This document shows, one piece after another, positions 1 through 64,000 of a stretch of 64,000 nt of DNA. A model generated the notes under the pieces. The model saw nothing but the letters and a program-made list of their open reading frames with translations, was not told the origin of the DNA and did not search any database. Position 1 is the stretch's first letter, and each line of letters starts with the position of its first letter. The translations under genes and the position numbers were made by a program. The stretch comes from Liquorilactobacillus nagelii DSM 13675 (GTDB lineage Bacteria; Bacillota; Bacilli; Lactobacillales; Lactobacillaceae), in contig NZ_CP049304.1 in NCBI RefSeq assembly GCF_019444005.1, forward strand, positions 620,001 through 684,000. The letters run 5' to 3'.

Positions 1-423
1 TTTGATTTAGTGGCAATGGCTAATGGGAAAGAAACGGTTAAAGCAGCCATTCAGGAAATCAATGCTAAGGGAATGGATGCCAGCACAAAAGAAAAAAACT
101 TGTTGACAGTGCTTGAATTGGCAAATGAAATGCTTGAACGTGGTTTTCAATTTAAAATGGTTGATTTAAATCGTTCAGCAGTTGCAAATTGGTTAATTGA
201 TGGCGATGATCTAATTGCACCTTTTAATGCAATTCCAGGGTTAGGAACCAACGTCGCCAAACAAATTGTCGCAGCACGTGAAGAAAAACCATTTCTCTCA
301 AAAGAAGATTTAGCACGTCGCGGAAAAGTTTCTAAAACTTTGATTGATTTTATGTCGGTTAATCATGTTTTAGATGGACTACCAGAAGAAAATCAGTTAA
401 GCCTCTTTGATTCATTATTTTAA
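1..423 (+). CDS. polC: DNA polymerase III PolC, C-terminal fragment (cut by window start)
   Basis: Reading is open from base 1 to a TAA at 421-423, giving 140 residues of the C-terminus of the Gram-positive replicative polymerase PolC. A helix-hairpin-helix-like stretch ([13 protein letters not shown], about residue 78 onwards) and a closing [10 protein letters not shown] tail match the end of PolC. The GTG and ATG codons near base 10 are internal codons, not starts, because the frame is open to the window edge and PolC is normally over 1400 residues. Its usual place directly upstream of rimP-nusA in lactic acid bacteria supports the call. Confidence 0.92.
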
Positions 424-439
424 ATATTGAAACAAAGGT

Positions 440-468
440 TTGTCAGTTGGTTATTAATATGGTATAGT
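440..468 (+). promoter_or_regulatory. sigma-A promoter of the rimP-nusA-infB operon
   Basis: TTGTCA at 440-445 and TATAGT at 463-468 are separated by exactly 17 bases. It lies just after the polC stop and about 105 bases before rimP. Transcription should begin near 475, upstream of the hairpin at 493-518, so the hairpin would be transcribed in the rimP leader. Confidence 0.7.
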
Positions 469-492
469 TACTATGTTAATTAAAAACTCGTT

Positions 493-521
493 AAGAGTGA
501 GCAGCAATGCTCACTCTTTTT
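493..521 (+). terminator. Intrinsic terminator-like hairpin in the rimP leader
   Basis: An 11-base-pair perfect stem (493-503 with 508-518, AAGAGTGAGCA with its complement) closes a GCAA loop and runs into a T-rich tail. It can end polC transcripts, but because a good promoter lies upstream of it at 440-468 it may also act as a leader attenuator for the rimP operon. Confidence 0.75.
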
Positions 522-573
522 ATTGCAACAAGCTAGTCAATTGTTTTGAATGAATTAGTTAGGAGGGTGACGA

Positions 574-1047
574 GTGAGCAGTGTCATTGAACAAGTAACA
601 AATTTAGTAAGTCCGATTTTAGCAGAACATCATTTTGAATTGGTTGATCTCGAATTTGTCAAAGAAGGAAAAAGCTGGTATTTAAGAGTCTTTATCGACA
701 AAGTTGGGGGCATCAATATTGAAGAGTGTGCTTTAATCAGTGACCTTTTAAGTGAAAAATTAGATGCTCAAGATCCAGATTTGATTCCTCAAGCATACTA
801 CCTAGAGGTTTCGTCTCCCGGAGCAGAAAGACCATTAAAAAATGATCGTGATCTGCAACGATCGTTGAATAAATATGTTAACGTTTCTTTATATCAAGCT
901 TTAAATGGTCAGAAAGTTTATGAAGGCGACTTAGTCGAAATAACAGCAGACAATTTGGTTTTAGCAGTTATCCAAAAACAACGTCAATTGAAATTGAAAA
1001 TTCCCCGTCAGCAAATTGCTAAGATTCGTTTGGCAATCAAATTTTAA
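574..1047 (+). CDS. rimP: Ribosome maturation factor RimP
   Basis: A 157-residue protein of the RimP (YlxS/DUF150) family, which assists late assembly of the 30S subunit in the cytoplasm. The N-terminal domain contains the family stretch [20 protein letters not shown] and the middle holds the conserved [14 protein letters not shown] segment; length is normal. The GTG start at 574 is preceded by AGGAGGG at 561-567 with good spacing. It is the first gene of the rimP-nusA-rnpM-ylxQ-infB-rbfA operon; nusA follows 23 bases downstream. Recognition is by family motifs and by conserved gene order. Confidence 0.95.
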
Positions 1048-1070
1048 TTAGGATTTTAAGGAGCTAAATC

Positions 1071-2159
1071 ATGAGTAAAGAGTTAGTTGAAGCGTTGAAT
1101 GCGTTAGAAAAGGAAAAAGGTGTTAAAAAAGAAGTTGTTGTTGAAGCGCTTGAGGCAGCTTTAGTTTCAGCTTACAAACGTAATTACGGGCAGTCACATA
1201 ACGTTGAGGTGCAGTTTGACAAAGTGGCTGGAGATATCCATGTTTTTGCGGTTAAAGAAGTTGTCGAAGAAGTTTTTGATTCTCAACTTGAAATTAGTTT
1301 GGAAGATGCAGTTAAGATTAATCGTGCTTATGAGCTTGGTGATCAGATTAAATTTGAAATGACACCGAAAAATTTTGGTCGAATTGCCGCCCAAACGGCT
1401 AAACAGGTCATTATGCAACGAGTTCGTGAAGCAGAACGTAGTATTATTTATGATGAATATATTCAGTATGAAAAAGAAATTGTTACTGGTGAAGTTGAAC
1501 GAATTGATCACCGTTATGTTTATGTTAATTTAGGTAAGGTTGAGGCGGTCCTTTCACATCAAGATCAAATACCAGGTGAAGAATATCATCCACATGATCG
1601 AATTAAAGTCTATATTTACCAAGTTGAAAATAGTGCTAAGGGTCCACAGGTGTTTGTCAGTCGTTCACATCCAGACTTGTTAAAGCGGTTATTTGAGCAG
1701 GAAATTCCAGAAGTCTTTGATGGTACAGTTGAAATAATTTCAATTGCTCGCGAGGCTGGCGATCGTGCTAAAGTTGCTGTTCGTTCAACAAAAGATGGTG
1801 TTGACCCAGTTGGAACTTGTGTTGGGCCTCGTGGTGAACGGGTTCAGGCAATTGTTAACGAATTAAAGGGTGAAAATATGGATATTGTCGAATGGCAAAA
1901 TGATCCTGCCGACTTTATTAGCAATGCCTTAAAACCAGCAGATGTTGTTCAAGTTAACTTTGATCCTCAAAATGAACGGGCTTGCACCGTGGTTGTTCCA
2001 GATGATCAATTATCCTTGGCAATTGGTAAACGAGGACAAAATGCTCGCTTGGCTGCAAAATTAACGGGCTACAAGATCGATATTAAGTCCGAAAGCGAGT
2101 ATCATGAATTAAAAGACCAAGTAATAAATTCGACCGATGTTCCTTCATCAGAAGATTAA
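1071..2159 (+). CDS. nusA: Transcription termination/antitermination factor NusA
   Basis: 362 residues. NusA binds RNA polymerase and nascent RNA and modulates pausing, termination and antitermination. The N-terminal polymerase-binding domain covers about residues 1-125, an S1 RNA-binding domain about 130-200, and two KH domains follow, with the signatures VGPRGERVQ near residue 251 and IGKRGQNARLA near 317. It lacks the acidic C-terminal repeats of the E. coli protein, as is normal for Firmicutes. ATG at 1071 follows an AAGGAG. It is co-transcribed with rimP and with rnpM, which starts 17 bases after its stop. Confidence 0.97.
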   Translation: MSKELVEALNALEKEKGVKKEVVVEALEAALVSAYKRNYGQSHNVEVQFDKVAGDIHVFAVKEVVEEVFDSQLEISLEDAVKINRAYELGDQIKFEMTPKNFGRIAAQTAKQVIMQRVREAERSIIYDEYIQYEKEIVTGEVERIDHRYVYVNLGKVEAVLSHQDQIPGEEYHPHDRIKVYIYQVENSAKGPQVFVSRSHPDLLKRLFEQEIPEVFDGTVEIISIAREAGDRAKVAVRSTKDGVDPVGTCVGPRGERVQAIVNELKGENMDIVEWQNDPADFISNALKPADVVQVNFDPQNERACTVVVPDDQLSLAIGKRGQNARLAAKLTGYKIDIKSESEYHELKDQVINSTDVPSSED

Positions 2160-2176
2160 TAGAGGAGGGATTCTTA

Positions 2177-2485
2177 ATGGTACATCAACGAAAAATTCCC
2201 ATGAGGAAAGATATTGTCTCTGGCGAAATGAAGCCCAAAAAAGAATTAGTTCGAATCGTTAAGAATAAGGCTAATGAAGTTAGTATTGATCCCAGCGGTA
2301 AAAAAGCTGGTCGAGGCGCTTATCTTAGTCTAGATGTTGCGATTGCAAAGCAAGCCAAAGCCGATCGAACATTTGACCGCGTTTTTGAAATAAAAATTCC
2401 AGATGAATTCTATGAAGAGTTAGTTGCTTATGTGGATCATCAAGCAGCCCGGCGTGAGTTATTTGGCAATGAATCAAAAAAATAA
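2177..2485 (+). CDS. rnpM: RNase P modulator RnpM (YlxR, DUF448)
   Basis: A 102-residue basic protein of the YlxR family. The family signature is visible: an N-terminal RKIPMRKDIVSGEMKPKKEL stretch and a GRGAYL motif. YlxR proteins sit between nusA and infB in Firmicutes; the B. subtilis member has been described as a modulator of RNase P. ATG follows AGAGGAGGGA. The last 17 bases overlap the proposed start of ylxQ, which suggests coupled translation. The family call is firm; the function is taken from the homolog. Confidence 0.9.
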   Translation: MVHQRKIPMRKDIVSGEMKPKKELVRIVKNKANEVSIDPSGKKAGRGAYLSLDVAIAKQAKADRTFDRVFEIKIPDEFYEELVAYVDHQAARRELFGNESKK

Positions 2486-2780
2486 ACAGCAAAGTCTGCA
2501 GTTATTAGGTTTAGCTCGTCGTGCTGGTAGATTGGCCACCGGCGAAGCAACAGTTTTAAAAAAGGTTCGACAACATCAGGCTGAATTGGTCTTTGTGGCT
2601 GCAGATGCTGCAGAAGCAACGAAAAAAAAATTTACTGATAAATGCCAATTTTATCAAGTAAAACTAACTGATTTATTTTCACGAGATGAATTAAGCGAAG
2701 CTATTGGAACCGATCGATCTGTGATTGCAGTGATGGACACTGGTTTTGCAAAAAAATTAAACCAGTTATTAGAAATATGA
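2469..2780 (+). CDS. ylxQ: L7Ae/L30e-family RNA-binding protein YlxQ
   Basis: 103 residues. The fold family (L7Ae/L30e/S12e/Gadd45) binds kink-turn RNAs; Firmicute YlxQ is thought to bind k-turns. Typical elements are LQLLGLARRAGRLATGEATV at the N-terminus and ELVFVAADAAEATKKKF in the middle. The frame extends upstream to 2424, but those extra residues would lie inside rnpM and do not resemble the family. I therefore place the start at ATG 2469, overlapping rnpM by 17 bases; the Shine-Dalgarno there is weak, as expected for coupled translation. Confidence 0.85.
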   Translation: MNQKNKQQSLQLLGLARRAGRLATGEATVLKKVRQHQAELVFVAADAAEATKKKFTDKCQFYQVKLTDLFSRDELSEAIGTDRSVIAVMDTGFAKKLNQLLEI

Positions 2781-2824
2781 AGGTTTAATGATTACCATTA
2801 GATTAAAGATTGGAGAGTGAATCT

Positions 2825-5140
2825 ATGGGGAAAAAAAGAATCTACCAATTAGCAAAAGAATTAAATATTAGTAGTAAAGAAGTAATCGCGGCAGCTAAAG
2901 AGCGCGGCTTTTCAGTTCGCAACCATATGTCGACATTAGGAGAAAACGAGGAACGTCAATTGCGAGAAAGTCTGCGTCCAAATCAGTCAACTAAAACATC
3001 TAAGCAACAAGCAAGTGTAAAAAAGGAATCATCAGTAAAAAATAAACCTGTTGTTCATGAAACAAGTCACACGGGAAAAAATGTAAATGTAAATGCAAAT
3101 TCAACAAAATCCCAACAAGCGACAGATAATTCCAGGAACAAAAGACCTGAAACCAAGCAGTCTCAACAGCATAATAATGCTAAAACCGATCAAGGTAGTA
3201 ACAATCGGACAACTAATAATTATCAAAATAACCGAAGCAATCAGAATCGGAATAATCAACATAGCTACGGTCAAAATCGTTACAACAGTAATTTCAATAA
3301 AAAGAAACGAAAAAATCGTCGGAATAATCGACGACCAGAAAATAATAAACCAGCTGTTCCACCACGTAAAAATAAGCCGTTACCAGAAAAGTTGATTTAT
3401 ACGGTTGGAATGAATGTGGCTGAAATTGCCAAGAAAATTCATCGTGAACCAGCGGAAATTATTAAGAAACTCTTTATGTTGGGAGTTATGGTCAATCAGA
3501 ACCAATCGCTCGACAAAGAAACAATTGAAATTTTGGCAAACGAGTACGGAATTGGCGCCGAAGAAAAAGTTGAAGTCGATATCGCTGATATTGACAAGTT
3601 CTTTGAAGAAGAAAAGGATAATAAAAAGCACTTAGTTTCTCGACCACCAGTGGTTACTATTATGGGTCATGTTGATCATGGTAAAACAACCTTATTAGAT
3701 AAATTACGTCATACTCATGTAACAGAGGGTGAAGCCGGTGGAATTACCCAGCATATTGGTGCCTATCAAGTAAAACATGATGGCAAAATAATCACATTCC
3801 TAGACACTCCAGGACACGCTGCTTTTACTAATATGCGGGCTCGTGGGGCTGATATTACTGATATTACTGTTTTAGTTGTTGCAGCTGATGATGGTGTAAT
3901 GCCACAAACAATTGAAGCGATAAATCATGCTAAAGCAGCTGGTGTCCCGATTATTGTAGCAATTAATAAAATTGACAAACCAGGTGCCAATCCCAATCAT
4001 GTAATGGAAGAATTAACTGAATATGGTTTGATTTCTGAAGCATGGGGTGGCAGTACCATTTTTGTGGAAATTTCGGCTAAATTCGGCAAGAACTTAGATG
4101 AACTGCTTGAAATGATTTTACTTGAGTCTGAAATGTTAGAATTGCGTGCTAATCCAAAACAACATGGTGCTGGATCGGTTATTGAAGCTCGACTTGATAA
4201 AGGAAAAGGGGCAGTTGCTACTTTATTAGTTCAGCAAGGAACGTTGCATGTTGGTGATCCGATTGTTGTCGGTAACACGTTTGGCCGTGTCCGGACGATG
4301 ATTAGTGACAAAGGTCAGCAAATCAAAAAAGCTTTGCCGGCAACACCTGTTGAAATTACTGGTTTAAATGAGGTCCCAGATTCTGGAGATCGATTTGTAG
4401 TCTTTTCAGATGAAAAGTCAGCTCGTGCGGCTGGTGAAGAACGTGCTAAACGTGCCTTGATCAAGGAAAGAAATCATACACCACACGTTACATTGGATAA
4501 CTTGTTTGATTCGTTGAAGGAAGGCGAATTAAAGGAAGTCAATGTAATTATTAAAGCGGATGTGCAAGGTTCAGTTGAGGCTTTGGCTAACAGTCTGCAA
4601 AAGATTAATGTTGAGGGTGTCCGAGTTAATATTATTCACCAGGCAGCCGGAGCGATTAATGAAAGTGACGTTACCTTAGCGGAAGCATCAAACGCAATTA
4701 TTATTGGTTTCAATGTGCGCCCAACTACCCAAGCAAAGTCTCAGGCTGATACTGATGATGTTGATATTCGCTTGCATAATGTAATCTATCAGGCGATTGA
4801 TCAAGTTGAAACTGCGATGAAGGGTATGTTAGAGCCGGTATATCAAGAAAAAGTTATCGGACAAGTTGAGATTCGCCAAACGTACAAAGTTTCAAAACTA
4901 GGTACAATCGGAGGCGGCTATGTAACTGATGGCTATATCCAACGGGATAGTGGTGTACGCTTGATTCGAGATGGAATTGTAATTTACGAAGGTAAATTAG
5001 CTAGCTTGAAACGTTTCAAAGATGATGCTAAAGAAGTAAAACAAGGCTTTGAGTGTGGTCTTATGATTGAAAATTATAATGATATCAAAGTCGGTGATCA
5101 AGTTGAAGCGTTCATCATGCAAGAGGTTCCAACTAAATAA
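2825..5140 (+). CDS. infB: Translation initiation factor IF-2
   Basis: 771 residues from ATG 2825, which is preceded by GGAGAG at 2812-2817. An in-frame TTG at 2810 overlaps that Shine-Dalgarno and is rejected. IF-2 is the GTPase that brings initiator tRNA to the ribosome. The IF2-N helix is at residues 1-50, followed by a long low-complexity Asn/Gln/Arg/Lys-rich linker (about 55-190), a second IF2-N domain (about 195-245) and the G domain with GHVDHGKTT (280), DTPGHAAF (327) and NKIDKP (380). EF-Tu-like and C-terminal fMet-tRNA binding domains follow. The linker is unusually rich in Asn and Arg. Confidence 0.97.
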
Positions 5141-5165
5141 GCTTTAATGAGGGAGATGGAACGTT

Positions 5166-5522
5166 TTGGTACGTAGTTATCGTGTTGGGCGTTTAGCCCA
5201 AGAAATTCAACGTGAAGTTACTGATATTTTGATGAAGCGAGTACGTGATCCTCGGGTAAATGGGGTAACAATTACAGGTGTGGATGTTACTGGTGATTTA
5301 CAGCATGCGACGATATTTTATAGTATTTTGTCAGACCAGGCTTCCACGGGAGAAAAAACTCAGATCGGTTTAGATAAAGCAACTGGTTTAATCCGTCGAG
5401 AGTTAGGTGCTCGTTTGAGCATTTACGTTACTCCTGAAATTCACTTTGAACGTGATCGTTCAGTTCAATATGGTGATAAAATTGATCGCCTGTTGAACCA
5501 AATTGAACGGCATGATCAGTAG
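5166..5522 (+). CDS. rbfA: Ribosome-binding factor A
   Basis: 118 residues, the normal length. RbfA is a KH-like protein that binds immature 30S subunits and helps process the 16S rRNA 5' end. The family pattern is clear: YRVGRLAQEIQREVTDILMKR at the start (given here in outline), DPRV near residue 28, and IHFERDRS before the C-terminus. The start is TTG 5166, preceded by GAGGGAGATGGA. It is the last gene of the infB operon, starting 25 bases after infB. Confidence 0.95.
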   Translation: MVRSYRVGRLAQEIQREVTDILMKRVRDPRVNGVTITGVDVTGDLQHATIFYSILSDQASTGEKTQIGLDKATGLIRRELGARLSIYVTPEIHFERDRSVQYGDKIDRLLNQIERHDQ

Positions 5523-5543
5523 TAGTTTAAAAGATGATAAATG

Positions 5544-5581
5544 ACAAATACCGACTGGTGTAAAAATCAATCGGTATTTGT
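5544..5581 (+). other. Inverted repeat between rbfA and truB
   Basis: An 11-base perfect stem (5544-5554 with 5571-5581, ACAAATACCGA and its complement) closes a 16-base loop. No T-run follows, so it is not a standard terminator; it may be an RNA processing or stability structure between rbfA and truB. Confidence 0.5.
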
Positions 5582-5614
5582 ACTGAATAGGTTGATTTTA
5601 AGTGGGGTTGCAAA

Positions 5615-6529
5615 ATGGACGGAATAATTCCTTTATATAAACAAAAGGGCATGACCAGTAATGATTGCGTACGTCGCTGTCGGGGAATTTTAAGTATGAA
5701 ACGTGTCGGTCATAGTGGGACCTTAGATCCTAATGTTGATGGAGTGCTGTTACTTTGTGTGGGGAGAGCAACTAAAGTCGTCAACTATTTGATGGATTCT
5801 GGCAAGATATATACTGGTGAAATAACATTAGGTCTAGCGACAACAACCGAAGACCTTGATGGCGAAGTAATTGAGACAAAGCGTTTAGTAAGACCCTTTA
5901 CTTCAGTTGAAATTAGCGAGAAAATGCAGTTATTGACTGGAGAACAAATTCAAATTCCCCCTTTGTATTCGGCTGTTAAAGTGAACGGTCGTCGCTTATA
6001 TGCATATGCGCGAGCCCATCAACCAGTTGAAAGACCCAAACGAAAAATCAATGTTGCTTATTTTCGCCAAACGGGAGCAACTACTTTTGATTCGGCAACA
6101 GGTCAACAAAAATGTTATTTTGAAATCAGCTGTGGTAAAGGCACATATGTCCGAACTTTAGCTACGGATTTAGGCCGCTTGTTAGGAGTACCAGCAGTAA
6201 TGTCACAGTTAACTAGACAACAAAGTGGCAGCTTTAAAATTTCTGATACGGTCAGTTTATCGCAACTGGAAAAGTTAACCAAGTTAGATCGAGTGCAGGA
6301 AATAATCGCCGACTTGGATACAGCATTGCAAAAATTTGAGCATTACCAGCTAGACTTAACTGAATGGCAAAAGGTCCGGAACGGTGGTTTCTTGAAATTA
6401 CAGTATATATCTGAAAAGTTAGTGTTAACTTATAACGGAAAAAGCCGTTGCATTTATCATTGGCACTCAAAGTACCTGTGTTATGTTCCAGAACAGATGA
6501 TTGATTTAACGGAAGGAAATCAAACGTGA
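5615..6529 (+). CDS. truB: tRNA pseudouridine(55) synthase TruB
   Basis: 304 residues. TruB isomerises U55 of tRNA to pseudouridine in the T-loop. The catalytic aspartate lies in GHSGTLDPNVDGVLLLC (Asp about residue 38); the later signatures YSAVKVNGRRLYAYAR and CGKGTYVRTLATDLG are also present. ATG 5615 follows a GTGGGG. The stop overlaps the GTG start of ribF by four bases, giving translational coupling; truB-ribF is a standard Firmicute pair. Confidence 0.95.
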   Translation: MDGIIPLYKQKGMTSNDCVRRCRGILSMKRVGHSGTLDPNVDGVLLLCVGRATKVVNYLMDSGKIYTGEITLGLATTTEDLDGEVIETKRLVRPFTSVEISEKMQLLTGEQIQIPPLYSAVKVNGRRLYAYARAHQPVERPKRKINVAYFRQTGATTFDSATGQQKCYFEISCGKGTYVRTLATDLGRLLGVPAVMSQLTRQQSGSFKISDTVSLSQLEKLTKLDRVQEIIADLDTALQKFEHYQLDLTEWQKVRNGGFLKLQYISEKLVLTYNGKSRCIYHWHSKYLCYVPEQMIDLTEGNQT

Positions 6530-7476
6530 AAACAATTGTTTTGAATGAGCCGCTCGACTCAGAAAAAATTCCACTAGAAAAAGTCGTTTTAACTTTAGGT
6601 TTTTTTGATGGGGTTCACCGTGGTCATCAATTGGTAATTAAACGTGCCGCAGCTGAAGCCAAAAAACGCGGTTGTCATTTAGCTATTATGACGCTTGACC
6701 GACAACCAGCAATTGTTTTTCAACATGTCCCCGCAAAAAAAGTTCACTATTTAACGACCTTACAGCGCAAATTGGAACTTTTTGAGCAGATGGGGATTGA
6801 TATTGCCTATGTCGCCCCTTTAACGGGGCAGTTACCATTCATGGGGCCGCAAGAATTTGTTGATCGCTATATGGTGGGACTGCATGCAGTTGCCGTTGTT
6901 GCAGGTGAAGATTATACCTATGGTAAACATGACATTGCTAATATGCAGCTTTTGCCAAGGTACGCCAAAAATAGGTTTTCAGTGATTGCCGTTGAGCATT
7001 TACGATTTCAAGAACACAAAATTAGCTCGACTTCAATTCGAAAACTACTGGATAGTGGAAATATTGCCGCAGCTAATCATTTGTTAGGATATATTTATCA
7101 AAATAGCGGCCTAGTTGTACACGGTGAGCAACGTGGCCGTCAACTAGGATTTCCAACACTGAATTTGGCAATTCCGGTAACCGAGCGGATTTTAGCTGAA
7201 GGAATTTATGCTGTTAAAGTTAAAATTGCCGGAAATACTTATCAAGGAATGGCTTCGATTGGTCGAAATGAAACCTTTGGCAATAATCGAAAAGTTACAG
7301 TTGAAATTAATTTATTTGATTTTAACCAAATGGTTTATGGGCAAACAGTTACAGTTGATTGGTATCAAAAATTGCGTAATCAAGTAAAATTCACCGGTGC
7401 TTCAGCTCTAATTAAGCAATTAGAAAATGATCGACAGCAAACAATAATATACTTTAAAGCCAAAAATAAAAAATGA
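6526..7476 (+). CDS. ribF: Bifunctional riboflavin kinase / FAD synthetase
   Basis: 316 residues. The N-terminal nucleotidyltransferase domain (FAD synthetase) shows LGFFDGVHRGHQ near residue 25 and ISSTSIRKLLDSG near 165; the C-terminal flavokinase domain shows GRQLGFPTLNL near residue 205. The enzyme makes FMN and then FAD from riboflavin. The start is GTG 6526, overlapping the truB stop (GTGA). A terminator follows at 7484. The FMN riboswitch at the end of this window would sense its product. Confidence 0.95.
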   Translation: MKTIVLNEPLDSEKIPLEKVVLTLGFFDGVHRGHQLVIKRAAAEAKKRGCHLAIMTLDRQPAIVFQHVPAKKVHYLTTLQRKLELFEQMGIDIAYVAPLTGQLPFMGPQEFVDRYMVGLHAVAVVAGEDYTYGKHDIANMQLLPRYAKNRFSVIAVEHLRFQEHKISSTSIRKLLDSGNIAAANHLLGYIYQNSGLVVHGEQRGRQLGFPTLNLAIPVTERILAEGIYAVKVKIAGNTYQGMASIGRNETFGNNRKVTVEINLFDFNQMVYGQTVTVDWYQKLRNQVKFTGASALIKQLENDRQQTIIYFKAKNKK

Positions 7477-7483
7477 TTTTTTT

Positions 7484-7522
7484 AGCTGATAGAGAGGTCA
7501 TTCTTGACTTATCAGCTTTTTT
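7484..7522 (+). terminator. Terminator of truB-ribF
   Basis: An 8-bp stem (AGCTGATA 7484-7491 with TATCAGCT 7510-7517) is followed by a T-run at 7518-7522. The hrcA promoter -35 element lies inside its loop and 3' arm, so the two elements overlap physically. Confidence 0.75.
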
Positions 7523-7532
7523 CTTGTATATT
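7504..7532 (+). promoter_or_regulatory. Promoter of the hrcA-grpE-dnaK operon
   Basis: TTGACT at 7504-7509 and TATATT at 7527-7532, spaced by 17 bases. The predicted start point near 7539 immediately precedes the CIRCE operator at 7543, the usual arrangement for HrcA repression. Confidence 0.75.
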
Positions 7533-7542
7533 AATAATTGAC

Positions 7543-7569
7543 TTAGCACTCTAAGAGGCTAAGTGCTAA
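7543..7569 (+). promoter_or_regulatory. CIRCE operator (HrcA binding site)
   Basis: Left arm TTAGCACTC at 7543-7551, nine-base spacer, right arm AAGTGCTAA at 7561-7569. It matches the CIRCE consensus with 9-9-9 spacing, with one change (A for G) in the right arm. It sits between the promoter and the hrcA Shine-Dalgarno, so HrcA probably represses its own operon here. Confidence 0.95.
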
Positions 7570-7583
7570 TCGAGGTGATAATC

Positions 7584-8621
7584 ATGCTAACGGAAAGACA
7601 GTTACTGATACTTGAGGCCATTATCCAAGATTATGCAGAAGCACAACGCCCGGTTGGTTCAAAATCTTTGGAACAGCAACTACCGGTTCATGTCAGTTCG
7701 GCAACAATTCGTAATGAAATGGCAGCTCTGGAAAAGAAGGGATATTTAATTAAGGAACATTCCTCTTCTGGCCGAGTTCCTTCAATTAAGGGATATCGAT
7801 ATTATGTTGATAATCTGGTCAAGCCAACTGTAGCCAACCCGGAACTGGTTGATAGTGTGCGCAGCTCGCTTAGTAATCAATTCTTTAAAATTGATGAATT
7901 AGTAGCTGAATCTGCAAGAATTTTATCAGAGATGACTAACTACACTGCGATTACTTTTAAACCTGAAGGACAAAATGTTCGTTTGCAGGGATTTAAAGTT
8001 ATGCCGATGCGTAATCAGCAGGTAATGGTTCTGCTAATTACCAGTGACGGTGAGGTTGAAAGTCAATTATTTAATTTGCCCAAGCAAATTACTGGTGAAG
8101 AACTAGAATCAATTGTGCGAATTATTAATGAACGAGTTGTCGGTTTGCCACTAGATCAAGTAGTTGCTCGATTACGTGACAGTGTACCAATGCTTTTACA
8201 TTATGTGCAACAACCATTAGGCTTTTTGAACGTTTTTGGACAGGTATTAAATCAAACAGTTCATGATCAGTTTTATGTCGGCGGCAAATTAAATTTGTTG
8301 AACTTTGTCGAAAATGGTAATATTGACCAAATTAAAGCGTTGTATTCATTGATTGATCACTCTGATGATATCAGTAATTTAGTTGGTAATAGTGATGATG
8401 ACCAGACGATTCAGGTCAGGTTAGGAGACGAATTGGAGGACAGTTCGTTGCAAAACTATAGTTTGATTTCAGCAAGTTATAATGTCGAGCGGCATGGCCG
8501 TGGTCTAATTGCTTTGCTTGGTCCAACCAATATGCCATATTCAAAAATGATTGGTTTGTTGGATGTCTTTCGTGTTGAGTTAGCGCGTAAAATGCTTGAT
8601 TATTATGATTTCTATGATTAA
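7584..8621 (+). CDS. hrcA: Heat-inducible transcription repressor HrcA
   Basis: 345 residues, normal length. HrcA binds CIRCE to repress the class I heat-shock genes and is kept active by GroEL. The N-terminal winged helix shows the signatures RQLLILEAIIQDY and VSSATIRNEMAALEKKGYL (about residues 45-60); the C-terminal effector domain includes GNMPYSKMIG-like LGPTNMPYSKMIGLLD. A GTG at 7563 lies within CIRCE and is rejected; ATG 7584 follows GAGGTGA with proper spacing. First gene of the operon hrcA-grpE-dnaK. Confidence 0.96.
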   Translation: MLTERQLLILEAIIQDYAEAQRPVGSKSLEQQLPVHVSSATIRNEMAALEKKGYLIKEHSSSGRVPSIKGYRYYVDNLVKPTVANPELVDSVRSSLSNQFFKIDELVAESARILSEMTNYTAITFKPEGQNVRLQGFKVMPMRNQQVMVLLITSDGEVESQLFNLPKQITGEELESIVRIINERVVGLPLDQVVARLRDSVPMLLHYVQQPLGFLNVFGQVLNQTVHDQFYVGGKLNLLNFVENGNIDQIKALYSLIDHSDDISNLVGNSDDDQTIQVRLGDELEDSSLQNYSLISASYNVERHGRGLIALLGPTNMPYSKMIGLLDVFRVELARKMLDYYDFYD

Positions 8622-8646
8622 TTGGGATTAGAGAAGGGGTGTTCAC

Positions 8647-9261
8647 TTGCCAGAAAAACAAAGTGATCTGAAGAAAAAGTCTGTAGCGGATCAGCCAAAA
8701 GCTGAATCAACTAGTAAGAGCCAAACTAAAGCTAAAGCTGCTGAAAAAAATAAGCAGTCAGCTAATGATCCTGCTAATTCTAAAGTGACTGATGAATCAG
8801 TTCAAACTGCTCAAAAACTGCAAGAGTTACAGCAAAAGTACAGTGATTTGGAAGATAAATATTACCGTGCAGAAGCTGAAATGGCTAATATGCACAAACG
8901 CTTCAAAAAAGAGCAGGAACAATTATTAAAATACGATGGTCAGTCACTTGCTCGCGATGTTTTGCCCGTTTTGGACAATTTGTCTCGCGCATTAAAAATT
9001 GAAGCAACTGATGACGATGCTGTTCAGTTAAAGCATGGAATTGAAATGGTCTTTCGTGATATGGAAAAAGCTTTGAAAGATAACCATATTACGCGCATTG
9101 AAGCGCTAGGGAAACCATTTGATCCAACCTTTCATCAAGCAGTAAAAACTGTTCCAGTTGAAGAAAATCAGACATCTGAAACAGTTGTCGAAGTTTTCCA
9201 AGATGGCTACTTGTTGAAGGACCGTGTTTTGCGGCCAGCAATGGTGGTTGTTGCACAATAG
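8647..9261 (+). CDS. grpE: Nucleotide exchange factor GrpE
   Basis: 204 residues. GrpE releases ADP from DnaK. A charged, Lys/Ala/Ser-rich N-terminal tail (about residues 1-55) precedes a long coiled coil (about 60-120) containing YYRAEAEMANMHKRFKKE, then the beta-domain with the GKPFDPTFHQAV motif and the closing LLKDRVLRPAMVVVAQ. The start is TTG 8647, preceded by AAGGGG. It lies between hrcA and dnaK under CIRCE control. Confidence 0.96.
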   Translation: MPEKQSDLKKKSVADQPKAESTSKSQTKAKAAEKNKQSANDPANSKVTDESVQTAQKLQELQQKYSDLEDKYYRAEAEMANMHKRFKKEQEQLLKYDGQSLARDVLPVLDNLSRALKIEATDDDAVQLKHGIEMVFRDMEKALKDNHITRIEALGKPFDPTFHQAVKTVPVEENQTSETVVEVFQDGYLLKDRVLRPAMVVVAQ

Positions 9262-9316
9262 TTAACTAGTTTATTAAAATATTTAAAAAGAATCTAAAAT
9301 AAAGAGGTTGAAATTT

Positions 9317-11191
9317 ATGTCAAAAATTATTGGAATTGACTTAGGAACAACCAACTCAGCTGTGGCTGTTCTTGAAGGAAAAGAAGCCAAGATTATTACT
9401 AATCCAGAAGGAAATCGGACTACTCCATCAGTTGTTTCTTTCAAAAACGGAGAAACTCAGGTTGGTGAAGTAGCTAAGAGACAGGCAATTACTAACCCAA
9501 ATACTATCTCCTCAATTAAGCGTCATATGGGTGAAGCTGGGTATACTGTTGAAGTTGAAGGAAAAAAATATACCCCTCAAGAAATTTCGGCAATGATTTT
9601 GCAATATATCAAAGATTATGCTGAATCCTATTTGGGTGAAAAAGTCAGTCAGGCAGTTATTACTGTTCCAGCATATTTTAATGACGGTCAGCGTCAAGCA
9701 ACTAAAGATGCTGGAAAAATTGCTGGATTAAAAGTTGAAAGAATTGTCAATGAACCGACAGCGGCTGCTTTAGCTTATGGTTTGGATAAAACTGATAAAG
9801 ATGAAAAAATCTTAGTTTTTGACCTTGGCGGTGGAACTTTTGATGTTTCAATCCTTGAATTAGGCGATGGCGTCTTTGAAGTATTATCAACTAATGGTGA
9901 TACTCATCTTGGTGGTGATGACTTCGATCAAAAAATTATGGATTGGCTGATTGCTGAATTTAAGCAAGAAAACGGTGTTGATTTAGCAACTGATAAGATG
10001 GCTATGCAACGTTTGAAAGATGCAGCTGAGAAGGCTAAAAAAGACTTATCTGGAGTAACTAGTGCACAGATTAGTTTACCATTTATCAGTGCCGGTGCTA
10101 ATGGCCCATTGCATTTAGAAAAAACTTTGACACGGGCTAAATTTGATGAATTAACAGCTGATTTGGTTGAACGAACAAAAATCCCAGTACGGAATGCTTT
10201 GAAAGATGCCGGCCTGTCAAACTCTGATATTGATGAAGTAATTCTTGTTGGTGGTTCAACTCGAATTCCAGCTGTTCAGGATGCTGTTAAGGCTGAAACA
10301 AATCATGAACCTAATAAGTCAGTTAACCCTGATGAAGCTGTTGCTTTAGGTGCTGCTGTTCAGGGTGGTGTTATTACTGGTGATGTTAAAGATGTTGTCT
10401 TATTAGATGTTACCCCATTATCATTGGGAATTGAGACCATGGGTGGAGTCTTCACTAAGTTGATTGATCGTAATACAACTATTCCAACTAGCAAGTCACA
10501 AGTATTTTCGACTGCCGCTGATAACCAGCCAGCGGTTGATATTCATGTTTTACAAGGTGAACGTCCAATGGCTGCAGATAATAAGACTTTGGGACGCTTC
10601 CAGTTAACTGATATTCCGGCTGCTCCAAGAGGAGTTCCACAGATTGAAGTTAAATTTGATATTGATAAAAATGGAATTGTAAATGTTTCTGCGAAAGATT
10701 TAGGAACGAACAAAGAACAAAAGATTACAATTAAGAGTTCGTCCGGTTTGTCTGATGAAGAAATTGAACGAATGGTTAATGAAGCTAAAGAAAACGAAGC
10801 TGCTGACAAGCAACGTAAAGAAGAAGTTGACCTTAAAAATGAGGTTGATCAACTCTTGTTTAGTTCTGAAAAGACTTTGAAAGAAGTTAAAGGTAAAGTT
10901 TCAGACGATGAAATTAAAAAAGCTGAAGCTGCTCGAGATGCTTTGAAGAAGGCACAAGAGGCTAATAACGTTGAAGATATGAAGACTAAAAAGGACGAAT
11001 TAATGAAACTCGTTCAAGAAATGTCAGTTAAACTTTATCAACAAGCTCAAGAAGCTAACAAAGCTGGTCAAGCAACCGATGCTAAAACGGCTGATGGTGA
11101 CAATGGCAGCAAGGGTAGTGACAACAAAGGTGACGATAACACCGTTGAAGGAGACTTTAAAGAAGTTAACCCAGACGATGACAAGAAGTAA
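9317..11191 (+). CDS. dnaK: Chaperone DnaK (Hsp70)
   Basis: 624 residues from ATG 9317, preceded by AAGAGG at 9302-9307; the family N-terminus [14 protein letters not shown] decides the start. The ATPase domain covers about residues 1-360 with [21 protein letters not shown] and VGGSTRIP; the substrate-binding domain follows with [10 protein letters not shown], and the C-terminal lid ends in a Gly/Asp-rich tail ([14 protein letters not shown]). It refolds proteins together with GrpE and DnaJ. The Gram-positive form lacks the E. coli ATPase-domain insertion. A strong terminator follows at 11211. Confidence 0.98.
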
Positions 11192-11210
11192 TTGCTATTG
11201 CTAAAATAGC

Positions 11211-11248
11211 AAAAAAAGTCAAAGACCTGCGGGACTTTGACTTTTTTT
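11211..11248 (+). terminator. Terminator between dnaK and dnaJ
   Basis: A 14-bp stem including its A/T flank (11211-11224 with 11235-11248; core AGTCAAAG with CTTTGACT) is closed by a 10-base loop and ends in seven T. This should reduce transcription from dnaK into dnaJ, so dnaJ may be read through at low level or use a promoter I cannot identify. Confidence 0.9.
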
Positions 11249-11305
11249 ATCGCGTTGCTTATGTTACGCTGTTGAAGAAAACAGTTGATAAATTGGAGGA
11301 AAAAC

Positions 11306-12433
11306 ATGGCAGAAAATAGAGATCCTTATGAAGTCCTAGGTGTTTCGCGGGATGCCTCTGCTGCAGAAATTAAAAAAGCTTATCGGCGATTATCTAAAAA
11401 ATACCATCCAGATTTAAACAAGGCTCCTGGAGCCGAAGAAAAGTTTAAAGAAATCAATGAAGCTTATGAGATTTTGAGCGATCCGCAAAAAAAAGCCCAA
11501 TTTGATCAGTATGGATCAACCGGTGGTGGTCCTCAGGGATTTGGTGGATTCCAAAATGCAGATTTTGGTGATTTTGGTGGCGGCTTTGAAGATATTTTTT
11601 CATCATTTTTCGGTGGTGGGTCATCTTCACGCTCTCGCAACCAACCTCGTCAAGGGCATGACTTACAATACAATATGACTTTGACTTTTGAAGAAGCTGT
11701 TTTTGGCAAGAAAACCAGTATCCAGTATACTCGCGAGGCTTTGTGTAAAACTTGTTCAGGCAGCGGTGCTAAACCGGGAACAACACCTGATACTTGTCAG
11801 AATTGTCATGGTAGTGGTGTGGTACGGCAAGCACAAAATACACCATTAGGTCGAATTGTCCACGAAACAGAGTGTAGTGTTTGTGGCGGAACCGGAAAAA
11901 TTATTAAAGAAAAATGTCCTGACTGTCATGGAAGTGGAAAGATTCAAGAAAAACATGAAGTTGAAGTTTCAATTCCAGCTGGGGTTGAAGATGGCAATCA
12001 AATGCGCTTGCAAGGACAAGGTGAAGCGGGACTTAATGGTGGACCATATGGAGATTTATATATCGTCTTTCGGGTTAAGCCAAGTAAGCTTTTCAGGCGT
12101 GATGGCGCTCAGATTTACTTTACCCAGCCAATCAGCTTTGTCCAAGCGGCGTTAGGTGACGAGGTAGCTGTAAAAACAGTTCATGGTGATGTGAAATTGA
12201 AGATTCCAGCAGGGACTCAATCGGGAACTGTTTTCAGATTACGAGGTAAGGGCGCACCGCATTTACGAAGTAAAACGATGGGTGACGAAGAAGTTACGGT
12301 GGAAGTAGTTACTCCTAAAAGTTTAAATTCTCGCCAGAGAGCTGCATTGAAAGAATTTGCGGCAGCCGGTGGTGAAAATGTCAGTGGTGAAGGTTCAATA
12401 TTTGAGCGATTTAAAAAGCATGGAAAACGTTAA
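11306..12433 (+). CDS. dnaJ: Chaperone DnaJ (Hsp40)
   Basis: 375 residues from ATG 11306, after TTGGAGGA. The J domain (about residues 4-70) holds the HPD motif in KKYHPDLNK; a Gly/Phe-rich linker follows; the zinc region carries four CxxCxGxG-type repeats ([32 protein letters not shown]) between about residues 145 and 215; the C-terminal peptide-binding domains complete the type I architecture. It stimulates DnaK ATPase and delivers substrates. It lies 114 bases beyond dnaK, behind a terminator. Confidence 0.97.
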
Positions 12434-12459
12434 TTAGTTTAACTTGAGGTTATAAGTAT

Positions 12460-12506
12460 AAAACGAGTGACAAAAGCAATAAGTTTGCCTTTGCTACTCG
12501 TTTTTT
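12460..12506 (+). terminator. Terminator after dnaJ
   Basis: A two-part stem: AAAACGAGT 12460-12468 with ACTCGTTTT 12496-12504, and an inner CAAAAGCAA/TTGCCTTTG stem with one mismatch, followed by a T-run ending at 12506. Confidence 0.8.
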
Positions 12507-12530
12507 ATAGAGTTGTTGATTTGAGGGTGA

Positions 12531-12559
12531 TTGTATTCAAGAAACACGACTGGTATAAT
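12531..12559 (+). promoter_or_regulatory. Promoter of lepA
   Basis: TTGTAT at 12531-12536, 17-base spacer, consensus TATAAT at 12554-12559 with an extended TG at 12551-12552. It lies 37 bases before the lepA start. Confidence 0.8.
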
Positions 12560-12595
12560 TTTAATGGATAGACACGGAAGAAAGCAGGCACAAGA

Positions 12596-14422
12596 ATGAA
12601 TTTAACAGAAATGCAAGAACGACAACGGCGAATTCGCAATTTTTCGATTGTGGCCCATATCGATCATGGTAAATCGACGCTGGCTGATCGAATCTTAGAA
12701 TTAACGGATACCGTTTCCAAGCGCGAAATGCAAGATCAACTGCTTGATTCGATGGAGCTTGAACGTGAACGGGGAATTACTATCAAACTAAATGCAGTTG
12801 AATTGCATTACCATGCTGATGACGGTGAAACTTATATTTTTCATTTAATTGATACACCAGGACATGTTGATTTCTCTTATGAAGTTTCGCGTAGTCTAGC
12901 TGCTTGCGAGGGAGCTGTTTTAGTTGTTGATGCAGCTCAAGGAGTTGAGGCTCAGACTTTAGCTAATGTATATTTGGCGATTGATGATGATTTAGAAATT
13001 GTTCCTGTAATTAATAAAATTGACTTACCTTCAGCACAACCGGAAGTTGTCCGGCAGCAGATTGAAGATGTGATTGGAATTGATGCGTCAGATGCTGTTT
13101 TGGCCAGTGCTAAACAAGGAATTGGTATCAAGGAAATTCTTGAAAAAATTGTCCGCCAAGTTCCAGCACCAACTGGTGATCTAACGGCTCCTTTGAAAGC
13201 TTTGATTTTTGATTCAGTTTACGATGACTATCGAGGGGTGGTCTTAAGTGTTCGGGTCGTTGATGGAATCGTTAAACCGGGCGATCGAATTCGACTGATG
13301 AATGGACAAACAGAATATGAGGTTACGGAAGTTGGGGTTAACTCTCCTAAACCGTTAAAGCGAGATTTATTGATGGCCGGTGATGTTGGTTATTTGACGG
13401 CCAGCATTAAGGATATTCAGGACACTCGAGTTGGAGATACAGTGACTTTGGCCAATAATCCGGCTGATAAAGCTTTAGTTGGTTATCGCGAAATGAATCC
13501 GATGGTTTATTCTGGTTTGTATCCGACTGATAATGCTAAATATAATGATTTGCGCGAAGCCTTAGAAAAGTTAAAATTAAACGATGCTGCACTCGAATTT
13601 GAGCCAGAAACATCTCAAGCTTTAGGCTTTGGATTTCGTTGCGGATTTTTAGGCTTATTGCATATGGATGTTGTCCAAGAACGCTTAGAACGTGAATTTA
13701 GTATGGACTTAATTACCACTGCGCCAACGGTTACTTATGATGTTGAATTAACTGACGGTCAACACTTAACAGTGGACAATCCTTCTGAATTGCCTGAAAG
13801 TTCACAAATTAAACAGATTAATGAACCATTTGTGAAAGCAACGATCATGGTACCTAATGATTATGTCGGTGCCGTGATGGAACTTTGTCAACGCAAACGA
13901 GGACAATTTGTGACGATGAATTATTTAGATGATTATCGGGTTGACGTTATTTATCAAATGCCTCTGGCTGAAATTATTTTCGATTTTTTTGATCGATTGA
14001 AATCAAGTACTCGTGGTTATGCGTCATTAGATTATGAAATTAGTGACAATCAACCAAGTGACTTAGTTAAAATTGATATTTTATTAAATTCGCAAAAAAT
14101 TGATGCTTTGAGTTTTATTACCCACCGTCAAACAGCCCAGCAGCGTGGACGAGAAATTACAACTAAGTTAAAGAAAATTATTCCGCGACAAAATTTTGAA
14201 ATTCCGATTCAAGCAGCAATAGGTGCCAAAATTATTGCCCGAACTAATATTAAAGCTTATCGTAAAGATGTTACTTCGCGAATTCATACAGGTGATCCAG
14301 ATCGGCGAGCAAAGCTGTTGGAAAAGCAAAAACGAGGTAAGAAGCGAATGAAATCAGTTGGTCGTGTTGTGGTTCCGCAAGAAGCTTTTATGGCTGTTTT
14401 ACAAACTGACGAAGAAGAATAA
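12596..14422 (+). CDS. lepA: Elongation factor 4 (LepA)
   Basis: 608 residues, normal length. LepA is a translational GTPase that acts on the ribosome and can back-translocate tRNAs. The G domain shows [13 protein letters not shown] (about residues 20-32), [12 protein letters not shown] (about 85) and NKIDLP (about 142). The LepA-specific C-terminal domain near residues 485-605 is present ([17 protein letters not shown] and [17 protein letters not shown]). ATG 12596 follows AAGCAGG. It is monocistronic, with its own promoter at 12531 and a bidirectional terminator at 14438. Confidence 0.97.
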
Positions 14423-14437
14423 GTTAACCGCTAATAA

Positions 14438-14470
14438 AAAGACCAGCAAATTAACTTGCTGATCTTTTTT
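14438..14470. terminator. Bidirectional terminator between lepA and a convergent gene
   Basis: A 12-bp stem with one mismatch (AAAGACCAGCAA 14438-14449 with TTGCTGATCTTT 14456-14467). A T-run follows on the plus strand and an A-run precedes it, so it works in both directions, ending lepA and the minus-strand gene at 14487-14840. Confidence 0.85.
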
Positions 14471-14486
14471 GTTTAAAGACATTCGG

Positions 14487-14840
14487 TCATAAATGATATA
14501 GAATTAGGCCACTGATGAATGTTAGCAAAATACCTAACAGACTTAGCCAAATGCTGTGATAAAAATTACGTAGCCTAAAATGAGTAATTAGATAACTGCA
14601 AATTATTAGAATTAAGCCACTAATCAGAGCAAGTAAGTAAAAAAAGTTTAGAGGTAGCGTCAACTCACAAATTAAAATAGCTAAAATTAAAAGCCAATTT
14701 CGCGAATTACGATACCACGGTAAATTCCCAAAAAAAAGACTTTTGTAGTCCAAACGGTTATTTTTAATTGCTTGGTATAATTTTAGTAAAAGTAGAAATA
14801 ACCAGCTGAGATATAGGCCTAAACCAATAAATTTTAACAT
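14487..14840 (-). CDS. Unknown multi-pass membrane protein
   Basis: 117 residues, not recognised. It is strongly hydrophobic with about four membrane segments (residues roughly 3-22, 50-68, 70-88 and 98-115) and a short basic loop (RNSRNW). The ATG reads from 14840 on the minus strand and has AAGGAGG upstream with normal spacing, which makes it a credible gene. It is alone, convergent with lepA and divergent from the gene at 15051. I assign no function. Confidence 0.65.
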   Translation of the reverse strand: MLKFIGLGLYLSWLFLLLLKLYQAIKNNRLDYKSLFFGNLPWYRNSRNWLLILAILICELTLPLNFFYLLALISGLILIICSYLITHFRLRNFYHSIWLSLLGILLTFISGLILYHL

Positions 14841-14983
14841 TTAGCTGTCGCCTCCTTAAAAATGTTTAGTCAGATAAATACCCATTATTTAAGTTATCAT
14901 AGAGTTCTTTTTTAATTTAATTTTAACAAAACTTCTAATGATTTACTAGTAATAATCGGTCTGTGGCTTTTTTCTCGAAAAGA

Positions 14984-15012
14984 TTGTCATAATGAGAGTG
15001 AAATATTACTAT
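14984..15012 (+). promoter_or_regulatory. Likely promoter of the DUF3013-prmA-rsmE unit
   Basis: TTGTCA at 14984-14989 and TACTAT at 15007-15012 with 17 bases between. An alternative -10 TATAGT at 15012-15017 lacks a properly spaced -35. The region 14841-15050 otherwise holds only A/T-rich sequence between the divergent genes. Confidence 0.5.
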
Positions 15013-15050
15013 ATAGTTAGTAGCAGTTTTTTATTCAGGAGGTGGAGAAC

Positions 15051-15533
15051 TTGAAGCAGACTTTACCAGATTTTTTGGCAAACGGGATTGAACAACTTGA
15101 TTTTGATGGAGACATCCAATTAACTTGGAACGAAGCCAAACGAACTTTTAATTTAGAATTAACTTTTTTTGCCCAAAATAATTTACATGATGCGATTTTT
15201 GATTTGACGGGAGTTGAATCAGATGAACCGATTGTCACCTTTGTTGATGCTGTTTTAATCTATGATCAAAATAGTTTTAAACCAGATCAGGTAGCAAACG
15301 ATTATCTAGCTTGTTTGCCATTTGCTGGTAAGCAGGGGTGGTCGACTGCGATGGGGCGCGCTTTTTTCCGTTATTTACAGATTGTGCTAGATAATGGAGA
15401 ATCTGATTTGCTTGATTTTTTAAATGATCAAGAAGTTGCTGTGTTTGAATTAGAATGGTCACCAAATGAATTCGAAAAGATTTTGCAGCAATATCAACAG
15501 GAAAGTGATCAGCGTTTGCCTTATCCTGAATAA
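15051..15533 (+). CDS. DUF3013-like protein of unknown function
   Basis: 160 residues, acidic (many Asp/Glu), soluble, with no signal peptide or membrane segment. It resembles the DUF3013 family, which is commonly found beside prmA in lactobacilli and streptococci; this is from memory and from position. TTG 15051 is chosen because AGGAGGT lies at 15037-15043; the GTG at 15042 overlaps that Shine-Dalgarno. prmA begins 17 bases downstream. Function is unknown. Confidence 0.65.
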   Translation: MKQTLPDFLANGIEQLDFDGDIQLTWNEAKRTFNLELTFFAQNNLHDAIFDLTGVESDEPIVTFVDAVLIYDQNSFKPDQVANDYLACLPFAGKQGWSTAMGRAFFRYLQIVLDNGESDLLDFLNDQEVAVFELEWSPNEFEKILQQYQQESDQRLPYPE

Positions 15534-15549
15534 ATTGGAGGAAAATGTT

Positions 15550-16431
15550 TTGCAATGGCAAAAATTAGTAGTTCAAGTCAATAATCAAGCCCGGGCAGCA
15601 GTTGAAAATATTTTACTTGAAGCTGGCAGTTTGGGTAATCAGCTCATAACTGATCAACTTTCAGAACAGATTAAAATTATTGGTTATTTTGATCAAGATC
15701 AGGATTTATCGGTCAAGATAAAGGAAATTAACAGCAGAATTACCGAATTGAAAACGTTTGGACTTGACCCTGGCCGAGTAGATTTACAACTTGAGCAAAT
15801 TAATGAAACTAGCTGGATTCATCAATGGGAGAAATACTATAATATCCAACACATTAGTCGTTTCTTGACGATTGTTCCCCGTTGGAAAGATTATCAATCT
15901 AAAGATTCACGTGAAACTGTTTTACGATTAGATCCAGGAAAATCATTTGGAACAGGGATGCATCCAACCACTGTTTTGGCTCTCCATCAACTTGAGTTTT
16001 TATTAAAACCAAATACTCGAGTTTTTGATGTTGGAGCTGGCTCGGGAGTTTTGAGTATTGCCGCCAGTTTGTTGGGTTCTGGTGAAGTAGTCGCCTTTGA
16101 AAATGATCCTGAAGCAGTATTAGCGGCCAAAAAAAATTTAGCACTAAATCCAATGGCTCAAAAGGTTAGTTTCCACCAAAGCAATTTATTGGCAGCAGCT
16201 GATGGTAAAGCTGACTTAATGTTGGCAAATATTTTACCAGAGGTGTTAGTTCAGCTAATTCCAACAGTTGGTAATTATTTGGTACACAATGGTCGTTTTA
16301 TTCTATCAGGAATTAATTCGGCTAAAGAAAAATTAATTATTGATTTATTGGCAGCTAACGGTTTTGTAATTGAAAGCAGCAGTCAAATGCAAGATTGGTG
16401 TGCATTAGTTGCTAAATTTGAACAAGATTAA
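15550..16431 (+). CDS. prmA: Ribosomal protein L11 methyltransferase PrmA
   Basis: 293 residues. PrmA trimethylates ribosomal protein L11 using S-adenosylmethionine. The C-terminal Rossmann fold shows the SAM motif FDVGAGSGVLSIAA (about residues 160-173) and the substrate motif LANILPEVL (about 226). The frame runs further upstream into the preceding gene, but TTG 15550, eight bases after GGAGG at 15537-15541, gives the family N-terminus (MQWQKLVVQV). It is followed 11 bases later by rsmE, a standard pair. Confidence 0.93.
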   Translation: MQWQKLVVQVNNQARAAVENILLEAGSLGNQLITDQLSEQIKIIGYFDQDQDLSVKIKEINSRITELKTFGLDPGRVDLQLEQINETSWIHQWEKYYNIQHISRFLTIVPRWKDYQSKDSRETVLRLDPGKSFGTGMHPTTVLALHQLEFLLKPNTRVFDVGAGSGVLSIAASLLGSGEVVAFENDPEAVLAAKKNLALNPMAQKVSFHQSNLLAAADGKADLMLANILPEVLVQLIPTVGNYLVHNGRFILSGINSAKEKLIIDLLAANGFVIESSSQMQDWCALVAKFEQD

Positions 16432-16442
16432 GGAGTTCCAGC

Positions 16443-17198
16443 ATGCAGCGTTATTTTATTCAACAAGCAAGCATCCCGCTAAAACTGCAATTAGAACCAG
16501 AGATTTTTAAACATGCAATTAAGGTTTTACGGTTGCGTGTGGGTGATCACTTTGAACTGGTTGATACTCAGCAGCAGGTAGCAGAGATGAAGTTAATTGC
16601 TATCGATGGACTGCAAGCGACTGCTGAGCGATTAAACGTAAGTAAACCGCAAGTCGAGTTACCAGTTAATGTAACAATAGCTTGTGGTTTGGCGAAAAAT
16701 GCTAAACCAGAAATAATTGTCCAAAAGGCAACCGAACTTGGGGCGGCTAGAATTATTTTTTTCCAAGGAGAGTATTCAATTGCTCGTTGGCAACCGGCAA
16801 AAATGGAAAAAAAATTACAACGATTACAAAAAGTTGCTCAAGCGGCAGCTGAACAGTCACATCGAACACGAATTCCAGCTGTTGATTTTTATGCTAAGTT
16901 GTCCGACTTGCCCTTTCGTGATTATGATTTAAAGCTAGTTGCTTACGAAGAAGCTGCTAAAGAAGGTGAAAGTCACATGTTTCGTCAATTTACTGACAAA
17001 CTACTGCTTGAAAAAAGACAGCAAACGCCTAATTTATTAGCAGTTTTTGGACCTGAAGGCGGAATTTCAGCGGCTGAAATTGATTTTCTTCAACAGCAAG
17101 GTTGTCAATCAGCAGGATTGGGTCCACGAATCTTGCGGGCAGAGACAGCACCATGGTATTTATTAGCTGCGCTTTCTTTTGCCTTAGAATTAGGGTAA
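16443..17198 (+). CDS. rsmE: 16S rRNA (uracil(1498)-N(3))-methyltransferase RsmE
   Basis: 251 residues, SPOUT superfamily. It methylates U1498 of 16S rRNA. An N-terminal PUA-like domain (about 1-70, HAIKVLRLRVGDHFELVD) is followed by the trefoil-knot domain with the SAM-site sequence GPEGGISAAE (about residue 203) and LGPRILRAETAP near the C-terminus. ATG 16443 follows AAGGAG. Co-transcribed with prmA. Confidence 0.95.
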   Translation: MQRYFIQQASIPLKLQLEPEIFKHAIKVLRLRVGDHFELVDTQQQVAEMKLIAIDGLQATAERLNVSKPQVELPVNVTIACGLAKNAKPEIIVQKATELGAARIIFFQGEYSIARWQPAKMEKKLQRLQKVAQAAAEQSHRTRIPAVDFYAKLSDLPFRDYDLKLVAYEEAAKEGESHMFRQFTDKLLLEKRQQTPNLLAVFGPEGGISAAEIDFLQQQGCQSAGLGPRILRAETAPWYLLAALSFALELG

Positions 17199-17240
17199 AA
17201 TAGTAACAATCATTAATAAATGGAATTGGAGAAGTTTTCT

Positions 17241-17567
17241 ATGAATAAAAGACGTTTCTTTTCATTAACAACCTTATGGTATGCTGCTTTTGCGGCAGCA
17301 ATGTCTTTTGTGATTCCGATTATTTTTATCGAATTAAATATTACTGATATTCAAAGGATGGGAATTATTTTATTTGGAATTAATGTTTTATATGCTTTGT
17401 TGAGCGGATTAATTGTTGGTGTAAAAACTCAACCGTTAGTATATTTGATTTTTTTCCCAATATTGTTTTTAATCGGAGTTCATTTTTTCTTTGCTAGTTT
17501 TGCTTATTATTTTGCTGTAGTATATGCAATCTTTGCTTTTTTAGCTTGTGGAATGGTTCGTCGATAA
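17241..17567 (+). CDS. Small membrane protein, unknown function
   Basis: 108 residues, not recognised. It begins with basic residues (MNKRRFF) and has three or four hydrophobic segments (about 12-32, 38-60, 66-82 and 84-103), ending GMVRR. ATG 17241 is preferred over ATG 17220 because TTGGAG lies at 17226-17231. It sits between rsmE and rel and is followed by a terminator at 17580. No function can be assigned. Confidence 0.6.
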   Translation: MNKRRFFSLTTLWYAAFAAAMSFVIPIIFIELNITDIQRMGIILFGINVLYALLSGLIVGVKTQPLVYLIFFPILFLIGVHFFFASFAYYFAVVYAIFAFLACGMVRR

Positions 17568-17579
17568 ACTTATCAGGTT

Positions 17580-17606
17580 AAAGCGGCAACTAAAGGCCGC
17601 TTTTTT
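17580..17606 (+). terminator. Terminator before rel
   Basis: An 8-bp stem AAAGCGGC (17580-17587) with GCCGCTTT (17596-17603), an 8-base loop and a T-run to 17606. Confidence 0.85.
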
Positions 17607-17630
17607 ATTTTAATTGGGGGAGTGGAGTAA

Positions 17631-19853
17631 ATGGAAAAAGAGACGATTTGGACAGCTGAAGATGTATTTAAAATGGTTCAGCACTACATGAATGAAAATC
17701 ATGTTGAATTAGTTAAAAAGGCATATAGTTTTGCTGCTTATGTTCATCATGACCAGCGGCGACAGTCTGGTGAGCCATACATTATTCATCCAATTCAAGT
17801 AGCTGGAATTTTGGCAGACTTAAAAATGGATCCAGCAACGGTTTGTGCGGGTTTTTTGCATGATGTAGTAGAAGATACGAATATTACTTTAGGCGATGTT
17901 AAGGAGCTTTTTGGTCAAGATGTTGCCGTAATTGTTGATGGGGTTACGAAGCTGAGTAAAATTCGTTATAAGTCACATCGCGAACAATTGGCTGAAAATC
18001 ATCGAAAATTATTGTTGGCAATGTCTAAAGATTTACGGGTAATCATTGTCAAGTTAGCTGATCGCTTACATAATATGCGAACTCTAAATCATTTACGACC
18101 GGATAAGCAAAGAAGAATTGCTAATGAAACGCTTGAAATTTATGCTCCGTTAGCTGACCGATTAGGTATTAGTACCATTAAATGGGAATTGGAAGACATT
18201 TCGCTGCGTTATTTAAATCCACAACAATATTATCGAATTGTTCACTTGATGAATTCTAAGCGAACAGAACGGGTTGAATATATTAATAGCGCAATTGTTG
18301 AAATTAAAGCAGCCATTAGTGACCTTGATTTAGACTGTGAAATATATGGTCGCCCCAAACACATTTATTCCATTTATCGCAAAATGAAAGATCAGCATAA
18401 ACAATTTAGTCAAATTTATGATTTATTGGCAGTTAGAGTAATTGTCCATTCAATTAAGGATTGTTACGCAGTTTTAGGTGCAATTCACACAAAGTGGAAA
18501 CCTATGCCAGGTCGCTTTAAGGATTATATTGCCATGCCAAAGGCCAACATGTACCAGTCATTGCATACAACAGTTATTGGGCCGAATGGGAAACCCTTTG
18601 AAGTTCAGATTCGAACTGAAGAAATGCATCGGGTAGCTGAATATGGGGTTGCAGCTCATTGGGCTTACAAAGAAGGCAAAACTGATAGCGTCAAACAAGA
18701 TGACACTGGTAATAAATTAAACTGGTTTAAAGAAATTGTTGAGTTACAAGATGAAAGTGATGATGCTGCTGAGTTTATGGAGAGTGTCAAAGGGAACCTA
18801 TTTGGTGATCGGGTCTATGTTTTTACGCCTAAAGGTGATGTTTTAGAGTTGCCTAAAGGAGCAGGACCATTGGATTTGGCATATTCAATTCATACTGAAA
18901 TTGGCAACAAAACTGTCGGGGCTAAAGTGAATGGTAAAATTGTGCCCTTAGATTATCAAATAAAAAATGGTGAAATTGTTGATATTTTGACTTCAACGAA
19001 TTCAGCAGGTCCTAGTCGAGATTGGCTGAAATTAGTTCATACTAATAAAGCCCGCAATAAAATTAAACGATTTTTCAAATTACGTGATCGCGTTGAAAAT
19101 ATTGAAAAAGGTAAAGAAATTTTAAATACTAATCTGATTGAATTAGGATATGAACCTAAAAAAATTCTAATCACTGAAAATTTGAATAAAGTTTTACAGA
19201 AAAAGAAATTTTCAGCGATTGAAGATTTATATGCTGCACTAGGTTTTGGCGAATTAGCCCCACTGGGTGTAATTAATATATTGACTGAAAAAATCCGTCA
19301 AGAAATTGAAGTTAATCGAAAACGTGAAACAGAAAAGGCACTATTAGAAGATCACCAGGAAATATCTCATGAACCAGCTCCAACAGAAAAGAAAGACAAA
19401 AAAGCTGCTGTCATAATTGCTGGTGTTGATAATTTATTAGTTCGGTTGAGTCATTGCTGCAATCCAATTCCCGGTGATGAAATTGTTGGATATATTACCA
19501 AGGGTCGTGGAGTTTCAGTTCATCGGCATGATTGTCCAAATGTAAAAAATGCGGAGAAAAATGGTGATCGTCTGATTGAAGTTGCTTGGAATCCGGCATC
19601 GGATAATCAAAATTATTATAATACTGATTTGCAAATTCAAGGCTATAATCGTTCAGGTTTGTTAAATGATGTTTTACAAGCTTTAAACAATAGTACTCGC
19701 CAGCTTAATTCGGTTAACGGACGAGTTGACCACAATAAGCTAGCTACAATGGATGTTACAGTTGGAATTCGCGATCGGGTTCATCTTCAACGAGTAATTG
19801 ATAATATAAAAAAAGTGTCGGATGTGTATGTTGTTAAACGAACAATTCATTAA
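17631..19853 (+). CDS. relA: Bifunctional (p)ppGpp synthetase/hydrolase Rel
   Basis: 740 residues, the long RSH enzyme that makes and degrades the stringent-response alarmone. The HD hydrolase domain has HDVVEDT near residue 76; the synthetase domain has RFKDYIAMPKANMYQSLHTT (about 293-312), where RFKD is typical of bifunctional enzymes; a TGS domain follows at about 395-455, a Cys-containing zinc-finger-like stretch HCCNPIPGDEI (about 610) and a C-terminal ACT domain (about 665-740). Both catalytic halves look intact. dtd follows 23 bases downstream, the usual Firmicute order. Confidence 0.97.
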   Translation: MEKETIWTAEDVFKMVQHYMNENHVELVKKAYSFAAYVHHDQRRQSGEPYIIHPIQVAGILADLKMDPATVCAGFLHDVVEDTNITLGDVKELFGQDVAVIVDGVTKLSKIRYKSHREQLAENHRKLLLAMSKDLRVIIVKLADRLHNMRTLNHLRPDKQRRIANETLEIYAPLADRLGISTIKWELEDISLRYLNPQQYYRIVHLMNSKRTERVEYINSAIVEIKAAISDLDLDCEIYGRPKHIYSIYRKMKDQHKQFSQIYDLLAVRVIVHSIKDCYAVLGAIHTKWKPMPGRFKDYIAMPKANMYQSLHTTVIGPNGKPFEVQIRTEEMHRVAEYGVAAHWAYKEGKTDSVKQDDTGNKLNWFKEIVELQDESDDAAEFMESVKGNLFGDRVYVFTPKGDVLELPKGAGPLDLAYSIHTEIGNKTVGAKVNGKIVPLDYQIKNGEIVDILTSTNSAGPSRDWLKLVHTNKARNKIKRFFKLRDRVENIEKGKEILNTNLIELGYEPKKILITENLNKVLQKKKFSAIEDLYAALGFGELAPLGVINILTEKIRQEIEVNRKRETEKALLEDHQEISHEPAPTEKKDKKAAVIIAGVDNLLVRLSHCCNPIPGDEIVGYITKGRGVSVHRHDCPNVKNAEKNGDRLIEVAWNPASDNQNYYNTDLQIQGYNRSGLLNDVLQALNNSTRQLNSVNGRVDHNKLATMDVTVGIRDRVHLQRVIDNIKKVSDVYVVKRTIH

Positions 19854-19876
19854 GTGATTAAGGATGGTTGAAGTTT

Positions 19877-20326
19877 ATGCGAGTAATTCTACAGCGAGTA
19901 AAACGAGCCAGTGTTAGTGTTGATCAACAAATTGTGGGAAAAATTGACCAAGGATATTTGTTGCTAGTTGGTTTTGCACCGCAAGACGGGCAAAAAGAAA
20001 TTGATTATCTGGTGCATAAGATTAGCAAGTTACGAGTTTTTTCTGATGAAAACGGCAAATTAAATTTGGATATTCATCAGTTAGGAGGACAGATTCTATC
20101 GGTTTCACAGTTTACGCTGTATGCAGCTCTGAAAAAGGGAAATCGTCCGGGTTTTTCCTTAGCACAAGATCCCCAAATTGCTAAACTTAATTATCAAAAG
20201 TTCAATCAGGCTTTGCGATCAGAGCAGATAACGGTTGCAGAAGGAGTTTTTGGAGCTGATATGCAAGTTTCATTGGTGAATGATGGGCCAGTAACACTGA
20301 TTTATGATACGGAACAGCTGCTTTAA
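19877..20326 (+). CDS. dtd: D-aminoacyl-tRNA deacylase
   Basis: 149 residues. Dtd hydrolyses D-aminoacyl-tRNA, removing misacylated D-amino acids (and Gly from tRNA-Ala). The active-site motifs SQFTL (about residue 77) and NDGPVT (about 137) are present; the family N-terminus MRVILQRVKRASV fixes the start at ATG 19877, after AAGGATGG. Downstream of rel in the same direction. Confidence 0.95.
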   Translation: MRVILQRVKRASVSVDQQIVGKIDQGYLLLVGFAPQDGQKEIDYLVHKISKLRVFSDENGKLNLDIHQLGGQILSVSQFTLYAALKKGNRPGFSLAQDPQIAKLNYQKFNQALRSEQITVAEGVFGADMQVSLVNDGPVTLIYDTEQLL

Positions 20327-20355
20327 TAAGTGGTATTTGACAAAGGGGGAGTTGG

Positions 20356-21306
20356 ATGCAGTTACTTTCACTTGAATCGGCCGCGCAACAGCTTTGTGCT
20401 CGTCGGCAAAACATTTTTGTTCCGACAACTATTGGGTTGACAGTCTTACGTCAACAATTGGAATTAGATCAGCAAATGCCCGTTTATACTCATCCAGCAA
20501 CAATTCATGATTTAACATTAGATTTAGGTAAAAGTTTAGGCGAATTACCATTGCGAATTTTGTTGCCTGCTGATCTAAAACCTGATGAGCAGGTGCCGAC
20601 CTTACTTTATCTTCATGGGGGGCAGTTTGTTACTGGGGGGACAACCGCTTATGATAAGTTATTGCGTGAGTTGGTTAAACGGGCACGAGTTGGGATTATC
20701 TTTCCGCAATTTGCTTTGGCACCTGAAAAAAAGGCTCCCTTTCAATTAAAACAATTACAGCAATTGTTTCAACGGTTACCTGAGCTAACAGCGACCGAGC
20801 CGTTAAGTTTAGAGCGATTATTATTAGCAGGAGATGATACGGGAGCAGCCTTAGGTTTAGGATTAGTTTTAAGCGAGCCAAGTGCACAAACAGCAATTTA
20901 CAAAATGCTGTTTTTTTGTCCGGTTGTTAATGCTAATTTTGATACAAATTCATATCATCAGTTTGCTGGGGGATATGATTTAACACGCGAACAAATGAAG
21001 TTTTGCTGGCAACAATATTTAGAGAACAGTGAGCAGCGAGATGACAACTTTTTAGTTCCATTAAAGGCCCCGTTAGCAGCTTTACACGCTTTGCCAGAAA
21101 CTTTGATTGTTACTGCTGAAGCTGATCCAGTTCGTGATGAGGGGGAAGCAATGGGACGAAAGTTGCGGGATGCTGGGGTCGATGTTGCTCAAATTCGCTT
21201 TCAAGGAACAATTCATGATTTTACTGTCAAAAATCAACTTGATCAAACCAATGCGTGTCGGTTAGCAATGAATGTAGCGGTTGATTGGTTGAAAAAAAGG
21301 AGATGA
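20356..21306 (+). CDS. Alpha/beta hydrolase of the HSL esterase type with altered nucleophile
   Basis: 316 residues. The fold is that of hormone-sensitive-lipase-like esterases: oxyanion-hole HGG at residues 87-89, acid residue in EADPVRDEG (Asp257) and histidine in GTIHDF (His287). However, the nucleophile elbow, normally GDSAG, reads GDDTG at residues 159-163, so the catalytic Ser is replaced by Asp161 (codon 20836-20838). It may be inactive as a serine esterase or use aspartate chemistry. ATG 20356 follows GGGGGAG. Downstream the HAD gene starts six bases after its stop. Confidence 0.8.
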   Translation: MQLLSLESAAQQLCARRQNIFVPTTIGLTVLRQQLELDQQMPVYTHPATIHDLTLDLGKSLGELPLRILLPADLKPDEQVPTLLYLHGGQFVTGGTTAYDKLLRELVKRARVGIIFPQFALAPEKKAPFQLKQLQQLFQRLPELTATEPLSLERLLLAGDDTGAALGLGLVLSEPSAQTAIYKMLFFCPVVNANFDTNSYHQFAGGYDLTREQMKFCWQQYLENSEQRDDNFLVPLKAPLAALHALPETLIVTAEADPVRDEGEAMGRKLRDAGVDVAQIRFQGTIHDFTVKNQLDQTNACRLAMNVAVDWLKKRR

Positions 21307-21311
21307 TGGTT

Positions 21312-21959
21312 ATGTCGTTAGCTTCAAAGTTAAAATTGAAAAACTTTTGTTGGGATTTTGATGGGACGCTATTTGATACTTACCCAGAAATGACAATTAG
21401 TTTCCAAGAGGCAGCTGCTCGGCTAGGATTGACTTTAACAGCTGATGAAGTTTATCGTCAGTTAAGACAAACTTCTGTTGGACAAACAATTAGACATTTT
21501 ATTGGTGAGGGTCCACAGGCTCTTTTAATGAAACAAAAATTTCACGCAATTGAAGCTAAAAATTGCTTGCAAGCAAGGCCTTTCCCAGGAATTAAAGATT
21601 TTAGCAGTTATTTGGCGAGTCAGGGGTGTCAACAATTTTTACTGACTCATCGGAATCAATCAGCTTGGAACTTACTAAAACGAGCTGGACTAAAAGAGTA
21701 TTTTACAGGTGGGGTCACAGCCGAAATGGGTTTTGCTCGTAAACCTGATCCGCAGTCAATAAATTATCTTAGCCAGCAATTTAATTTGCAGCCCGATTTA
21801 TCAGTAATGATTGGTGACCGTCCCTTAGACGTCCTAGCTGGTCAACGAGCGGGCTTTCAGGGATGGTTATTTGATCCGGATGGCTTGATTACCATGGGTA
21901 GTGAAAATTGGCGCTTTACGACTTATAATCAAGTATTAGAATGTTTTCTTAGTGATTAA
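21312..21959 (+). CDS. HAD-superfamily phosphatase, phosphoglycolate-phosphatase-like
   Basis: 215 residues. Motif I DFDGTLFDT (nucleophile and acid Asp at about residues 14 and 16), a helical cap, motif II TH in LLTHRNQS, motif III lysine in RKPDPQS and motif IV GDRPLD in MIGDRPLDVLAG mark a HAD subfamily IA hydrolase; the substrate is unknown. ATG 21312 lies eight bases after GGAGA (21299-21303); earlier ATGs at 21303 and 21306 are too close. It is probably cotranscribed with the esterase gene and its stop overlaps the convergent amidase gene by four bases. Confidence 0.85.
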   Translation: MSLASKLKLKNFCWDFDGTLFDTYPEMTISFQEAAARLGLTLTADEVYRQLRQTSVGQTIRHFIGEGPQALLMKQKFHAIEAKNCLQARPFPGIKDFSSYLASQGCQQFLLTHRNQSAWNLLKRAGLKEYFTGGVTAEMGFARKPDPQSINYLSQQFNLQPDLSVMIGDRPLDVLAGQRAGFQGWLFDPDGLITMGSENWRFTTYNQVLECFLSD

Positions 21960-22819
21960 TTACTTTCGAAGTATTTATTAAGACCAGCTACAACATCGTT
22001 GGCAACGGTAGTGCGATAATGGGAACTGCGAATCTGCTGAAAGTCACGATCAGTGTTAATATAGCCCATTTCAAGTAAAATTGCCGGAAAATCATTATCT
22101 CGAATTACTTCAAAATTGCCAAATTCAATCCCACGATTTTCTAAGCTGATATTATTAAATTTTTGATTAATCGAGCTAGCTAATCGATAAGATAATTGGC
22201 GGTGATAGTAGTAAGTGGTAACACCGGAGGCCGAGTTTTCGGTCGGTGATGAATCAAAATGAAAACTAATAAAAGCATCTGCATGAACTTCATTTGATAA
22301 GTTAGGACGAGCAGCTAAGCTGACAAAACGATCACTTGTTCGAGTCAGATAAACTTTAGCCCCACGTGCACGCAACTCTTGGGCAACTTCTTTAGCTAAT
22401 TTCAGAGTATAAGTTTTTTCCATTTTGCCACTGCTGGAAAGCGCACCGGAGTCTGAACCGCCATGGCCTGGATCAAGGACGATTGTTGCGTTGTTTAAAT
22501 GATGGATCTTTTTGGGACCTTGGGGGTTAAGATTCCAATTAGCTACCCAACCAAAGTTATTCTGACTTGTTCTAACGTAGTACCAGTGATATTTGCTACG
22601 CAAAACGGTTAGCCGAGTTCCGCGGCTTAGACTTTTTGTTTTTTGGTACTCAACGCCGGGACCTTTGCGTAATTCAACTTGACTGACATTGACTTCAACT
22701 TGTTTAAAATAAGCAAAAGTCCGGCTAGCAATAATACCGATCAGTGCAGCAATAATTAAGCTGAGAACGGCTAAGTTGCTAATCTTGAATGAATTGTGTT
22801 GTTTTCTGCTTCTTCTCAT
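21956..22819 (-). CDS. N-acetylmuramoyl-L-alanine amidase with SH3 domain, membrane anchored
   Basis: 287 residues. A basic N-terminus and one hydrophobic segment (about 15-36) form a signal anchor; an SH3-type domain follows (about 43-98, with the RKGPGVEYQK element), then an Amidase_3 catalytic domain (about 112-284). Zinc ligands are visible as His119 in DPGHGG, Glu134 and His187 in SFHFDS, and the catalytic Glu250 in LLEMGY. The enzyme would cut the MurNAc-L-Ala bond of peptidoglycan outside the cell. Minus strand, convergent with the HAD gene; Shine-Dalgarno TTGGAG lies about 12 bases upstream of its ATG. Confidence 0.92.
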   Translation of the reverse strand: MRRSRKQHNSFKISNLAVLSLIIAALIGIIASRTFAYFKQVEVNVSQVELRKGPGVEYQKTKSLSRGTRLTVLRSKYHWYYVRTSQNNFGWVANWNLNPQGPKKIHHLNNATIVLDPGHGGSDSGALSSSGKMEKTYTLKLAKEVAQELRARGAKVYLTRTSDRFVSLAARPNLSNEVHADAFISFHFDSSPTENSASGVTTYYYHRQLSYRLASSINQKFNNISLENRGIEFGNFEVIRDNDFPAILLEMGYINTDRDFQQIRSSHYRTTVANDVVAGLNKYFESN

Positions 22820-22925
22820 AAATTAATTAGACTCCAATAAACATTTTTTAACCAGTTTATTATACCAAATAAATTTAAGCTGCGTTAAAAAAGACACAAA
22901 AGTCTGCTAATAAATTTGCTAAAAC

Positions 22926-22954
22926 TTGACTTGAAGCTGATTTTCGAGTATCTT
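22926..22954 (+). promoter_or_regulatory. Promoter of the hisS-aspS operon
   Basis: TTGACT at 22926-22931 and TATCTT at 22949-22954, spacing 17. The predicted start near 22961 is just upstream of the T-box stem I. The bases 22820-22925 between this and the minus-strand amidase are A/T-rich with nothing else recognised. Confidence 0.6.
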
Positions 22955-22960
22955 TACTAC

Positions 22961-23170
22961 AGTATCTAAAACCGAACGAAAGAAGAGTAGCTTGTTTTCT
23001 TAGACAGCGAAGGGAGATTTGGTGTGAGTCCCGCTAAGTATAGGCAAGTAAAAGACACTTTCGAGGTGTACGGGCAACTGTGCCGCTGCTGGGGCGTTAT
23101 CCAAAAGCATAAATTAAGGTGGTACCGTGCTGTTCAAGCGCCCTTGTCGAAATTCGGCAAGGCTTTTTTT
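22961..23170 (+). promoter_or_regulatory. T-box leader of hisS-aspS with overlapping Asp/His specifier
   Basis: Stem I can be traced: base stem CGAAAG (22977-22982) with CTTTCG (23058-23063), CTTG/CAAG and CTTAG/CTAAG helices, and the distal element AGCGAAGGGAG-GGTGTGAG-TCCC around 23006-23032. The specifier loop carries GACAC at 23054-23058, that is Asp GAC followed by a purine, overlapping His CAC. The T-box proper AAGGTGGTACCGTG is at 23116-23129 and pairs with uncharged tRNA. The terminator is 23140-23150 with 23154-23163, then seven T. Uncharged tRNA should allow readthrough into hisS and aspS. Confidence 0.9.
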
Positions 23171-23197
23171 ATTTTATTTTTTAGGAGGAAACAAGCA

Positions 23198-24484
23198 ATG
23201 AAGTATCAACGTCCAAAAGGTACGAATGATATTATTCCAGGAGAAGCGGAAAAATGGCAGCAAATTGAAAAAATTGCGCGGCAAGTTTTTCAGAAATATC
23301 GCTATCAGGAAATTAGGACCCCAATTTTTGAAAGCTTCGAAGTTTTTTCACGAACATCAGGTGAAACATCTGATATTGTGACTAAAGAAATGTATGATTT
23401 TTATGATAAAGGTAACCGGCATATTACCTTGCGTCCAGAAGGAACTGCTGGGGTAGTTCGGGCGTATGTCGAAAATAAGCTTTATGGGCCAGAGATCCAA
23501 CGCCCATTCAAAACTTACTACATGGGGCCAATGTTCCGCTATGAACGTCCGCAGTCTGGTCGGTTACGCCAATTTCATCAAATCGGGGTCGAAGCTTTTG
23601 GGGTTGACAGTCCGGCTTTAGATGTTGAAGTAATCGCAATGGCTATGAATTTATTAAGCGATCTGGGGATTCAGCATGTCAAGTTGGCTTTAAACACTTT
23701 AGGGGATCAGCCATCACGTCAATCTTATCATCAAGCTCTTGTTGATTATTTAACACCTTATCAAGCTGAGTTAAGTGAAGACTCACAAATTCGACTACAA
23801 AAGAATCCATTGCGAGTGCTTGATAGTAAAGATCAACATGATCAAGAAATTGTGGCGAATGCACCACAGATCGTTGATTATTTAACGCCTGAAGCACAGA
23901 TGCATTTCGATGCAGTGCAGCAATTGTTAAAAGATTTGGGGATTGACTTTGAAATTGATTCAACGATGGTTCGTGGCTTGGACTATTACAATCATACAAT
24001 TTTTGAAATTATGAGTGATTCAAAGGCGTTTGGTGGTAAATGGACAACCGTTTGTGCTGGAGGTCGTTATAATGGCCTTGTTGAACAGCTTGGTGGTCCA
24101 GAGGTCCCAGGAATTGGGTTTGGTTTAGGTGTTGAACGGCTATTGTTAATACTTGAAGCTGAAAAATACCAGGCATGGCAAAATAATCCGCTGGATGTTT
24201 ACGTGGTTGGTATTGGAAACGAAACAAATGCAGCCACTTTGAAATTAGTTCAAGCAATTCGTCAAGCTGGTTTTAGTGCCGATCGTGATTATTTACAACG
24301 AAAACCTAAAGGTCAATTTAAAACAGCTAGCCGTTTGGCAGCAAAATATACGTTGACAGTTGGTGAAAGCGAATTGTCCAGTCAAACCGCAAAATTGAAA
24401 CAAATGAGCAGCGGTATTGAAAAAACAGTTAAATTAGCGGCTATTTTTGCAGATTTTGCCGCAGTTTGTCAACAGTTTAAATAA
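23198..24484 (+). CDS. hisS: Histidine--tRNA ligase
   Basis: 428 residues, class II synthetase. The start ATG 23198 follows TTAGGAGGAA and gives the family N-terminus [14 protein letters not shown]; longer reading of the frame upstream crosses the T-box and is not coding. Motif 2 ([19 protein letters not shown], about residues 110-128), the HisA signature [11 protein letters not shown] and motif 3 [13 protein letters not shown] are present, followed by a C-terminal anticodon-binding domain from about residue 330. aspS begins 16 bases downstream in the same T-box-controlled operon. Confidence 0.97.
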
Positions 24485-24499
24485 GAAGGAGTAAGCAAG

Positions 24500-26260
24500 A
24501 TGAAGAGAACAACTTATTGTGGTTTAGTAAATGAAAGCTTTTTAGACCAACAGGTTTGTTTACAAGGCTGGGTACAAAAGCGACGTGACTTAGGAAAATT
24601 AATTTTTATTGATTTGCGTGATCGAACAGGAATTGTTCAGTTGGTTTTCAGTCATGAATTTGATCCAGCAGCATTAGAAGTTGCTGATCAATTACGCAGC
24701 GAATATGTAATTGAAGTTGCAGGCGCTGTTGTCCGTCGTTCGGATGCGGAAATTAATTCGAAAATGAAAACTGGTACAATCGAGGTGGAAGTTCACCAAG
24801 TTAAAATTTTGAATAAAGCTAAGACGCCACCATTTTATATTCAAAATGATATCAATGTTACCGATGATTTACGCTTGAAGTATCGTTATTTAGATTTACG
24901 TCGGCCAGAAATGCAGCAAGCAATTATTTTGCGCAGTAAAATTACGCAAGCTGTCCACCGTTATTTGGATGAACAAGATTTTGTGAATATCGAAACACCC
25001 TATCTCACTAAATCAACTCCGGAAGGCGCTCGTGATTATTTAGTGCCTTCACGTGTTTATCCCGGTCATTTTTATGCTTTACCGCAATCACCACAGTTGT
25101 TTAAACAATTGTTGATGGGAGCTGGTTTTGATCGCTATTATCAGATTGCTCGCTGTTTCCGTGATGAAGACTTACGTGGTGATCGGCAGCCAGAGTTTAC
25201 CCAGATTGATTTAGAGACTTCTTTCTTAAGTGCAGAGGATATTCAAAAAATCACCGAGGGATTGCTGCAGCGAGTTATGAAAGACGTTTTGGGAGTCGAC
25301 ATCAAATTCCCATTGCCAAGAATTACTTGGGATGAGGCGATGAATCGTTTTGGTTCAGACAAACCGGATACGCGTTTTGGAATGGAATTAACTGATATGG
25401 CTCCAGCCGTAAAGGATGTTGATTTTAAAGTTTTCCAGACGGTTTTGGAAAAAGGCGGTCAAGTTAAAGCAATTGTTGTTCCAGGTGGTGCTGATAAGTA
25501 TTCACGTAAAGAGATTGATGCTAAGCAGGAATACATCAAACGCTTTGGTGCCAAAGGCTTAGCTTGGCTGAAAGTAACTGATGACGGTTTTTCTGGTCCC
25601 GTAGCTAAGTTCTTTAAGGATTCAGTCGACAGTATCAAGCAAACAGCTCAAGCTGATGTTGGTGATTTAATTTTATTCGTAGCAGATAAGCGCAAGGTAG
25701 TGGCTGATGCCCTAGGTTATTTGCGAACCAGTATTGCTCGTGAGTTAGATTTGATTGATAAATCTAAATTCAATTTCTTATGGGTAGTTGATTGGCCATT
25801 ATTTGAATACAGCGAAGAATTTCATCGTTATATTGCAGCTCATCATCCATTTACAATGCCTAATGAAGAGGATATTGGTTTATTGGACACTGATCCGCAT
25901 CAAGCACACGCTCAAAGTTATGATATTGTTTTGAACGGTTTTGAACTTGGTGGTGGTTCGATCAGAATTCATCAAAGAGCTATCCAAGAAAAAATGTTTA
26001 AGGCTTTGGGCTTTACTAAAGAAAGAGCTGAAAAACAGTTTGGTTTCTTCTTAGATGCCTTAGATTATGGTTTTCCACCACATGGCGGCTTAGCAATTGG
26101 GTTGGATCGCTTTGCAATGTTGTTGTCAGGCAAAGAAAACATTCGTGAAGTAATTGCTTTTCCGAAGAATTCAAAGGCTTCCGAACCGTTGACTAATGCT
26201 CCATCAACAGTTGTTCAAAAACAATTAGATGAATTAGGTTTAGAAATTCAAGACGATTAA
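24500..26260 (+). CDS. aspS: Aspartate--tRNA ligase
   Basis: 586 residues, class IIb synthetase. An N-terminal OB anticodon-binding domain (about 1-105, [20 protein letters not shown]) is followed by the catalytic domain with motif 2 in [19 protein letters not shown] and motif 3 in [13 protein letters not shown], plus the bacterial GAD insertion (about 285-420). ATG 24500 follows AAGGAG. It is cotranscribed with hisS and followed by a terminator at 26275. Confidence 0.97.
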
Positions 26261-26274
26261 TTTGTTAACATTAG

Positions 26275-26309
26275 AATCTAGAGAAAACCAATTCTCTGGA
26301 TTTTTTTTT
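26275..26309 (+). terminator. Terminator after aspS
   Basis: A 10-bp stem with one T-G pair (AATCTAGAGA 26275-26284 with TCTCTGGATT 26293-26302), 8-base loop, and a T-run of nine. Confidence 0.85.
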
Positions 26310-26311
26310 GC

Positions 26312-26340
26312 TTGCATAACTAGAAATTTTAAGTTATCTT
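26312..26340 (+). promoter_or_regulatory. Promoter of msrA
   Basis: TTGCAT at 26312-26317 and TATCTT at 26335-26340 with 17 bases between, immediately after the aspS terminator. Confidence 0.6.
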
Positions 26341-26371
26341 TATCAGTGATTAAGAAACGGAGGATACTAAT

Positions 26372-26896
26372 GTGGATAAACATTTTGGAACCGCAATTTT
26401 TGCTGGTGGCTGTTTTTGGTGCATGGTTCATCCATTTGACCAACAGCCTGGAATTATTAAGGTTATTTCTGGCTACACAGGTGGACACGTTCCGTTTCCA
26501 ACTTATGAACAGGTTTGCTCGCAAACTACGGGGCATACTGAAGCAGTTCAAATTACTTTTGATCCAGCAATTATTTCTTACGCACAATTAGTTGAAATAT
26601 ACTGGCAGCAAACTGATCCAACTGATGCGATGGGGCAATTTCAGGATCGCGGTGACAGCTATCGGCCGGTAATTTTTACTAATAGTGAACAGCAAAAAAA
26701 GATTGCAATTGCGTCGCGGAAAAAGTTGGCAAGTAGCGGTCTTTTTAGTGAACCAATTGTAACTAAAATTGAAACTGCCAAACCGTTTTATCCTGCAGAA
26801 GACTATCATCAAGATTTTTATCAAAAGGACCCGGCGCGTTATCAACTTGAAACAGGAACGCGTCAAAAGTTTAAACAGCAACATTGGCACAATTGA
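26372..26896 (+). CDS. msrA: Peptide-methionine (S)-S-oxide reductase MsrA
   Basis: 174 residues. MsrA repairs methionine-S-sulfoxide in proteins. The catalytic GGCFWC motif places the nucleophile Cys at residue 14; the later [12 protein letters not shown] segment is typical of the family. The start is GTG 26372, eight bases after GGAGG at 26359-26363; an ATG two bases earlier (26370) is in another frame and gives no recognisable protein. A YitT-family gene follows after 32 bases. Confidence 0.95.
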
Positions 26897-26928
26897 TTAA
26901 TATATAATTAGTTTTGGGAGGAAAAAGA

Positions 26929-27810
26929 ATGGATGAGCTTCAACAGATCTGGAAGCGGCATCAATATGTAGCACGAGCTTCAACAGCATTTATTTATGGA
27001 ATTTTAGTTTCAATTGCGATGAATTTTTTCTGGACTCCCGGTAAAATTTATTCATCAGGAGTAACTGGACTAGCTCAATTGTTAGCAACTTTAGGAAAAC
27101 GTTATTTTGCAGGTAGTTTCCATCCATCGGTCGCACTATTGTTGTTTCTGTTGAATTTGCCTTTATTTGTATTGGCTTGGAAACAAATTGGCCATCGCTT
27201 CACTTTCTTTACGATTTTAGCAGTTGTTTGTTCAAGTGTGATGATTAAGTCACTAACATCGGTTACTTTAACTAGAGATCCGATTATCTGTGCAATTTTT
27301 GGTGCGGCAATTAATGGGTTTGGTACTGGTTTAGCACTCAAAAATGGAATTTCAACTGGCGGCTTAGATATTTTGGGTTTAACTTTACGAAAAAAAACCG
27401 GTAAAAGCATTGGAACAATTAATTTGTGCTTTAATTTCTTCATCATTTTAGCAGCCGGAGCAGTCTATGGCTGGCCATATGCTTTTTACTCAGCTCTCGG
27501 GATTTTTATCAATGCTCGTGTAATGGATATGGTTTATACGCGTCAGCAAAAGATGCAGGTGATGATTGTGACTACCAAGCCGCGAAGTGTAATTGATTGT
27601 ATTCAAAGCCGTTTGCAGCGTGGAATTACAATCGTGCATGGTGCTGAAGGAGCTTACCGGCATGATCGAAAAACAATTTTATTTACGGTTATTTCCCGTT
27701 ATGAACAACGAGAGCTAAAAGCAGCCATGGAAGAATCAGATCCATATGCTTTTGTTAGCATTGCTGAAAATGTAGAAATTATGGGTCGTTTTTATGAGCC
27801 TGAGCCTTAA
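26929..27810 (+). CDS. YitT-family integral membrane protein
   Basis: 293 residues. The N-terminal part (about 20-200) has five or six hydrophobic segments with the family pattern NFFWTPGKIYSSGVTGLAQ and NGISTGGLDILGL; the C-terminal soluble part (about 205-290) is a DUF2179 domain, with GITIVHGAEGAY and YAFVSIAENVEIMGRF. The substrate or function is not established. ATG 26929 after GGGAGG is chosen over an upstream in-frame codon at 26914. Followed by the glycosyltransferase cluster. Confidence 0.88.
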   Translation: MDELQQIWKRHQYVARASTAFIYGILVSIAMNFFWTPGKIYSSGVTGLAQLLATLGKRYFAGSFHPSVALLLFLLNLPLFVLAWKQIGHRFTFFTILAVVCSSVMIKSLTSVTLTRDPIICAIFGAAINGFGTGLALKNGISTGGLDILGLTLRKKTGKSIGTINLCFNFFIILAAGAVYGWPYAFYSALGIFINARVMDMVYTRQQKMQVMIVTTKPRSVIDCIQSRLQRGITIVHGAEGAYRHDRKTILFTVISRYEQRELKAAMEESDPYAFVSIAENVEIMGRFYEPEP

Positions 27811-27839
27811 ATCTAGTGAAAGGTTGATCTAATAAATAT

Positions 27840-28844
27840 ATGAGAAATTATGTAGTTGGAATGTATGATAAAACTCAAAATGAAGCAGGACCTAAAGCTA
27901 AACGAGATATTGAAAAATTTTTGGGGGAATTGGGATTTCAAACAATTAATTTTTATTTTCAAGGTGCGCGTAAAGCTGAATTAATTAGTTATAAACAAAG
28001 TTGGTGGGATATTCCCCGACGTTTGAAGGGTTTGGGAGCAGATAATCTTTTTTTTCAGTATCCAGCATTTAACCAGCGAACCAATGAAGCGATTTTAACA
28101 AGTGCCAAACAAAATGCAGCTAAGGTTTATTTGATTATTCATGATGTTGAGTCATTACGCGAATTCAGTAACGATTCAACATTCATTAACTGGGAAATTA
28201 ATTTTTTCAATCAAAGTGACGGATTGATTGTGCACAATGCTAAAATGCAACAATGGTTGAAGCAAAATGGGGTCCAAGTGCCAATGGTCGATCTACAGAT
28301 TTTTGATTATGATAATCCGCAACCATTGATTAAACAAGTTCAATATCAAGGAAGTTTATGCTATGCTGGCAATTTAGCTAAAGCTGAATTTTTACAGGAA
28401 TTAAATTTAAAGCATCAGCTACATTTGTTTGGTCCAAATCCGTCAGTTAGTTTGAAAGATGCCGCAAACTATCACGGTTCTTTTTCACCAGAAGATTTGC
28501 CAGCACATTTGCAAGGAAATTTTGGCCTAGTTTGGGATGGAAATCAAGTCGAGCAAACGGTTGGAAAATTTGGAGCCTACTTGAAATATAATAATCCGCA
28601 TAAGACGTCTCTTTATTTAAGTTCTGGGTTACCGGTAATTATTGCTAAGGATGCCGCGCTGGCTGGTTTTATTACTTCACAAGGATTAGGAATCGCGGTT
28701 ACTTCCTTGAAGGAGTTAGACCGAGAACTGCTGAAAATTGATGCTCAAGAATATGAACAGATGAGACAACGTGTCCAGCGAATTGCTAAAAAAATCCGAT
28801 CTGGGCAATATATTAAAGCTGCTGTTAAGCAACTAATTGATTAA
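27840..28844 (+). CDS. Glycosyltransferase, Gtf3/galactofuranosyltransferase-like
   Basis: 334 residues, soluble, no signal peptide. It resembles the GT-B sugar transferases annotated as beta-1,6-galactofuranosyltransferases or Gtf3-type glucosyltransferases: IIHDVESLREF near residue 100, GSLCYAGNLAKAEFL near residue 173, and a C-terminal nucleotide-sugar site with KYNNPHKTSLYLSSGLPVI near residues 250-270. The acceptor could be an adhesin or a cell-surface polysaccharide. ATG 27840 has only a weak Shine-Dalgarno. First of three adjacent glycosyltransferases. Confidence 0.72.
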   Translation: MRNYVVGMYDKTQNEAGPKAKRDIEKFLGELGFQTINFYFQGARKAELISYKQSWWDIPRRLKGLGADNLFFQYPAFNQRTNEAILTSAKQNAAKVYLIIHDVESLREFSNDSTFINWEINFFNQSDGLIVHNAKMQQWLKQNGVQVPMVDLQIFDYDNPQPLIKQVQYQGSLCYAGNLAKAEFLQELNLKHQLHLFGPNPSVSLKDAANYHGSFSPEDLPAHLQGNFGLVWDGNQVEQTVGKFGAYLKYNNPHKTSLYLSSGLPVIIAKDAALAGFITSQGLGIAVTSLKELDRELLKIDAQEYEQMRQRVQRIAKKIRSGQYIKAAVKQLID

Positions 28845-28858
28845 GTATGGAGAAAGTT

Positions 28859-29635
28859 ATGATACCAAAAATAATACATTATTGCTGGTTTGGTTCTAAA
28901 GAATTACCCATTGAATATCAGCAATATTTAAAAGGTTGGCAGGAAAAATGCCCTGATTACAAAATCATTCGCTGGGATGAAACTAATTATGATGTGCAGC
29001 AGAATCATTATATGGCACAAGCTGCAGCTAAAGGAAAATGGGGATTTGTTTCTGACTATTTAAGCTTTGATGTTGTCTATCGTTTTGGTGGAATTTATTT
29101 AGATACAGATGTTGAGTTGGTAAAAAATTTTGATGATATTTTAACTTATCAAGCGTTTATGGGTTTTGAAGAAAATGAGCAGGGATATTCAGTTGCTCCA
29201 GGACTGGGATTTGGAGCACAAAAGCATGATCCGACTATTTTAAAGCTACGTCAAATGTATGATGGTGTTGATTTTATAACTCCTGAGGGGAAACTTAATA
29301 CTTTAACAATCCCGGCCTATACGACTAATTTCTTGTTAAAACAAGGCTTGCAGCCTAATAACCAACTTCAAACGGTAGCTGGGGTTAGAATCTTTCCGAC
29401 TGATTATTTTGCGCCAATGGATTTTTTAACTGGAGAGATTAAATTAACGGCTAATTCACACAGCATTCACCATTATAGTGCTACGTGGCAAGATCCAGTT
29501 AACTTACGACATATTAAAATTATTCGTCAGGTTAATCGGCGGTTTGGCAAAAAATGGGGGATGCGAATTAACTGGATTTTACGTGCAAATTGGGCGGTTG
29601 TTCGCCGTATACGGGCAGTTTTTAATCAAAATTAA
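28859..29635 (+). CDS. Glycosyltransferase family 32 (capsular polysaccharide type)
   Basis: 258 residues. The start ATG 28859 gives the family N-terminus MIPKIIHYCWFG and follows GGAG at 28849-28852; the ATG at 28847 overlaps that site. The DXD metal-nucleotide motif is DTD at residues 82-84, preceded by VSDYLSFDVVYRFGGIYL, the GT32 signature. Such enzymes transfer galactose or mannose residues during polysaccharide synthesis. It begins 15 bases after the previous glycosyltransferase. Confidence 0.85.
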   Translation: MIPKIIHYCWFGSKELPIEYQQYLKGWQEKCPDYKIIRWDETNYDVQQNHYMAQAAAKGKWGFVSDYLSFDVVYRFGGIYLDTDVELVKNFDDILTYQAFMGFEENEQGYSVAPGLGFGAQKHDPTILKLRQMYDGVDFITPEGKLNTLTIPAYTTNFLLKQGLQPNNQLQTVAGVRIFPTDYFAPMDFLTGEIKLTANSHSIHHYSATWQDPVNLRHIKIIRQVNRRFGKKWGMRINWILRANWAVVRRIRAVFNQN

Positions 29636-29652
29636 GGAGAGGAATCGGCAGG

Positions 29653-30609
29653 ATGAAGAAAATTAGTGTGGTAATTCCAGTTTATAACGTAGCTGAATTT
29701 TTACCGACTTGTCTTGATAGCTTAGTTCATCAAACATTTCCGTCGCAAGATTATGAAGTTCTCTTAGTCGACGATGGGAGTACCGATAATTCAGCCCAAA
29801 TTTGTCAGCAGTATATTGAGCGTTATCCGCAGTTGTTGCGATTATTGACTAAAAAAAATGGTGGTTTGTCTGATGCCAGAAATTATGGCTTAGCTCGGTG
29901 TCAAGGAAATTATGTCTTGTTTATTGATTCAGATGATTATGTCGAAAAACAAATGTTGGCACGGATGTACACCTTAACTGATCAAGAAACAAAAAAAATT
30001 GTTGAGTGCAATTTTATTTGGGAGTATCCCAATCGTCAGCGGCTTGATTTGCGTAGTGGTTATCAGTCAGTGGCGGATTATCTGATAAATGGCCGCGTAG
30101 TTGCTTGGAATAAACTTTACCGGCGTGACTGGTTATTGCAAACTAAGGTTGAATTTCCTAAGGGAAAGCTTTATGAAGACCAAAACTTCTTTTTTAAAAT
30201 TATTTTATTTTTAGATAATATTAATGAAATTGCTCTCGATCAAACAGCCGAGGTTCATTATCGTCAACGCAGCGGATCAATATCTTATAATCAAGCAAGC
30301 AAAATTACCGACATCTTTTGGATTTATCAAGATCTCATCGATTACTATCAACTACATCAAGGTGACCGATATTATGCAGAAATTCAATATCGTTTTTGTC
30401 GTAACCTGTTAGGTAATGTTCTATTACGAAAAATTCGTCCCTTAAAAAATCGACAACAAAAACAAACGTTGACGACTCAAATTTGGCAGAAAATTGATGC
30501 TTGGTTTCCTGATTGGAAAGAGAATCCTTATTTAAAAAGGCCAGGAAAAGTAAATTCTTATCTGCGATTGGTTAAACCATTTTGGACTAAATTGTTGGTT
30601 ACTATTTAA
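29653..30609 (+). CDS. Glycosyltransferase family 2
   Basis: 318 residues. GT-A domain: SVVIPVYNVAEFLPTCLDSL at the N-terminus, VDDGSTDN near residue 41, GGLSDARNYGL near 75 and the metal-binding DSDDY near 97; the C-terminal third is basic and may be membrane associated, though no clear membrane segment is seen. ATG 29653 follows AAGGAGAGG. It closes the three-gene glycosyltransferase group; sugar and acceptor are unknown. Confidence 0.87.
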   Translation: MKKISVVIPVYNVAEFLPTCLDSLVHQTFPSQDYEVLLVDDGSTDNSAQICQQYIERYPQLLRLLTKKNGGLSDARNYGLARCQGNYVLFIDSDDYVEKQMLARMYTLTDQETKKIVECNFIWEYPNRQRLDLRSGYQSVADYLINGRVVAWNKLYRRDWLLQTKVEFPKGKLYEDQNFFFKIILFLDNINEIALDQTAEVHYRQRSGSISYNQASKITDIFWIYQDLIDYYQLHQGDRYYAEIQYRFCRNLLGNVLLRKIRPLKNRQQKQTLTTQIWQKIDAWFPDWKENPYLKRPGKVNSYLRLVKPFWTKLLVTI

Positions 30610-30685
30610 AAATATGGTATTCAAATCTAAGGATAAATGGCAAAAAATTTTCAACTTATAATACATAATCCGAGGAGGGATTGAA

Positions 30686-31591
30686 ATGTTGATCGGTTCA
30701 CATGTTAGTATGAAAAGCCCAGAAATGCTTTTGGGTGCTGCTAAAGAGGCGGCTGGTTATCAGGCTAATACTTTTATGATTTATACTGGAGCACCACAGA
30801 ACACGCGCCGTCGCCCAACAAGTGAAATGCAGATTGCTGCAGGTAAAAATTTCATGGAGGAACATCAAATTACCCAGTTGGTAGTGCATGCTCCGTATAT
30901 TATTAATTTGGGCAATACCAAAAAGCCGCAAAATTTTGCTTTTGCCGTTGACTTTTTGCAAGCCGAGATTCAACGCGCCGAAGCTTTAGGAGCTAAACAG
31001 TTAACTTTTCATCCAGGTGCACATGTTGGAGCGGGAGCTGAAGCAGGAATTGCTAATATTATTCGGGGCTTAAATGAAGTGATTTCGCCTAGACAAAAAT
31101 TGCAGATCGCCATTGAAACGATGGCTGGCAAAGGAACTGAGGTCGGTCGCACTTTTGAGGAATTAGCTCAAATTATTGCTGGAGTGACCTATAATGAAAA
31201 GTTATCAGTAACTTTTGATACTTGTCACACAAATGATGCGGGTTATGATGTTAAAAATGATTTTGATGGGGTCTTGAATGAATTCGATCATGTGATTGGT
31301 TTATCACGGCTGCAAGTTTTGCATTTAAATGATTCTAAGAATCCTTGTGGCAGTCATAAGGATCGCCATGAAAATCTTGGCTTTGGAACAATTGGATTTG
31401 CGGCCTTAAATCAAATTGCTCATCACCCAAGCTTAAAAGAAGTTCCCAAAATTATGGAAACTCCTTATGTGGGTAACGATAAGAAAAATCAATTTCCGCC
31501 GTATGCATATGAAATTAAAATGTTGCAGGAACAAAAATTTAATCCAGCTTTAAAAGAACAAGTTGTTGAAAACGCTGGAAAATTGGTTTAA
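30686..31591 (+). CDS. nfo: Endonuclease IV
   Basis: 301 residues. Nfo is a zinc-dependent AP endonuclease of base-excision repair. Family signatures: GSHVSM at the N-terminus, HPGAHVGAG (about 111), [11 protein letters not shown] (about 149), [10 protein letters not shown] (about 180) and [15 protein letters not shown] (about 228-242), which hold the three-zinc ligands. ATG 30686 follows GAGGAGGG. Its stop overlaps the convergent PpsR gene by four bases, and no terminator separates the two. Confidence 0.96.
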
Positions 31592-32403
31592 CTATGGTCT
31601 TCTAGTTGTTCAATAATAATTGTCGCGGTTTCTTCAATTGATTTGTTTGCGACATTAATCACGGTACAACCGAGTTTTTGATATAAATCCTGGGCATATG
31701 CCAATTCGGCCTCAATATTGTCTAAACTCGAATAATTAGTGTCTGGATTTAAGCCATAAGTAATCATTCGTTCTCGGCGGATGCTATTGAGGACTTGTGG
31801 ATCATTGGTCAAACCAAAAATTTTTTTCTTGGGAACTTGCCAAATTTCTTTAGGCAATTGTGCTTGCGGAACAAGCGGCAAGTTAGCAACGCGATAATTT
31901 TTGTTGGCCATGTACAATGAAAGTGGTGTCTTGGAGGTTCGCGAAATTCCAAGTAAAACGACATCAGCTTTTAAAAAACCAGCTGGATCCTTGCCGTCAT
32001 CATAAGTCACTGCGAATTCAAGCGCATCAATTCGTTTGAAATAAGTTTGATTTAATTTATGATTGCGTCCCGGTTGTCCTAACGGCTGATCACCGCTTTT
32101 TTCTTGCATGGCATGAATTAAATTGGACATACCATCGAGAATTGTTAAATCGTGTTTTTCTCCGAATTCATTAACATAGGCGGAAAAATTTGGATTAACA
32201 AAAGTATGCACAATCAAAGCGTTATCATTTTTGGCTTGATCTAAAACCTGTTGAAGTTTTTCTTTTGTCCGCGTCAGTGGAAAGCGTCGATAGTTGAATT
32301 TTACTTTGGGAAATTGGACAGCTGCTGCAGTTGCTAAGCTGTAGCCGGTTTCACCAAGAGAGTCAGAGATAATATAAACATTCATTGTAATTGTTGCTGA
32401 CAT
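31588..32403 (-). CDS. yqfL: Pyruvate,phosphate dikinase regulatory protein (bifunctional kinase/phosphorylase, DUF299)
   Basis: 271 residues. PPDK/PEP-synthase regulatory proteins phosphorylate and dephosphorylate a Thr of the target dikinase with ADP and inorganic phosphate. The start shows [11 protein letters not shown], and the P-loop-like nucleotide site [15 protein letters not shown] is at about residues 153-167. The start at 32403 follows GAAGGGA on the minus strand; an internal ATG six codons later is possible. No dikinase gene is in the window, so the target is not seen here. Confidence 0.88.
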
Positions 32404-32474
32404 TTGATCAGTCCCTTCACTTGTTAAATTAATTATAAAAAAATAACTAATTTAGAGCAAGGATAATTATTTTA

Positions 32475-32503
32475 TTGACGGTCTTGGTTACTTTAGGTAT
32501 AAT
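32475..32503 (+). promoter_or_regulatory. Promoter of rpsU-yqeY
   Basis: TTGACG at 32475-32480, 17-base spacer, consensus TATAAT at 32498-32503. One of the strongest promoters in the window, as expected for a ribosomal protein gene. Confidence 0.85.
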
Positions 32504-32581
32504 GGTTAAGAACTGTTAAAAGTTTGTGTGTTTATGCAGAATATGACGGTTACATTTAAGCTCGGAGGGAGGGAAACAAAA

Positions 32582-32767
32582 ATGTCAAAGACAATCGTTC
32601 GTAAAAACGAATCCCTTGATGACGCTCTTCGTCGCTTCAAACGTTCCGTTTCAAAAACAGGTACTTTACAAGAATACCGTAAACGTGAGTTTTATGAGAA
32701 ACCTAGCGTGAAACGCAAGAAAAAGTCTGAAGCAGCGCGTAAAAGAAAAAACAAACGTCGTTTCTAA
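32582..32767 (+). CDS. rpsU: 30S ribosomal protein S21
   Basis: 61 residues, very basic, with the S21 pattern [20 protein letters not shown] and a C-terminal [17 protein letters not shown]. The frame continues upstream to 32528, but ATG 32582 has GGAGGGAGG just before it and gives the exact family start. yqeY follows 22 bases later, the usual Firmicute pair. Confidence 0.96.
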
Positions 32768-32789
32768 TTCCTAAGGAGGGATAGATCTG

Positions 32790-33233
32790 ATGAGCCTGCT
32801 AGATTCCTTGAATAGTGATTTAAAGACTGCCTTAAAAGCTCATGATAAAACAACGCTCAGCACGGTAAGAATGTTGAAAGCGGCTGTAATGAATGAAAAA
32901 ATTAAGGCTGGTCATGATTTAGATCATTCAGAAGAGATTGCGGTATTGTCACGAGAGCTGAAACAGCGAAAAGATTCAGCTAAAGAATTTGCAGATGCTG
33001 GTCGACAAGACTTAGTACCAGCAATTGAAGCAGAAATTAAGATTGTTGAACGGTATTTACCACAACAATTAAACCAAGATCAGGTAAAAGAAATTGTTGC
33101 GACAACTATCCAAGAGATAGGTGCAACTTCTAAAGCCGATTTTGGTAAAGTAATGAAAGCAGTTATGCCGAAGCTGAAAGGTCAAGCAGATGGCAAAACA
33201 GTGAATACGATAGTAAAATCTTTGTTATCATAG
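32790..33233 (+). CDS. yqeY: GatB/YqeY domain protein
   Basis: 147 residues, all alpha-helical. It shows the YqeY signatures VRMLKAAVMNEKI (about 26), DSAKEFADAGRQDL (about 68) and YLPQQL (about 90). The domain is related to the tRNA-binding tail of GatB, but the cellular role of the free-standing protein is not established. ATG 32790 follows AAGGAGGG. Ends at a terminator at 33256. Confidence 0.93.
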   Translation: MSLLDSLNSDLKTALKAHDKTTLSTVRMLKAAVMNEKIKAGHDLDHSEEIAVLSRELKQRKDSAKEFADAGRQDLVPAIEAEIKIVERYLPQQLNQDQVKEIVATTIQEIGATSKADFGKVMKAVMPKLKGQADGKTVNTIVKSLLS

Positions 33234-33255
33234 ATGACGGTATGGCAGTTTGGAG

Positions 33256-33288
33256 AAAATAAGTTGCAAGTTGCAGCTTATTTTTTTT
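33256..33288 (+). terminator. Terminator of rpsU-yqeY
   Basis: Long hairpin AAAATAAGTTGCA (33256-33268) with TGCAGCTTATTTT (33272-33284), one T-G pair, small loop, and eight T. Confidence 0.85.
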
Positions 33289-33332
33289 GCCTTGACTGAG
33301 AAATGAAACTGATAAATCTAGTTTAGCAAGCT

Positions 33333-33360
33333 TTTACAATATTAGCTTTTATGCTATGAT
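33333..33360 (+). promoter_or_regulatory. Promoter of the phoH-ybeY-dgkA-era-recO unit
   Basis: TTTACA at 33333-33338, 16-base spacer, TATGAT at 33355-33360 with an extended TG at 33352-33353. An isolated TTGACT at 33292 has no -10 at proper spacing. Confidence 0.6.
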
Positions 33361-33370
33361 TTAAGCATAA
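33349..33370. repeat. Inverted repeat centred on the phoH -10 box
   Basis: TTATGCT (33349-33355) and AGCATAA (33364-33370) form a 7-base perfect inverted repeat with an 8-base spacer that contains most of the -10 element. It could be a repressor operator or chance; no known operator consensus is recognised. Confidence 0.4.
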
Positions 33371-33395
33371 TATACAGGGTTAAGGAGTTGCACTT

Positions 33396-34376
33396 TTGAC
33401 AGATGAACAGATTGTAGAAAAAACATTTCAAATTACAGCGCAGCAAGATGCGGTTTCCTTATTGGGTGTTAATGATCAACATGTTCACTTGCTGGAAACA
33501 GCTGAGAATGTAAAAATTCGTCCGTTTGGCGATACAATTAGAATCAGTGGTGTTACAACGGCGGTTGATCAGGTTAGCAAGATTTTACGTGAACTTTCCA
33601 GATTGCTTCAAGAAGGAATCGTGATTGATAGCTCAGATGTAATCTCAGCAATTAAGATGGCTGATAAGGGAACATTAAAATATTTCCATGATTTATATAC
33701 AGAAGTTTTAATTAAAGATCAAAAGAAACGTTCAATTCGGGTAAAAACCAGTGGTCAGCGACAATATGTGGCAGCAATTCGGAAAAATGATCTGGTTTTT
33801 GGAATTGGACCAGCAGGAACTGGCAAAACTTTTTTGGCAGTTGTTATGGCAGTTGCAGCACTAAAAAAGAATCAGGTGGAAAAAATAATCTTGACCCGGC
33901 CAGCGGTTGAAGCTGGGGAATCATTGGGCTTTTTACCGGGAGACTTGAAAGAAAAAGTTGATCCTTATTTGCGACCGGTTTATGATGCACTATATGCAAT
34001 TATGGGCAAGGATCATACTGAACGCTTATTAGAACGTGGTACGATTGAAATTGCACCATTGGCCTATATGCGTGGACGAACGCTGGAAAATGCTTTTGTA
34101 ATTTTAGATGAGGCTCAAAATACTACACGCGCTCAGATGAAAATGTTTTTGACGCGGTTGGGGTTTGGTTCAAAAATGGTTGTTAATGGCGATCAAACGC
34201 AAATTGATTTGCCTCATGGACATAGTCAAAGTGGATTAATGGATGCTTGGCATGTTTTACAGGGTCTGCCGCGAATCTCTTTTGTTGAGTTTGCTGCGGC
34301 TGATGTTGTGCGGCACCCAGTCGTTGCGGAAATCATTAATGCATATGCTAAGCAAGCACAGGAAGAGGAGCAGTAG
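33396..34376 (+). CDS. phoH: PhoH-family ATPase
   Basis: 326 residues. Walker A GPAGTGKT is near residue 139 and Walker B VILDEAQNTT near residue 234, with the family stretch RPAVEAGESLGFLPGD. Members are RNA-helicase-like ATPases; the precise role is not settled, but they neighbour ybeY and are thought to act in RNA/ribosome metabolism. The start TTG 33396 follows AAGGAG. ybeY begins two bases after its stop. Confidence 0.93.
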   Translation: MTDEQIVEKTFQITAQQDAVSLLGVNDQHVHLLETAENVKIRPFGDTIRISGVTTAVDQVSKILRELSRLLQEGIVIDSSDVISAIKMADKGTLKYFHDLYTEVLIKDQKKRSIRVKTSGQRQYVAAIRKNDLVFGIGPAGTGKTFLAVVMAVAALKKNQVEKIILTRPAVEAGESLGFLPGDLKEKVDPYLRPVYDALYAIMGKDHTERLLERGTIEIAPLAYMRGRTLENAFVILDEAQNTTRAQMKMFLTRLGFGSKMVVNGDQTQIDLPHGHSQSGLMDAWHVLQGLPRISFVEFAAADVVRHPVVAEIINAYAKQAQEEEQ

Positions 34377-34378
34377 TT

Positions 34379-34855
34379 TTGGATTTAGAAATTTATGATG
34401 ATACAAAACAAGCAACAGCCGAATGGTTGGACTTAATCAAAAAAGTTTTGGAATTTGCTGGATCTTATTTGAAGTTACCCGAAGACACTGAAATGTCTGT
34501 CACCTTAATGGATAATGAACATATTCATCAGATTAATAAAAAATATCGCGGCGTTGATAAACCGACCGATGTAATTAGTTTTGCAATTGAAGAAAGTGGC
34601 GATGAAGACCCGATCATCATCCCTGATGCTGCTGATTTCGAGGAACCTAAGAATTTGGGAGATATCATGGTTTCGGTAGATAAGGTCAAAGAACAAGCGG
34701 CTTATTTACAGCATTCTGAAGAACGTGAATTGGGCTTCTTAGTTTTACATGGCTTTTTACATTTGAATGGTTATGATCATATGAAAGTTGAAGACGAAAA
34801 GGTGATGTTTGCCTTACAACGAAAGATTTTGGATGCCTATGGACTTAAAAGATAA
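34379..34855 (+). CDS. ybeY: rRNA maturation endoribonuclease YbeY
   Basis: 158 residues. The zinc-binding motif HGFLHLNGYDH is at about residues 123-133; RGVDKPTDVISFA is the other family signature. YbeY takes part in 16S rRNA 3'-end maturation and ribosome quality control. TTG 34379 uses a GAGGAG inside the end of phoH. Its 3' end overlaps dgkA by 17 bases. Confidence 0.94.
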   Translation: MDLEIYDDTKQATAEWLDLIKKVLEFAGSYLKLPEDTEMSVTLMDNEHIHQINKKYRGVDKPTDVISFAIEESGDEDPIIIPDAADFEEPKNLGDIMVSVDKVKEQAAYLQHSEERELGFLVLHGFLHLNGYDHMKVEDEKVMFALQRKILDAYGLKR

Positions 34856-35246
34856 AAAGCAGTTGCAGAATTGCTGGAAAAACCATAACTTTAAAGAATC
34901 ATTACGACATGCATTAGCCGGTTTGGCTTGTGTTTGGCATGAAGAACGTAACTTTCGCTTTGATGTTTTTGCAGCCACGGCTGTCATTATTTTGGGAGTT
35001 TTATTACACTTACAATTGTTGGAATGGTTGTGGCTTGGCTGGGCAATTATGAGTGTGTTGGTTAGTGAATTATGGAACACAGTACTGGAAAATGTGGTTG
35101 ATTTAGTGACACAATTTCATCGCCATCCACTAGCAAAAAAAGCTAAGGATATGGCTTCAGCGGCTGTTTTACTGAATGCTGTTTTTGCAGCAATCATTGG
35201 TTTAAGTGTTTTAGGATTTAGATTATGGCAATTACTGGCGAAATAG
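34839..35246 (+). CDS. dgkA: Undecaprenol/diacylglycerol kinase
   Basis: 135 residues, integral membrane kinase with three hydrophobic segments (about 45-62, 65-85 and 110-130). The active-site pattern [12 protein letters not shown] matches the family E-x-x-N-T-x-x-E-x-x-V-D. In Gram-positives this enzyme mainly phosphorylates undecaprenol, feeding cell-wall lipid carrier recycling. The start is uncertain: ATG 34839 and ATG 34833 are both possible, both overlapping ybeY. era follows 10 bases later. Confidence 0.9.
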
Positions 35247-35256
35247 AGGAGAAAAA

Positions 35257-36162
35257 ATGGATTTAAAGAAACATTCTGGATTTGTAGCAATTATCGGCCG
35301 GCCAAATGTCGGCAAGTCAACTTTCTTAAATCGGATTGTTGGTCAAAAAGTGGCAATTATGAGTGATAAATCCCAAACCACTCGTAATAAAATTCAAGGG
35401 ATTTATACGACAAATGAAAGTCAAGTTATCTTTATTGATACTCCAGGAATCCATAAACCGCAAAGCCGTTTGGGAGACTATATGGTGCAATCAGCACTAT
35501 CAACACTTAACGAAGTAGATGCAGTTTTGTTTATGGTTAATGCTACCCAAAAGCGTGGTCGTGGGGATGATTTTATAATTGAACGGTTAAAGCAGGTAAA
35601 AAAACCGATTTACTTAGTGGTTAACAAAATCGATCAAATTCATCCAGATGATTTGTTGCCATTTGTAGCTGATTTTCAGCATGCTTTAAATTTTCAGGAA
35701 GTTTATCCGATTTCAGCACTAGAAGGGATTAATTGTGAAGAACTTTTAACGGCCGTGGTTGATCAATTGCCAGCTGGTCCACAGTATTATCCTGAAGATC
35801 AAGTTACAGACCATCCAGAGCGCTTTATCGTTGGCGAGTTAGTTCGGGAACAGGTTTTAGCCATGACGCGACAAGAAGTACCCCATTCAGTGGCAGTGGT
35901 CGTTGAGCGAATTAATCGTCAAGATGAACAAAAAATTTTGGTTCAAGCATCAATTATTGTTGAGCGGTCGTCACAAAAGGGAATTTTGATTGGACACGGC
36001 GGTCTGATGTTAAAGCGAATTGGCACGCAAGCACGCAAGCAGATTGAGTTATTATTGGGCGATCGGGTTTATTTGGAACTATGGGTTAAAGTACAAAAAA
36101 ATTGGCGTGACAAAAAAGTTGATCTGCAAGCTTTAGGCTATCAGCCGGAAGATAACGAATAG
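35257..36162 (+). CDS. era: GTPase Era
   Basis: 301 residues. G1 GRPNVGKST (about 13), G3 DTPGIHKP (about 62), G4 NKID (about 124), followed by a C-terminal KH domain (about 200-290; [15 protein letters not shown]). Era binds 16S rRNA near its 3' end and assists 30S assembly. ATG 35257 follows GAGGAG. Part of the phoH-ybeY-dgkA-era-recO chain. Confidence 0.97.
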
Positions 36163-36197
36163 ATTGCTAGTCTTGGAAACAAAGGCAAGGTGAGATT

Positions 36198-36959
36198 ATG
36201 AGTCAGGCTCAACCAGCTGAGTTTGCCGGCATTGTTTTTTTTCGCCGGAATTATCGTGAAAGGGATTTGTTAGTTAAAATTTTAACGGATCGTTTTGGCT
36301 TTAAGATGTTCTTTATTCGTGGCGCACGCAAGCGAGGATTTCGTTTAAATGCTGCGATTTTACCTTTTGTTCAAGCTGAATATGTTGGCTCAGTCAGCGA
36401 AGATGGCTTGTCTTTTATTAATGCCGCCAAAGAAGTAACCCAGTATCGTCAAATTTTAAATAATATTGAACTGAACGCTTATGTTTCGTACATTTTTGAA
36501 TTAGCTAATGCAGCATTTGGAGAAGCCAAACCATTAGGTGGCTGGTTTAAGCAACTACAACAAGCAGTTTTACTGATTGATCAAGGAATTGACCCAGCAA
36601 TCATAACAAATATCATTGAAATCAGGTTGCTAACCTATTTTGGTGTTCAACCTAATTTACATGATTGCGTAATTTGCCACCGGACGGATGAAGTTTTTGA
36701 TTTTTCGGAAAGTTATGGTGGGTTAATATGTCGACGTCATTGGTCAGTTGATCCTCACCGATTACAGCTGGATCGTCGGACAGTTTATTTCCTGCAATTC
36801 TTTTCTCAAGTAGACTTATTTAAAATTCATTCAATCAAGGTTAGTCAAACGACTAAAAATCATTTACGACGCACATTGAATCGAATTTACGATAATCAAG
36901 TCGGTTTGAAATTGAAATCGCGGCGCTTTTTGGAAGAAATGAAAATTTGGCCAATCTAA
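36198..36959 (+). CDS. recO: DNA repair protein RecO
   Basis: 253 residues. An N-terminal OB fold (about 1-80, with FAGIVFFRRNYRERDLLVK) and an alpha-helical C-terminal half with a zinc site C-x2-C and C-x2-H (CVICHRTDEV and LICRRHW, about 158-181). RecO anneals ssDNA and loads RecA with RecR. ATG 36198 follows AAGGTGAG. It lies 35 bases after era; the next unit has its own promoter directly after its stop. Confidence 0.94.
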   Translation: MSQAQPAEFAGIVFFRRNYRERDLLVKILTDRFGFKMFFIRGARKRGFRLNAAILPFVQAEYVGSVSEDGLSFINAAKEVTQYRQILNNIELNAYVSYIFELANAAFGEAKPLGGWFKQLQQAVLLIDQGIDPAIITNIIEIRLLTYFGVQPNLHDCVICHRTDEVFDFSESYGGLICRRHWSVDPHRLQLDRRTVYFLQFFSQVDLFKIHSIKVSQTTKNHLRRTLNRIYDNQVGLKLKSRRFLEEMKIWPI

Positions 36960-36961
36960 CG

Positions 36962-36990
36962 TTGACAAATTTTGTTGAGTCGGCTATTCT
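36962..36990 (+). promoter_or_regulatory. Promoter of glyQS
   Basis: Consensus TTGACA at 36962-36967, 17-base spacer, TATTCT at 36985-36990. It starts three bases after the recO stop. Confidence 0.75.
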
Positions 36991-36997
36991 TAACATC

Positions 36998-37202
36998 GTG
37001 TAAGCCATGATGAAAAAAGGTTATGTAAAGTTATATTCAGCGAATCAGGGATCGTGTGAGCCTGAGATGATAACTACATGATTGGCGTTTTCGGAGCTGT
37101 TATTCATAATTAAGTTGCCGATATTTTATCGGAAATAGGGTGGAACCGCGGTTGAATGATCGTCCCTATGTAACCAGCAATGGGGTTGCATAGGCTTTTT
37201 TT
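36998..37202 (+). promoter_or_regulatory. Glycine T-box leader of glyQS
   Basis: Stem I includes AGTTAT/ATAACT and ATGT/ACAT helices and the distal element CAGCGAATCAGG-GTGTGAG-CCTGAG around 37048-37075. The specifier GGC (Gly) is at 37084-37086, followed by G. The T-box AGGGTGGAACCGCG is at 37137-37150. The terminator stem CCTATG-AACC (37165-37175) pairs with GGTT-CATAGG (37184-37194) before a T-run. Uncharged tRNA-Gly should allow transcription of glyQS. The leader terminator may also end recO transcripts, as no other is seen. Confidence 0.92.
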
Positions 37203-37234
37203 GTGCCCTGAGCTAAATTTTGAGGAGGAGCAAG

Positions 37235-38152
37235 ATGGAAAAAAAGTTAACTGTTCAAGAAATAATTTTAAAACTACAACAGTTCTGGTCAAAACAAGGC
37301 TGTATGTTGATGCAAGCCTATGACACAGAAAAGGGAGCGGGAACAATGAGCCCATATACTTTCTTACGCTCGGTTGGGCCAGAACCTTGGAATGCGGCGT
37401 ATGTTGAGCCATCACGTCGTCCAGCTGACGGGCGTTACGGTGAAAATCCTAATCGTTTGTTTCAACATCATCAGTTTCAAGTTATTATGAAACCATCACC
37501 GGCAAATATTCAGGATTTATATTTGGATAGTCTACGGGCATTAGGGATTGATCCCTTAGAACATGATATTCGGTTCGTTGAAGATAATTGGGAAAATCCG
37601 TCAATGGGCTGTGCCGGTGTTGGTTGGGAAGTCTGGTTAGATGGAATGGAAATCACACAATTTACTTATTTCCAACAAGTCGGTGGATTAGAAGTTCGAC
37701 CAGTAGCTTCAGAGGTTACTTATGGGCTGGAAAGATTGTCTTCTTACATCCAAGATGTTAATTCAGTTTTTGATTTGGAATGGTCAGCTGGAGTTCGGTA
37801 TGGTGATATTTTCAGTGAGCCAGAATACGAGCATTCTAAGTATGCTTTTGAAACCAGTAATCAGCAGATGTTATTTAAGTTATTTGATACCTATGAAACA
37901 GAAGCTAAAAAACAAATAGCTAACGGTTTAATTCACCCAGCTTACGATTATGTTTTGAAGTGTAGTCATACATTCAATTTACTTGATGCACGAGGAGCAG
38001 TATCGGTTACCGAACGTGCTGGCTATTTAGCCCGGATTCGTAATTTAGCAAAATCAATTGCGAAAGCTTTTGTAGCTGAGCGTAAAAAGTTGGGGTTCCC
38101 CTTGCTTAAAGACGATCAGCTGCGGGAAAAATTGTTGAAGGAGGATAAATAA
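37235..38152 (+). CDS. glyQ: Glycine--tRNA ligase alpha subunit
   Basis: 305 residues. The bacterial tetrameric glycyl-tRNA synthetase alpha subunit, carrying the amino-acid-activating class II core: [17 protein letters not shown] near residue 26 and motif 2 around [15 protein letters not shown] (about 62). ATG 37235 follows GAGGAGGAG; the frame upstream belongs to the T-box. glyS starts one base after its stop. Confidence 0.97.
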
Positions 38153-38153
38153 G

Positions 38154-40220
38154 ATGACACATACAATGTTATTAGAAATTGGTTTAGAAGAAATTCCTGC
38201 ACATGTAGTAACTCCGAGTGTTCAACAATTGGCCGAGCGTCTAAAAGAATTTTTGCAAGAACAGCGGTTAGACTTTGAAAAACTGCAAACTTACTCAACT
38301 CCCCGCAGATTAGCTGTTAAAATTTCAGGCTTAGCCGACCAACAACCAGATGTTGAAGAAGAAGCTAAGGGACCAGCTAAGAAGATTGCTTTACAAGCTG
38401 ATGGTAGCTGGTCGAAGGCGGCTATCGGTTTTACTCGGGGTCAAAAAATGACACCGGATGATATTTATTTTAAAGAATTAAAAGGAACTGAATATGTATA
38501 TGTTAAGAAGTTCATTGCTGGAAAAACAGCAGCTGAAATCTTGCCGGACTTAAAAAAAGTTGTTGCGGCAATGAATTTTCCGACGATGATGCGCTGGGGA
38601 AACAATGATTTTAAGTATATTCGGCCAATTCGCTGGATTGTTGCTTTATTAGATCAAGAAGTTATTAACTTCAAGTTATTGAATATTACTACTGGTCGAA
38701 AAACGCAGGGACATCGCTTTTTAGGGCATCAGATTGAATTATCAGCGGCAACGGATTATCCACAAAGCTTAGAAAGTGTTGCTGTAATAGCGGATGCTGC
38801 CAAACGTAAAACAATGATAAAAAACCAAATTGCAAAATTAGCGCAAGAACATGATTGGAAAATTGTTGTTGAAGCTGATTTATTAGAAGAAGTCAATAAT
38901 TTAGTTGAATATCCGACGGTTTTTGCAGGTAGTTTTGCCGAGAAATATTTGCAGATTCCTGATGAAGTTTTAATTACTTCAATGCGTGATCATCAACGAT
39001 TTTTCTATGTTCGTGATCAGCAAGGAAAATTATTACCATATTTTGTTTCGGTTCGTAATGGAAATCAGCAATTTTTAGCTAATGTGATTGCTGGAAACGA
39101 AAAGGTTTTAACAGCTCGCTTGGAAGATGCTGCCTTCTTCTATCAAGAAGATCAAAAAACTTCTTTGTCGCAGTATGTCGCTAAGTTAGAGCATGTCATG
39201 TTCCATGATAAAATCGGGACAATGGCGGAAAAAATGCAGCGCGTTGGTTATTTGAGTCAGTCAATCGCCGAACAAGTAGGCTTAAATTCAGCGGAACAAA
39301 AAGATTTACAGCGAGCAGCGGCAATTTATAAATTTGATTTAGTAACGGGAATGGTTGGCGAGTTTTCTGAATTGCAAGGTGTGATGGGTGAAAAGTATGC
39401 CTTGCTTCAAGGTGAAACACCAGCCGTTGCCACGGCTATTCGGGAACATTACTTGCCAACTGAAGCTGGTGGCAAACTACCAGCGACTAAAGTTGGAGCG
39501 GTCTTAGCAATTGCTGACAAACTTGATAGTATTACCGATTTTTTTGCTGCAGGGATGTTACCATCAGGGTCAAACGATCCATATGCTCTCCGTCGTCAAG
39601 CAGCGGGAATTATTCGAATTTGTTTGGAATTTGACTGGCCATTAGCAGTTAAGCCTTTGTTAGCGTTAGTTGCAAGCACAGCGCAACAGCAGCCAGCTTT
39701 ATATCAGAAAATTCAACCAGCTCATGTTGCTGAAGCAACTGAATTTATGATGGATCGGATGCGCAAGCAATTGCAGTTTTTACAGTATCCATTTGATATT
39801 ATTACGGCAGTTGCTGCTCAACCACGTAATACCTTTACTACAATTACTCAAGCTGCAGAGGTTTTACAAGTCCATCGTCAGGAGACAGACTTTAAGCAAA
39901 CAATTGAAGCAGCTAGTCGAGTTTTACGCTTGACTCGCAAAGCAAAGCTTCCAGTTGGAGTGAAGGTTCAACCAGCATTATTTGAAAATGAAACAGAAGC
40001 GAAATTAAATCAGGCGGTGGCAACAGCTAAAACAACTGGTACGTTGGAAGAAGATTATCAGCAACTTCAAAAATTACGCGAACCAATTGAAGCGTATTTC
40101 GATCAAACGATGGTAATGAGTCCAAAGCAACAACTCCAACAAAATCGGCTAGCTCAATTAAAACAGTTAGCTAAATTGTTCCAACCGTTTGGTGATTTAA
40201 CAGCTATTAATGTGAAATAG
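38154..40220 (+). CDS. glyS: Glycine--tRNA ligase beta subunit
   Basis: 688 residues, normal length. The beta subunit binds tRNA-Gly. Family signatures are LLEIGLEEIPAHVV at the N-terminus, MRWGNNDFKYIRPIRW near residue 145, SMRDHQRFFYV near 280 and DPYALRRQA near 475. The Shine-Dalgarno AAGGAGGA lies in the end of glyQ, so translation is coupled. Together with glyQ it is controlled by the upstream glycine T-box. Confidence 0.97.
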   Translation: MTHTMLLEIGLEEIPAHVVTPSVQQLAERLKEFLQEQRLDFEKLQTYSTPRRLAVKISGLADQQPDVEEEAKGPAKKIALQADGSWSKAAIGFTRGQKMTPDDIYFKELKGTEYVYVKKFIAGKTAAEILPDLKKVVAAMNFPTMMRWGNNDFKYIRPIRWIVALLDQEVINFKLLNITTGRKTQGHRFLGHQIELSAATDYPQSLESVAVIADAAKRKTMIKNQIAKLAQEHDWKIVVEADLLEEVNNLVEYPTVFAGSFAEKYLQIPDEVLITSMRDHQRFFYVRDQQGKLLPYFVSVRNGNQQFLANVIAGNEKVLTARLEDAAFFYQEDQKTSLSQYVAKLEHVMFHDKIGTMAEKMQRVGYLSQSIAEQVGLNSAEQKDLQRAAAIYKFDLVTGMVGEFSELQGVMGEKYALLQGETPAVATAIREHYLPTEAGGKLPATKVGAVLAIADKLDSITDFFAAGMLPSGSNDPYALRRQAAGIIRICLEFDWPLAVKPLLALVASTAQQQPALYQKIQPAHVAEATEFMMDRMRKQLQFLQYPFDIITAVAAQPRNTFTTITQAAEVLQVHRQETDFKQTIEAASRVLRLTRKAKLPVGVKVQPALFENETEAKLNQAVATAKTTGTLEEDYQQLQKLREPIEAYFDQTMVMSPKQQLQQNRLAQLKQLAKLFQPFGDLTAINVK

Positions 40221-40245
40221 CTTTAAATTATTCGAGGATTATCGT

Positions 40246-40274
40246 TTGCTTTCTTTAACTTTATGAGGTATCCT
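40246..40274 (+). promoter_or_regulatory. Candidate promoter of dnaG-rpoD
   Basis: TTGCTT at 40246-40251 and TATCCT at 40269-40274, spacing 17. It lies between glyS and the hairpin at 40293, so transcripts starting near 40281 would carry that hairpin in the dnaG leader. Confidence 0.5.
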
Positions 40275-40292
40275 TTAAAAGAGTGTTTATCG

Positions 40293-40319
40293 AAGTCGCA
40301 CAGGTTTTGTGCGGCTTTT
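40293..40319 (+). terminator. Terminator after glyS / in dnaG leader
   Basis: A 10-bp stem AAGTCGCACA (40293-40302) with TGTGCGGCTT (40308-40317) containing one T-G pair, followed by a short T-run. It ends glyQS and, if the promoter at 40246 is used, may attenuate dnaG-rpoD. Confidence 0.7.
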
Positions 40320-40366
40320 GTTAGCCCAGTTGGCTGATTTTTAATGAAAGCGGGGGTCCTAAAACC

Positions 40367-42205
40367 GTGAAACGCATTCCGGAAGAAACGGTTGAACAAA
40401 TACGTTCGAGCGTTAATATTGTCGAAATTGTCAGTCAATACGTTCAGTTGCACAAATCAGGTAAAAATTATTTTGGCCTTTGTCCATTTCATGAAGAAAA
40501 GACGCCTTCTTTTTCAGTGACTGAGGAAAAACAAATTTTTCATTGTTTTTCCTGTCACCGTGGCGGCAATGTTTTCAAGTTTATTATGGAAATTGAAAAC
40601 ATTAGCTTTCCAGAGGCGGTTATTAAAGTTGCTGAATTAGGGGGGATTGATTTACCCAAGTCAGTCACTGAAAGTAATGCGACTGCCGGTTCAGCGGATA
40701 CCCAAGTTGGTCAGTTGCGTCAAATACATTCTTTAGCGGCTGATTTATTTCACCATATTTTAGTCAATACGGAAATTGGTGAAACGGCACTGAAGTATTT
40801 GCATCAACGTGGCTTGACGGACGAAACAATTGAAACTTTTCACTTGGGATATGCACCAGTTCAACAAGTGTTGCTACCATTCTTGGAAGATCGACATTTT
40901 CCGCGTGAGTTGTTAATTCGTTCGGGCTTATTTACCGAAAATGATGCCGGACAACTTTATCAGCGCTTTAAAGAACGGGTACTTTTTCCGATTCGTGATC
41001 CGCAAAAACGGGTAATTGCTTTTTCAGGGCGCTTACTGAAAAAGAATGAGAAACTACCTAAATATCTGAATAGTCCCGAAACATTATTGTTTAATAAACG
41101 TAAAGTGTTGTTTAATTTTGATTTAGCCAAGAGTGAGATTCGGCAGCATGGGTTTGCAATCTTGTTCGAGGGGTTTATGGATGTTATTTCGGCATACCAA
41201 GCCGGAGTGCAGCAAGGTATCGCTTCAATGGGAACTAGTTTGACTAATGAACAAATTTACTTGTTGGAACGGACAACAGATCGTTTATGCTTGTGTTACG
41301 ATGGTGATGATCCTGGTCAAAAAGCAACAGCACGAGCATTACAACTCCTGCAGCCATTAACCAAATTAGAATTAGGTGTGATCCCAATCCCAGGTAAACG
41401 TGATCCGGATGAATACATTAATCAGGAAAGTCCAACGGCTTTTGTAAAGTTAGTTAAAGATGGTCAACAAAATCAGATGTCTTTTTGGTTTTCGTTTTTA
41501 GCAGCTAACCGCAATTTAACTAACGAGAATGATCAGCTGGCATATATTTCTGATATCTTGGAAAAAATTGCTACCGTGGCCTCACCAGTCGCACGCGATT
41601 TGTATTTAGGGCAATTGGCGAAACGGTTTTCTTTAGAGAAAAGAAGTTTAGCGGGACAGTTGCATAGTTTGTTACAACAACGAGCTCGGCAAGACTTTCA
41701 ACAGCAAAAGCAACAACCAGCGTTAGTTGTTGCCAAGCCAGCACCGGCAGCTAAAAATTATCAACGAGTTGAAAAAGCAGAACGTTTGTTGCTTTATCGA
41801 TTGCTGCATAGTTATGATGTACGATTAAAATTGCGTGAAACACCAAATTTTGTTTTTGTCCATGATCAATATCAAACGATTTATCTGCTAGCAGAAGGCT
41901 ATTTTAAACGTTATGATGAGTACGATCCAGCTCGTTTCTTGGACTTTTTAGCTGACGATAAATTGCGACAGCAAATGGTTGAACTGGAGGTAGAAAATCA
42001 TGCGACTGTCAGTTCTAACGAGGAAATTGATGACTGTATTCGGCTGATTACGCAATTATCACCATTAGAAGAGCAATTAACAGCTTTGAAACAGGAGTTA
42101 GAAACTGCTCGGCGAATGAATAATCAAGCGTTGGTTGAGAAACTAACGATAAAATTTGTGGAATTACTGAAACAACGACAGCTGAAGAAATCAGCTTCAT
42201 TTTAA
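40367..42205 (+). CDS. dnaG: DNA primase
   Basis: 612 residues. N-terminal zinc-binding domain with CPFH (about residue 38) and CFSC (about 59); the catalytic core with the TOPRIM signatures LFEGFMD (about 267) and CYDGDDPGQKA (about 307); a C-terminal helicase-binding domain from about 450. It synthesises RNA primers at the fork. The start is GTG 40367, after GCGGGGGT. rpoD follows 12 bases after its stop, the classical dnaG-rpoD pair. Confidence 0.97.
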   Translation: MKRIPEETVEQIRSSVNIVEIVSQYVQLHKSGKNYFGLCPFHEEKTPSFSVTEEKQIFHCFSCHRGGNVFKFIMEIENISFPEAVIKVAELGGIDLPKSVTESNATAGSADTQVGQLRQIHSLAADLFHHILVNTEIGETALKYLHQRGLTDETIETFHLGYAPVQQVLLPFLEDRHFPRELLIRSGLFTENDAGQLYQRFKERVLFPIRDPQKRVIAFSGRLLKKNEKLPKYLNSPETLLFNKRKVLFNFDLAKSEIRQHGFAILFEGFMDVISAYQAGVQQGIASMGTSLTNEQIYLLERTTDRLCLCYDGDDPGQKATARALQLLQPLTKLELGVIPIPGKRDPDEYINQESPTAFVKLVKDGQQNQMSFWFSFLAANRNLTNENDQLAYISDILEKIATVASPVARDLYLGQLAKRFSLEKRSLAGQLHSLLQQRARQDFQQQKQQPALVVAKPAPAAKNYQRVEKAERLLLYRLLHSYDVRLKLRETPNFVFVHDQYQTIYLLAEGYFKRYDEYDPARFLDFLADDKLRQQMVELEVENHATVSSNEEIDDCIRLITQLSPLEEQLTALKQELETARRMNNQALVEKLTIKFVELLKQRQLKKSASF

Positions 42206-42217
42206 GGAGGCTGCACT

Positions 42218-43339
42218 ATGGCAGAAGAGAAAATGAATAATGAAAATGCTGCTTATACCAAAGCTTTACGACAAACGATTAGAAAATTTAAACCGGAAAA
42301 GCAGATTAGTTATGATGAATTAACTAAAAAGTTGGCAGCACCATTTGAACTTGATAGTAAACAAATGGAAAAATTGATCCAACGAATTGAAGATGCTGGA
42401 ATTTCAGTTGTTGATGAAAAAGGGGAGCCTAGTGAACATAGTTTAAAGGTTGCTTCTAAAGAAGCTGATAAAGCTACTAAGGATCGTGATGTTAGTGCGC
42501 CAGTTGGGGTTAAGATTAATGATCCAGTGCGGATGTATCTCAAAGAAATCGGCCGAGTTGATTTGTTAACGGCAGATGAAGAAGTAGCATTAGCTTTAAG
42601 AATCGAACAGGGTGACGAAGAAGCTAAGCAGCGGCTAGCTGAGGCAAACTTACGATTAGTAGTTTCAATTGCCAAACGTTATGTTGGTCGAGGAATGTCG
42701 TTTCTGGATTTAATTCAAGAAGGAAACATGGGTTTGATGAAGGCAGTTGAAAAGTTTGATTACCGTAAAGGTTTCAAATTCTCAACTTACGCTACTTGGT
42801 GGATACGGCAAGCAATTACACGTGCTATTGCTGACCAAGCACGGACAATTCGAATTCCAGTTCATATGGTGGAAACCATTAACAAGTTGATTCGAATTCA
42901 GCGGCAAATGTTGCAAGATTTAGGTCGAGAACCTACGCCAGAAGAAATTGGCGCAGAAATGGATATGCCGACGGATAAAGTTCGAGAAATTCTAAAGATT
43001 GCTCAAGAGCCAGTTTCTTTAGAAACACCAATTGGCGAAGAGGACGATTCACATTTAGGTGATTTTATTGAAGATCATGATGCTACTAGTCCCGCTGATC
43101 ACGCAGCGTACGAATTATTAAAAGAACAGTTGGAAAGTGTCTTAGATACTTTGACCGATCGAGAAGAAAATGTTTTACGATTGCGTTTTGGTTTAGATGA
43201 TGGTCGAACTCGAACTTTGGAAGAAGTTGGCAAGGTGTTTGGAGTTACCCGTGAACGTATACGGCAAATTGAAGCTAAAGCTTTGCGTAAATTGCGTCAT
43301 CCTTCACGCTCGAAGCAGTTACGTGATTTTTTGGAATAA
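42218..43339 (+). CDS. rpoD: Primary sigma factor RpoD/SigA
   Basis: 373 residues, the usual size for Gram-positive SigA. Region 1.2 starts at [16 protein letters not shown] (about 103); region 2 contains [17 protein letters not shown], used for -10 recognition and melting (about 188); region 4.2 contains the -35-binding helix-turn-helix [20 protein letters not shown] (about 330-350). ATG 42218 follows AAGGAGG. No good terminator follows, so rpoD transcripts may run into the leader at 43344-43602. Confidence 0.98.
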
Positions 43340-43343
43340 AGAA

Positions 43344-43371
43344 TTGCAATTTTATTAAAAAAGTGTATGAT
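43344..43371 (+). promoter_or_regulatory. Promoter of the mccA-mccB leader
   Basis: TTGCAA at 43344-43349, 16-base spacer, TATGAT at 43366-43371. Transcription would start near 43378, giving a leader of about 250 bases before mccA that contains a short ORF and a terminator. Confidence 0.6.
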
Positions 43372-43402
43372 TAAATCAACTTAAGAAAAGGAGATGGAAC
43401 TT

Positions 43403-43498
43403 TTGACAGCTTATAAACTTGCAGCTAACACATGTTGTTGTCGTATTTCGCGTTTAGCCACGCGGATGCGACTATTTGGCATGCAAGTTTTGAATTGA
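43403..43498 (+). CDS. 31-residue Cys-Cys-Cys leader peptide (candidate cysteine attenuator)
   Basis: TTG 43403 lies nine bases after a strong GGAG (43390-43393, in AAAAGGAGATGG) and opens a 31-codon frame ending TGA 43496-43498. Residues 11-13 are three consecutive Cys, all TGT (43433-43441); the rest is basic (RISRLATRMRLFG), with net positive charge and no signal peptide. It lies in the leader of mccA-mccB, genes that make cysteine from homocysteine, with a terminator between. Function is inferred: ribosome stalling at the Cys codons when Cys-tRNA is short. A functional small cationic peptide is an alternative. Confidence 0.7.
   Translation: MTAYKLAANTCCCRISRLATRMRLFGMQVLN
43440..43472 (+). 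other. Hairpin A of the mccA leader, immediately after the Cys codons
   Basis: Outer stem GTCGTAT (43440-43446) with ATGCGAC (43466-43472), one T-G pair, and inner stem CGCGT (43449-43453) with ACGCG (43460-43464), loop TTAGCC. Its 5' strand begins inside the third Cys codon, so a ribosome stalled at the Cys codons would block it. It is inside the short ORF. Confidence 0.6.
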
Positions 43499-43539
43499 AT
43501 GACATTAAGTTTTAAATTTTAATTAATTCAAGTTTGCAT
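43481..43539 (+). other. Hairpin B of the mccA leader
   Basis: ATGCAA (43481-43486) pairs with TTGCAT (43534-43539) and TTGAATT (43490-43496) with AATTCAA (43525-43531), separated by a small internal loop. It spans the stop codon of the short ORF, so a ribosome at the stop would disrupt it. Confidence 0.5.
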
Positions 43540-43569
43540 AGTTAAAAGTTAGACATCTTCAGCGGACGA

Positions 43570-43602
43570 GGCGCGAATCAAATTTTTGATTCGTGCCTTT
43601 TT
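43570..43602 (+). terminator. Intrinsic terminator in the mccA leader
   Basis: A 12-bp stem (43570-43581 with 43586-43597, GGCGCGAATCAA with one G-T pair), four-base loop and five T at 43598-43602. It precedes the mccA Shine-Dalgarno by about 13 bases and probably also ends dnaG-rpoD readthrough. Confidence 0.85.
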
Positions 43603-43629
43603 GTTTGCAAAAACAAGGAGGAATGTTAA

Positions 43630-45716
<2,087 letters not shown>

Positions 45717-46007
45717 CCAAGTTTTATTAGGTAGTTTAAATTATCAGTGTGTTCCGCAAAATGGAGAAGTTTACAGTTAACAGGAATTGCTGCTCGTAGA
45801 GTCTTTATTATCAGCAATTGAGTTTAACTTGAGTTTTTCGCTGGGCGGTTCATGCTTTTTTTATGGAATTAAAAGCCAGGTACAGCAATAACTTACCAAG
45901 GGTTTAGGGTTATTAGTTGCAGAAGAAAGAATGAGAAAAGGGTTTTTTTAAGATTTTAAGTCAGCTATAATTTAAAGTAAGGAATTTAGAGGGAGTTGGA
46001 AATTGAG
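45717..46007 (+). other. Intergenic region between mccB and trmK with an imperfect long hairpin
   Basis: About 290 bases without a credible gene. A two-part stem, AGTTAA (45775-45780) with TTAACT (45824-45829) and AATTGCTG (45785-45792) with CAGCAATT (45812-45819), is followed by a short T-run at 45834-45838 and another of seven T from 45856. A TATAAT at 45966-45971 may be the trmK -10, but no good -35 precedes it. One plus-strand frame is interrupted by only two stops over about 80 codons, which hints at a decayed ORF but matches nothing I know. Confidence 0.45.
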
Positions 46008-46706
46008 ATGGATGCATATCATTTATCACGCCGTTTGCAAACAGTAGCGGGGTTTGTTTTGTCTGGATCGCGGTTGGCTGATATTGGTTCTGATCATGCT
46101 TATTTGCCGGCATATTTAGCCATGAACAAAAAAATTAAATGGGCAATTGCCGGTGAGGTTGTTGCTGGCCCCTATCAAAATGCTGTTCACGAAATTCGGC
46201 AGCTGCATTTAGAAAATCTAGTCGCAACAAGACAAGCCGATGGATTAGCAGCAATTCATGTAGATGAAGAAATTGATGTAGTTACGATTTGCGGGATGGG
46301 TGGTAGTCTGATTTGTCAAATTTTAACGGCTGGTTTTGATCAATTAAATAAACGGCCGCGTTTGATTTTGCAGCCGAATGTTAATGAAGTTGCTGTTCGA
46401 CATTGGCTAATCAGAAATTCTTATCAAATAGTGGCAGAAGAAATTGTTGCAGAGGATCGACACATTTACGAAATTATTGTTGCTGACCCGATAAAAGAGC
46501 CAATTACTTTGACAACTACTGAATATTTATTTGGCCCGTTACTATTACAAGCTAAATCGCCAGCTTTTATTCAAAAATGGCAAGGAGAAAAACTAAAGCT
46601 GCAGCGAGTTTTAGCACAGCTTACCCAAGCACAAAATGAGCCGGTTGCCAAAGAACAGGAATTGCAACAAAAAATCAAGTTAATTGAGGAGGTATTAAAT
46701 GACTAA
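46008..46706 (+). CDS. trmK: tRNA (adenine(22)-N(1))-methyltransferase TrmK
   Basis: 232 residues. TrmK methylates A22 of tRNA using SAM. The SAM motif LADIGSDHAYLPAYL is near residues 24-38, the catalytic-region signature ICGMGGSLI near 93 and LQPNVNEVAVRHWL near 120. ATG 46008 is preferred over TTG 45996, which overlaps the GGGAG. Its 3' end overlaps the Nif3-family gene by eight bases; this pair, often downstream of rpoD, is conserved in Firmicutes. Confidence 0.93.
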   Translation: MDAYHLSRRLQTVAGFVLSGSRLADIGSDHAYLPAYLAMNKKIKWAIAGEVVAGPYQNAVHEIRQLHLENLVATRQADGLAAIHVDEEIDVVTICGMGGSLICQILTAGFDQLNKRPRLILQPNVNEVAVRHWLIRNSYQIVAEEIVAEDRHIYEIIVADPIKEPITLTTTEYLFGPLLLQAKSPAFIQKWQGEKLKLQRVLAQLTQAQNEPVAKEQELQQKIKLIEEVLND

Positions 46707-47814
46707 AGCAGCGGCGGTTATTGAACGCTTTGAACAGTTTGCCCCGCAGACAATTGCTGAAAAAGGTGATCCAGTGGGACTTCAACTGGGTAGTTTAACA
46801 ACTGAAATTAAAAAGATGATGATAACATTAGATGTTCGTCCTGAAGTCGTGGCTGAAGCGGTTAAGAATAAGGTTAATTTTATTTTTGCTCATCATCCAG
46901 CGATGTTCCATCCAATCAAAAGCTTTGATTTGGCAGTTCCCCAAAATCAGATGTATGCGGAATTGTTGAAACACCAAATTACGGTTTATGGGGCACATAC
47001 TAATCTTGATAATGCCAATGGTGGGATGAATGATTGGTTGGCTTCAACTTTAAATTTGCAACAAACAAGCGCTCTTTTGCCAAAACGGGAGTTGCCTTTA
47101 CAGCAATTAGTTGTTTATGTTCCGCAAGTGGCAGCAAACTCAGTTCGACAAGCTTTAAGTGCTGCCGGAGCAGGGACAATTGGTGAATATCAGGGATGTT
47201 CTTATTCAACTGACGGGACAGGCCGTTTTTTACCGGGAGAAAAGACTCATCCAGCAATTGGGCAGCCGTTAGTGGCAAGTAGTGTTACCGAAGAAAAAAT
47301 CGAAGTTATCATTCGGCCAAACCAAGCCGCCAAAGTTATTAAGGCTTTGTTAGCTGCTCATCCATATGAAGAGCCAGTTTATTATTTGACAGCTATTCAC
47401 GGATTAAATGAAAAATATGGGATGGGTCGAGTTGGTAACTTACCCCAGGAAATGACGATCAAAGAATTAGCTGTTTTCTGCAAGCGAGTCTTTAATCTAA
47501 GTGGTGTTCGAGTTGTGGCGCCTGACTTGCACCGTTTAGTTAAACGAGTAGCGATTTTAGGCGGCAGTGGCGGTCAGTTTTATGCAGCAGCCGTTAAAGC
47601 TGGCGCTGATATTTATTTGACTGGTGATTTGTCTTACCATACAGCACATGATATCTATGCTTCGCAGTTGGCAGCAATTGATTTGGGCCATCATGTTGAA
47701 AGTATTTGTAAACCACAACTTGCCAAACTGTTTAATACTTGGAAACAAGAAAATAATTGGTCATTTCCAATTATTCAATCAAAAATTTCAACTGACCCAT
47801 TTCAATTTTTTTAA
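46699..47814 (+). CDS. Nif3-like dinuclear metal-binding protein (YqfO type)
   Basis: 371 residues. NIF3/DUF34 family with metal-binding motifs FAHHPAMFHP (about 55), YGAHTNLDNANGGMND (about 97) and DLGHHVESICKP near residue 333; the extra middle domain (about 125-230) is the PII-like insertion of YqfO proteins. Often called a GTP cyclohydrolase I type 2 homolog, but its function is not established. ATG 46699 follows GAGGAGG inside trmK, giving translational coupling. Confidence 0.9.
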   Translation: MTKAAAVIERFEQFAPQTIAEKGDPVGLQLGSLTTEIKKMMITLDVRPEVVAEAVKNKVNFIFAHHPAMFHPIKSFDLAVPQNQMYAELLKHQITVYGAHTNLDNANGGMNDWLASTLNLQQTSALLPKRELPLQQLVVYVPQVAANSVRQALSAAGAGTIGEYQGCSYSTDGTGRFLPGEKTHPAIGQPLVASSVTEEKIEVIIRPNQAAKVIKALLAAHPYEEPVYYLTAIHGLNEKYGMGRVGNLPQEMTIKELAVFCKRVFNLSGVRVVAPDLHRLVKRVAILGGSGGQFYAAAVKAGADIYLTGDLSYHTAHDIYASQLAAIDLGHHVESICKPQLAKLFNTWKQENNWSFPIIQSKISTDPFQFF

Positions 47815-47842
47815 AACAAATTAAATTAAAGGATGTGTTTAG

Positions 47843-49090
47843 ATGCCATACCCCAAACTTGCGACACGTTTTATTAGATATGCACAACAGGAAACTCGTT
47901 CAAATGAGCAGTCAGTAACTATTCCATCAACTCGTAATCAATTAAAATTTGCCCGAGAATTAGTTGCTGAATTACAAAACATCGGTCTGAGCAATGTTCG
48001 CATCTCTCAAAAAAGTGCTTATGTTTTAGCGACTATACCAAGTAATTTATCAGCAGATTATGCACTGGTTCCGAAGATCGGGTTCATTGCTCACTTAGAT
48101 ACAGCCGACTTTAATGCGAAAAACATTCAACCGCAGTTGCATCAAAATTATGACGGAAAATCAGTTATTCCGTTGGCTGATAGCGGCTATCAGCTTGATC
48201 CGGCGGAGTTTCCTAATTTAAAGAATTACGTTGGACAGGATTTGATTACGACAGACGGCACTACTTTGTTGGGAGCAGATGATAAAGCGGGTGTTGCCGA
48301 AATTATTACCGCTGCTGAATATTTACTGACTCATCCGGAAGTTAAACATGGTACGATTCAAATCGGTATTGGACCAGATGAAGAAATTGGAACTGGTGCT
48401 GATAATTTTGAGGTGGCTGAATTTGGAGCTGATTTTGCCTATACGGTGGATGGTGGACCACTGGGTGAATTAGAATACGAGACCTTTAATGCCGCCCAAG
48501 CTAAAATTAAATTAATTGGTAAAAATGTTCATCCCGCGACTGCTAAGGGGGTAATGATCAATGCCTTACAATTAGCCATGAATTTTCAGGCTCAATTACC
48601 CGCAGATGAAGTACCGGAAAAAACTGAAGGGCGACAAGGATTTTTTCATTTAGTTGATTTGAATGGAACGGTTGATCAAGCTGAAATGACTTACATTATT
48701 CGCGATCATGATCGTGCCAAATTTGAAAGCCGGAAAGAATTGCTGCGGCAAATTGCTGCTCGAATGAATGCAGAGTTTAAAGAAGAACGAGTACTAGTTG
48801 ATTTAACTGATCAGTATTATAATATGCGTGAAGTAATTGAAAAAGATATGACTTCGGTTGAATTAGCTAAGTTGGCCATGGAACAGTTGGGGATTAAGCC
48901 AGTTGTTTATCCAGTTCGTGGTGGAACAGATGGATCAAAACTTTCCTTTATGGGTCTGCCAACCCCGAACTTGTTTGCCGGTGGTGAGAATATGCACTCA
49001 AGATTTGAATTTGTTTCAATTCAAGTTATGGAACAAGCGGTTGACTTGATCTTGAAAATTGTGAGTTTAGCAGTTGAGCAAAAAAGTTAA
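47843..49090 (+). CDS. pepT: Peptidase T (tripeptide aminopeptidase)
   Basis: 415 residues, M20B metallopeptidase. Two-zinc site motifs: FIAHLDTAD (about 81), GADDKAGVAEI (about 143), GPDEEIGTGAD (about 176) and VDGGPLGELEYE (about 201). It removes N-terminal residues from tripeptides in the cytoplasm, part of the peptide-based nitrogen nutrition of lactic acid bacteria. ATG 47843 follows AAAGGATG. The clpB promoter overlaps its stop codon. Confidence 0.95.
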   Translation: MPYPKLATRFIRYAQQETRSNEQSVTIPSTRNQLKFARELVAELQNIGLSNVRISQKSAYVLATIPSNLSADYALVPKIGFIAHLDTADFNAKNIQPQLHQNYDGKSVIPLADSGYQLDPAEFPNLKNYVGQDLITTDGTTLLGADDKAGVAEIITAAEYLLTHPEVKHGTIQIGIGPDEEIGTGADNFEVAEFGADFAYTVDGGPLGELEYETFNAAQAKIKLIGKNVHPATAKGVMINALQLAMNFQAQLPADEVPEKTEGRQGFFHLVDLNGTVDQAEMTYIIRDHDRAKFESRKELLRQIAARMNAEFKEERVLVDLTDQYYNMREVIEKDMTSVELAKLAMEQLGIKPVVYPVRGGTDGSKLSFMGLPTPNLFAGGENMHSRFEFVSIQVMEQAVDLILKIVSLAVEQKS

Positions 49091-49115
49091 CACGAACAAA
49101 CGTTTGGTATATAAT
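49087..49115 (+). promoter_or_regulatory. Promoter of clpB
   Basis: TTAACA at 49087-49092, 17-base spacer, TATAAT at 49110-49115. The -35 covers the pepT stop. I found no CIRCE and no CtsR box (GGTCAAA tandem repeat) around it, although clpB is CtsR controlled in many Firmicutes. Confidence 0.65.
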
Positions 49116-49135
49116 GAAAATGTAAGCAAGTAAAG

Positions 49136-49188
49136 AAAGGCCAGGTGGTTGAACGACTCGTCGATGAGTGTTACTATCTGGGCTTTTT
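49136..49188 (+). terminator. Terminator-like hairpin in the clpB leader
   Basis: Outer stem AAAGGCCAG (49136-49144) with CTGGGCTTT (49178-49186), one mismatch; inner stem AACGACTC (49152-49159) with GAGTGTT (49166-49172), one bulge; then T-run 49184-49188. It lies downstream of the clpB promoter and 36 bases before the gene, so it can act as an attenuator or end pepT transcripts. Confidence 0.65.
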
Positions 49189-49223
49189 AACGTCTAAATT
49201 AGCAATAAAAGTGAGGTATAAAA

Positions 49224-51827
49224 ATGCAGGAAAATCAAATGACAACAGCTGTTCAAGAAGCCTTGGCTCAGGCTCAGCAAATAGCTCAAACTCGGCATCA
49301 TCAAGAAATCGATTTGCCACACTTGTTTAAATTCTTGATTCAGTCTGGTGAATTTGGGGCTGAACTGTTGCAACAAGCTGGGGTCGACTTAACAGGTTTT
49401 GAGAAAGAACTTGACCGTCAGTTAGATGGTATCGCAGTTGTTGAGGGTAGTGTTCAGTATGGTCAAACACTTAGTCAGCCAATGTATCGTCTATTGGCTG
49501 AAGCTGATCAGTTACGTAAGCAGCAAGATGATGAATATATAGCTTTGGATACAATTTTCTTGGCGCTTCTAAAATTAACAGCCAATCCAGTAGCTCTTTA
49601 TTTAAAAAAACAGGGGTTGACTTTCGCTAAATTAGCAGCAGTTGTTAAAAAATTACGAGGGGGAGAAAGAGTGACTTCCAAAAATCAAGAAACACAATAT
49701 AAAGCACTTGAAAAATATGGAATTGATCTAGTTAAACAAGTTCGTGATAATCAAGTTGATCCGATTATTGGCCGGGATGATGAGATTCGTGACGTTATTC
49801 GGATTCTTTCCCGTAAAACAAAAAACAATCCAATTTTAATCGGCGAACCTGGTGTCGGGAAAACGGCGATTGTTGAGGGCTTGGCGCAACGAATTGTACG
49901 GCGGGATGTTCCAGATAATTTGAAAGATAAAACTATCTTTTCTTTGGATATGGGTTCCTTGATTGCTGGTGCAAAATATCGAGGAGAGTTTGAGGAACGG
50001 TTAAAAGCGGTTTTAAAAGCTGTAAAGAAAAGTGAAGGCAAAATTTTACTTTTTATTGATGAAGTTCATAATATTGTGGGTGCTGGCAAAACAGAAGGTA
50101 GTATGGATGCTGGCAATTTATTAAAACCAATGCTTGCTCGAGGAGAATTGCATTTGATTGGTGCAACGACGCTTGATGAATATCGGGAATCAGTCGAAAA
50201 AGATAAGGCTTTGGCACGACGTTTCCAACGAGTAATGGTGCATGAACCAAGTGTTGAGGATACAATTTCCATTTTGCGGGGACTCAAAGAACGTTTTGAA
50301 ATTCATCATGGTGTTCGGATTCATGACAATGCATTGGTAGCAGCAGCAACGTTATCTAATCGTTATGTTACAGATCGTTTTTTGCCAGACAAAGCAATCG
50401 ATTTAATTGATGAAGCCTGTGCAACCATTCGGGTAGAAATGAATTCCATGCCGACAGAACTAGATGAAGCGACTCGGCAATTAATGCGGCAGGAAGTTGA
50501 AGAGGCAGCTTTGAAGAAAGAAACGGATACTGCTTCAAAAAAACGGCTTGGTGAGTTGCAGACTGATTTGGCAGAAATGCGTGAAAAAGTTAATACTTTA
50601 AAAATGCGCTGGGAAAATGAAAAAGAGGATATAAAGAAACTTAGTGATAAAAAAGGTGAATTAGATCAGGCAAGGCATGAATTAGAAGAAGCCGAAAATA
50701 ATTATGATTTGGAAAAAGCAGCTAAACTACAACACGGAACAATTCCGCAGTTAGAAAAGCAACTGCAAGACTTAGAGGCAGAAAAGCGGCCGGACAATTG
50801 GTTGGTTGAAGAATCAGTTACTGAAAACGAAATTGCCCAAGTAGTTAGTCGAACAACTGGAATTCCGGTGGCTAAGTTAGTTCAAGGCGAACGGCAAAAA
50901 TTACTGCAATTACCGCAAGCTTTACATCAACGAGTTATTGGTCAAGATGAAGCCGTCGATGCAGTAGCCAATGCAGTATTACGTGCTCGAGCGGGGTTAC
51001 AGGATCCTAACCAGCCACTAGGAACATTTTTGTTTTTGGGACCAACTGGAGTCGGCAAGACTGAATTAGCTAAAGCTCTAGCAGAAAACTTATTTGATTC
51101 GGAAAAACACATGGTACGAATTGATATGAGCGAATATATGGAAAAACAATCTGTTTCTCGCTTGGTGGGTGCGGCACCTGGTTACATTGGCTACGAAGAA
51201 GGTGGTCAGTTAACTGAGGCTGTTCGGCGTAATCCGTATACAATTGTTTTGTTAGATGAAGTTGAAAAAGCTCATCCAGATGTCTTTAATGTGTTACTGC
51301 AAGTATTTGATGATGGTCGTTTAACGGATGGTCAGGGGCGAACAGTTGACTTTAAAAACACAATTATCATTATGACTTCTAATCTAGGTTCAAGTATTTT
51401 ATTAGATAAAGTCAAAGAAGGATCAATTTCTCCTGAGATTAAGCAAGCAGTTATGCAACTGGCTCAGTCTCATTTTAAACCAGAATTTTTGAATCGAATT
51501 GATGACATTATTATGTTTACGCCGTTAAATTTAACAGCAATTGAGAAGATTGTTGATAAGTTTATTCAACAATTATCACATCGTCTAGCAGACCAAGAGA
51601 TTCAACTGCAAATTTCAGCAGCTGCTCGTAAATACTTGGCAAGGCAAGGATATGATCCGGCATATGGTGCACGCCCATTACAACGATATATTACCGAGTA
51701 TGTCGAAACACCACTCGCTAAACAAATAATAGCTGGTAAAGTCATGCCACATTCAACGGTGACAGTTGATTTGGGTCAGCAAGAGAACTTGGTTTTCGCA
51801 GCTCAAGAGAATCCAGCAGAAAATTAA
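49224..51827 (+). CDS. clpB: ATP-dependent disaggregase ClpB
   Basis: 867 residues. Hsp100 chaperone that rescues aggregates with DnaK/DnaJ/GrpE. The N domain covers about 1-148; AAA+ ring 1 has Walker A GEPGVGKT near 207; the coiled-coil M domain covers about 405-530; ring 2 has Walker A GPTGVGKT near 606 and the C-terminal signature near RLADQEIQL. No ClpP-docking tripeptide was seen, consistent with ClpB. ATG 49224 follows GTGAGG. An internal GTG at codon 150 with its own Shine-Dalgarno may give the short form. Confidence 0.97.
49658..49673 (+). promoter_or_regulatory. Internal Shine-Dalgarno and GTG start in clpB
   Basis: AGGGGGAG at 49658-49665 stands five bases before an in-frame GTG at 49671-49673, codon 150. 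This corresponds closely to the known internal start (codon 149) of E. coli ClpB, which yields a ClpB without the N domain. Confidence 0.55.
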
Positions 51828-51864
51828 AAAAAAGAGTGAGGAATTAATTTCCTCACTTTTTTTT
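51828..51864. terminator. Bidirectional terminator between clpB and the yjzD-like gene
   Basis: AGTGAGGAA (51835-51843) pairs with TTCCTCACT (51849-51857), flanked by A-run upstream and T-run downstream, so it serves both converging genes. Confidence 0.9.
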
Positions 51865-51870
51865 CGGTCA

Positions 51871-52056
51871 TTATTTATTAGTTGTTGGATCTTTAATAAA
51901 CAACGTTAACAAGTTGATGGTGATCCAACCAATGACCATTGCAGTTAAGCCATCAGCTAATGGTGAAAATGTCACCCCAGTTAAGGCGGCACCGATATAA
52001 CCGATCACTTCACCATAAATGAAGCCCCAAAACAAAATAATTAATTGCTTTGCCAT
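51871..52056 (-). CDS. YjzD-like (DUF2929) small membrane protein
   Basis: 61 residues with two hydrophobic segments (about 4-30 and 38-56) and a charged C-terminus (IKDPTTNK). The stretch LFWGFIYGEVIGYIGAAL resembles the DUF2929/YjzD family of unknown function. ATG at 52056 on the minus strand follows GAGGTG; an upstream extension to 52077 lacks a ribosome site. Single gene, convergent with clpB, divergent from dnaE. Confidence 0.7.
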   Translation of the reverse strand: MAKQLIILFWGFIYGEVIGYIGAALTGVTFSPLADGLTAMVIGWITINLLTLFIKDPTTNK

Positions 52057-52151
52057 TGTCAACACCTCACAGTACAAGAGTAGTTTAGCATAAAAAAACG
52101 CTTTGTGACACTTTTATTTAACAACAAAAGTTTTTTTTAAGGTTCAAAAAT

Positions 52152-52160
52152 TGGTATAAT
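52152..52160 (+). promoter_or_regulatory. Extended -10 promoter of dnaE
   Basis: TG at 52152-52153 and consensus TATAAT at 52155-52160. The -35 region is only a T-run (52131-52138), as in many extended -10 promoters. It lies 25 bases before the dnaE start. Confidence 0.55.
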
Positions 52161-52184
52161 TGAAACAAAGAAGAGGTGATGCCA

Positions 52185-55100
52185 ATGTTTGGTGCAATTC
52201 AGATTGTCAGCTGTTACAGTTTACTCCAAAGTCCTTTGCGGTTAGAAGAATTGATAACAGCAGCTAAAGAGCGTGGTTATCAAGCATTAGCTCTAACTGA
52301 TCGAAACGTGATGTACGGTGCGGCAGCTTTTTATCAATTATGCCAAAAACAAAAAATTAAACCATTGATTGGAATGACCTTAGAACTTAATCCAGGCAAT
52401 GAACTTATCTTGATTGCTAAAGATCAAATCGGTTATCAAAACTTGTTACAGCTTTCAACTATTAAAAATCGTTTGCTTGCTGAAAATCAAGTCGAGTATC
52501 CACTGGATGAGATTAAAAGTCATCTGACGGGGTTATTAGTGATTACACCATTAACTAATTCATTGGTAATTAAAAGTTTACAAACTGGTAAACAAGAGCA
52601 AGCAGTCAATTTTTTGACTGAATTACAACAAAAAGTTATGGCTAAAGATCTTTTTTTGGGGATGAGTCCGCAATTGAGTTCGCCTTTATGTCAAGCTATG
52701 CAAACCTTGGCAAAAAAGCAACACTTGAGGTTGACAGCATTAGAGCCAGTTAACTATCTTGATCCAGCAGATGAAGCATATTTGAAAGTACTCCAAGCAA
52801 TTCGTCAAGGTACGCGGTTGGAAACCTTTGAACTACAGGAAAAGTCTACAATTAAGGCCTGGCTACAGCCGGCAGCAAAAGTTCAATCCGCATACCAAAA
52901 CATTGGGATGGCAGCATTATTGACACAAACTGAGAAGATTTGTCAAACAGCTAATTTTAATTTGAAGTTTAGCCAACCACAACTGCCACACTATCCGGTT
53001 CCTGAACAACAAACTGCGGCTGGTTATTTGCATCAGTTGTGTCTTCAAGGATTAAAGGAACGGAAAATTGATTTGACCGCTACTGTAAATCAAAAATATC
53101 AGCAGCGTTTGGAACATGAGTTAGCTGTTATTAAGCGAATGGGTTTTGCTGATTATTTTTTGATTGTTTGGGATATCACTAATTATGCTCATCGCGAAAA
53201 AATTGTAATTGGTCCTGGAAGAGGCTCAGCAGCGGGATCATTAGTTGCCTATGCATTAGCAATTACAGATGTTGATCCATTGTATTACAATCTGTTGTTT
53301 GAACGTTTTTTAAATGAGGAACGGGTTCAAATGCCAGATATTGATTTGGATATTCCAGATAATCGCCGACAGGAAGTGATCGAATATGTTCAGCAAAAGT
53401 ATGGTAAAGAACATGTTGCCCAGATTATTACTTTCGGGACGTTAGGGGCTCGGCAAGCATTACGAGACGTTGGCCGTGCGCTGGGCTTTAGTCAATTTGA
53501 AATGAATTCCTTTAGCCGCTTGATTCCGCATCAGCTGAAGATAACTTTAGCAGCAGCTTTTGAGCAATCGCCACGTTTAAGGGACAAGGTTGCAGCTAGT
53601 GAAAAAAATCAATGGCTTTATAAAACGGCACGCTATTTAGAAGGCTTGCCAAGGCATTTTTCTGTCCACGCAGCTGGTGTCATTCTTAGTGATCAAGACT
53701 TGAGTCAAATAGTTCCATTGCAGGTGGGTAGTGATGGGATGCCCTTAACACAGTATTCAAAAGATTATGTTGAGCAATTAGGACTTTTAAAAATTGATCT
53801 TTTGGGGCTCCGCAATTTAAGTGTTTTAGATCGGGCATTGCAACTAGTTAAGCAAAATTATCAAGTTGATTTTGATATTCATCAAATTTCGTTGGCAGAT
53901 CCGTTAACTTTAAGAATCTTTCAAACGGCGCAAACGGCTGGAGTTTTTCAATTTGAATCGGCTGGTATCAGGAATGTTTTGCGCCGATTGCAGCCACAAT
54001 CATTTGAGGATTTAACAGCAGTTAATGCCTTGTTTCGACCGGGCCCGATGGAAAATATTGATCATTTTATTGATCGACGTCACCAAAAAGAACAAGTTAT
54101 TTATCCAGCACAAGCCTTAGCACCGATTCTAAGTCCGACTTATGGAATTCTTGTTTATCAGGAACAAGTTATGCAAGTTGCTGCTGTCATGGCAGGATTT
54201 TCACTGGGGCAGGCTGATATTTTGCGGCGGGCAATGAGTAAAAAAAAGTTAGCATTAATCGATCAATTGCGGACTAAATTTATACAAGGCGCTAAGAATC
54301 GTGGGTATTCAACCGAAGCGGCTACGAAAGTTTATGATTATATTGAACGTTTTGCTAATTATGGTTTTAACCGCTCACATGCTGTTGCCTATACAAAAAT
54401 GGCTTTTGAATTAGCTTATTTAAAATGTCATTTTCCAGCAGCTTTCATGGCAGCATTGCTTGGTTCAGTTATTGGAGATAGTGATAAGACTAAGGAATAT
54501 GTTTTAGAAGCACGTCAGTTGAAGGTTCAGCTTCATGGGCCTAATCTGAACTTAAGCCGTTTTGGTTTTAGTTTGAATCACCAGCAAATTATTTTTGGCT
54601 TAAATTCGATTCGATCGCTAAGACGGGATTTTGTATGGGCAATTTTAAGTGAAAGAAAAAGAGCTGGGCGTTTTAAAAATTTTCAAGACTTTTTGCAGCG
54701 AATGCCCGAAAAGTTTTTGAAAACAGATAGTTTGCAAGCTTTAATTTATAGCGGAGCAGGTGATACATTTGGTCAAACGCGAGCTACATTACTGCATAAT
54801 TTGTCGAAAATTTTGGATAATCGTTTATTGAGTGGTAATAATATTGAATTATTGGCAGTTTTAGCACCCAAATTAGAACAAATACCAGAAATTAATTTGA
54901 ATGAACGATTAAGTCAAGAAGAAAAGTACTTAGGGACTTTTATCTCTGCTCATCCGGTTACGCGCTATTCCAAGTTAGCTGCAGCTAAAAAAACAACTTT
55001 AATTGTTCAACTGCAGTCTGATCAATCAGTTCGTATTTTACTATATCTTAAAGATATTAAGACTATTCGCACTAAAAAAGGCGAACAAATGGCTTTTTTA

Positions 55101-55520
55101 ACCGGTGAAGATCAGACAGGCCAAATTGAAGTCATTATATTTCCAAATCTTTATCGGCAAGTAGCCACCGACTTGAAGAGTAATCAGGTCTATCTAATTG
55201 CGGGTAAAGTCCAAGAGCGCAATCAACGGCGACAGTTAATTGCTGTTCAAATGAAAGCCGCTGCCGATGTGAAAACACCAATGAAAAAAACTTTTTATCT
55301 ACGTTTACCAAGCGCTTTCGATGACCAAAGGAAACAACAGCTTTGGCAATTAATGCGTCGCTATCAAGGAAATAATCCGGTTATTATTTACGAAGAAGCA
55401 ACTGCTAAAAAGCTTGCATTAGCAAAGCAATACTGGTTAGCAGATTCGGATGAGCTACGGCAGTTATTAGTTAAAATGATTGGAAAAGAAAATTTGGTTG
55501 TTAAAAATGAAAATGAATGA
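52185..55520 (+). CDS. dnaE: DNA polymerase III subunit alpha DnaE
   Basis: 1111 residues. The lagging-strand/primer-extending C-family polymerase of Gram-positives, working beside PolC. An N-terminal PHP domain (about 1-200) has degenerate metal residues (IVSCYSLLQS, ALTDRNVMYG); the palm carries GPGRGSAAGS (about 345) and the catalytic PDIDLDIPDNRR (about 385); then fingers, helix-hairpin-helix and a C-terminal OB domain (about 930-1010). ATG 52185 follows AGAGGTG; upstream GTG and ATG codons overlap it. pfkA follows with its own promoter. Confidence 0.96.
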   Translation: MFGAIQIVSCYSLLQSPLRLEELITAAKERGYQALALTDRNVMYGAAAFYQLCQKQKIKPLIGMTLELNPGNELILIAKDQIGYQNLLQLSTIKNRLLAENQVEYPLDEIKSHLTGLLVITPLTNSLVIKSLQTGKQEQAVNFLTELQQKVMAKDLFLGMSPQLSSPLCQAMQTLAKKQHLRLTALEPVNYLDPADEAYLKVLQAIRQGTRLETFELQEKSTIKAWLQPAAKVQSAYQNIGMAALLTQTEKICQTANFNLKFSQPQLPHYPVPEQQTAAGYLHQLCLQGLKERKIDLTATVNQKYQQRLEHELAVIKRMGFADYFLIVWDITNYAHREKIVIGPGRGSAAGSLVAYALAITDVDPLYYNLLFERFLNEERVQMPDIDLDIPDNRRQEVIEYVQQKYGKEHVAQIITFGTLGARQALRDVGRALGFSQFEMNSFSRLIPHQLKITLAAAFEQSPRLRDKVAASEKNQWLYKTARYLEGLPRHFSVHAAGVILSDQDLSQIVPLQVGSDGMPLTQYSKDYVEQLGLLKIDLLGLRNLSVLDRALQLVKQNYQVDFDIHQISLADPLTLRIFQTAQTAGVFQFESAGIRNVLRRLQPQSFEDLTAVNALFRPGPMENIDHFIDRRHQKEQVIYPAQALAPILSPTYGILVYQEQVMQVAAVMAGFSLGQADILRRAMSKKKLALIDQLRTKFIQGAKNRGYSTEAATKVYDYIERFANYGFNRSHAVAYTKMAFELAYLKCHFPAAFMAALLGSVIGDSDKTKEYVLEARQLKVQLHGPNLNLSRFGFSLNHQQIIFGLNSIRSLRRDFVWAILSERKRAGRFKNFQDFLQRMPEKFLKTDSLQALIYSGAGDTFGQTRATLLHNLSKILDNRLLSGNNIELLAVLAPKLEQIPEINLNERLSQEEKYLGTFISAHPVTRYSKLAAAKKTTLIVQLQSDQSVRILLYLKDIKTIRTKKGEQMAFLTGEDQTGQIEVIIFPNLYRQVATDLKSNQVYLIAGKVQERNQRRQLIAVQMKAAADVKTPMKKTFYLRLPSAFDDQRKQQLWQLMRRYQGNNPVIIYEEATAKKLALAKQYWLADSDELRQLLVKMIGKENLVVKNENE

Positions 55521-55560
55521 AAAGATATTGTGATAAACTGAATTTAATTTAAGAATTTAC

Positions 55561-55589
55561 AAGACAAGTGCTCCTAAAAGTGTTAATAT
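55561..55589 (+). promoter_or_regulatory. Candidate promoter of pfkA-pyk
   Basis: AAGACA at 55561-55566, 17-base spacer, TAATAT at 55584-55589 with extended TG at 55581-55582. No clear cre (CcpA) site was recognised nearby. Confidence 0.45.
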
Positions 55590-55637
55590 AAGCGGTGGAG
55601 AATGTGTTGTTCCATTAAATTTACACGGGGTGAAAAA

Positions 55638-56600
55638 ATGAAACGCATAGGTATTTTAACAAGTGGTGGAGATTCTTCAGGAATGAATGCTGCAATCCGT
55701 GCAATTGCGCGTTCAGCAATGGCAGCTGGTCTGGAAGCTTATGGTATTAACTATGGCTTTGCGGGTTTAGTGGCTGGAGACATTCATCAATTGAGCTCAA
55801 GTGATATGGATGGAATTATCGCGCGTGGCGGTACCATTTTGTATTCAGCACGTTTCCCAGAATTTGCTGAAGAAAAAGTTCAGCTACAGGGAATCGAACA
55901 GTTGAAAAAATTTGGGATCGACGCTTTAGTTGTTATTGGTGGCGATGGCTCGTATCATGGTGCTGAACGACTGAGCCAGCATGGCTTCAATTCAGTCGGC
56001 ATCCCAGGAACAATTGATAATGACATTCCTGGAACTGATTTTACGATTGGGTTTGATACAGCTGTTAATACCGCCTTGGATGCACTGGATCGGATCAATG
56101 ATACTGCAACTTCACATCAGCGAGTATTCGTCGTTGAAGTAATGGGTCGCGGTGCAGGTGATATTGCATTATGGGCTGGAATTTCCGCTGGCGCAGATGC
56201 GATTGTTATCCCAGAACGTGATTATGACATTAAGGCAATTGCCGACAAGATTAAGCTGAACCGGAAAAACGGTAAAGATCATGCTTTAATTGTTTTAGCT
56301 GAAGGTGTAATGTCTGCAGCTGACTTCAAAGCTAAACTTGATCAGTATGGTAGCTTTGATAGTCGAGCAATTACTTTGGGTCATGTGCAACGTGGCGGGC
56401 GACCAACAGCTAAAGATCGCGTTTTAGCTAGTCGTTTTGGAGACTACGCTATTAAACTGCTCCTTGAAGGTAAGGGTAGTTTGGCTATCGGTATTCGCGA
56501 CAATAAATTAGTTGCAACTGATATTATTGACACTTTAGAGAATCATAAGCACGTTACAGATGTTTCACTACAAGATGTCAATAGAAGGTTGCGTTTTTAA
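55638..56600 (+). CDS. pfkA: 6-phosphofructokinase
   Basis: 320 residues. ATP-dependent glycolytic enzyme. [17 protein letters not shown] is the N-terminal ATP site; most family members have GGDAPG, here GGDSSG (Ser13-Ser14). The catalytic [11 protein letters not shown] is near residue 124 and the fructose-6-phosphate site MGRGAGD near 168. ATG 55638 follows GGGGTG; the frame runs upstream to 55602 without a ribosome site. pyk follows 79 bases later. Confidence 0.97.
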
Positions 56601-56622
56601 CTTTATGTTCTATTAGTTTAGA

Positions 56623-56650
56623 TAAAGATTCGACATTAAAGTCGTCTTTA
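56623..56650 (+). other. Hairpin between pfkA and pyk
   Basis: TAAAGA (56623-56628) pairs with TCTTTA (56645-56650) and CGAC (56631-56634) with GTCG (56641-56644), with a TT bulge. A stretch of A rather than T follows, so it is unlikely to be a terminator; it may mark an RNA processing site separating the two mRNAs. Confidence 0.4.
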
Positions 56651-56679
56651 AAAATTTTCTATAAGGAGAGATTTTATTC

Positions 56680-58440
56680 ATGAAGAAGACCAAGATTGTA
56701 AGTACACTTGGACCTGCTAGTTCCGATTTGGATACAATTGTAAAATTAATTGAGGCTGGAGCAAATGTTTTCCGCTTTAACTTTTCCCACGGGGATCACG
56801 AGGAACATTTGGGTCGACTGAATTTAGTTCATCAAGCAGAAAAAATTACCGGTAAGACTGTTGGTATTATGTTAGATACCAAGGGTGCTGAAATTCGGAC
56901 TACTGTTCAAAAAGAAGGTAAGATCCAGTTCGAAATCGGTGATGAAGTACGGATTTCAATGGATGCTTCAATTGAAGGTACTCATGATAAGATTGCCGTT
57001 ACTTATCCTGGATTGATCGATGACGTTCATGAAGGTGGCCACGTATTATTTGACGATGGTTTGCTTGATATGCAAGTTGAAAAAATTGATCGTGCCAACA
57101 ATGAATTAGTTTGCAAAGTTCTGAACGAAGGTGTTTTGGGCTCACGTAAAGGTGTTAATGCACCAGGTGTGGCAATTAATTTACCAGGAATCACTGAAAA
57201 AGATTCAGACGATATTCGCTTTGGACTTGATCACGAAATTAACTTTATCGCAGCAAGTTTTGTTCGTAAACCACAAGATGTCTTAGACATTCGTAAGTTA
57301 CTCGAAGAAAAGAACATGGAACATGTTCAAATCTTCCCGAAAATTGAATCCCAAGAAGGAATCAATAATTTTGATGAAGTTATCAAAGTTTCTGATGGCT
57401 TGATGGTTGCTCGTGGCGACATGGGTGTTGAAATTCCACCGGAAAATGTTCCTTTGGTTCAGAAGAGTTTAATTAAGAAATGTAATGCTTTGGGCAAGCC
57501 AGTTATTACTGCTACTCAGATGCTTGATTCAATGCAGGAACATCCACGTCCAACACGTGCCGAAGCATCTGATGTTGCCAATGCTGTTTTCGATGGTACT
57601 GATGCAACAATGCTTTCAGGTGAAAGTGCTAATGGTGAATACCCAGTTGAATCTGTTGCTACAATGGCACGGATTGATGTTAAAGCTGAAAATGCTTTGC
57701 GTGAACATCGTCGTTTCTCAATCAATGACTTCGACCGCACTGATGTAACTGAAGCTGTTGGTCGTGTTGTAGCTGAAACAGCTGATAATTTAGGCATTAA
57801 GACAATTGTTGCTGCTACAAAATCTGGTCACACAGCTAAAATGATTTCGAAGTATCGTCCAGATGCTGATATTTTAGCAATTACTTTTGATGATCGGACT
57901 CGTCGCGGTTTGACTGTTAACTGGGGTGTTTATCCAGTAATGGCTGAAGCACCTGCTTCAACTGATGAAATGTTCACTTTAGCAACTGAAAAAGCTAAGG
58001 AAGAAGGCTTTGCTAAAGAAGGAGATTTGATCTTGATTACAGCTGGTGTTCCAGTTGGCGAAAAAGGCACAACTAACTTGATGAAGATTCAGTTAATCGG
58101 AACTAAATTAGTTTCTGGTCAAGGTGTTGGTGATGAAACAGTTATTGGTAAAGCGGTAGTTGCTACATCTGCTGAAGAAGCTAATAAAAAAGCTGTTGAA
58201 GGTGCTGTTTTAGTTACTAAGACAACTGATAAAGATTATTTACCAGCAATCGAAAAGGCAAGTGCCTTGGTTGTTGAAAACGGTGGCTTGACATCACATG
58301 CAGCAGTAGTTGGAATCTCAATGGGAATTCCAGTTGTTGTTGGTGCTGAAAAAGCAACTGAATTAATTTCTGATGGGGAAGTTGTAACAATTGATTCTCG
58401 TCGTGGAATTGTTTACCGTGGGGCTTCTAACGCACTTTAA
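56680..58440 (+). CDS. pyk: Pyruvate kinase, long form with PEP-utiliser-like domain
   Basis: 586 residues. The catalytic barrel starts with KTKIVSTLGPAS and contains FPKIESQEGINNFDEV (about 215) and the MVARGDMGVEIP site (about 241); a lever domain follows, and the extra C-terminal part (about 475-586) has GGLTSHAAVVGISMGIPVVVG, a swivelling phosphohistidine-like domain found in Bacillus and Lactobacillus pyruvate kinases. It makes pyruvate and ATP from PEP. ATG 56680 follows AAGGAGAG. Operon with pfkA; ends at the terminator 58487. Confidence 0.97.
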   Translation: MKKTKIVSTLGPASSDLDTIVKLIEAGANVFRFNFSHGDHEEHLGRLNLVHQAEKITGKTVGIMLDTKGAEIRTTVQKEGKIQFEIGDEVRISMDASIEGTHDKIAVTYPGLIDDVHEGGHVLFDDGLLDMQVEKIDRANNELVCKVLNEGVLGSRKGVNAPGVAINLPGITEKDSDDIRFGLDHEINFIAASFVRKPQDVLDIRKLLEEKNMEHVQIFPKIESQEGINNFDEVIKVSDGLMVARGDMGVEIPPENVPLVQKSLIKKCNALGKPVITATQMLDSMQEHPRPTRAEASDVANAVFDGTDATMLSGESANGEYPVESVATMARIDVKAENALREHRRFSINDFDRTDVTEAVGRVVAETADNLGIKTIVAATKSGHTAKMISKYRPDADILAITFDDRTRRGLTVNWGVYPVMAEAPASTDEMFTLATEKAKEEGFAKEGDLILITAGVPVGEKGTTNLMKIQLIGTKLVSGQGVGDETVIGKAVVATSAEEANKKAVEGAVLVTKTTDKDYLPAIEKASALVVENGGLTSHAAVVGISMGIPVVVGAEKATELISDGEVVTIDSRRGIVYRGASNAL

Positions 58441-58486
58441 ACTTTAGCGTTGATCCTTTCAAGTAAATAAAATTTGATTTTTAAGG

Positions 58487-58520
58487 GAGTTGAGATTTGT
58501 TGTAATCTCAACTCTTTTTT
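58487..58520 (+). terminator. Terminator after pyk
   Basis: GAGTTGAGATT (58487-58497) pairs perfectly with AATCTCAACTC (58504-58514), six-base loop, six T. Confidence 0.92.
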
Positions 58521-58584
58521 AATGCTTTTTGCGGAAAATGGTATTTTGAAGAACTTTCAGTTAAAATGAACAAGAGGTGAAAAA

Positions 58585-59043
58585 ATGGAGAGTTGGATTT
58601 TTTTAGGAATCATTTTGGCAATTGCTTTAATTGCCAAAAATTCATCATTAGTGATCGCTGCTGGAGTCGTCTTATTGTTAAAGGCTATTCCATTTAGTGG
58701 CAAATTAATGACTTTGATTGAAGGAAAGGGAATAAATTGGGGAGTTACAATTATTTCAGTTGCAATTTTAATTCCGATAGCAACTGGGAAAATTGGCTTT
58801 GCTGATTTAATTAGTGTTTTTAAAAGCCCAGCTGGATTAATTGCTTTAGCTTGTGGAGTTTTAGTGGCAGTTTTGTCAAGACAAGGGGTTTCGCTTTTAG
58901 CGGCGACTCCTCAAGTAACAGTAGCTTTGCTTTTTGGAACGATTTTGGGTGTTGTTTTATTAAATGGTGTAGCTGCTGGTCCTGTGATTGCTTCAGGTAT
59001 TACGTATTGTATTATTTCAATTTTACATATTGGAATTAACTAA
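58585..59043 (+). CDS. DUF441 (UPF0756, YtwI) membrane protein
   Basis: 152 residues, four to five hydrophobic segments (about 4-22, 24-40, 50-70, 78-100 and 110-148). The pattern LLLKAIP near residue 32, [20 protein letters not shown] near residue 52 and GPVIASGI near the end match DUF441; function unknown. ATG 58585 follows AGAGGTG. It often neighbours pyk in Firmicutes, as here. Confidence 0.87.
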
Positions 59044-59072
59044 TAGTTTTTCTTTAATTGGAGGAAATTTAA

Positions 59073-59942
59073 TTGAAAAAAGAAGTCTTAGGACGAGTTG
59101 TTGAGGCTAAAGTTACTGATGAAAATCAAACGGCGTATTTTGTGCAAGTTGAAGCGTTAACTTGTCGATTAACAAAAACGGAAGTTGAAAATCATTTAGA
59201 ACTTGGTGACATTGTTAAAGGTTTTGTTTATGAGAATGAAGATCATCAGCTACAAATGACTTTTAAAATTCCAGCAGTTGGAATTAATCAATATGCTTTC
59301 GGTGAAGTAGTAGCGGTCCGACGCGATTTAGGAGTTTTCGTTGATATTGGCTTGCCGAATAAAGATCTGGCAGTTTCATTGGATGAACTGCCAGAACAAC
59401 ATAATCTTTGGCCTAAAGAACATGACCACTTGATGGTTGCTTTGACATTGGATCATAAAGATCGGATGTGGGGAACGTTAGCTACTGCTGAAGTTTTCCA
59501 ACAGTTAGCAGTTAAAGCAGAACCAACAATGATGAATCAAGATGTAACAGTTACTGCTTACCGGTTAAAATTAGCGGGCACATTAGTAATTACACCCGAT
59601 TTTCAACTAGGCTTTATACATCCAAGTGAACGCGATCGAGAGCCACGCTTGGGTGAACAAATGAAGGCACGAGTAATTGGTGTTCGACCAGATGGCCTCT
59701 TAAATATTTCATTACGACCGCGGGCTTATGAGGCAATTGGAGAGGATGCAGCAATGCTAGTTGCAGCTTTAGAACATCAAGGTGGGAGTTTACCATTTTG
59801 GGATAAAAGTTCTCCAGCTGAGATTAAAAGCTACTTTGGAATTAGTAAAGGTCAATTTAAACGTGCTGTTGGACATTTATTGAAGAATGGTCTAATTGAA
59901 CAAAAAGATGGCCAAATTTTTTTGAAATCAATTGACAAATAG
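59073..59942 (+). CDS. cvfB: S1-domain RNA-binding protein CvfB (YitL)
   Basis: 289 residues. Three S1-like OB domains (about 1-65, 70-140 and 145-215; VVAVRRDLGVFVDIGLP is typical) and a C-terminal winged helix (about 220-285; YFGISKGQFKRAVGHLLKNGLI). CvfB affects virulence gene expression in S. aureus; its role here is unknown but RNA binding is likely. TTG 59073 follows TTGGAGG. Its stop lies just before the Fur-family gene. Confidence 0.9.
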   Translation: MKKEVLGRVVEAKVTDENQTAYFVQVEALTCRLTKTEVENHLELGDIVKGFVYENEDHQLQMTFKIPAVGINQYAFGEVVAVRRDLGVFVDIGLPNKDLAVSLDELPEQHNLWPKEHDHLMVALTLDHKDRMWGTLATAEVFQQLAVKAEPTMMNQDVTVTAYRLKLAGTLVITPDFQLGFIHPSERDREPRLGEQMKARVIGVRPDGLLNISLRPRAYEAIGEDAAMLVAALEHQGGSLPFWDKSSPAEIKSYFGISKGQFKRAVGHLLKNGLIEQKDGQIFLKSIDK

Positions 59943-59964
59943 GCAAAAGAAAGAAGTGATCGAC

Positions 59965-60432
59965 TTGGTGCTACAGCCAGAAGAACTCGGCCAGATCGAA
60001 AAAAAGCTTCATCAAGCTGGTTTAAAATTAACACCGCAAAGACGGGCAACCGTAAAGACGCTAGTTCGACTACATGAGAGTCATCTTTCAGCTGAAGAGT
60101 TATTTGCTAAAGTCAAAGAGGCTGAGCCAGAAATTGGATTGGCAACTGTTTACCGAACATTAGAAGTTCTAGCTGAGCTAAAAATTGTTAATCGCGTTAG
60201 TTTTGAAGATGGAATTACTAGGTATGATTTACGGACGGAAGATTCTGGACACTTTCATCATCATCTTTTGTGCCAAATTTGCGGAGCAGTTGAAGAGATT
60301 CATGAAGATCTCTTAGTTGATGTTGAAATGAAGGTTAAAGAAAAGTATGGTTTTGAAGTTGCTGACCATCGTTTAACCTTTTTGGGTGTTTGTGCCAAAT
60401 GTCGGGCAAAACGGCAGCGGCATCTGCAATAG
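59965..60432 (+). CDS. fur: Fur-family metal-responsive repressor
   Basis: About 155 residues. The winged helix (about 15-80) carries LKLTPQRRATV and GLATVYRTLEVL; the dimer domain has the metal site HFHHHLLCQICG and a second CAKC, giving two CxxC pairs for structural zinc. Fur, Zur and PerR cannot be separated with confidence from sequence. Start uncertain: TTG 59965 and GTG 59968 follow AAGAAGTGATC, which matches the anti-Shine-Dalgarno; an earlier GTG at 59956 overlaps it. xerD begins at its stop. Confidence 0.88.
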   Translation: MVLQPEELGQIEKKLHQAGLKLTPQRRATVKTLVRLHESHLSAEELFAKVKEAEPEIGLATVYRTLEVLAELKIVNRVSFEDGITRYDLRTEDSGHFHHHLLCQICGAVEEIHEDLLVDVEMKVKEKYGFEVADHRLTFLGVCAKCRAKRQRHLQ

Positions 60433-60434
60433 AG

Positions 60435-61331
60435 GTGGTAGTTATCGATAATCTGGTTAAAGATTACTTGCACTATTTAAAAGTTGAGCGTGGCTTAACT
60501 GATAATACCATTGCCAGCTATGGAAATGATTTAAAACAATTTAATCATTATTTGCGTGAACAACAACTAACGGATTATCAAACTGTAACCCGGGATTTAA
60601 TTTTAAATTTTTTGCAATTTGAAATGCAGCAAGGAAAAACTGCCAGTTCAATTACTCGTTCGGTTACTAGCTTGCGCAAGTTTTTTCAATATTTGACCGA
60701 AGAAGCAGTTATCAAGAAAGATCCGATGTTGTTGATCGATTCACCCAAAAAAAGAGAACATTTGCCAGAGGTGTTGTCGGTTGCTGAGGTTGAGCAATTA
60801 TTAAAGACACCTGATACGACTAAGATACTGGGCTTACGCGATCGTGCAATGCTTGAAGTTATGTATGCGACGGGTCTGCGTGTCAGTGAGTTGGTCCATT
60901 TAAAATTGGCAGATTTGCACTTAAGCTTGGGATTGTTGCAAACTCTTGGAAAGGGTCAAAAAGAACGGATTGTTCCGTTAGGTTCCCAGGCTGTTAAGTG
61001 GGTTGAACTTTATTTAACTGAAGCCCGACCAAAACTATTGGGAAAACAACGTTCGAAATTTGTTTTTTTAAACCATCATGGCCGTGGTTTGACACGTCAG
61101 GGTGTCTGGAAGAACCTTAAGCAGTTAGTTAGAGCAGCTGGAATTCAGAAAGATGTTACTCCGCATACTCTCAGACACTCCTTTGCAACGCATATTTTGG
61201 AAAATGGAGCTGACTTACGAGTTGTTCAAGAGCTCCTCGGACATGCGGATATTTCGACAACACAGATTTATACCCATCTTTCTAAAAAGAGGCTACAGGG
61301 AATTTATAATCAATATCATCCACGAGCCTGA
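60435..61331 (+). CDS. xerD: Tyrosine recombinase XerD
   Basis: About 298 residues. Core-binding domain (about 1-95; LHYLKVERGLTDNTIASY) and catalytic domain with Arg in ATGLRVSEL (about 146), HTLRHSFATH and LGHADISTTQIYTH holding the tyrosine nucleophile near residue 278. It resolves chromosome dimers with XerC at dif. The start is unclear: GTG 60435 lies within the only Shine-Dalgarno-like AGAGGTGG (60431-60438), and no standard start codon sits at the right distance after it. Overlap or near-overlap with the fur-family gene suggests coupling. Confidence 0.93.
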   Translation: MVVIDNLVKDYLHYLKVERGLTDNTIASYGNDLKQFNHYLREQQLTDYQTVTRDLILNFLQFEMQQGKTASSITRSVTSLRKFFQYLTEEAVIKKDPMLLIDSPKKREHLPEVLSVAEVEQLLKTPDTTKILGLRDRAMLEVMYATGLRVSELVHLKLADLHLSLGLLQTLGKGQKERIVPLGSQAVKWVELYLTEARPKLLGKQRSKFVFLNHHGRGLTRQGVWKNLKQLVRAAGIQKDVTPHTLRHSFATHILENGADLRVVQELLGHADISTTQIYTHLSKKRLQGIYNQYHPRA

Positions 61332-61343
61332 GGAATGCTTGTT

Positions 61344-61372
61344 TGTTTGAAACAGCATTTTATGGTAAAATA
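61344..61372 (+). promoter_or_regulatory. Promoter of ribT-scpA-scpB-rluB
   Basis: TTGTTT at 61344-61349, 17-base spacer, TAAAAT at 61367-61372 with an extended TG at 61364-61365. A small hairpin (61335-61340 with 61355-61360) overlaps it and may weakly end xerD transcripts. Confidence 0.6.
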
Positions 61373-61421
61373 GCTGGGATTTACGATTCTGCTAGCTGCA
61401 GTTGACCATAGGAGGTCTACA

Positions 61422-61784
61422 ATGCTGTATAAGTATAAGAACGATTATCAAAAAATTGCCATGGGATTGTTATCCTTTATTCCGGATTTAAAGGAATTAT
61501 CACATTTAAAGGCCGAATTGCAATGGTACCAAGGAGAAGAAAACCGAATTCTTTTCTTATGGAAAAACCAAAATGGTGATTTTGTCGGTGTGGTTGGAGT
61601 AGAAATCTCAACCGAAATTTTAATGGTGCGGCATATTGCAATTTCACCAGCGGAACGCAATGAGGGTGTCAGCTTTCAAATGCTTGATGCTTTAGATCAA
61701 TTATATCCAAATCGAAAAATGATGGGCAGTATGGAAACGGCCGGATTAATTTCAAAGTGGGAACAGCATCATGGAGACTACTAA
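61422..61784 (+). CDS. ribT: RibT-like GNAT acetyltransferase
   Basis: 120 residues, GNAT fold: VVGVEISTEILMVRHIAISPAER holds the acetyl-CoA core strand and the start of the pyrophosphate loop (RNEG). It resembles B. subtilis RibT, found with the riboflavin operon and scpA; its substrate is unknown. ATG 61422 follows AGGAGG. It overlaps scpA by 14 bases. A flavin link is suggested by the FMN riboswitch downstream of rluB. Confidence 0.83.
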   Translation: MLYKYKNDYQKIAMGLLSFIPDLKELSHLKAELQWYQGEENRILFLWKNQNGDFVGVVGVEISTEILMVRHIAISPAERNEGVSFQMLDALDQLYPNRKMMGSMETAGLISKWEQHHGDY

Positions 61785-62523
61785 ACAGTCTAAGCAGCTG
61801 ACTTTCAAGTTAGCTGCTTTTGAAGGTCCACTTGATTTATTACTGCATTTGATTAAACAAAATCAGATGGATATTTACGACATTCAAATTTCTGCGATTA
61901 CTTCGCAATATTTGGATTACTTACATCAAATGCAGTCGCTTTCTTTAGACATTGCTGGTGAGTATTTAGTTATGGCGGCCACATTGTTGAGTATTAAAAG
62001 TCGCTTGCTGTTACCACAGCATGAGGAGCTAGATCCACCGGTCGATGATCAACTTGATCCACGGCAGGAATTAGTTGAACAATTATTAGCTCACCAATGC
62101 TTTCAATTAACGGCTCAAAAATTACAAGAATTGGCTGAGAAACGTCAGTGTGATTATTCGCGGGCCCCAGCTGAGGTTCCACTAGCTAGCCAAAAATTAC
62201 TATTAAAAAAACAATTGAAAATTTCTGAACTTGAGCATTATTTTGGGCAGGTATTACTTCGTCAGCGCCAACGGCAACAATTGAAACGTGTACGTCATGT
62301 CCATTCAGAAAAATTCACTATTGAAGGCGAGATAGAACGATTGGGCAAGCAAGTAGCTAAACGAGTAGGTTGGCTAACTTTTGATGAATTGTTTCGTGCG
62401 GATGATGTAATCTTAGAACAAGTTGTTACTTCTTTTTTGGCATTACTTGAATTAATCAAACGTGGCCAAATTGAAGTTAGGCAAGAAACGGATTTAGGCC
62501 CAATCAAGTTGAAGGGAGTCTAA
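61771..62523 (+). CDS. scpA: Segregation and condensation protein ScpA
   Basis: 250 residues, the kleisin of the Smc-ScpAB condensin. The N-terminal signature FEGPLDLLLHLIKQNQMDIYDI is cut here to its gist: F-E-G-P-L-D-L-L-L-H-L-I near residue 15; the C-terminal winged helix shows TFDELFRADDVI and FLALLELIKRG near residues 205-230. ATG 61771 lies inside ribT. scpB follows 9 bases after its stop. Confidence 0.95.
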   Translation: METTKQSKQLTFKLAAFEGPLDLLLHLIKQNQMDIYDIQISAITSQYLDYLHQMQSLSLDIAGEYLVMAATLLSIKSRLLLPQHEELDPPVDDQLDPRQELVEQLLAHQCFQLTAQKLQELAEKRQCDYSRAPAEVPLASQKLLLKKQLKISELEHYFGQVLLRQRQRQQLKRVRHVHSEKFTIEGEIERLGKQVAKRVGWLTFDELFRADDVILEQVVTSFLALLELIKRGQIEVRQETDLGPIKLKGV

Positions 62524-62532
62524 TAATTCAAA

Positions 62533-63132
62533 ATGACATCAAATTTGGCTAAAATTGAAGCTTTACTTTTTGTCAGTGGGGATCAAGGAATTACTCCTAG
62601 CGAGTTAGCAAATTTGACTGGCTTAGCTAAGCCAGCGGTTTTTGCACAGTTAGATGAATTGAAAAAAAAATATCAAGTTGATTCGACAAGTAGTCTCAAG
62701 TTACATATGACTGATGAACGAGTCCGGCTAACAACTAAAAGTGTATATGCACCATTGTTAGAGAACTATTTTGCAATTCCCAACCAAGTATCTTTATCTC
62801 GAGCAGCAATGGAAACTTTGTCCATTATAGCTTATAAGCAACCTGTGACTCGAGCAGATATTGAAGAGATTCGTGGTGTAGGCGCAAATGGAGCCTTGAA
62901 ACGTCTGTTATTATTGGATTTAATTACCGAAGCAGGGCGACTTGAGGTTCCCGGCAGACCGATTGTTTATGCGACAACAGAATTTTTTTTGGATCGTTTC
63001 GGCTTACATTCATTGCAAGAATTACCGCCATTTCCACAAGCTGAACAGCTTGATTTACCATTAGAAACTGATGATTTGTTGGCTCGTTTTAATGATTTAG
63101 TCGAACCAGCAGAAGATAAAGAGGAGAAATAA
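62533..63132 (+). CDS. scpB: Segregation and condensation protein ScpB
   Basis: 199 residues. Two winged-helix domains: IEALLFVSGDQGIT at the start and AAMETLSIIAYKQPVTRADIE near residue 94, followed by IRGVGANGALKRLLL. It binds ScpA in the Smc complex for chromosome compaction and segregation. ATG 62533 has only a weak ribosome site (translation is probably coupled to scpA). rluB starts at the base after its stop codon. Confidence 0.95.
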   Translation: MTSNLAKIEALLFVSGDQGITPSELANLTGLAKPAVFAQLDELKKKYQVDSTSSLKLHMTDERVRLTTKSVYAPLLENYFAIPNQVSLSRAAMETLSIIAYKQPVTRADIEEIRGVGANGALKRLLLLDLITEAGRLEVPGRPIVYATTEFFLDRFGLHSLQELPPFPQAEQLDLPLETDDLLARFNDLVEPAEDKEEK

Positions 63133-63855
63133 TTGAAAGCTAAAGAAAGATTGCAAAAGGTGATGGCTGAGGCAGGAGTAGCTTCAAGAAGAGCATCGGA
63201 AAAGTTAATTTTAGCAGGAAAAGTTAAAGTTAATGGTGAAATTATTCGTGAATTAGGAACGAAAGTCTCAAATGATGATGCAATTCAAGTTGAAGGAAAA
63301 TTAATTGAACAAGAGAAAAAAGATTATTACTTGTTTTACAAACCTCGTGGTGTAATTTCAGCAGTTACTGATAATCATCATCGGAAAGTTGTGGTTGATT
63401 ACTTTCCAGAGGTAACCGAAAGAATTTACCCGATCGGTCGCTTAGATTATGATACATCTGGAATTTTGTTAGTAACGAATGATGGTGAACTGGCTAATCA
63501 AATGATGCATCCTCGTTTCAAAGTTGCAAAGACATATTTAGCCAAAGTTAAGGGCATTCCAACTAAAGAGCAGTTGCAGCAACTAGAAAAAGGAATCATG
63601 ATTGATGGTCGTAAAACAGCGCCGGCAAGAATTAAAAAAATTGCCATCAAAAAGGACAATTCTTTGTGGCAGTTAACAATTCATGAAGGACGTAATCATC
63701 AAGTGAAGAAAATGTTTGCAGCCATTGGTCATCCAGTTAATAAATTGAGACGTGAACGTTATGGATTTCTTGATTTAACGGGGTTAGTTTCGGGACAGTA
63801 TCGTCGTTTAACGGGTAATGAAATTGAACGTTTGCGGAATCTGATTAAAAAATAA
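63133..63855 (+). CDS. rluB: Pseudouridine synthase RluB (23S rRNA)
   Basis: 240 residues. An S4 domain (about 2-60; RLQKVMAEAGVASRRASE) precedes the RsuA/RluB-type catalytic domain with the aspartate in GRLDYDTSGILLVTNDG (about 102). It modifies 23S rRNA near position 2605. The start TTG 63133 follows AGAGGAG in the end of scpB. The scpA-scpB-rluB order is standard in Firmicutes. No terminator is seen before the next unit. Confidence 0.94.
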   Translation: MKAKERLQKVMAEAGVASRRASEKLILAGKVKVNGEIIRELGTKVSNDDAIQVEGKLIEQEKKDYYLFYKPRGVISAVTDNHHRKVVVDYFPEVTERIYPIGRLDYDTSGILLVTNDGELANQMMHPRFKVAKTYLAKVKGIPTKEQLQQLEKGIMIDGRKTAPARIKKIAIKKDNSLWQLTIHEGRNHQVKKMFAAIGHPVNKLRRERYGFLDLTGLVSGQYRRLTGNEIERLRNLIKK

Positions 63856-63857
63856 GC

Positions 63858-63886
63858 TTGCTCTATGTTATTTTTTATGTTACACT
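63858..63886 (+). promoter_or_regulatory. Candidate promoter of the FMN-riboswitch transcript
   Basis: TTGCTC at 63858-63863, 17-base spacer, TACACT at 63881-63886 with extended TG at 63878-63879. It starts two bases after the rluB stop and precedes the RFN element by about 25 bases. Confidence 0.45.
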
Positions 63887-63910
63887 TATTTTATAAATTT
63901 AATAGTAGTT

Positions 63911-64000
63911 TATCTTCAGGGGCAGGGTGCAACTCCCGACCGGCGGTAATAGGCCGCGACCTACAGTGATGTAGTTGAACTGGTGTGATTCCAGTGCCGA
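63911..64000 (+). promoter_or_regulatory. FMN riboswitch (RFN element), cut by window end
   Basis: The conserved RFN core is visible in order: CTTCAGGGGCAGGGTG (63914-63929), CTCCCGACCGGCGGTAAT (63933-63950), GGCCGCGACC (63952-63961), a variable stem (CTACA-GTGATGTAG, 63961-63974), and GAACTGGTGTGATTCCAG (63977-63994) followed by TGCCGA. The closing P1 strand lies past the edge. It should control a riboflavin transporter or biosynthesis gene just beyond the window. Confidence 0.95.

Follow-up and report, generated by a model that had tools for sequence, protein, structure and literature searches.

The leader that precedes the mccA-mccB-type genes of Liquorilactobacillus nagelii DSM 13675 is very likely a cysteine-specific, ribosome-mediated transcription attenuator of the trp-like kind, a device that probably switches the operon on when cysteine is exhausted. 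It lies in the 64,000-nt stretch of DNA that we analyzed (the window; positions 620,001 to 684,000 of contig NZ_CP049304.1), in which all features described below are on the forward strand and numbered from the first nucleotide. An earlier note on this DNA had interpreted the leader as a cysteine-responsive attenuator, and comparison with related genomes supports that interpretation through the conserved ORF, its Cys codons, and an antiterminator. Across loci, the comparison documents the ORF, the Cys run, a hairpin, a terminator, and a pairing between leader and terminator that starts next to the Cys run.

The leader upstream of mccA-mccB

As for the layout of the locus, a promoter-like sequence, TTGCAA-N16-TATGAT (43344..43371; 9/12 matches), begins at the fifth base past the rpoD stop codon, and is found base by base as the earlier note had read it. 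The leader ORF (43403..43498; MTAYKLAANTCCCRISRLATRMRLFGMQVLN) has 31 codons, running from TTG at 43403 to TGA at 43496-43498, and is preceded by a Shine-Dalgarno (SD) sequence, AAAGGAG (43387..43393), 9 nt from the TTG, a layout kept in 106 loci. An alternative start, ATG at 43394, appears in a mechanical list of ORFs, and the SD abuts it directly. The TTG is the better-fitting start, and the layout is identical in L. ghanensis (L040). Within the ORF, three tandem TGT codons (43433..43441), also recognized earlier together with the SD, form the proposed sensor; a run of two or three Cys is present in 106/106 loci.

A hairpin, A:A' (43440..43472; A at 43440-43452 and A' at 43461-43472), starts within the third Cys codon as previously described, and is kept in 92/92 distinct loci. 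The 3' part of A, together with the loop, holds the putative antiterminator element, TTCGCGTTT (43447..43455), which is complementary over nine pairs to AGGCGCGAA (43569-43577) in the 5' arm of the terminator. This pairing, noticed in the window before any comparison, is conserved with compensatory changes. The intrinsic terminator hairpin (43568..43599) is where it had been placed, although its stem has 14 pairs (T at 43568-43581, T' at 43586-43599, with a 4-nt loop) rather than 12. A U-rich tail, TTTGTTT (43600..43606), follows directly 3' of the stem. The terminator possibly also serves rpoD. We dropped a second hairpin that the earlier note had drawn over the leader stop codon: it is present in the minimum-energy fold, yet 21% of shuffles fold as low in the window, and it beats 95% of shuffles in just 2 of the 13 genus loci that were folded, neither of them the window's.

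The first gene under the proposed control is of the mccA type (43630..44547; PF00291, cysteine synthase/cystathionine beta-synthase family) and the second gene of the presumed operon is of the mccB type (44571..45716; PF01053, cystathionine gamma-lyase/synthase family). Since the NCBIfam matches of both fall under curated cut-offs, these are family-level names. The best named relative is L. ghanensis, whose MccA is 84% identical.

Taken alone, single elements of the locus do not stand out: a 3-kb stretch contains 12 promoter-like sites against 8.0 (SD 2.8) by chance and 2 terminator-like sites against 2.3 (SD 1.6), neither being above chance. The leader as a whole folds with a z-score of -6.70 relative to shuffles, none of 200 being as good.

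Conservation of the leader ORF, hairpin and terminator

Within the genus, MccA is present in 14/14 genomes, and an ORF with a Cys run lies upstream in 14/14, including one locus (L052) where the ORF was placed relative to a partial MccA match. No similar ORF was seen by eye at six paralog loci (L053-L058), some of which have stray CC pairs. Across the family, there were 111 MccA matches at E up to 1e-70, in 109/397 Lactobacillaceae genomes. We analyzed 109 of them, leaving out partial ones in G256 and G371, and set aside four 43%-identical paralogs and one match at a contig end (L223), which gave 104 orthologs. A short ORF with CC or CCC is found upstream of mccA in 104/104, its stop codon 84-466 nt upstream, so that the ORF and Cys codons of the window are kept in every analyzable ortholog. 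Adding two plasmid copies gives 106 loci, 92 of which are distinct in leader and arm; one plasmid copy, L157, is identical to L182 in leader, arm and record length.

The Cys run has a length of three in 70/106 loci and of two in 36/106, with an additional Cys further along the leader peptide in 83/106. In 106/106, the best in-frame start lies 9-15 codons ahead of the run and has an SD-like match spanning 4 nt or more. Such ORFs are rare by chance: an ORF that contains CC and is preceded by an SD of 5 nt or longer occurs upstream of mccA in 89/106 real but only 6/1060 shuffled regions, while a CCC ORF under a strict SD pattern occurs in 58/106 real and 0/1060 shuffled. Likewise, promoter-like sites scoring at least 10/12 are found ahead of the leader in 79/106 loci, compared with 5% of shuffles. 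Among the 74 distinct combinations of leader and arm, the Cys codons alternate synonymously between TGT and TGC; this variation and the SD bear only indirectly on whether the ORF is translated. Leader-peptide searches matched 65/301 genomes at E up to 1, mostly by chance, and among the 30 matched loci inspected the only ones at mccA were the own locus, L009, and L010, L018, L019 and L026. We therefore took the mccA gene as the anchor. The bare TGTTGTTGT was uninformative, with 41 forward and 37 reverse matches in the L. nagelii genome itself.

As for the RNA, a stem of four or more pairs forms in 92/92 distinct loci within the 45-nt segment beginning at the second Cys codon, its start falling in the first 15 nt of that segment, and this hairpin is stabler than 95% of its shuffles in 80/92. 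A terminator, located with a finder anchored on poly-T, follows the hairpin in 92/92. It starts a median of 104 nt past the first Cys nucleotide, its stem-loop has a median energy of -20.8 kcal/mol, and its 8-nt tail holds at least five U in 91/92.

Covariation was measured on an alignment, A1, of loci up to 165 nt, from which near-duplicates were removed (81 left) and 14 loci were dropped by hand (L049, L050, L147, L159, L166, L170, L171, L177, L180, L182, L185, L213, L216 and L232), leaving 67. The locus of the window itself exceeds the length limit of A1 and is absent from this test. Both the hairpin (helix 1, A:A') and the terminator (helices 2 and 3, T:T') covary. Their cells are paired in 93.1% of cases compared with 76.3% in shuffled alignments, and in at most 59.1% when the helices are slid; double-change cells number 192 versus 57.6 shuffled (0/500 shuffles), figures that may flatter the structure a little because some of the hand-dropped loci were odd ones. 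Counted instead as pairs that show any double change, the signal is 13 versus 11.0 shuffled (43/500), not clearly above shuffles. The four hairpin pairs that were counted fall within the last Cys codon or beyond it, in a stretch whose remaining residues vary between genera.

Could the palindrome instead serve a cysteine-responsive regulator as its DNA operator, with the leader ORF incidental? This is very unlikely. The palindrome is followed by its U-rich tail in those 91/92 loci and, in L. paracasei, falls within a predicted Rho-independent terminator, according to the accessible text of PMC6004538. Moreover, an operator leaves unexplained the conserved Cys run, the SD, the covarying A:A' and the A:T pairing described below.

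Antiterminator pairing and the proposed switch

Attenuation by a stalled ribosome would involve a pairing, A:T, between the leader and the 5' arm of the terminator, and we computed the best such duplex without constraint in each of the 106 loci. This duplex averages -16.0 kcal/mol over the 92 distinct loci, compared with -11.4 in shuffles. The duplex beats 95% of its own shuffles in 48/92 loci only, and single loci are therefore often inconclusive. On the leader side, pairing begins 12-20 nt past the first Cys base in 71/92 loci, most commonly at 14 nt (27 loci), and within 10-20 nt in 73/92 versus 32% in shuffles. A start at 12-20 nt is roughly where a ribosome stalled on the run would have its leading edge.

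For counts of individual A:T pairs, the core was anchored on an Arg or His codon, so the offsets of 14, 17 and 20 nt given by the script are a consequence of anchoring and carry no evidence, unlike the positions of the unconstrained duplex. Because MAFFT set the terminator 5' arms two columns apart between genera, pairs were counted by re-sliding, with permutations. In the 74 distinct combinations, 700/814 cells are paired, compared with 612.8 (SD 6.7, maximum 637 in 300) in re-slid permutations. The four central columns are paired at 97-100% and the others at 58-92%. Specificity for the own arm is partial: a median of 9.5% of arms from other genera score equally well, with only 21/74 loci below 5%.

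Compensatory changes are visible at two neighboring positions. Where a C of the arm turns into U, an Arg codon (CGY) turns into His (CAY) through an A at its second base (2 × 2 counts of 62, 2 and 1, 8, one row left out). The base before it goes from G to A where its own partner in the arm goes from C to U (62, 4 and 0, 7, one row left out), which in Leuconostoc-type leaders is a synonymous exchange of Thr codons, ACG/ACA. Independent events are few: mapped on the MccA tree (103 rows), the leader changes 2 and 4 times and the arm 5 and 3 times. In independent pairs that differ in the leader, the arm differs in the same way or not at all, never in the opposite way; such pairs are too few for sign tests to reach significance. 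In L157 (identical to L182, on an L. casei plasmid) and L177, the core Arg codon is changed to Leu or His and the terminator arm is unmatched; these two are natural variants with a predicted weakening of the antiterminator, the core pair being broken.

These changes also bear on whether the peptide has a function of its own (metal or redox binding, or regulation in trans), the hairpins being merely a terminator, as one might suspect from the conserved Cys run with its Arg or His close behind, and from the Cys found among the last three residues in 62/106. However, the residues after the run vary with the RNA pairing: Arg is replaced by His largely in loci whose terminator arm carries U, and Leuconostoc-type loci switch their Thr codon synonymously in step with the arm. 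The C-termini vary between genera. Furthermore, none of the leader peptides searched against Pfam (2) or NCBIfam (5) matched a family. We give a functional peptide very little credence. It is scarcely credible that the RNA senses a signal other than a ribosome, whether as a T-box for tRNA-Cys or as a riboswitch for a metabolite. T-boxes and S-boxes are the usual Firmicutes devices, and L. paracasei FAM18149 has one Cys-specific T-box ahead of a transporter operon (PMC6004538). However, that study found neither T-box nor S-box before the cysK2-ctl1-cysE2 operon, no Rfam family, T-box included, matches positions 42000-46000 of the window at E up to 1, and the best-conserved part of the leader is a Cys-codon run within an SD-bearing ORF.

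Ribosome-mediated attenuation would operate as follows. The leader peptide would be translated while the leader RNA is being transcribed. With ample Cys-tRNA, the ribosome would clear the Cys run, cross the antiterminator element and leave, upon which A:A' would re-form, T:T' would form and transcription would end ahead of mccA. When Cys-tRNA is scarce, the ribosome would stall once a Cys codon occupies its A site, covering the 5' half of A and blocking A:A'. The 3' half of A (TTCGCGTTT), free at the leading edge of the stalled ribosome, would then capture the 5' arm of the terminator before the 3' arm exists, allowing RNA polymerase to read through into mccA-mccB, whose products would convert methionine to cysteine. 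For L. nagelii, we infer the ribosome stalling, the cotranscriptional capture and the response to cysteine.

We modeled this switch by folding transcripts of 74 loci that end at the terminator 5' arm, with the RNA upstream of a given point masked. From the ribosome footprint, +13 from the first Cys base is about where the leading edge lies when the first Cys codon is in the A site. The mean P(A:T) is 0.91 when the free RNA starts at +13, 0.69 at +16, 0.27 at +19 and 0.03 at +22. A:T can therefore form, in this calculation, only with a ribosome at or before the Cys run. Before the terminator 3' arm is made, A:T is also favored without a ribosome (0.72 with free RNA from -20 and 0.84 from 0), and the state without translation is therefore not clearly predicted. 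At full length, the terminator wins at equilibrium in every state: under the stalled-ribosome mask, mean P(T:T') is 0.81 and mean P(A:T) is 0.17, the values for the window's locus being 0.95 and 0.00. A switch of this kind would therefore need to be kinetic.

Distribution, target genes and known systems

To survey the element more widely, we used a covariance model built without the window's locus. It finds a single copy in the L. nagelii genome (E 7e-9; next match 0.13), and matches in 139/397 Lactobacillaceae genomes and 18/40 genera at E up to 0.001, some weak ones of which may be chance. Searches at the level of the order and class matched 38/395 genomes at E up to 0.01 and 3/398 genomes (including the own), respectively. 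Among the 38 are 7 genomes of one genus in another family, with E values from 1.8e-12 to 1.2e-9, 7/7 of these matches lying ahead of mccA-mccB-type genes. We rejected as probable chance the weak matches at E of at least 0.13 in the own genome, G417, G1022, L269-L273 and L342.

Among the matches listed, 48 places away from the analyzed mccA loci were examined. Of these, 31 precede a mccB-type gene, with an amino-acid ABC transporter coming next in 8, and 5 directly precede such a transporter. Another 5 precede peptide-binding proteins (2 tested, PF00496), with leaders containing four Cys, and at 3 the gene downstream is of the MetA type (2 tested, PF04204), a CysK-type gene coming next in 2. 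The remainder comprise 1 place ahead of mccA, 2 at contig ends and 1 (L342) that looks spurious. The best NCBIfam matches of the transporter, under cut-off, are to a cystine permease and a cystine-binding protein (L344 and L349). The putative targets are thus genes of cysteine synthesis and uptake type, the names of transporter and genes being family-level. A gene annotated metA in L. paracasei encodes a serine acetyltransferase (Bogicevic 2016, as cited in PMC6004538).

The enzymes under the proposed control contain little cysteine themselves. Cys is absent from the first 300 residues in 103/106 MccA and from 30/31 MccB-type proteins, and the window's MccA and MccB have none, while Cys accounts for 0.50% in 40 long ORFs of the window; rpoD and nine other ORFs of the window likewise lack it. 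Cys-free enzymes suit genes that need to be translated when cysteine is scarce.

Several copies depart from the common form. Among L316, L317, L319, L327, L331 and L338, five copies before mccB-type genes read CFC in place of the Cys run and one copy before a transporter reads CLC; the remainder of the device is recognizable. In one genome, two adjacent peptide-binding protein genes each have their own four-Cys leader (L311 and L312). In L346, about 1.1 kb separates the element from the mccB-type gene, compared with 21 nt in its near relative L304; this is probably an insertion, which may uncouple the switch. The Lacticaseibacillus operon and its leader are found on plasmids typed as mobilizable or conjugative (L156, L157, L351 and L352), and close copies of both occur in another genus (L177, L183, L188, L189 and L191). 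The switch probably travels together with the operon, and the title of PMC6200037 calls the cluster highly mobile. We lean toward the view that one mobile class of leader-peptide attenuator, whose post-Cys codons double as antiterminator, runs a Lactobacillales cysteine regulon (synthesis, cystine and peptide uptake, and MetA/CysK-type genes) in place of T-boxes or DNA-binding regulators.

Published data on L. paracasei fit the predicted rise in readthrough under cysteine starvation. In strain FAM18149, withholding cysteine rather than methionine raises expression of cysK2-ctl1-cysE2 about 8-fold (log2 -2.9 to -3.2 by the sign convention of the paper), the 5'UTR of the operon has high coverage, and a Rho-independent terminator is predicted over AAGGGCGCGAAA-N16-TTTCGCGCCCTT (PMC6004538). 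In strains W56 and CAUH35, we found that this exact motif is the terminator 3' of a CCC leader ending NAINCCCRTTRFWRCSAC, before cysK2-ctl1-cysE2. The terminator in the L. paracasei 5'UTR is thus very probably the same element, by comparison with these two strains. The earlier note knew of no described equivalent in lactobacilli, which is to be taken together with this study: the cysteine response and the terminator were in print, the mechanism was not. The authors describe the mechanism as still undiscovered and suggest, in addition, an antisense RNA as another element; in its accessible text, the study gives regulation and terminator and names no leader peptide (PMC6004538). The attenuator offers a mechanism for that regulation, in an operon tied to sulfur flavor formation in cheese (PMC6004538). 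Many Lactobacillaceae would also gain a cysteine regulon, through an element that matched none of the Rfam, Pfam or NCBIfam families searched. Among the matches listed in the open-access full-text literature, we found no cysteine leader peptide in Lactobacillales.

Polycysteine short ORFs in mycobacteria are reportedly leaderless (Canestrari, 2020, is said to have described this), whereas here an SD of at least 4 nt precedes the ORF in 106/106 loci. Cys leader peptides are known in Actinobacteria, and the likeness lies in a short ORF with a run of Cys codons before cysteine genes and a proposed response to cysteine (PMC1262725). As described there, in the available portion of that paper, the Mycobacterium runs lie near the stop codon, with no conserved terminator hairpin, and regulation by the M. 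smegmatis polycysteine ORF is described as translation attenuation (PMC13236596). In contrast, the present leaders belong to a different phylum and combine an SD-led ORF, a hairpin straight after the Cys run, an intrinsic terminator and a conserved antiterminator. Closer in host, the histidine attenuators of Firmicutes share a codon-run leader peptide, a terminator, an antiterminator and Gram-positive hosts, but respond to histidine and are described in the Bacillus cereus group, Eubacteriales and Erysipelotrichales (PMC2965389, PMC9413887). For Lactobacillales, His T-boxes are reported (PMC9413887).

The element bears on the question of whether ribosomes control termination in Firmicutes. If the model is true, the first ribosome can steer termination by RNA polymerase in these bacteria; in B. 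subtilis, transcription and translation are reportedly uncoupled. In the enterobacterial trp and his attenuators, a ribosome stalls at tandem codons and thereby selects between alternative hairpins, one of which is an intrinsic terminator. The proposed switch would follow the same logic of stall, alternative hairpins and terminator. Unlike in those systems, however, the terminator starts that median of 104 nt past the first Cys nucleotide, and arm A, beside the stall site, would here itself be the antiterminator strand.
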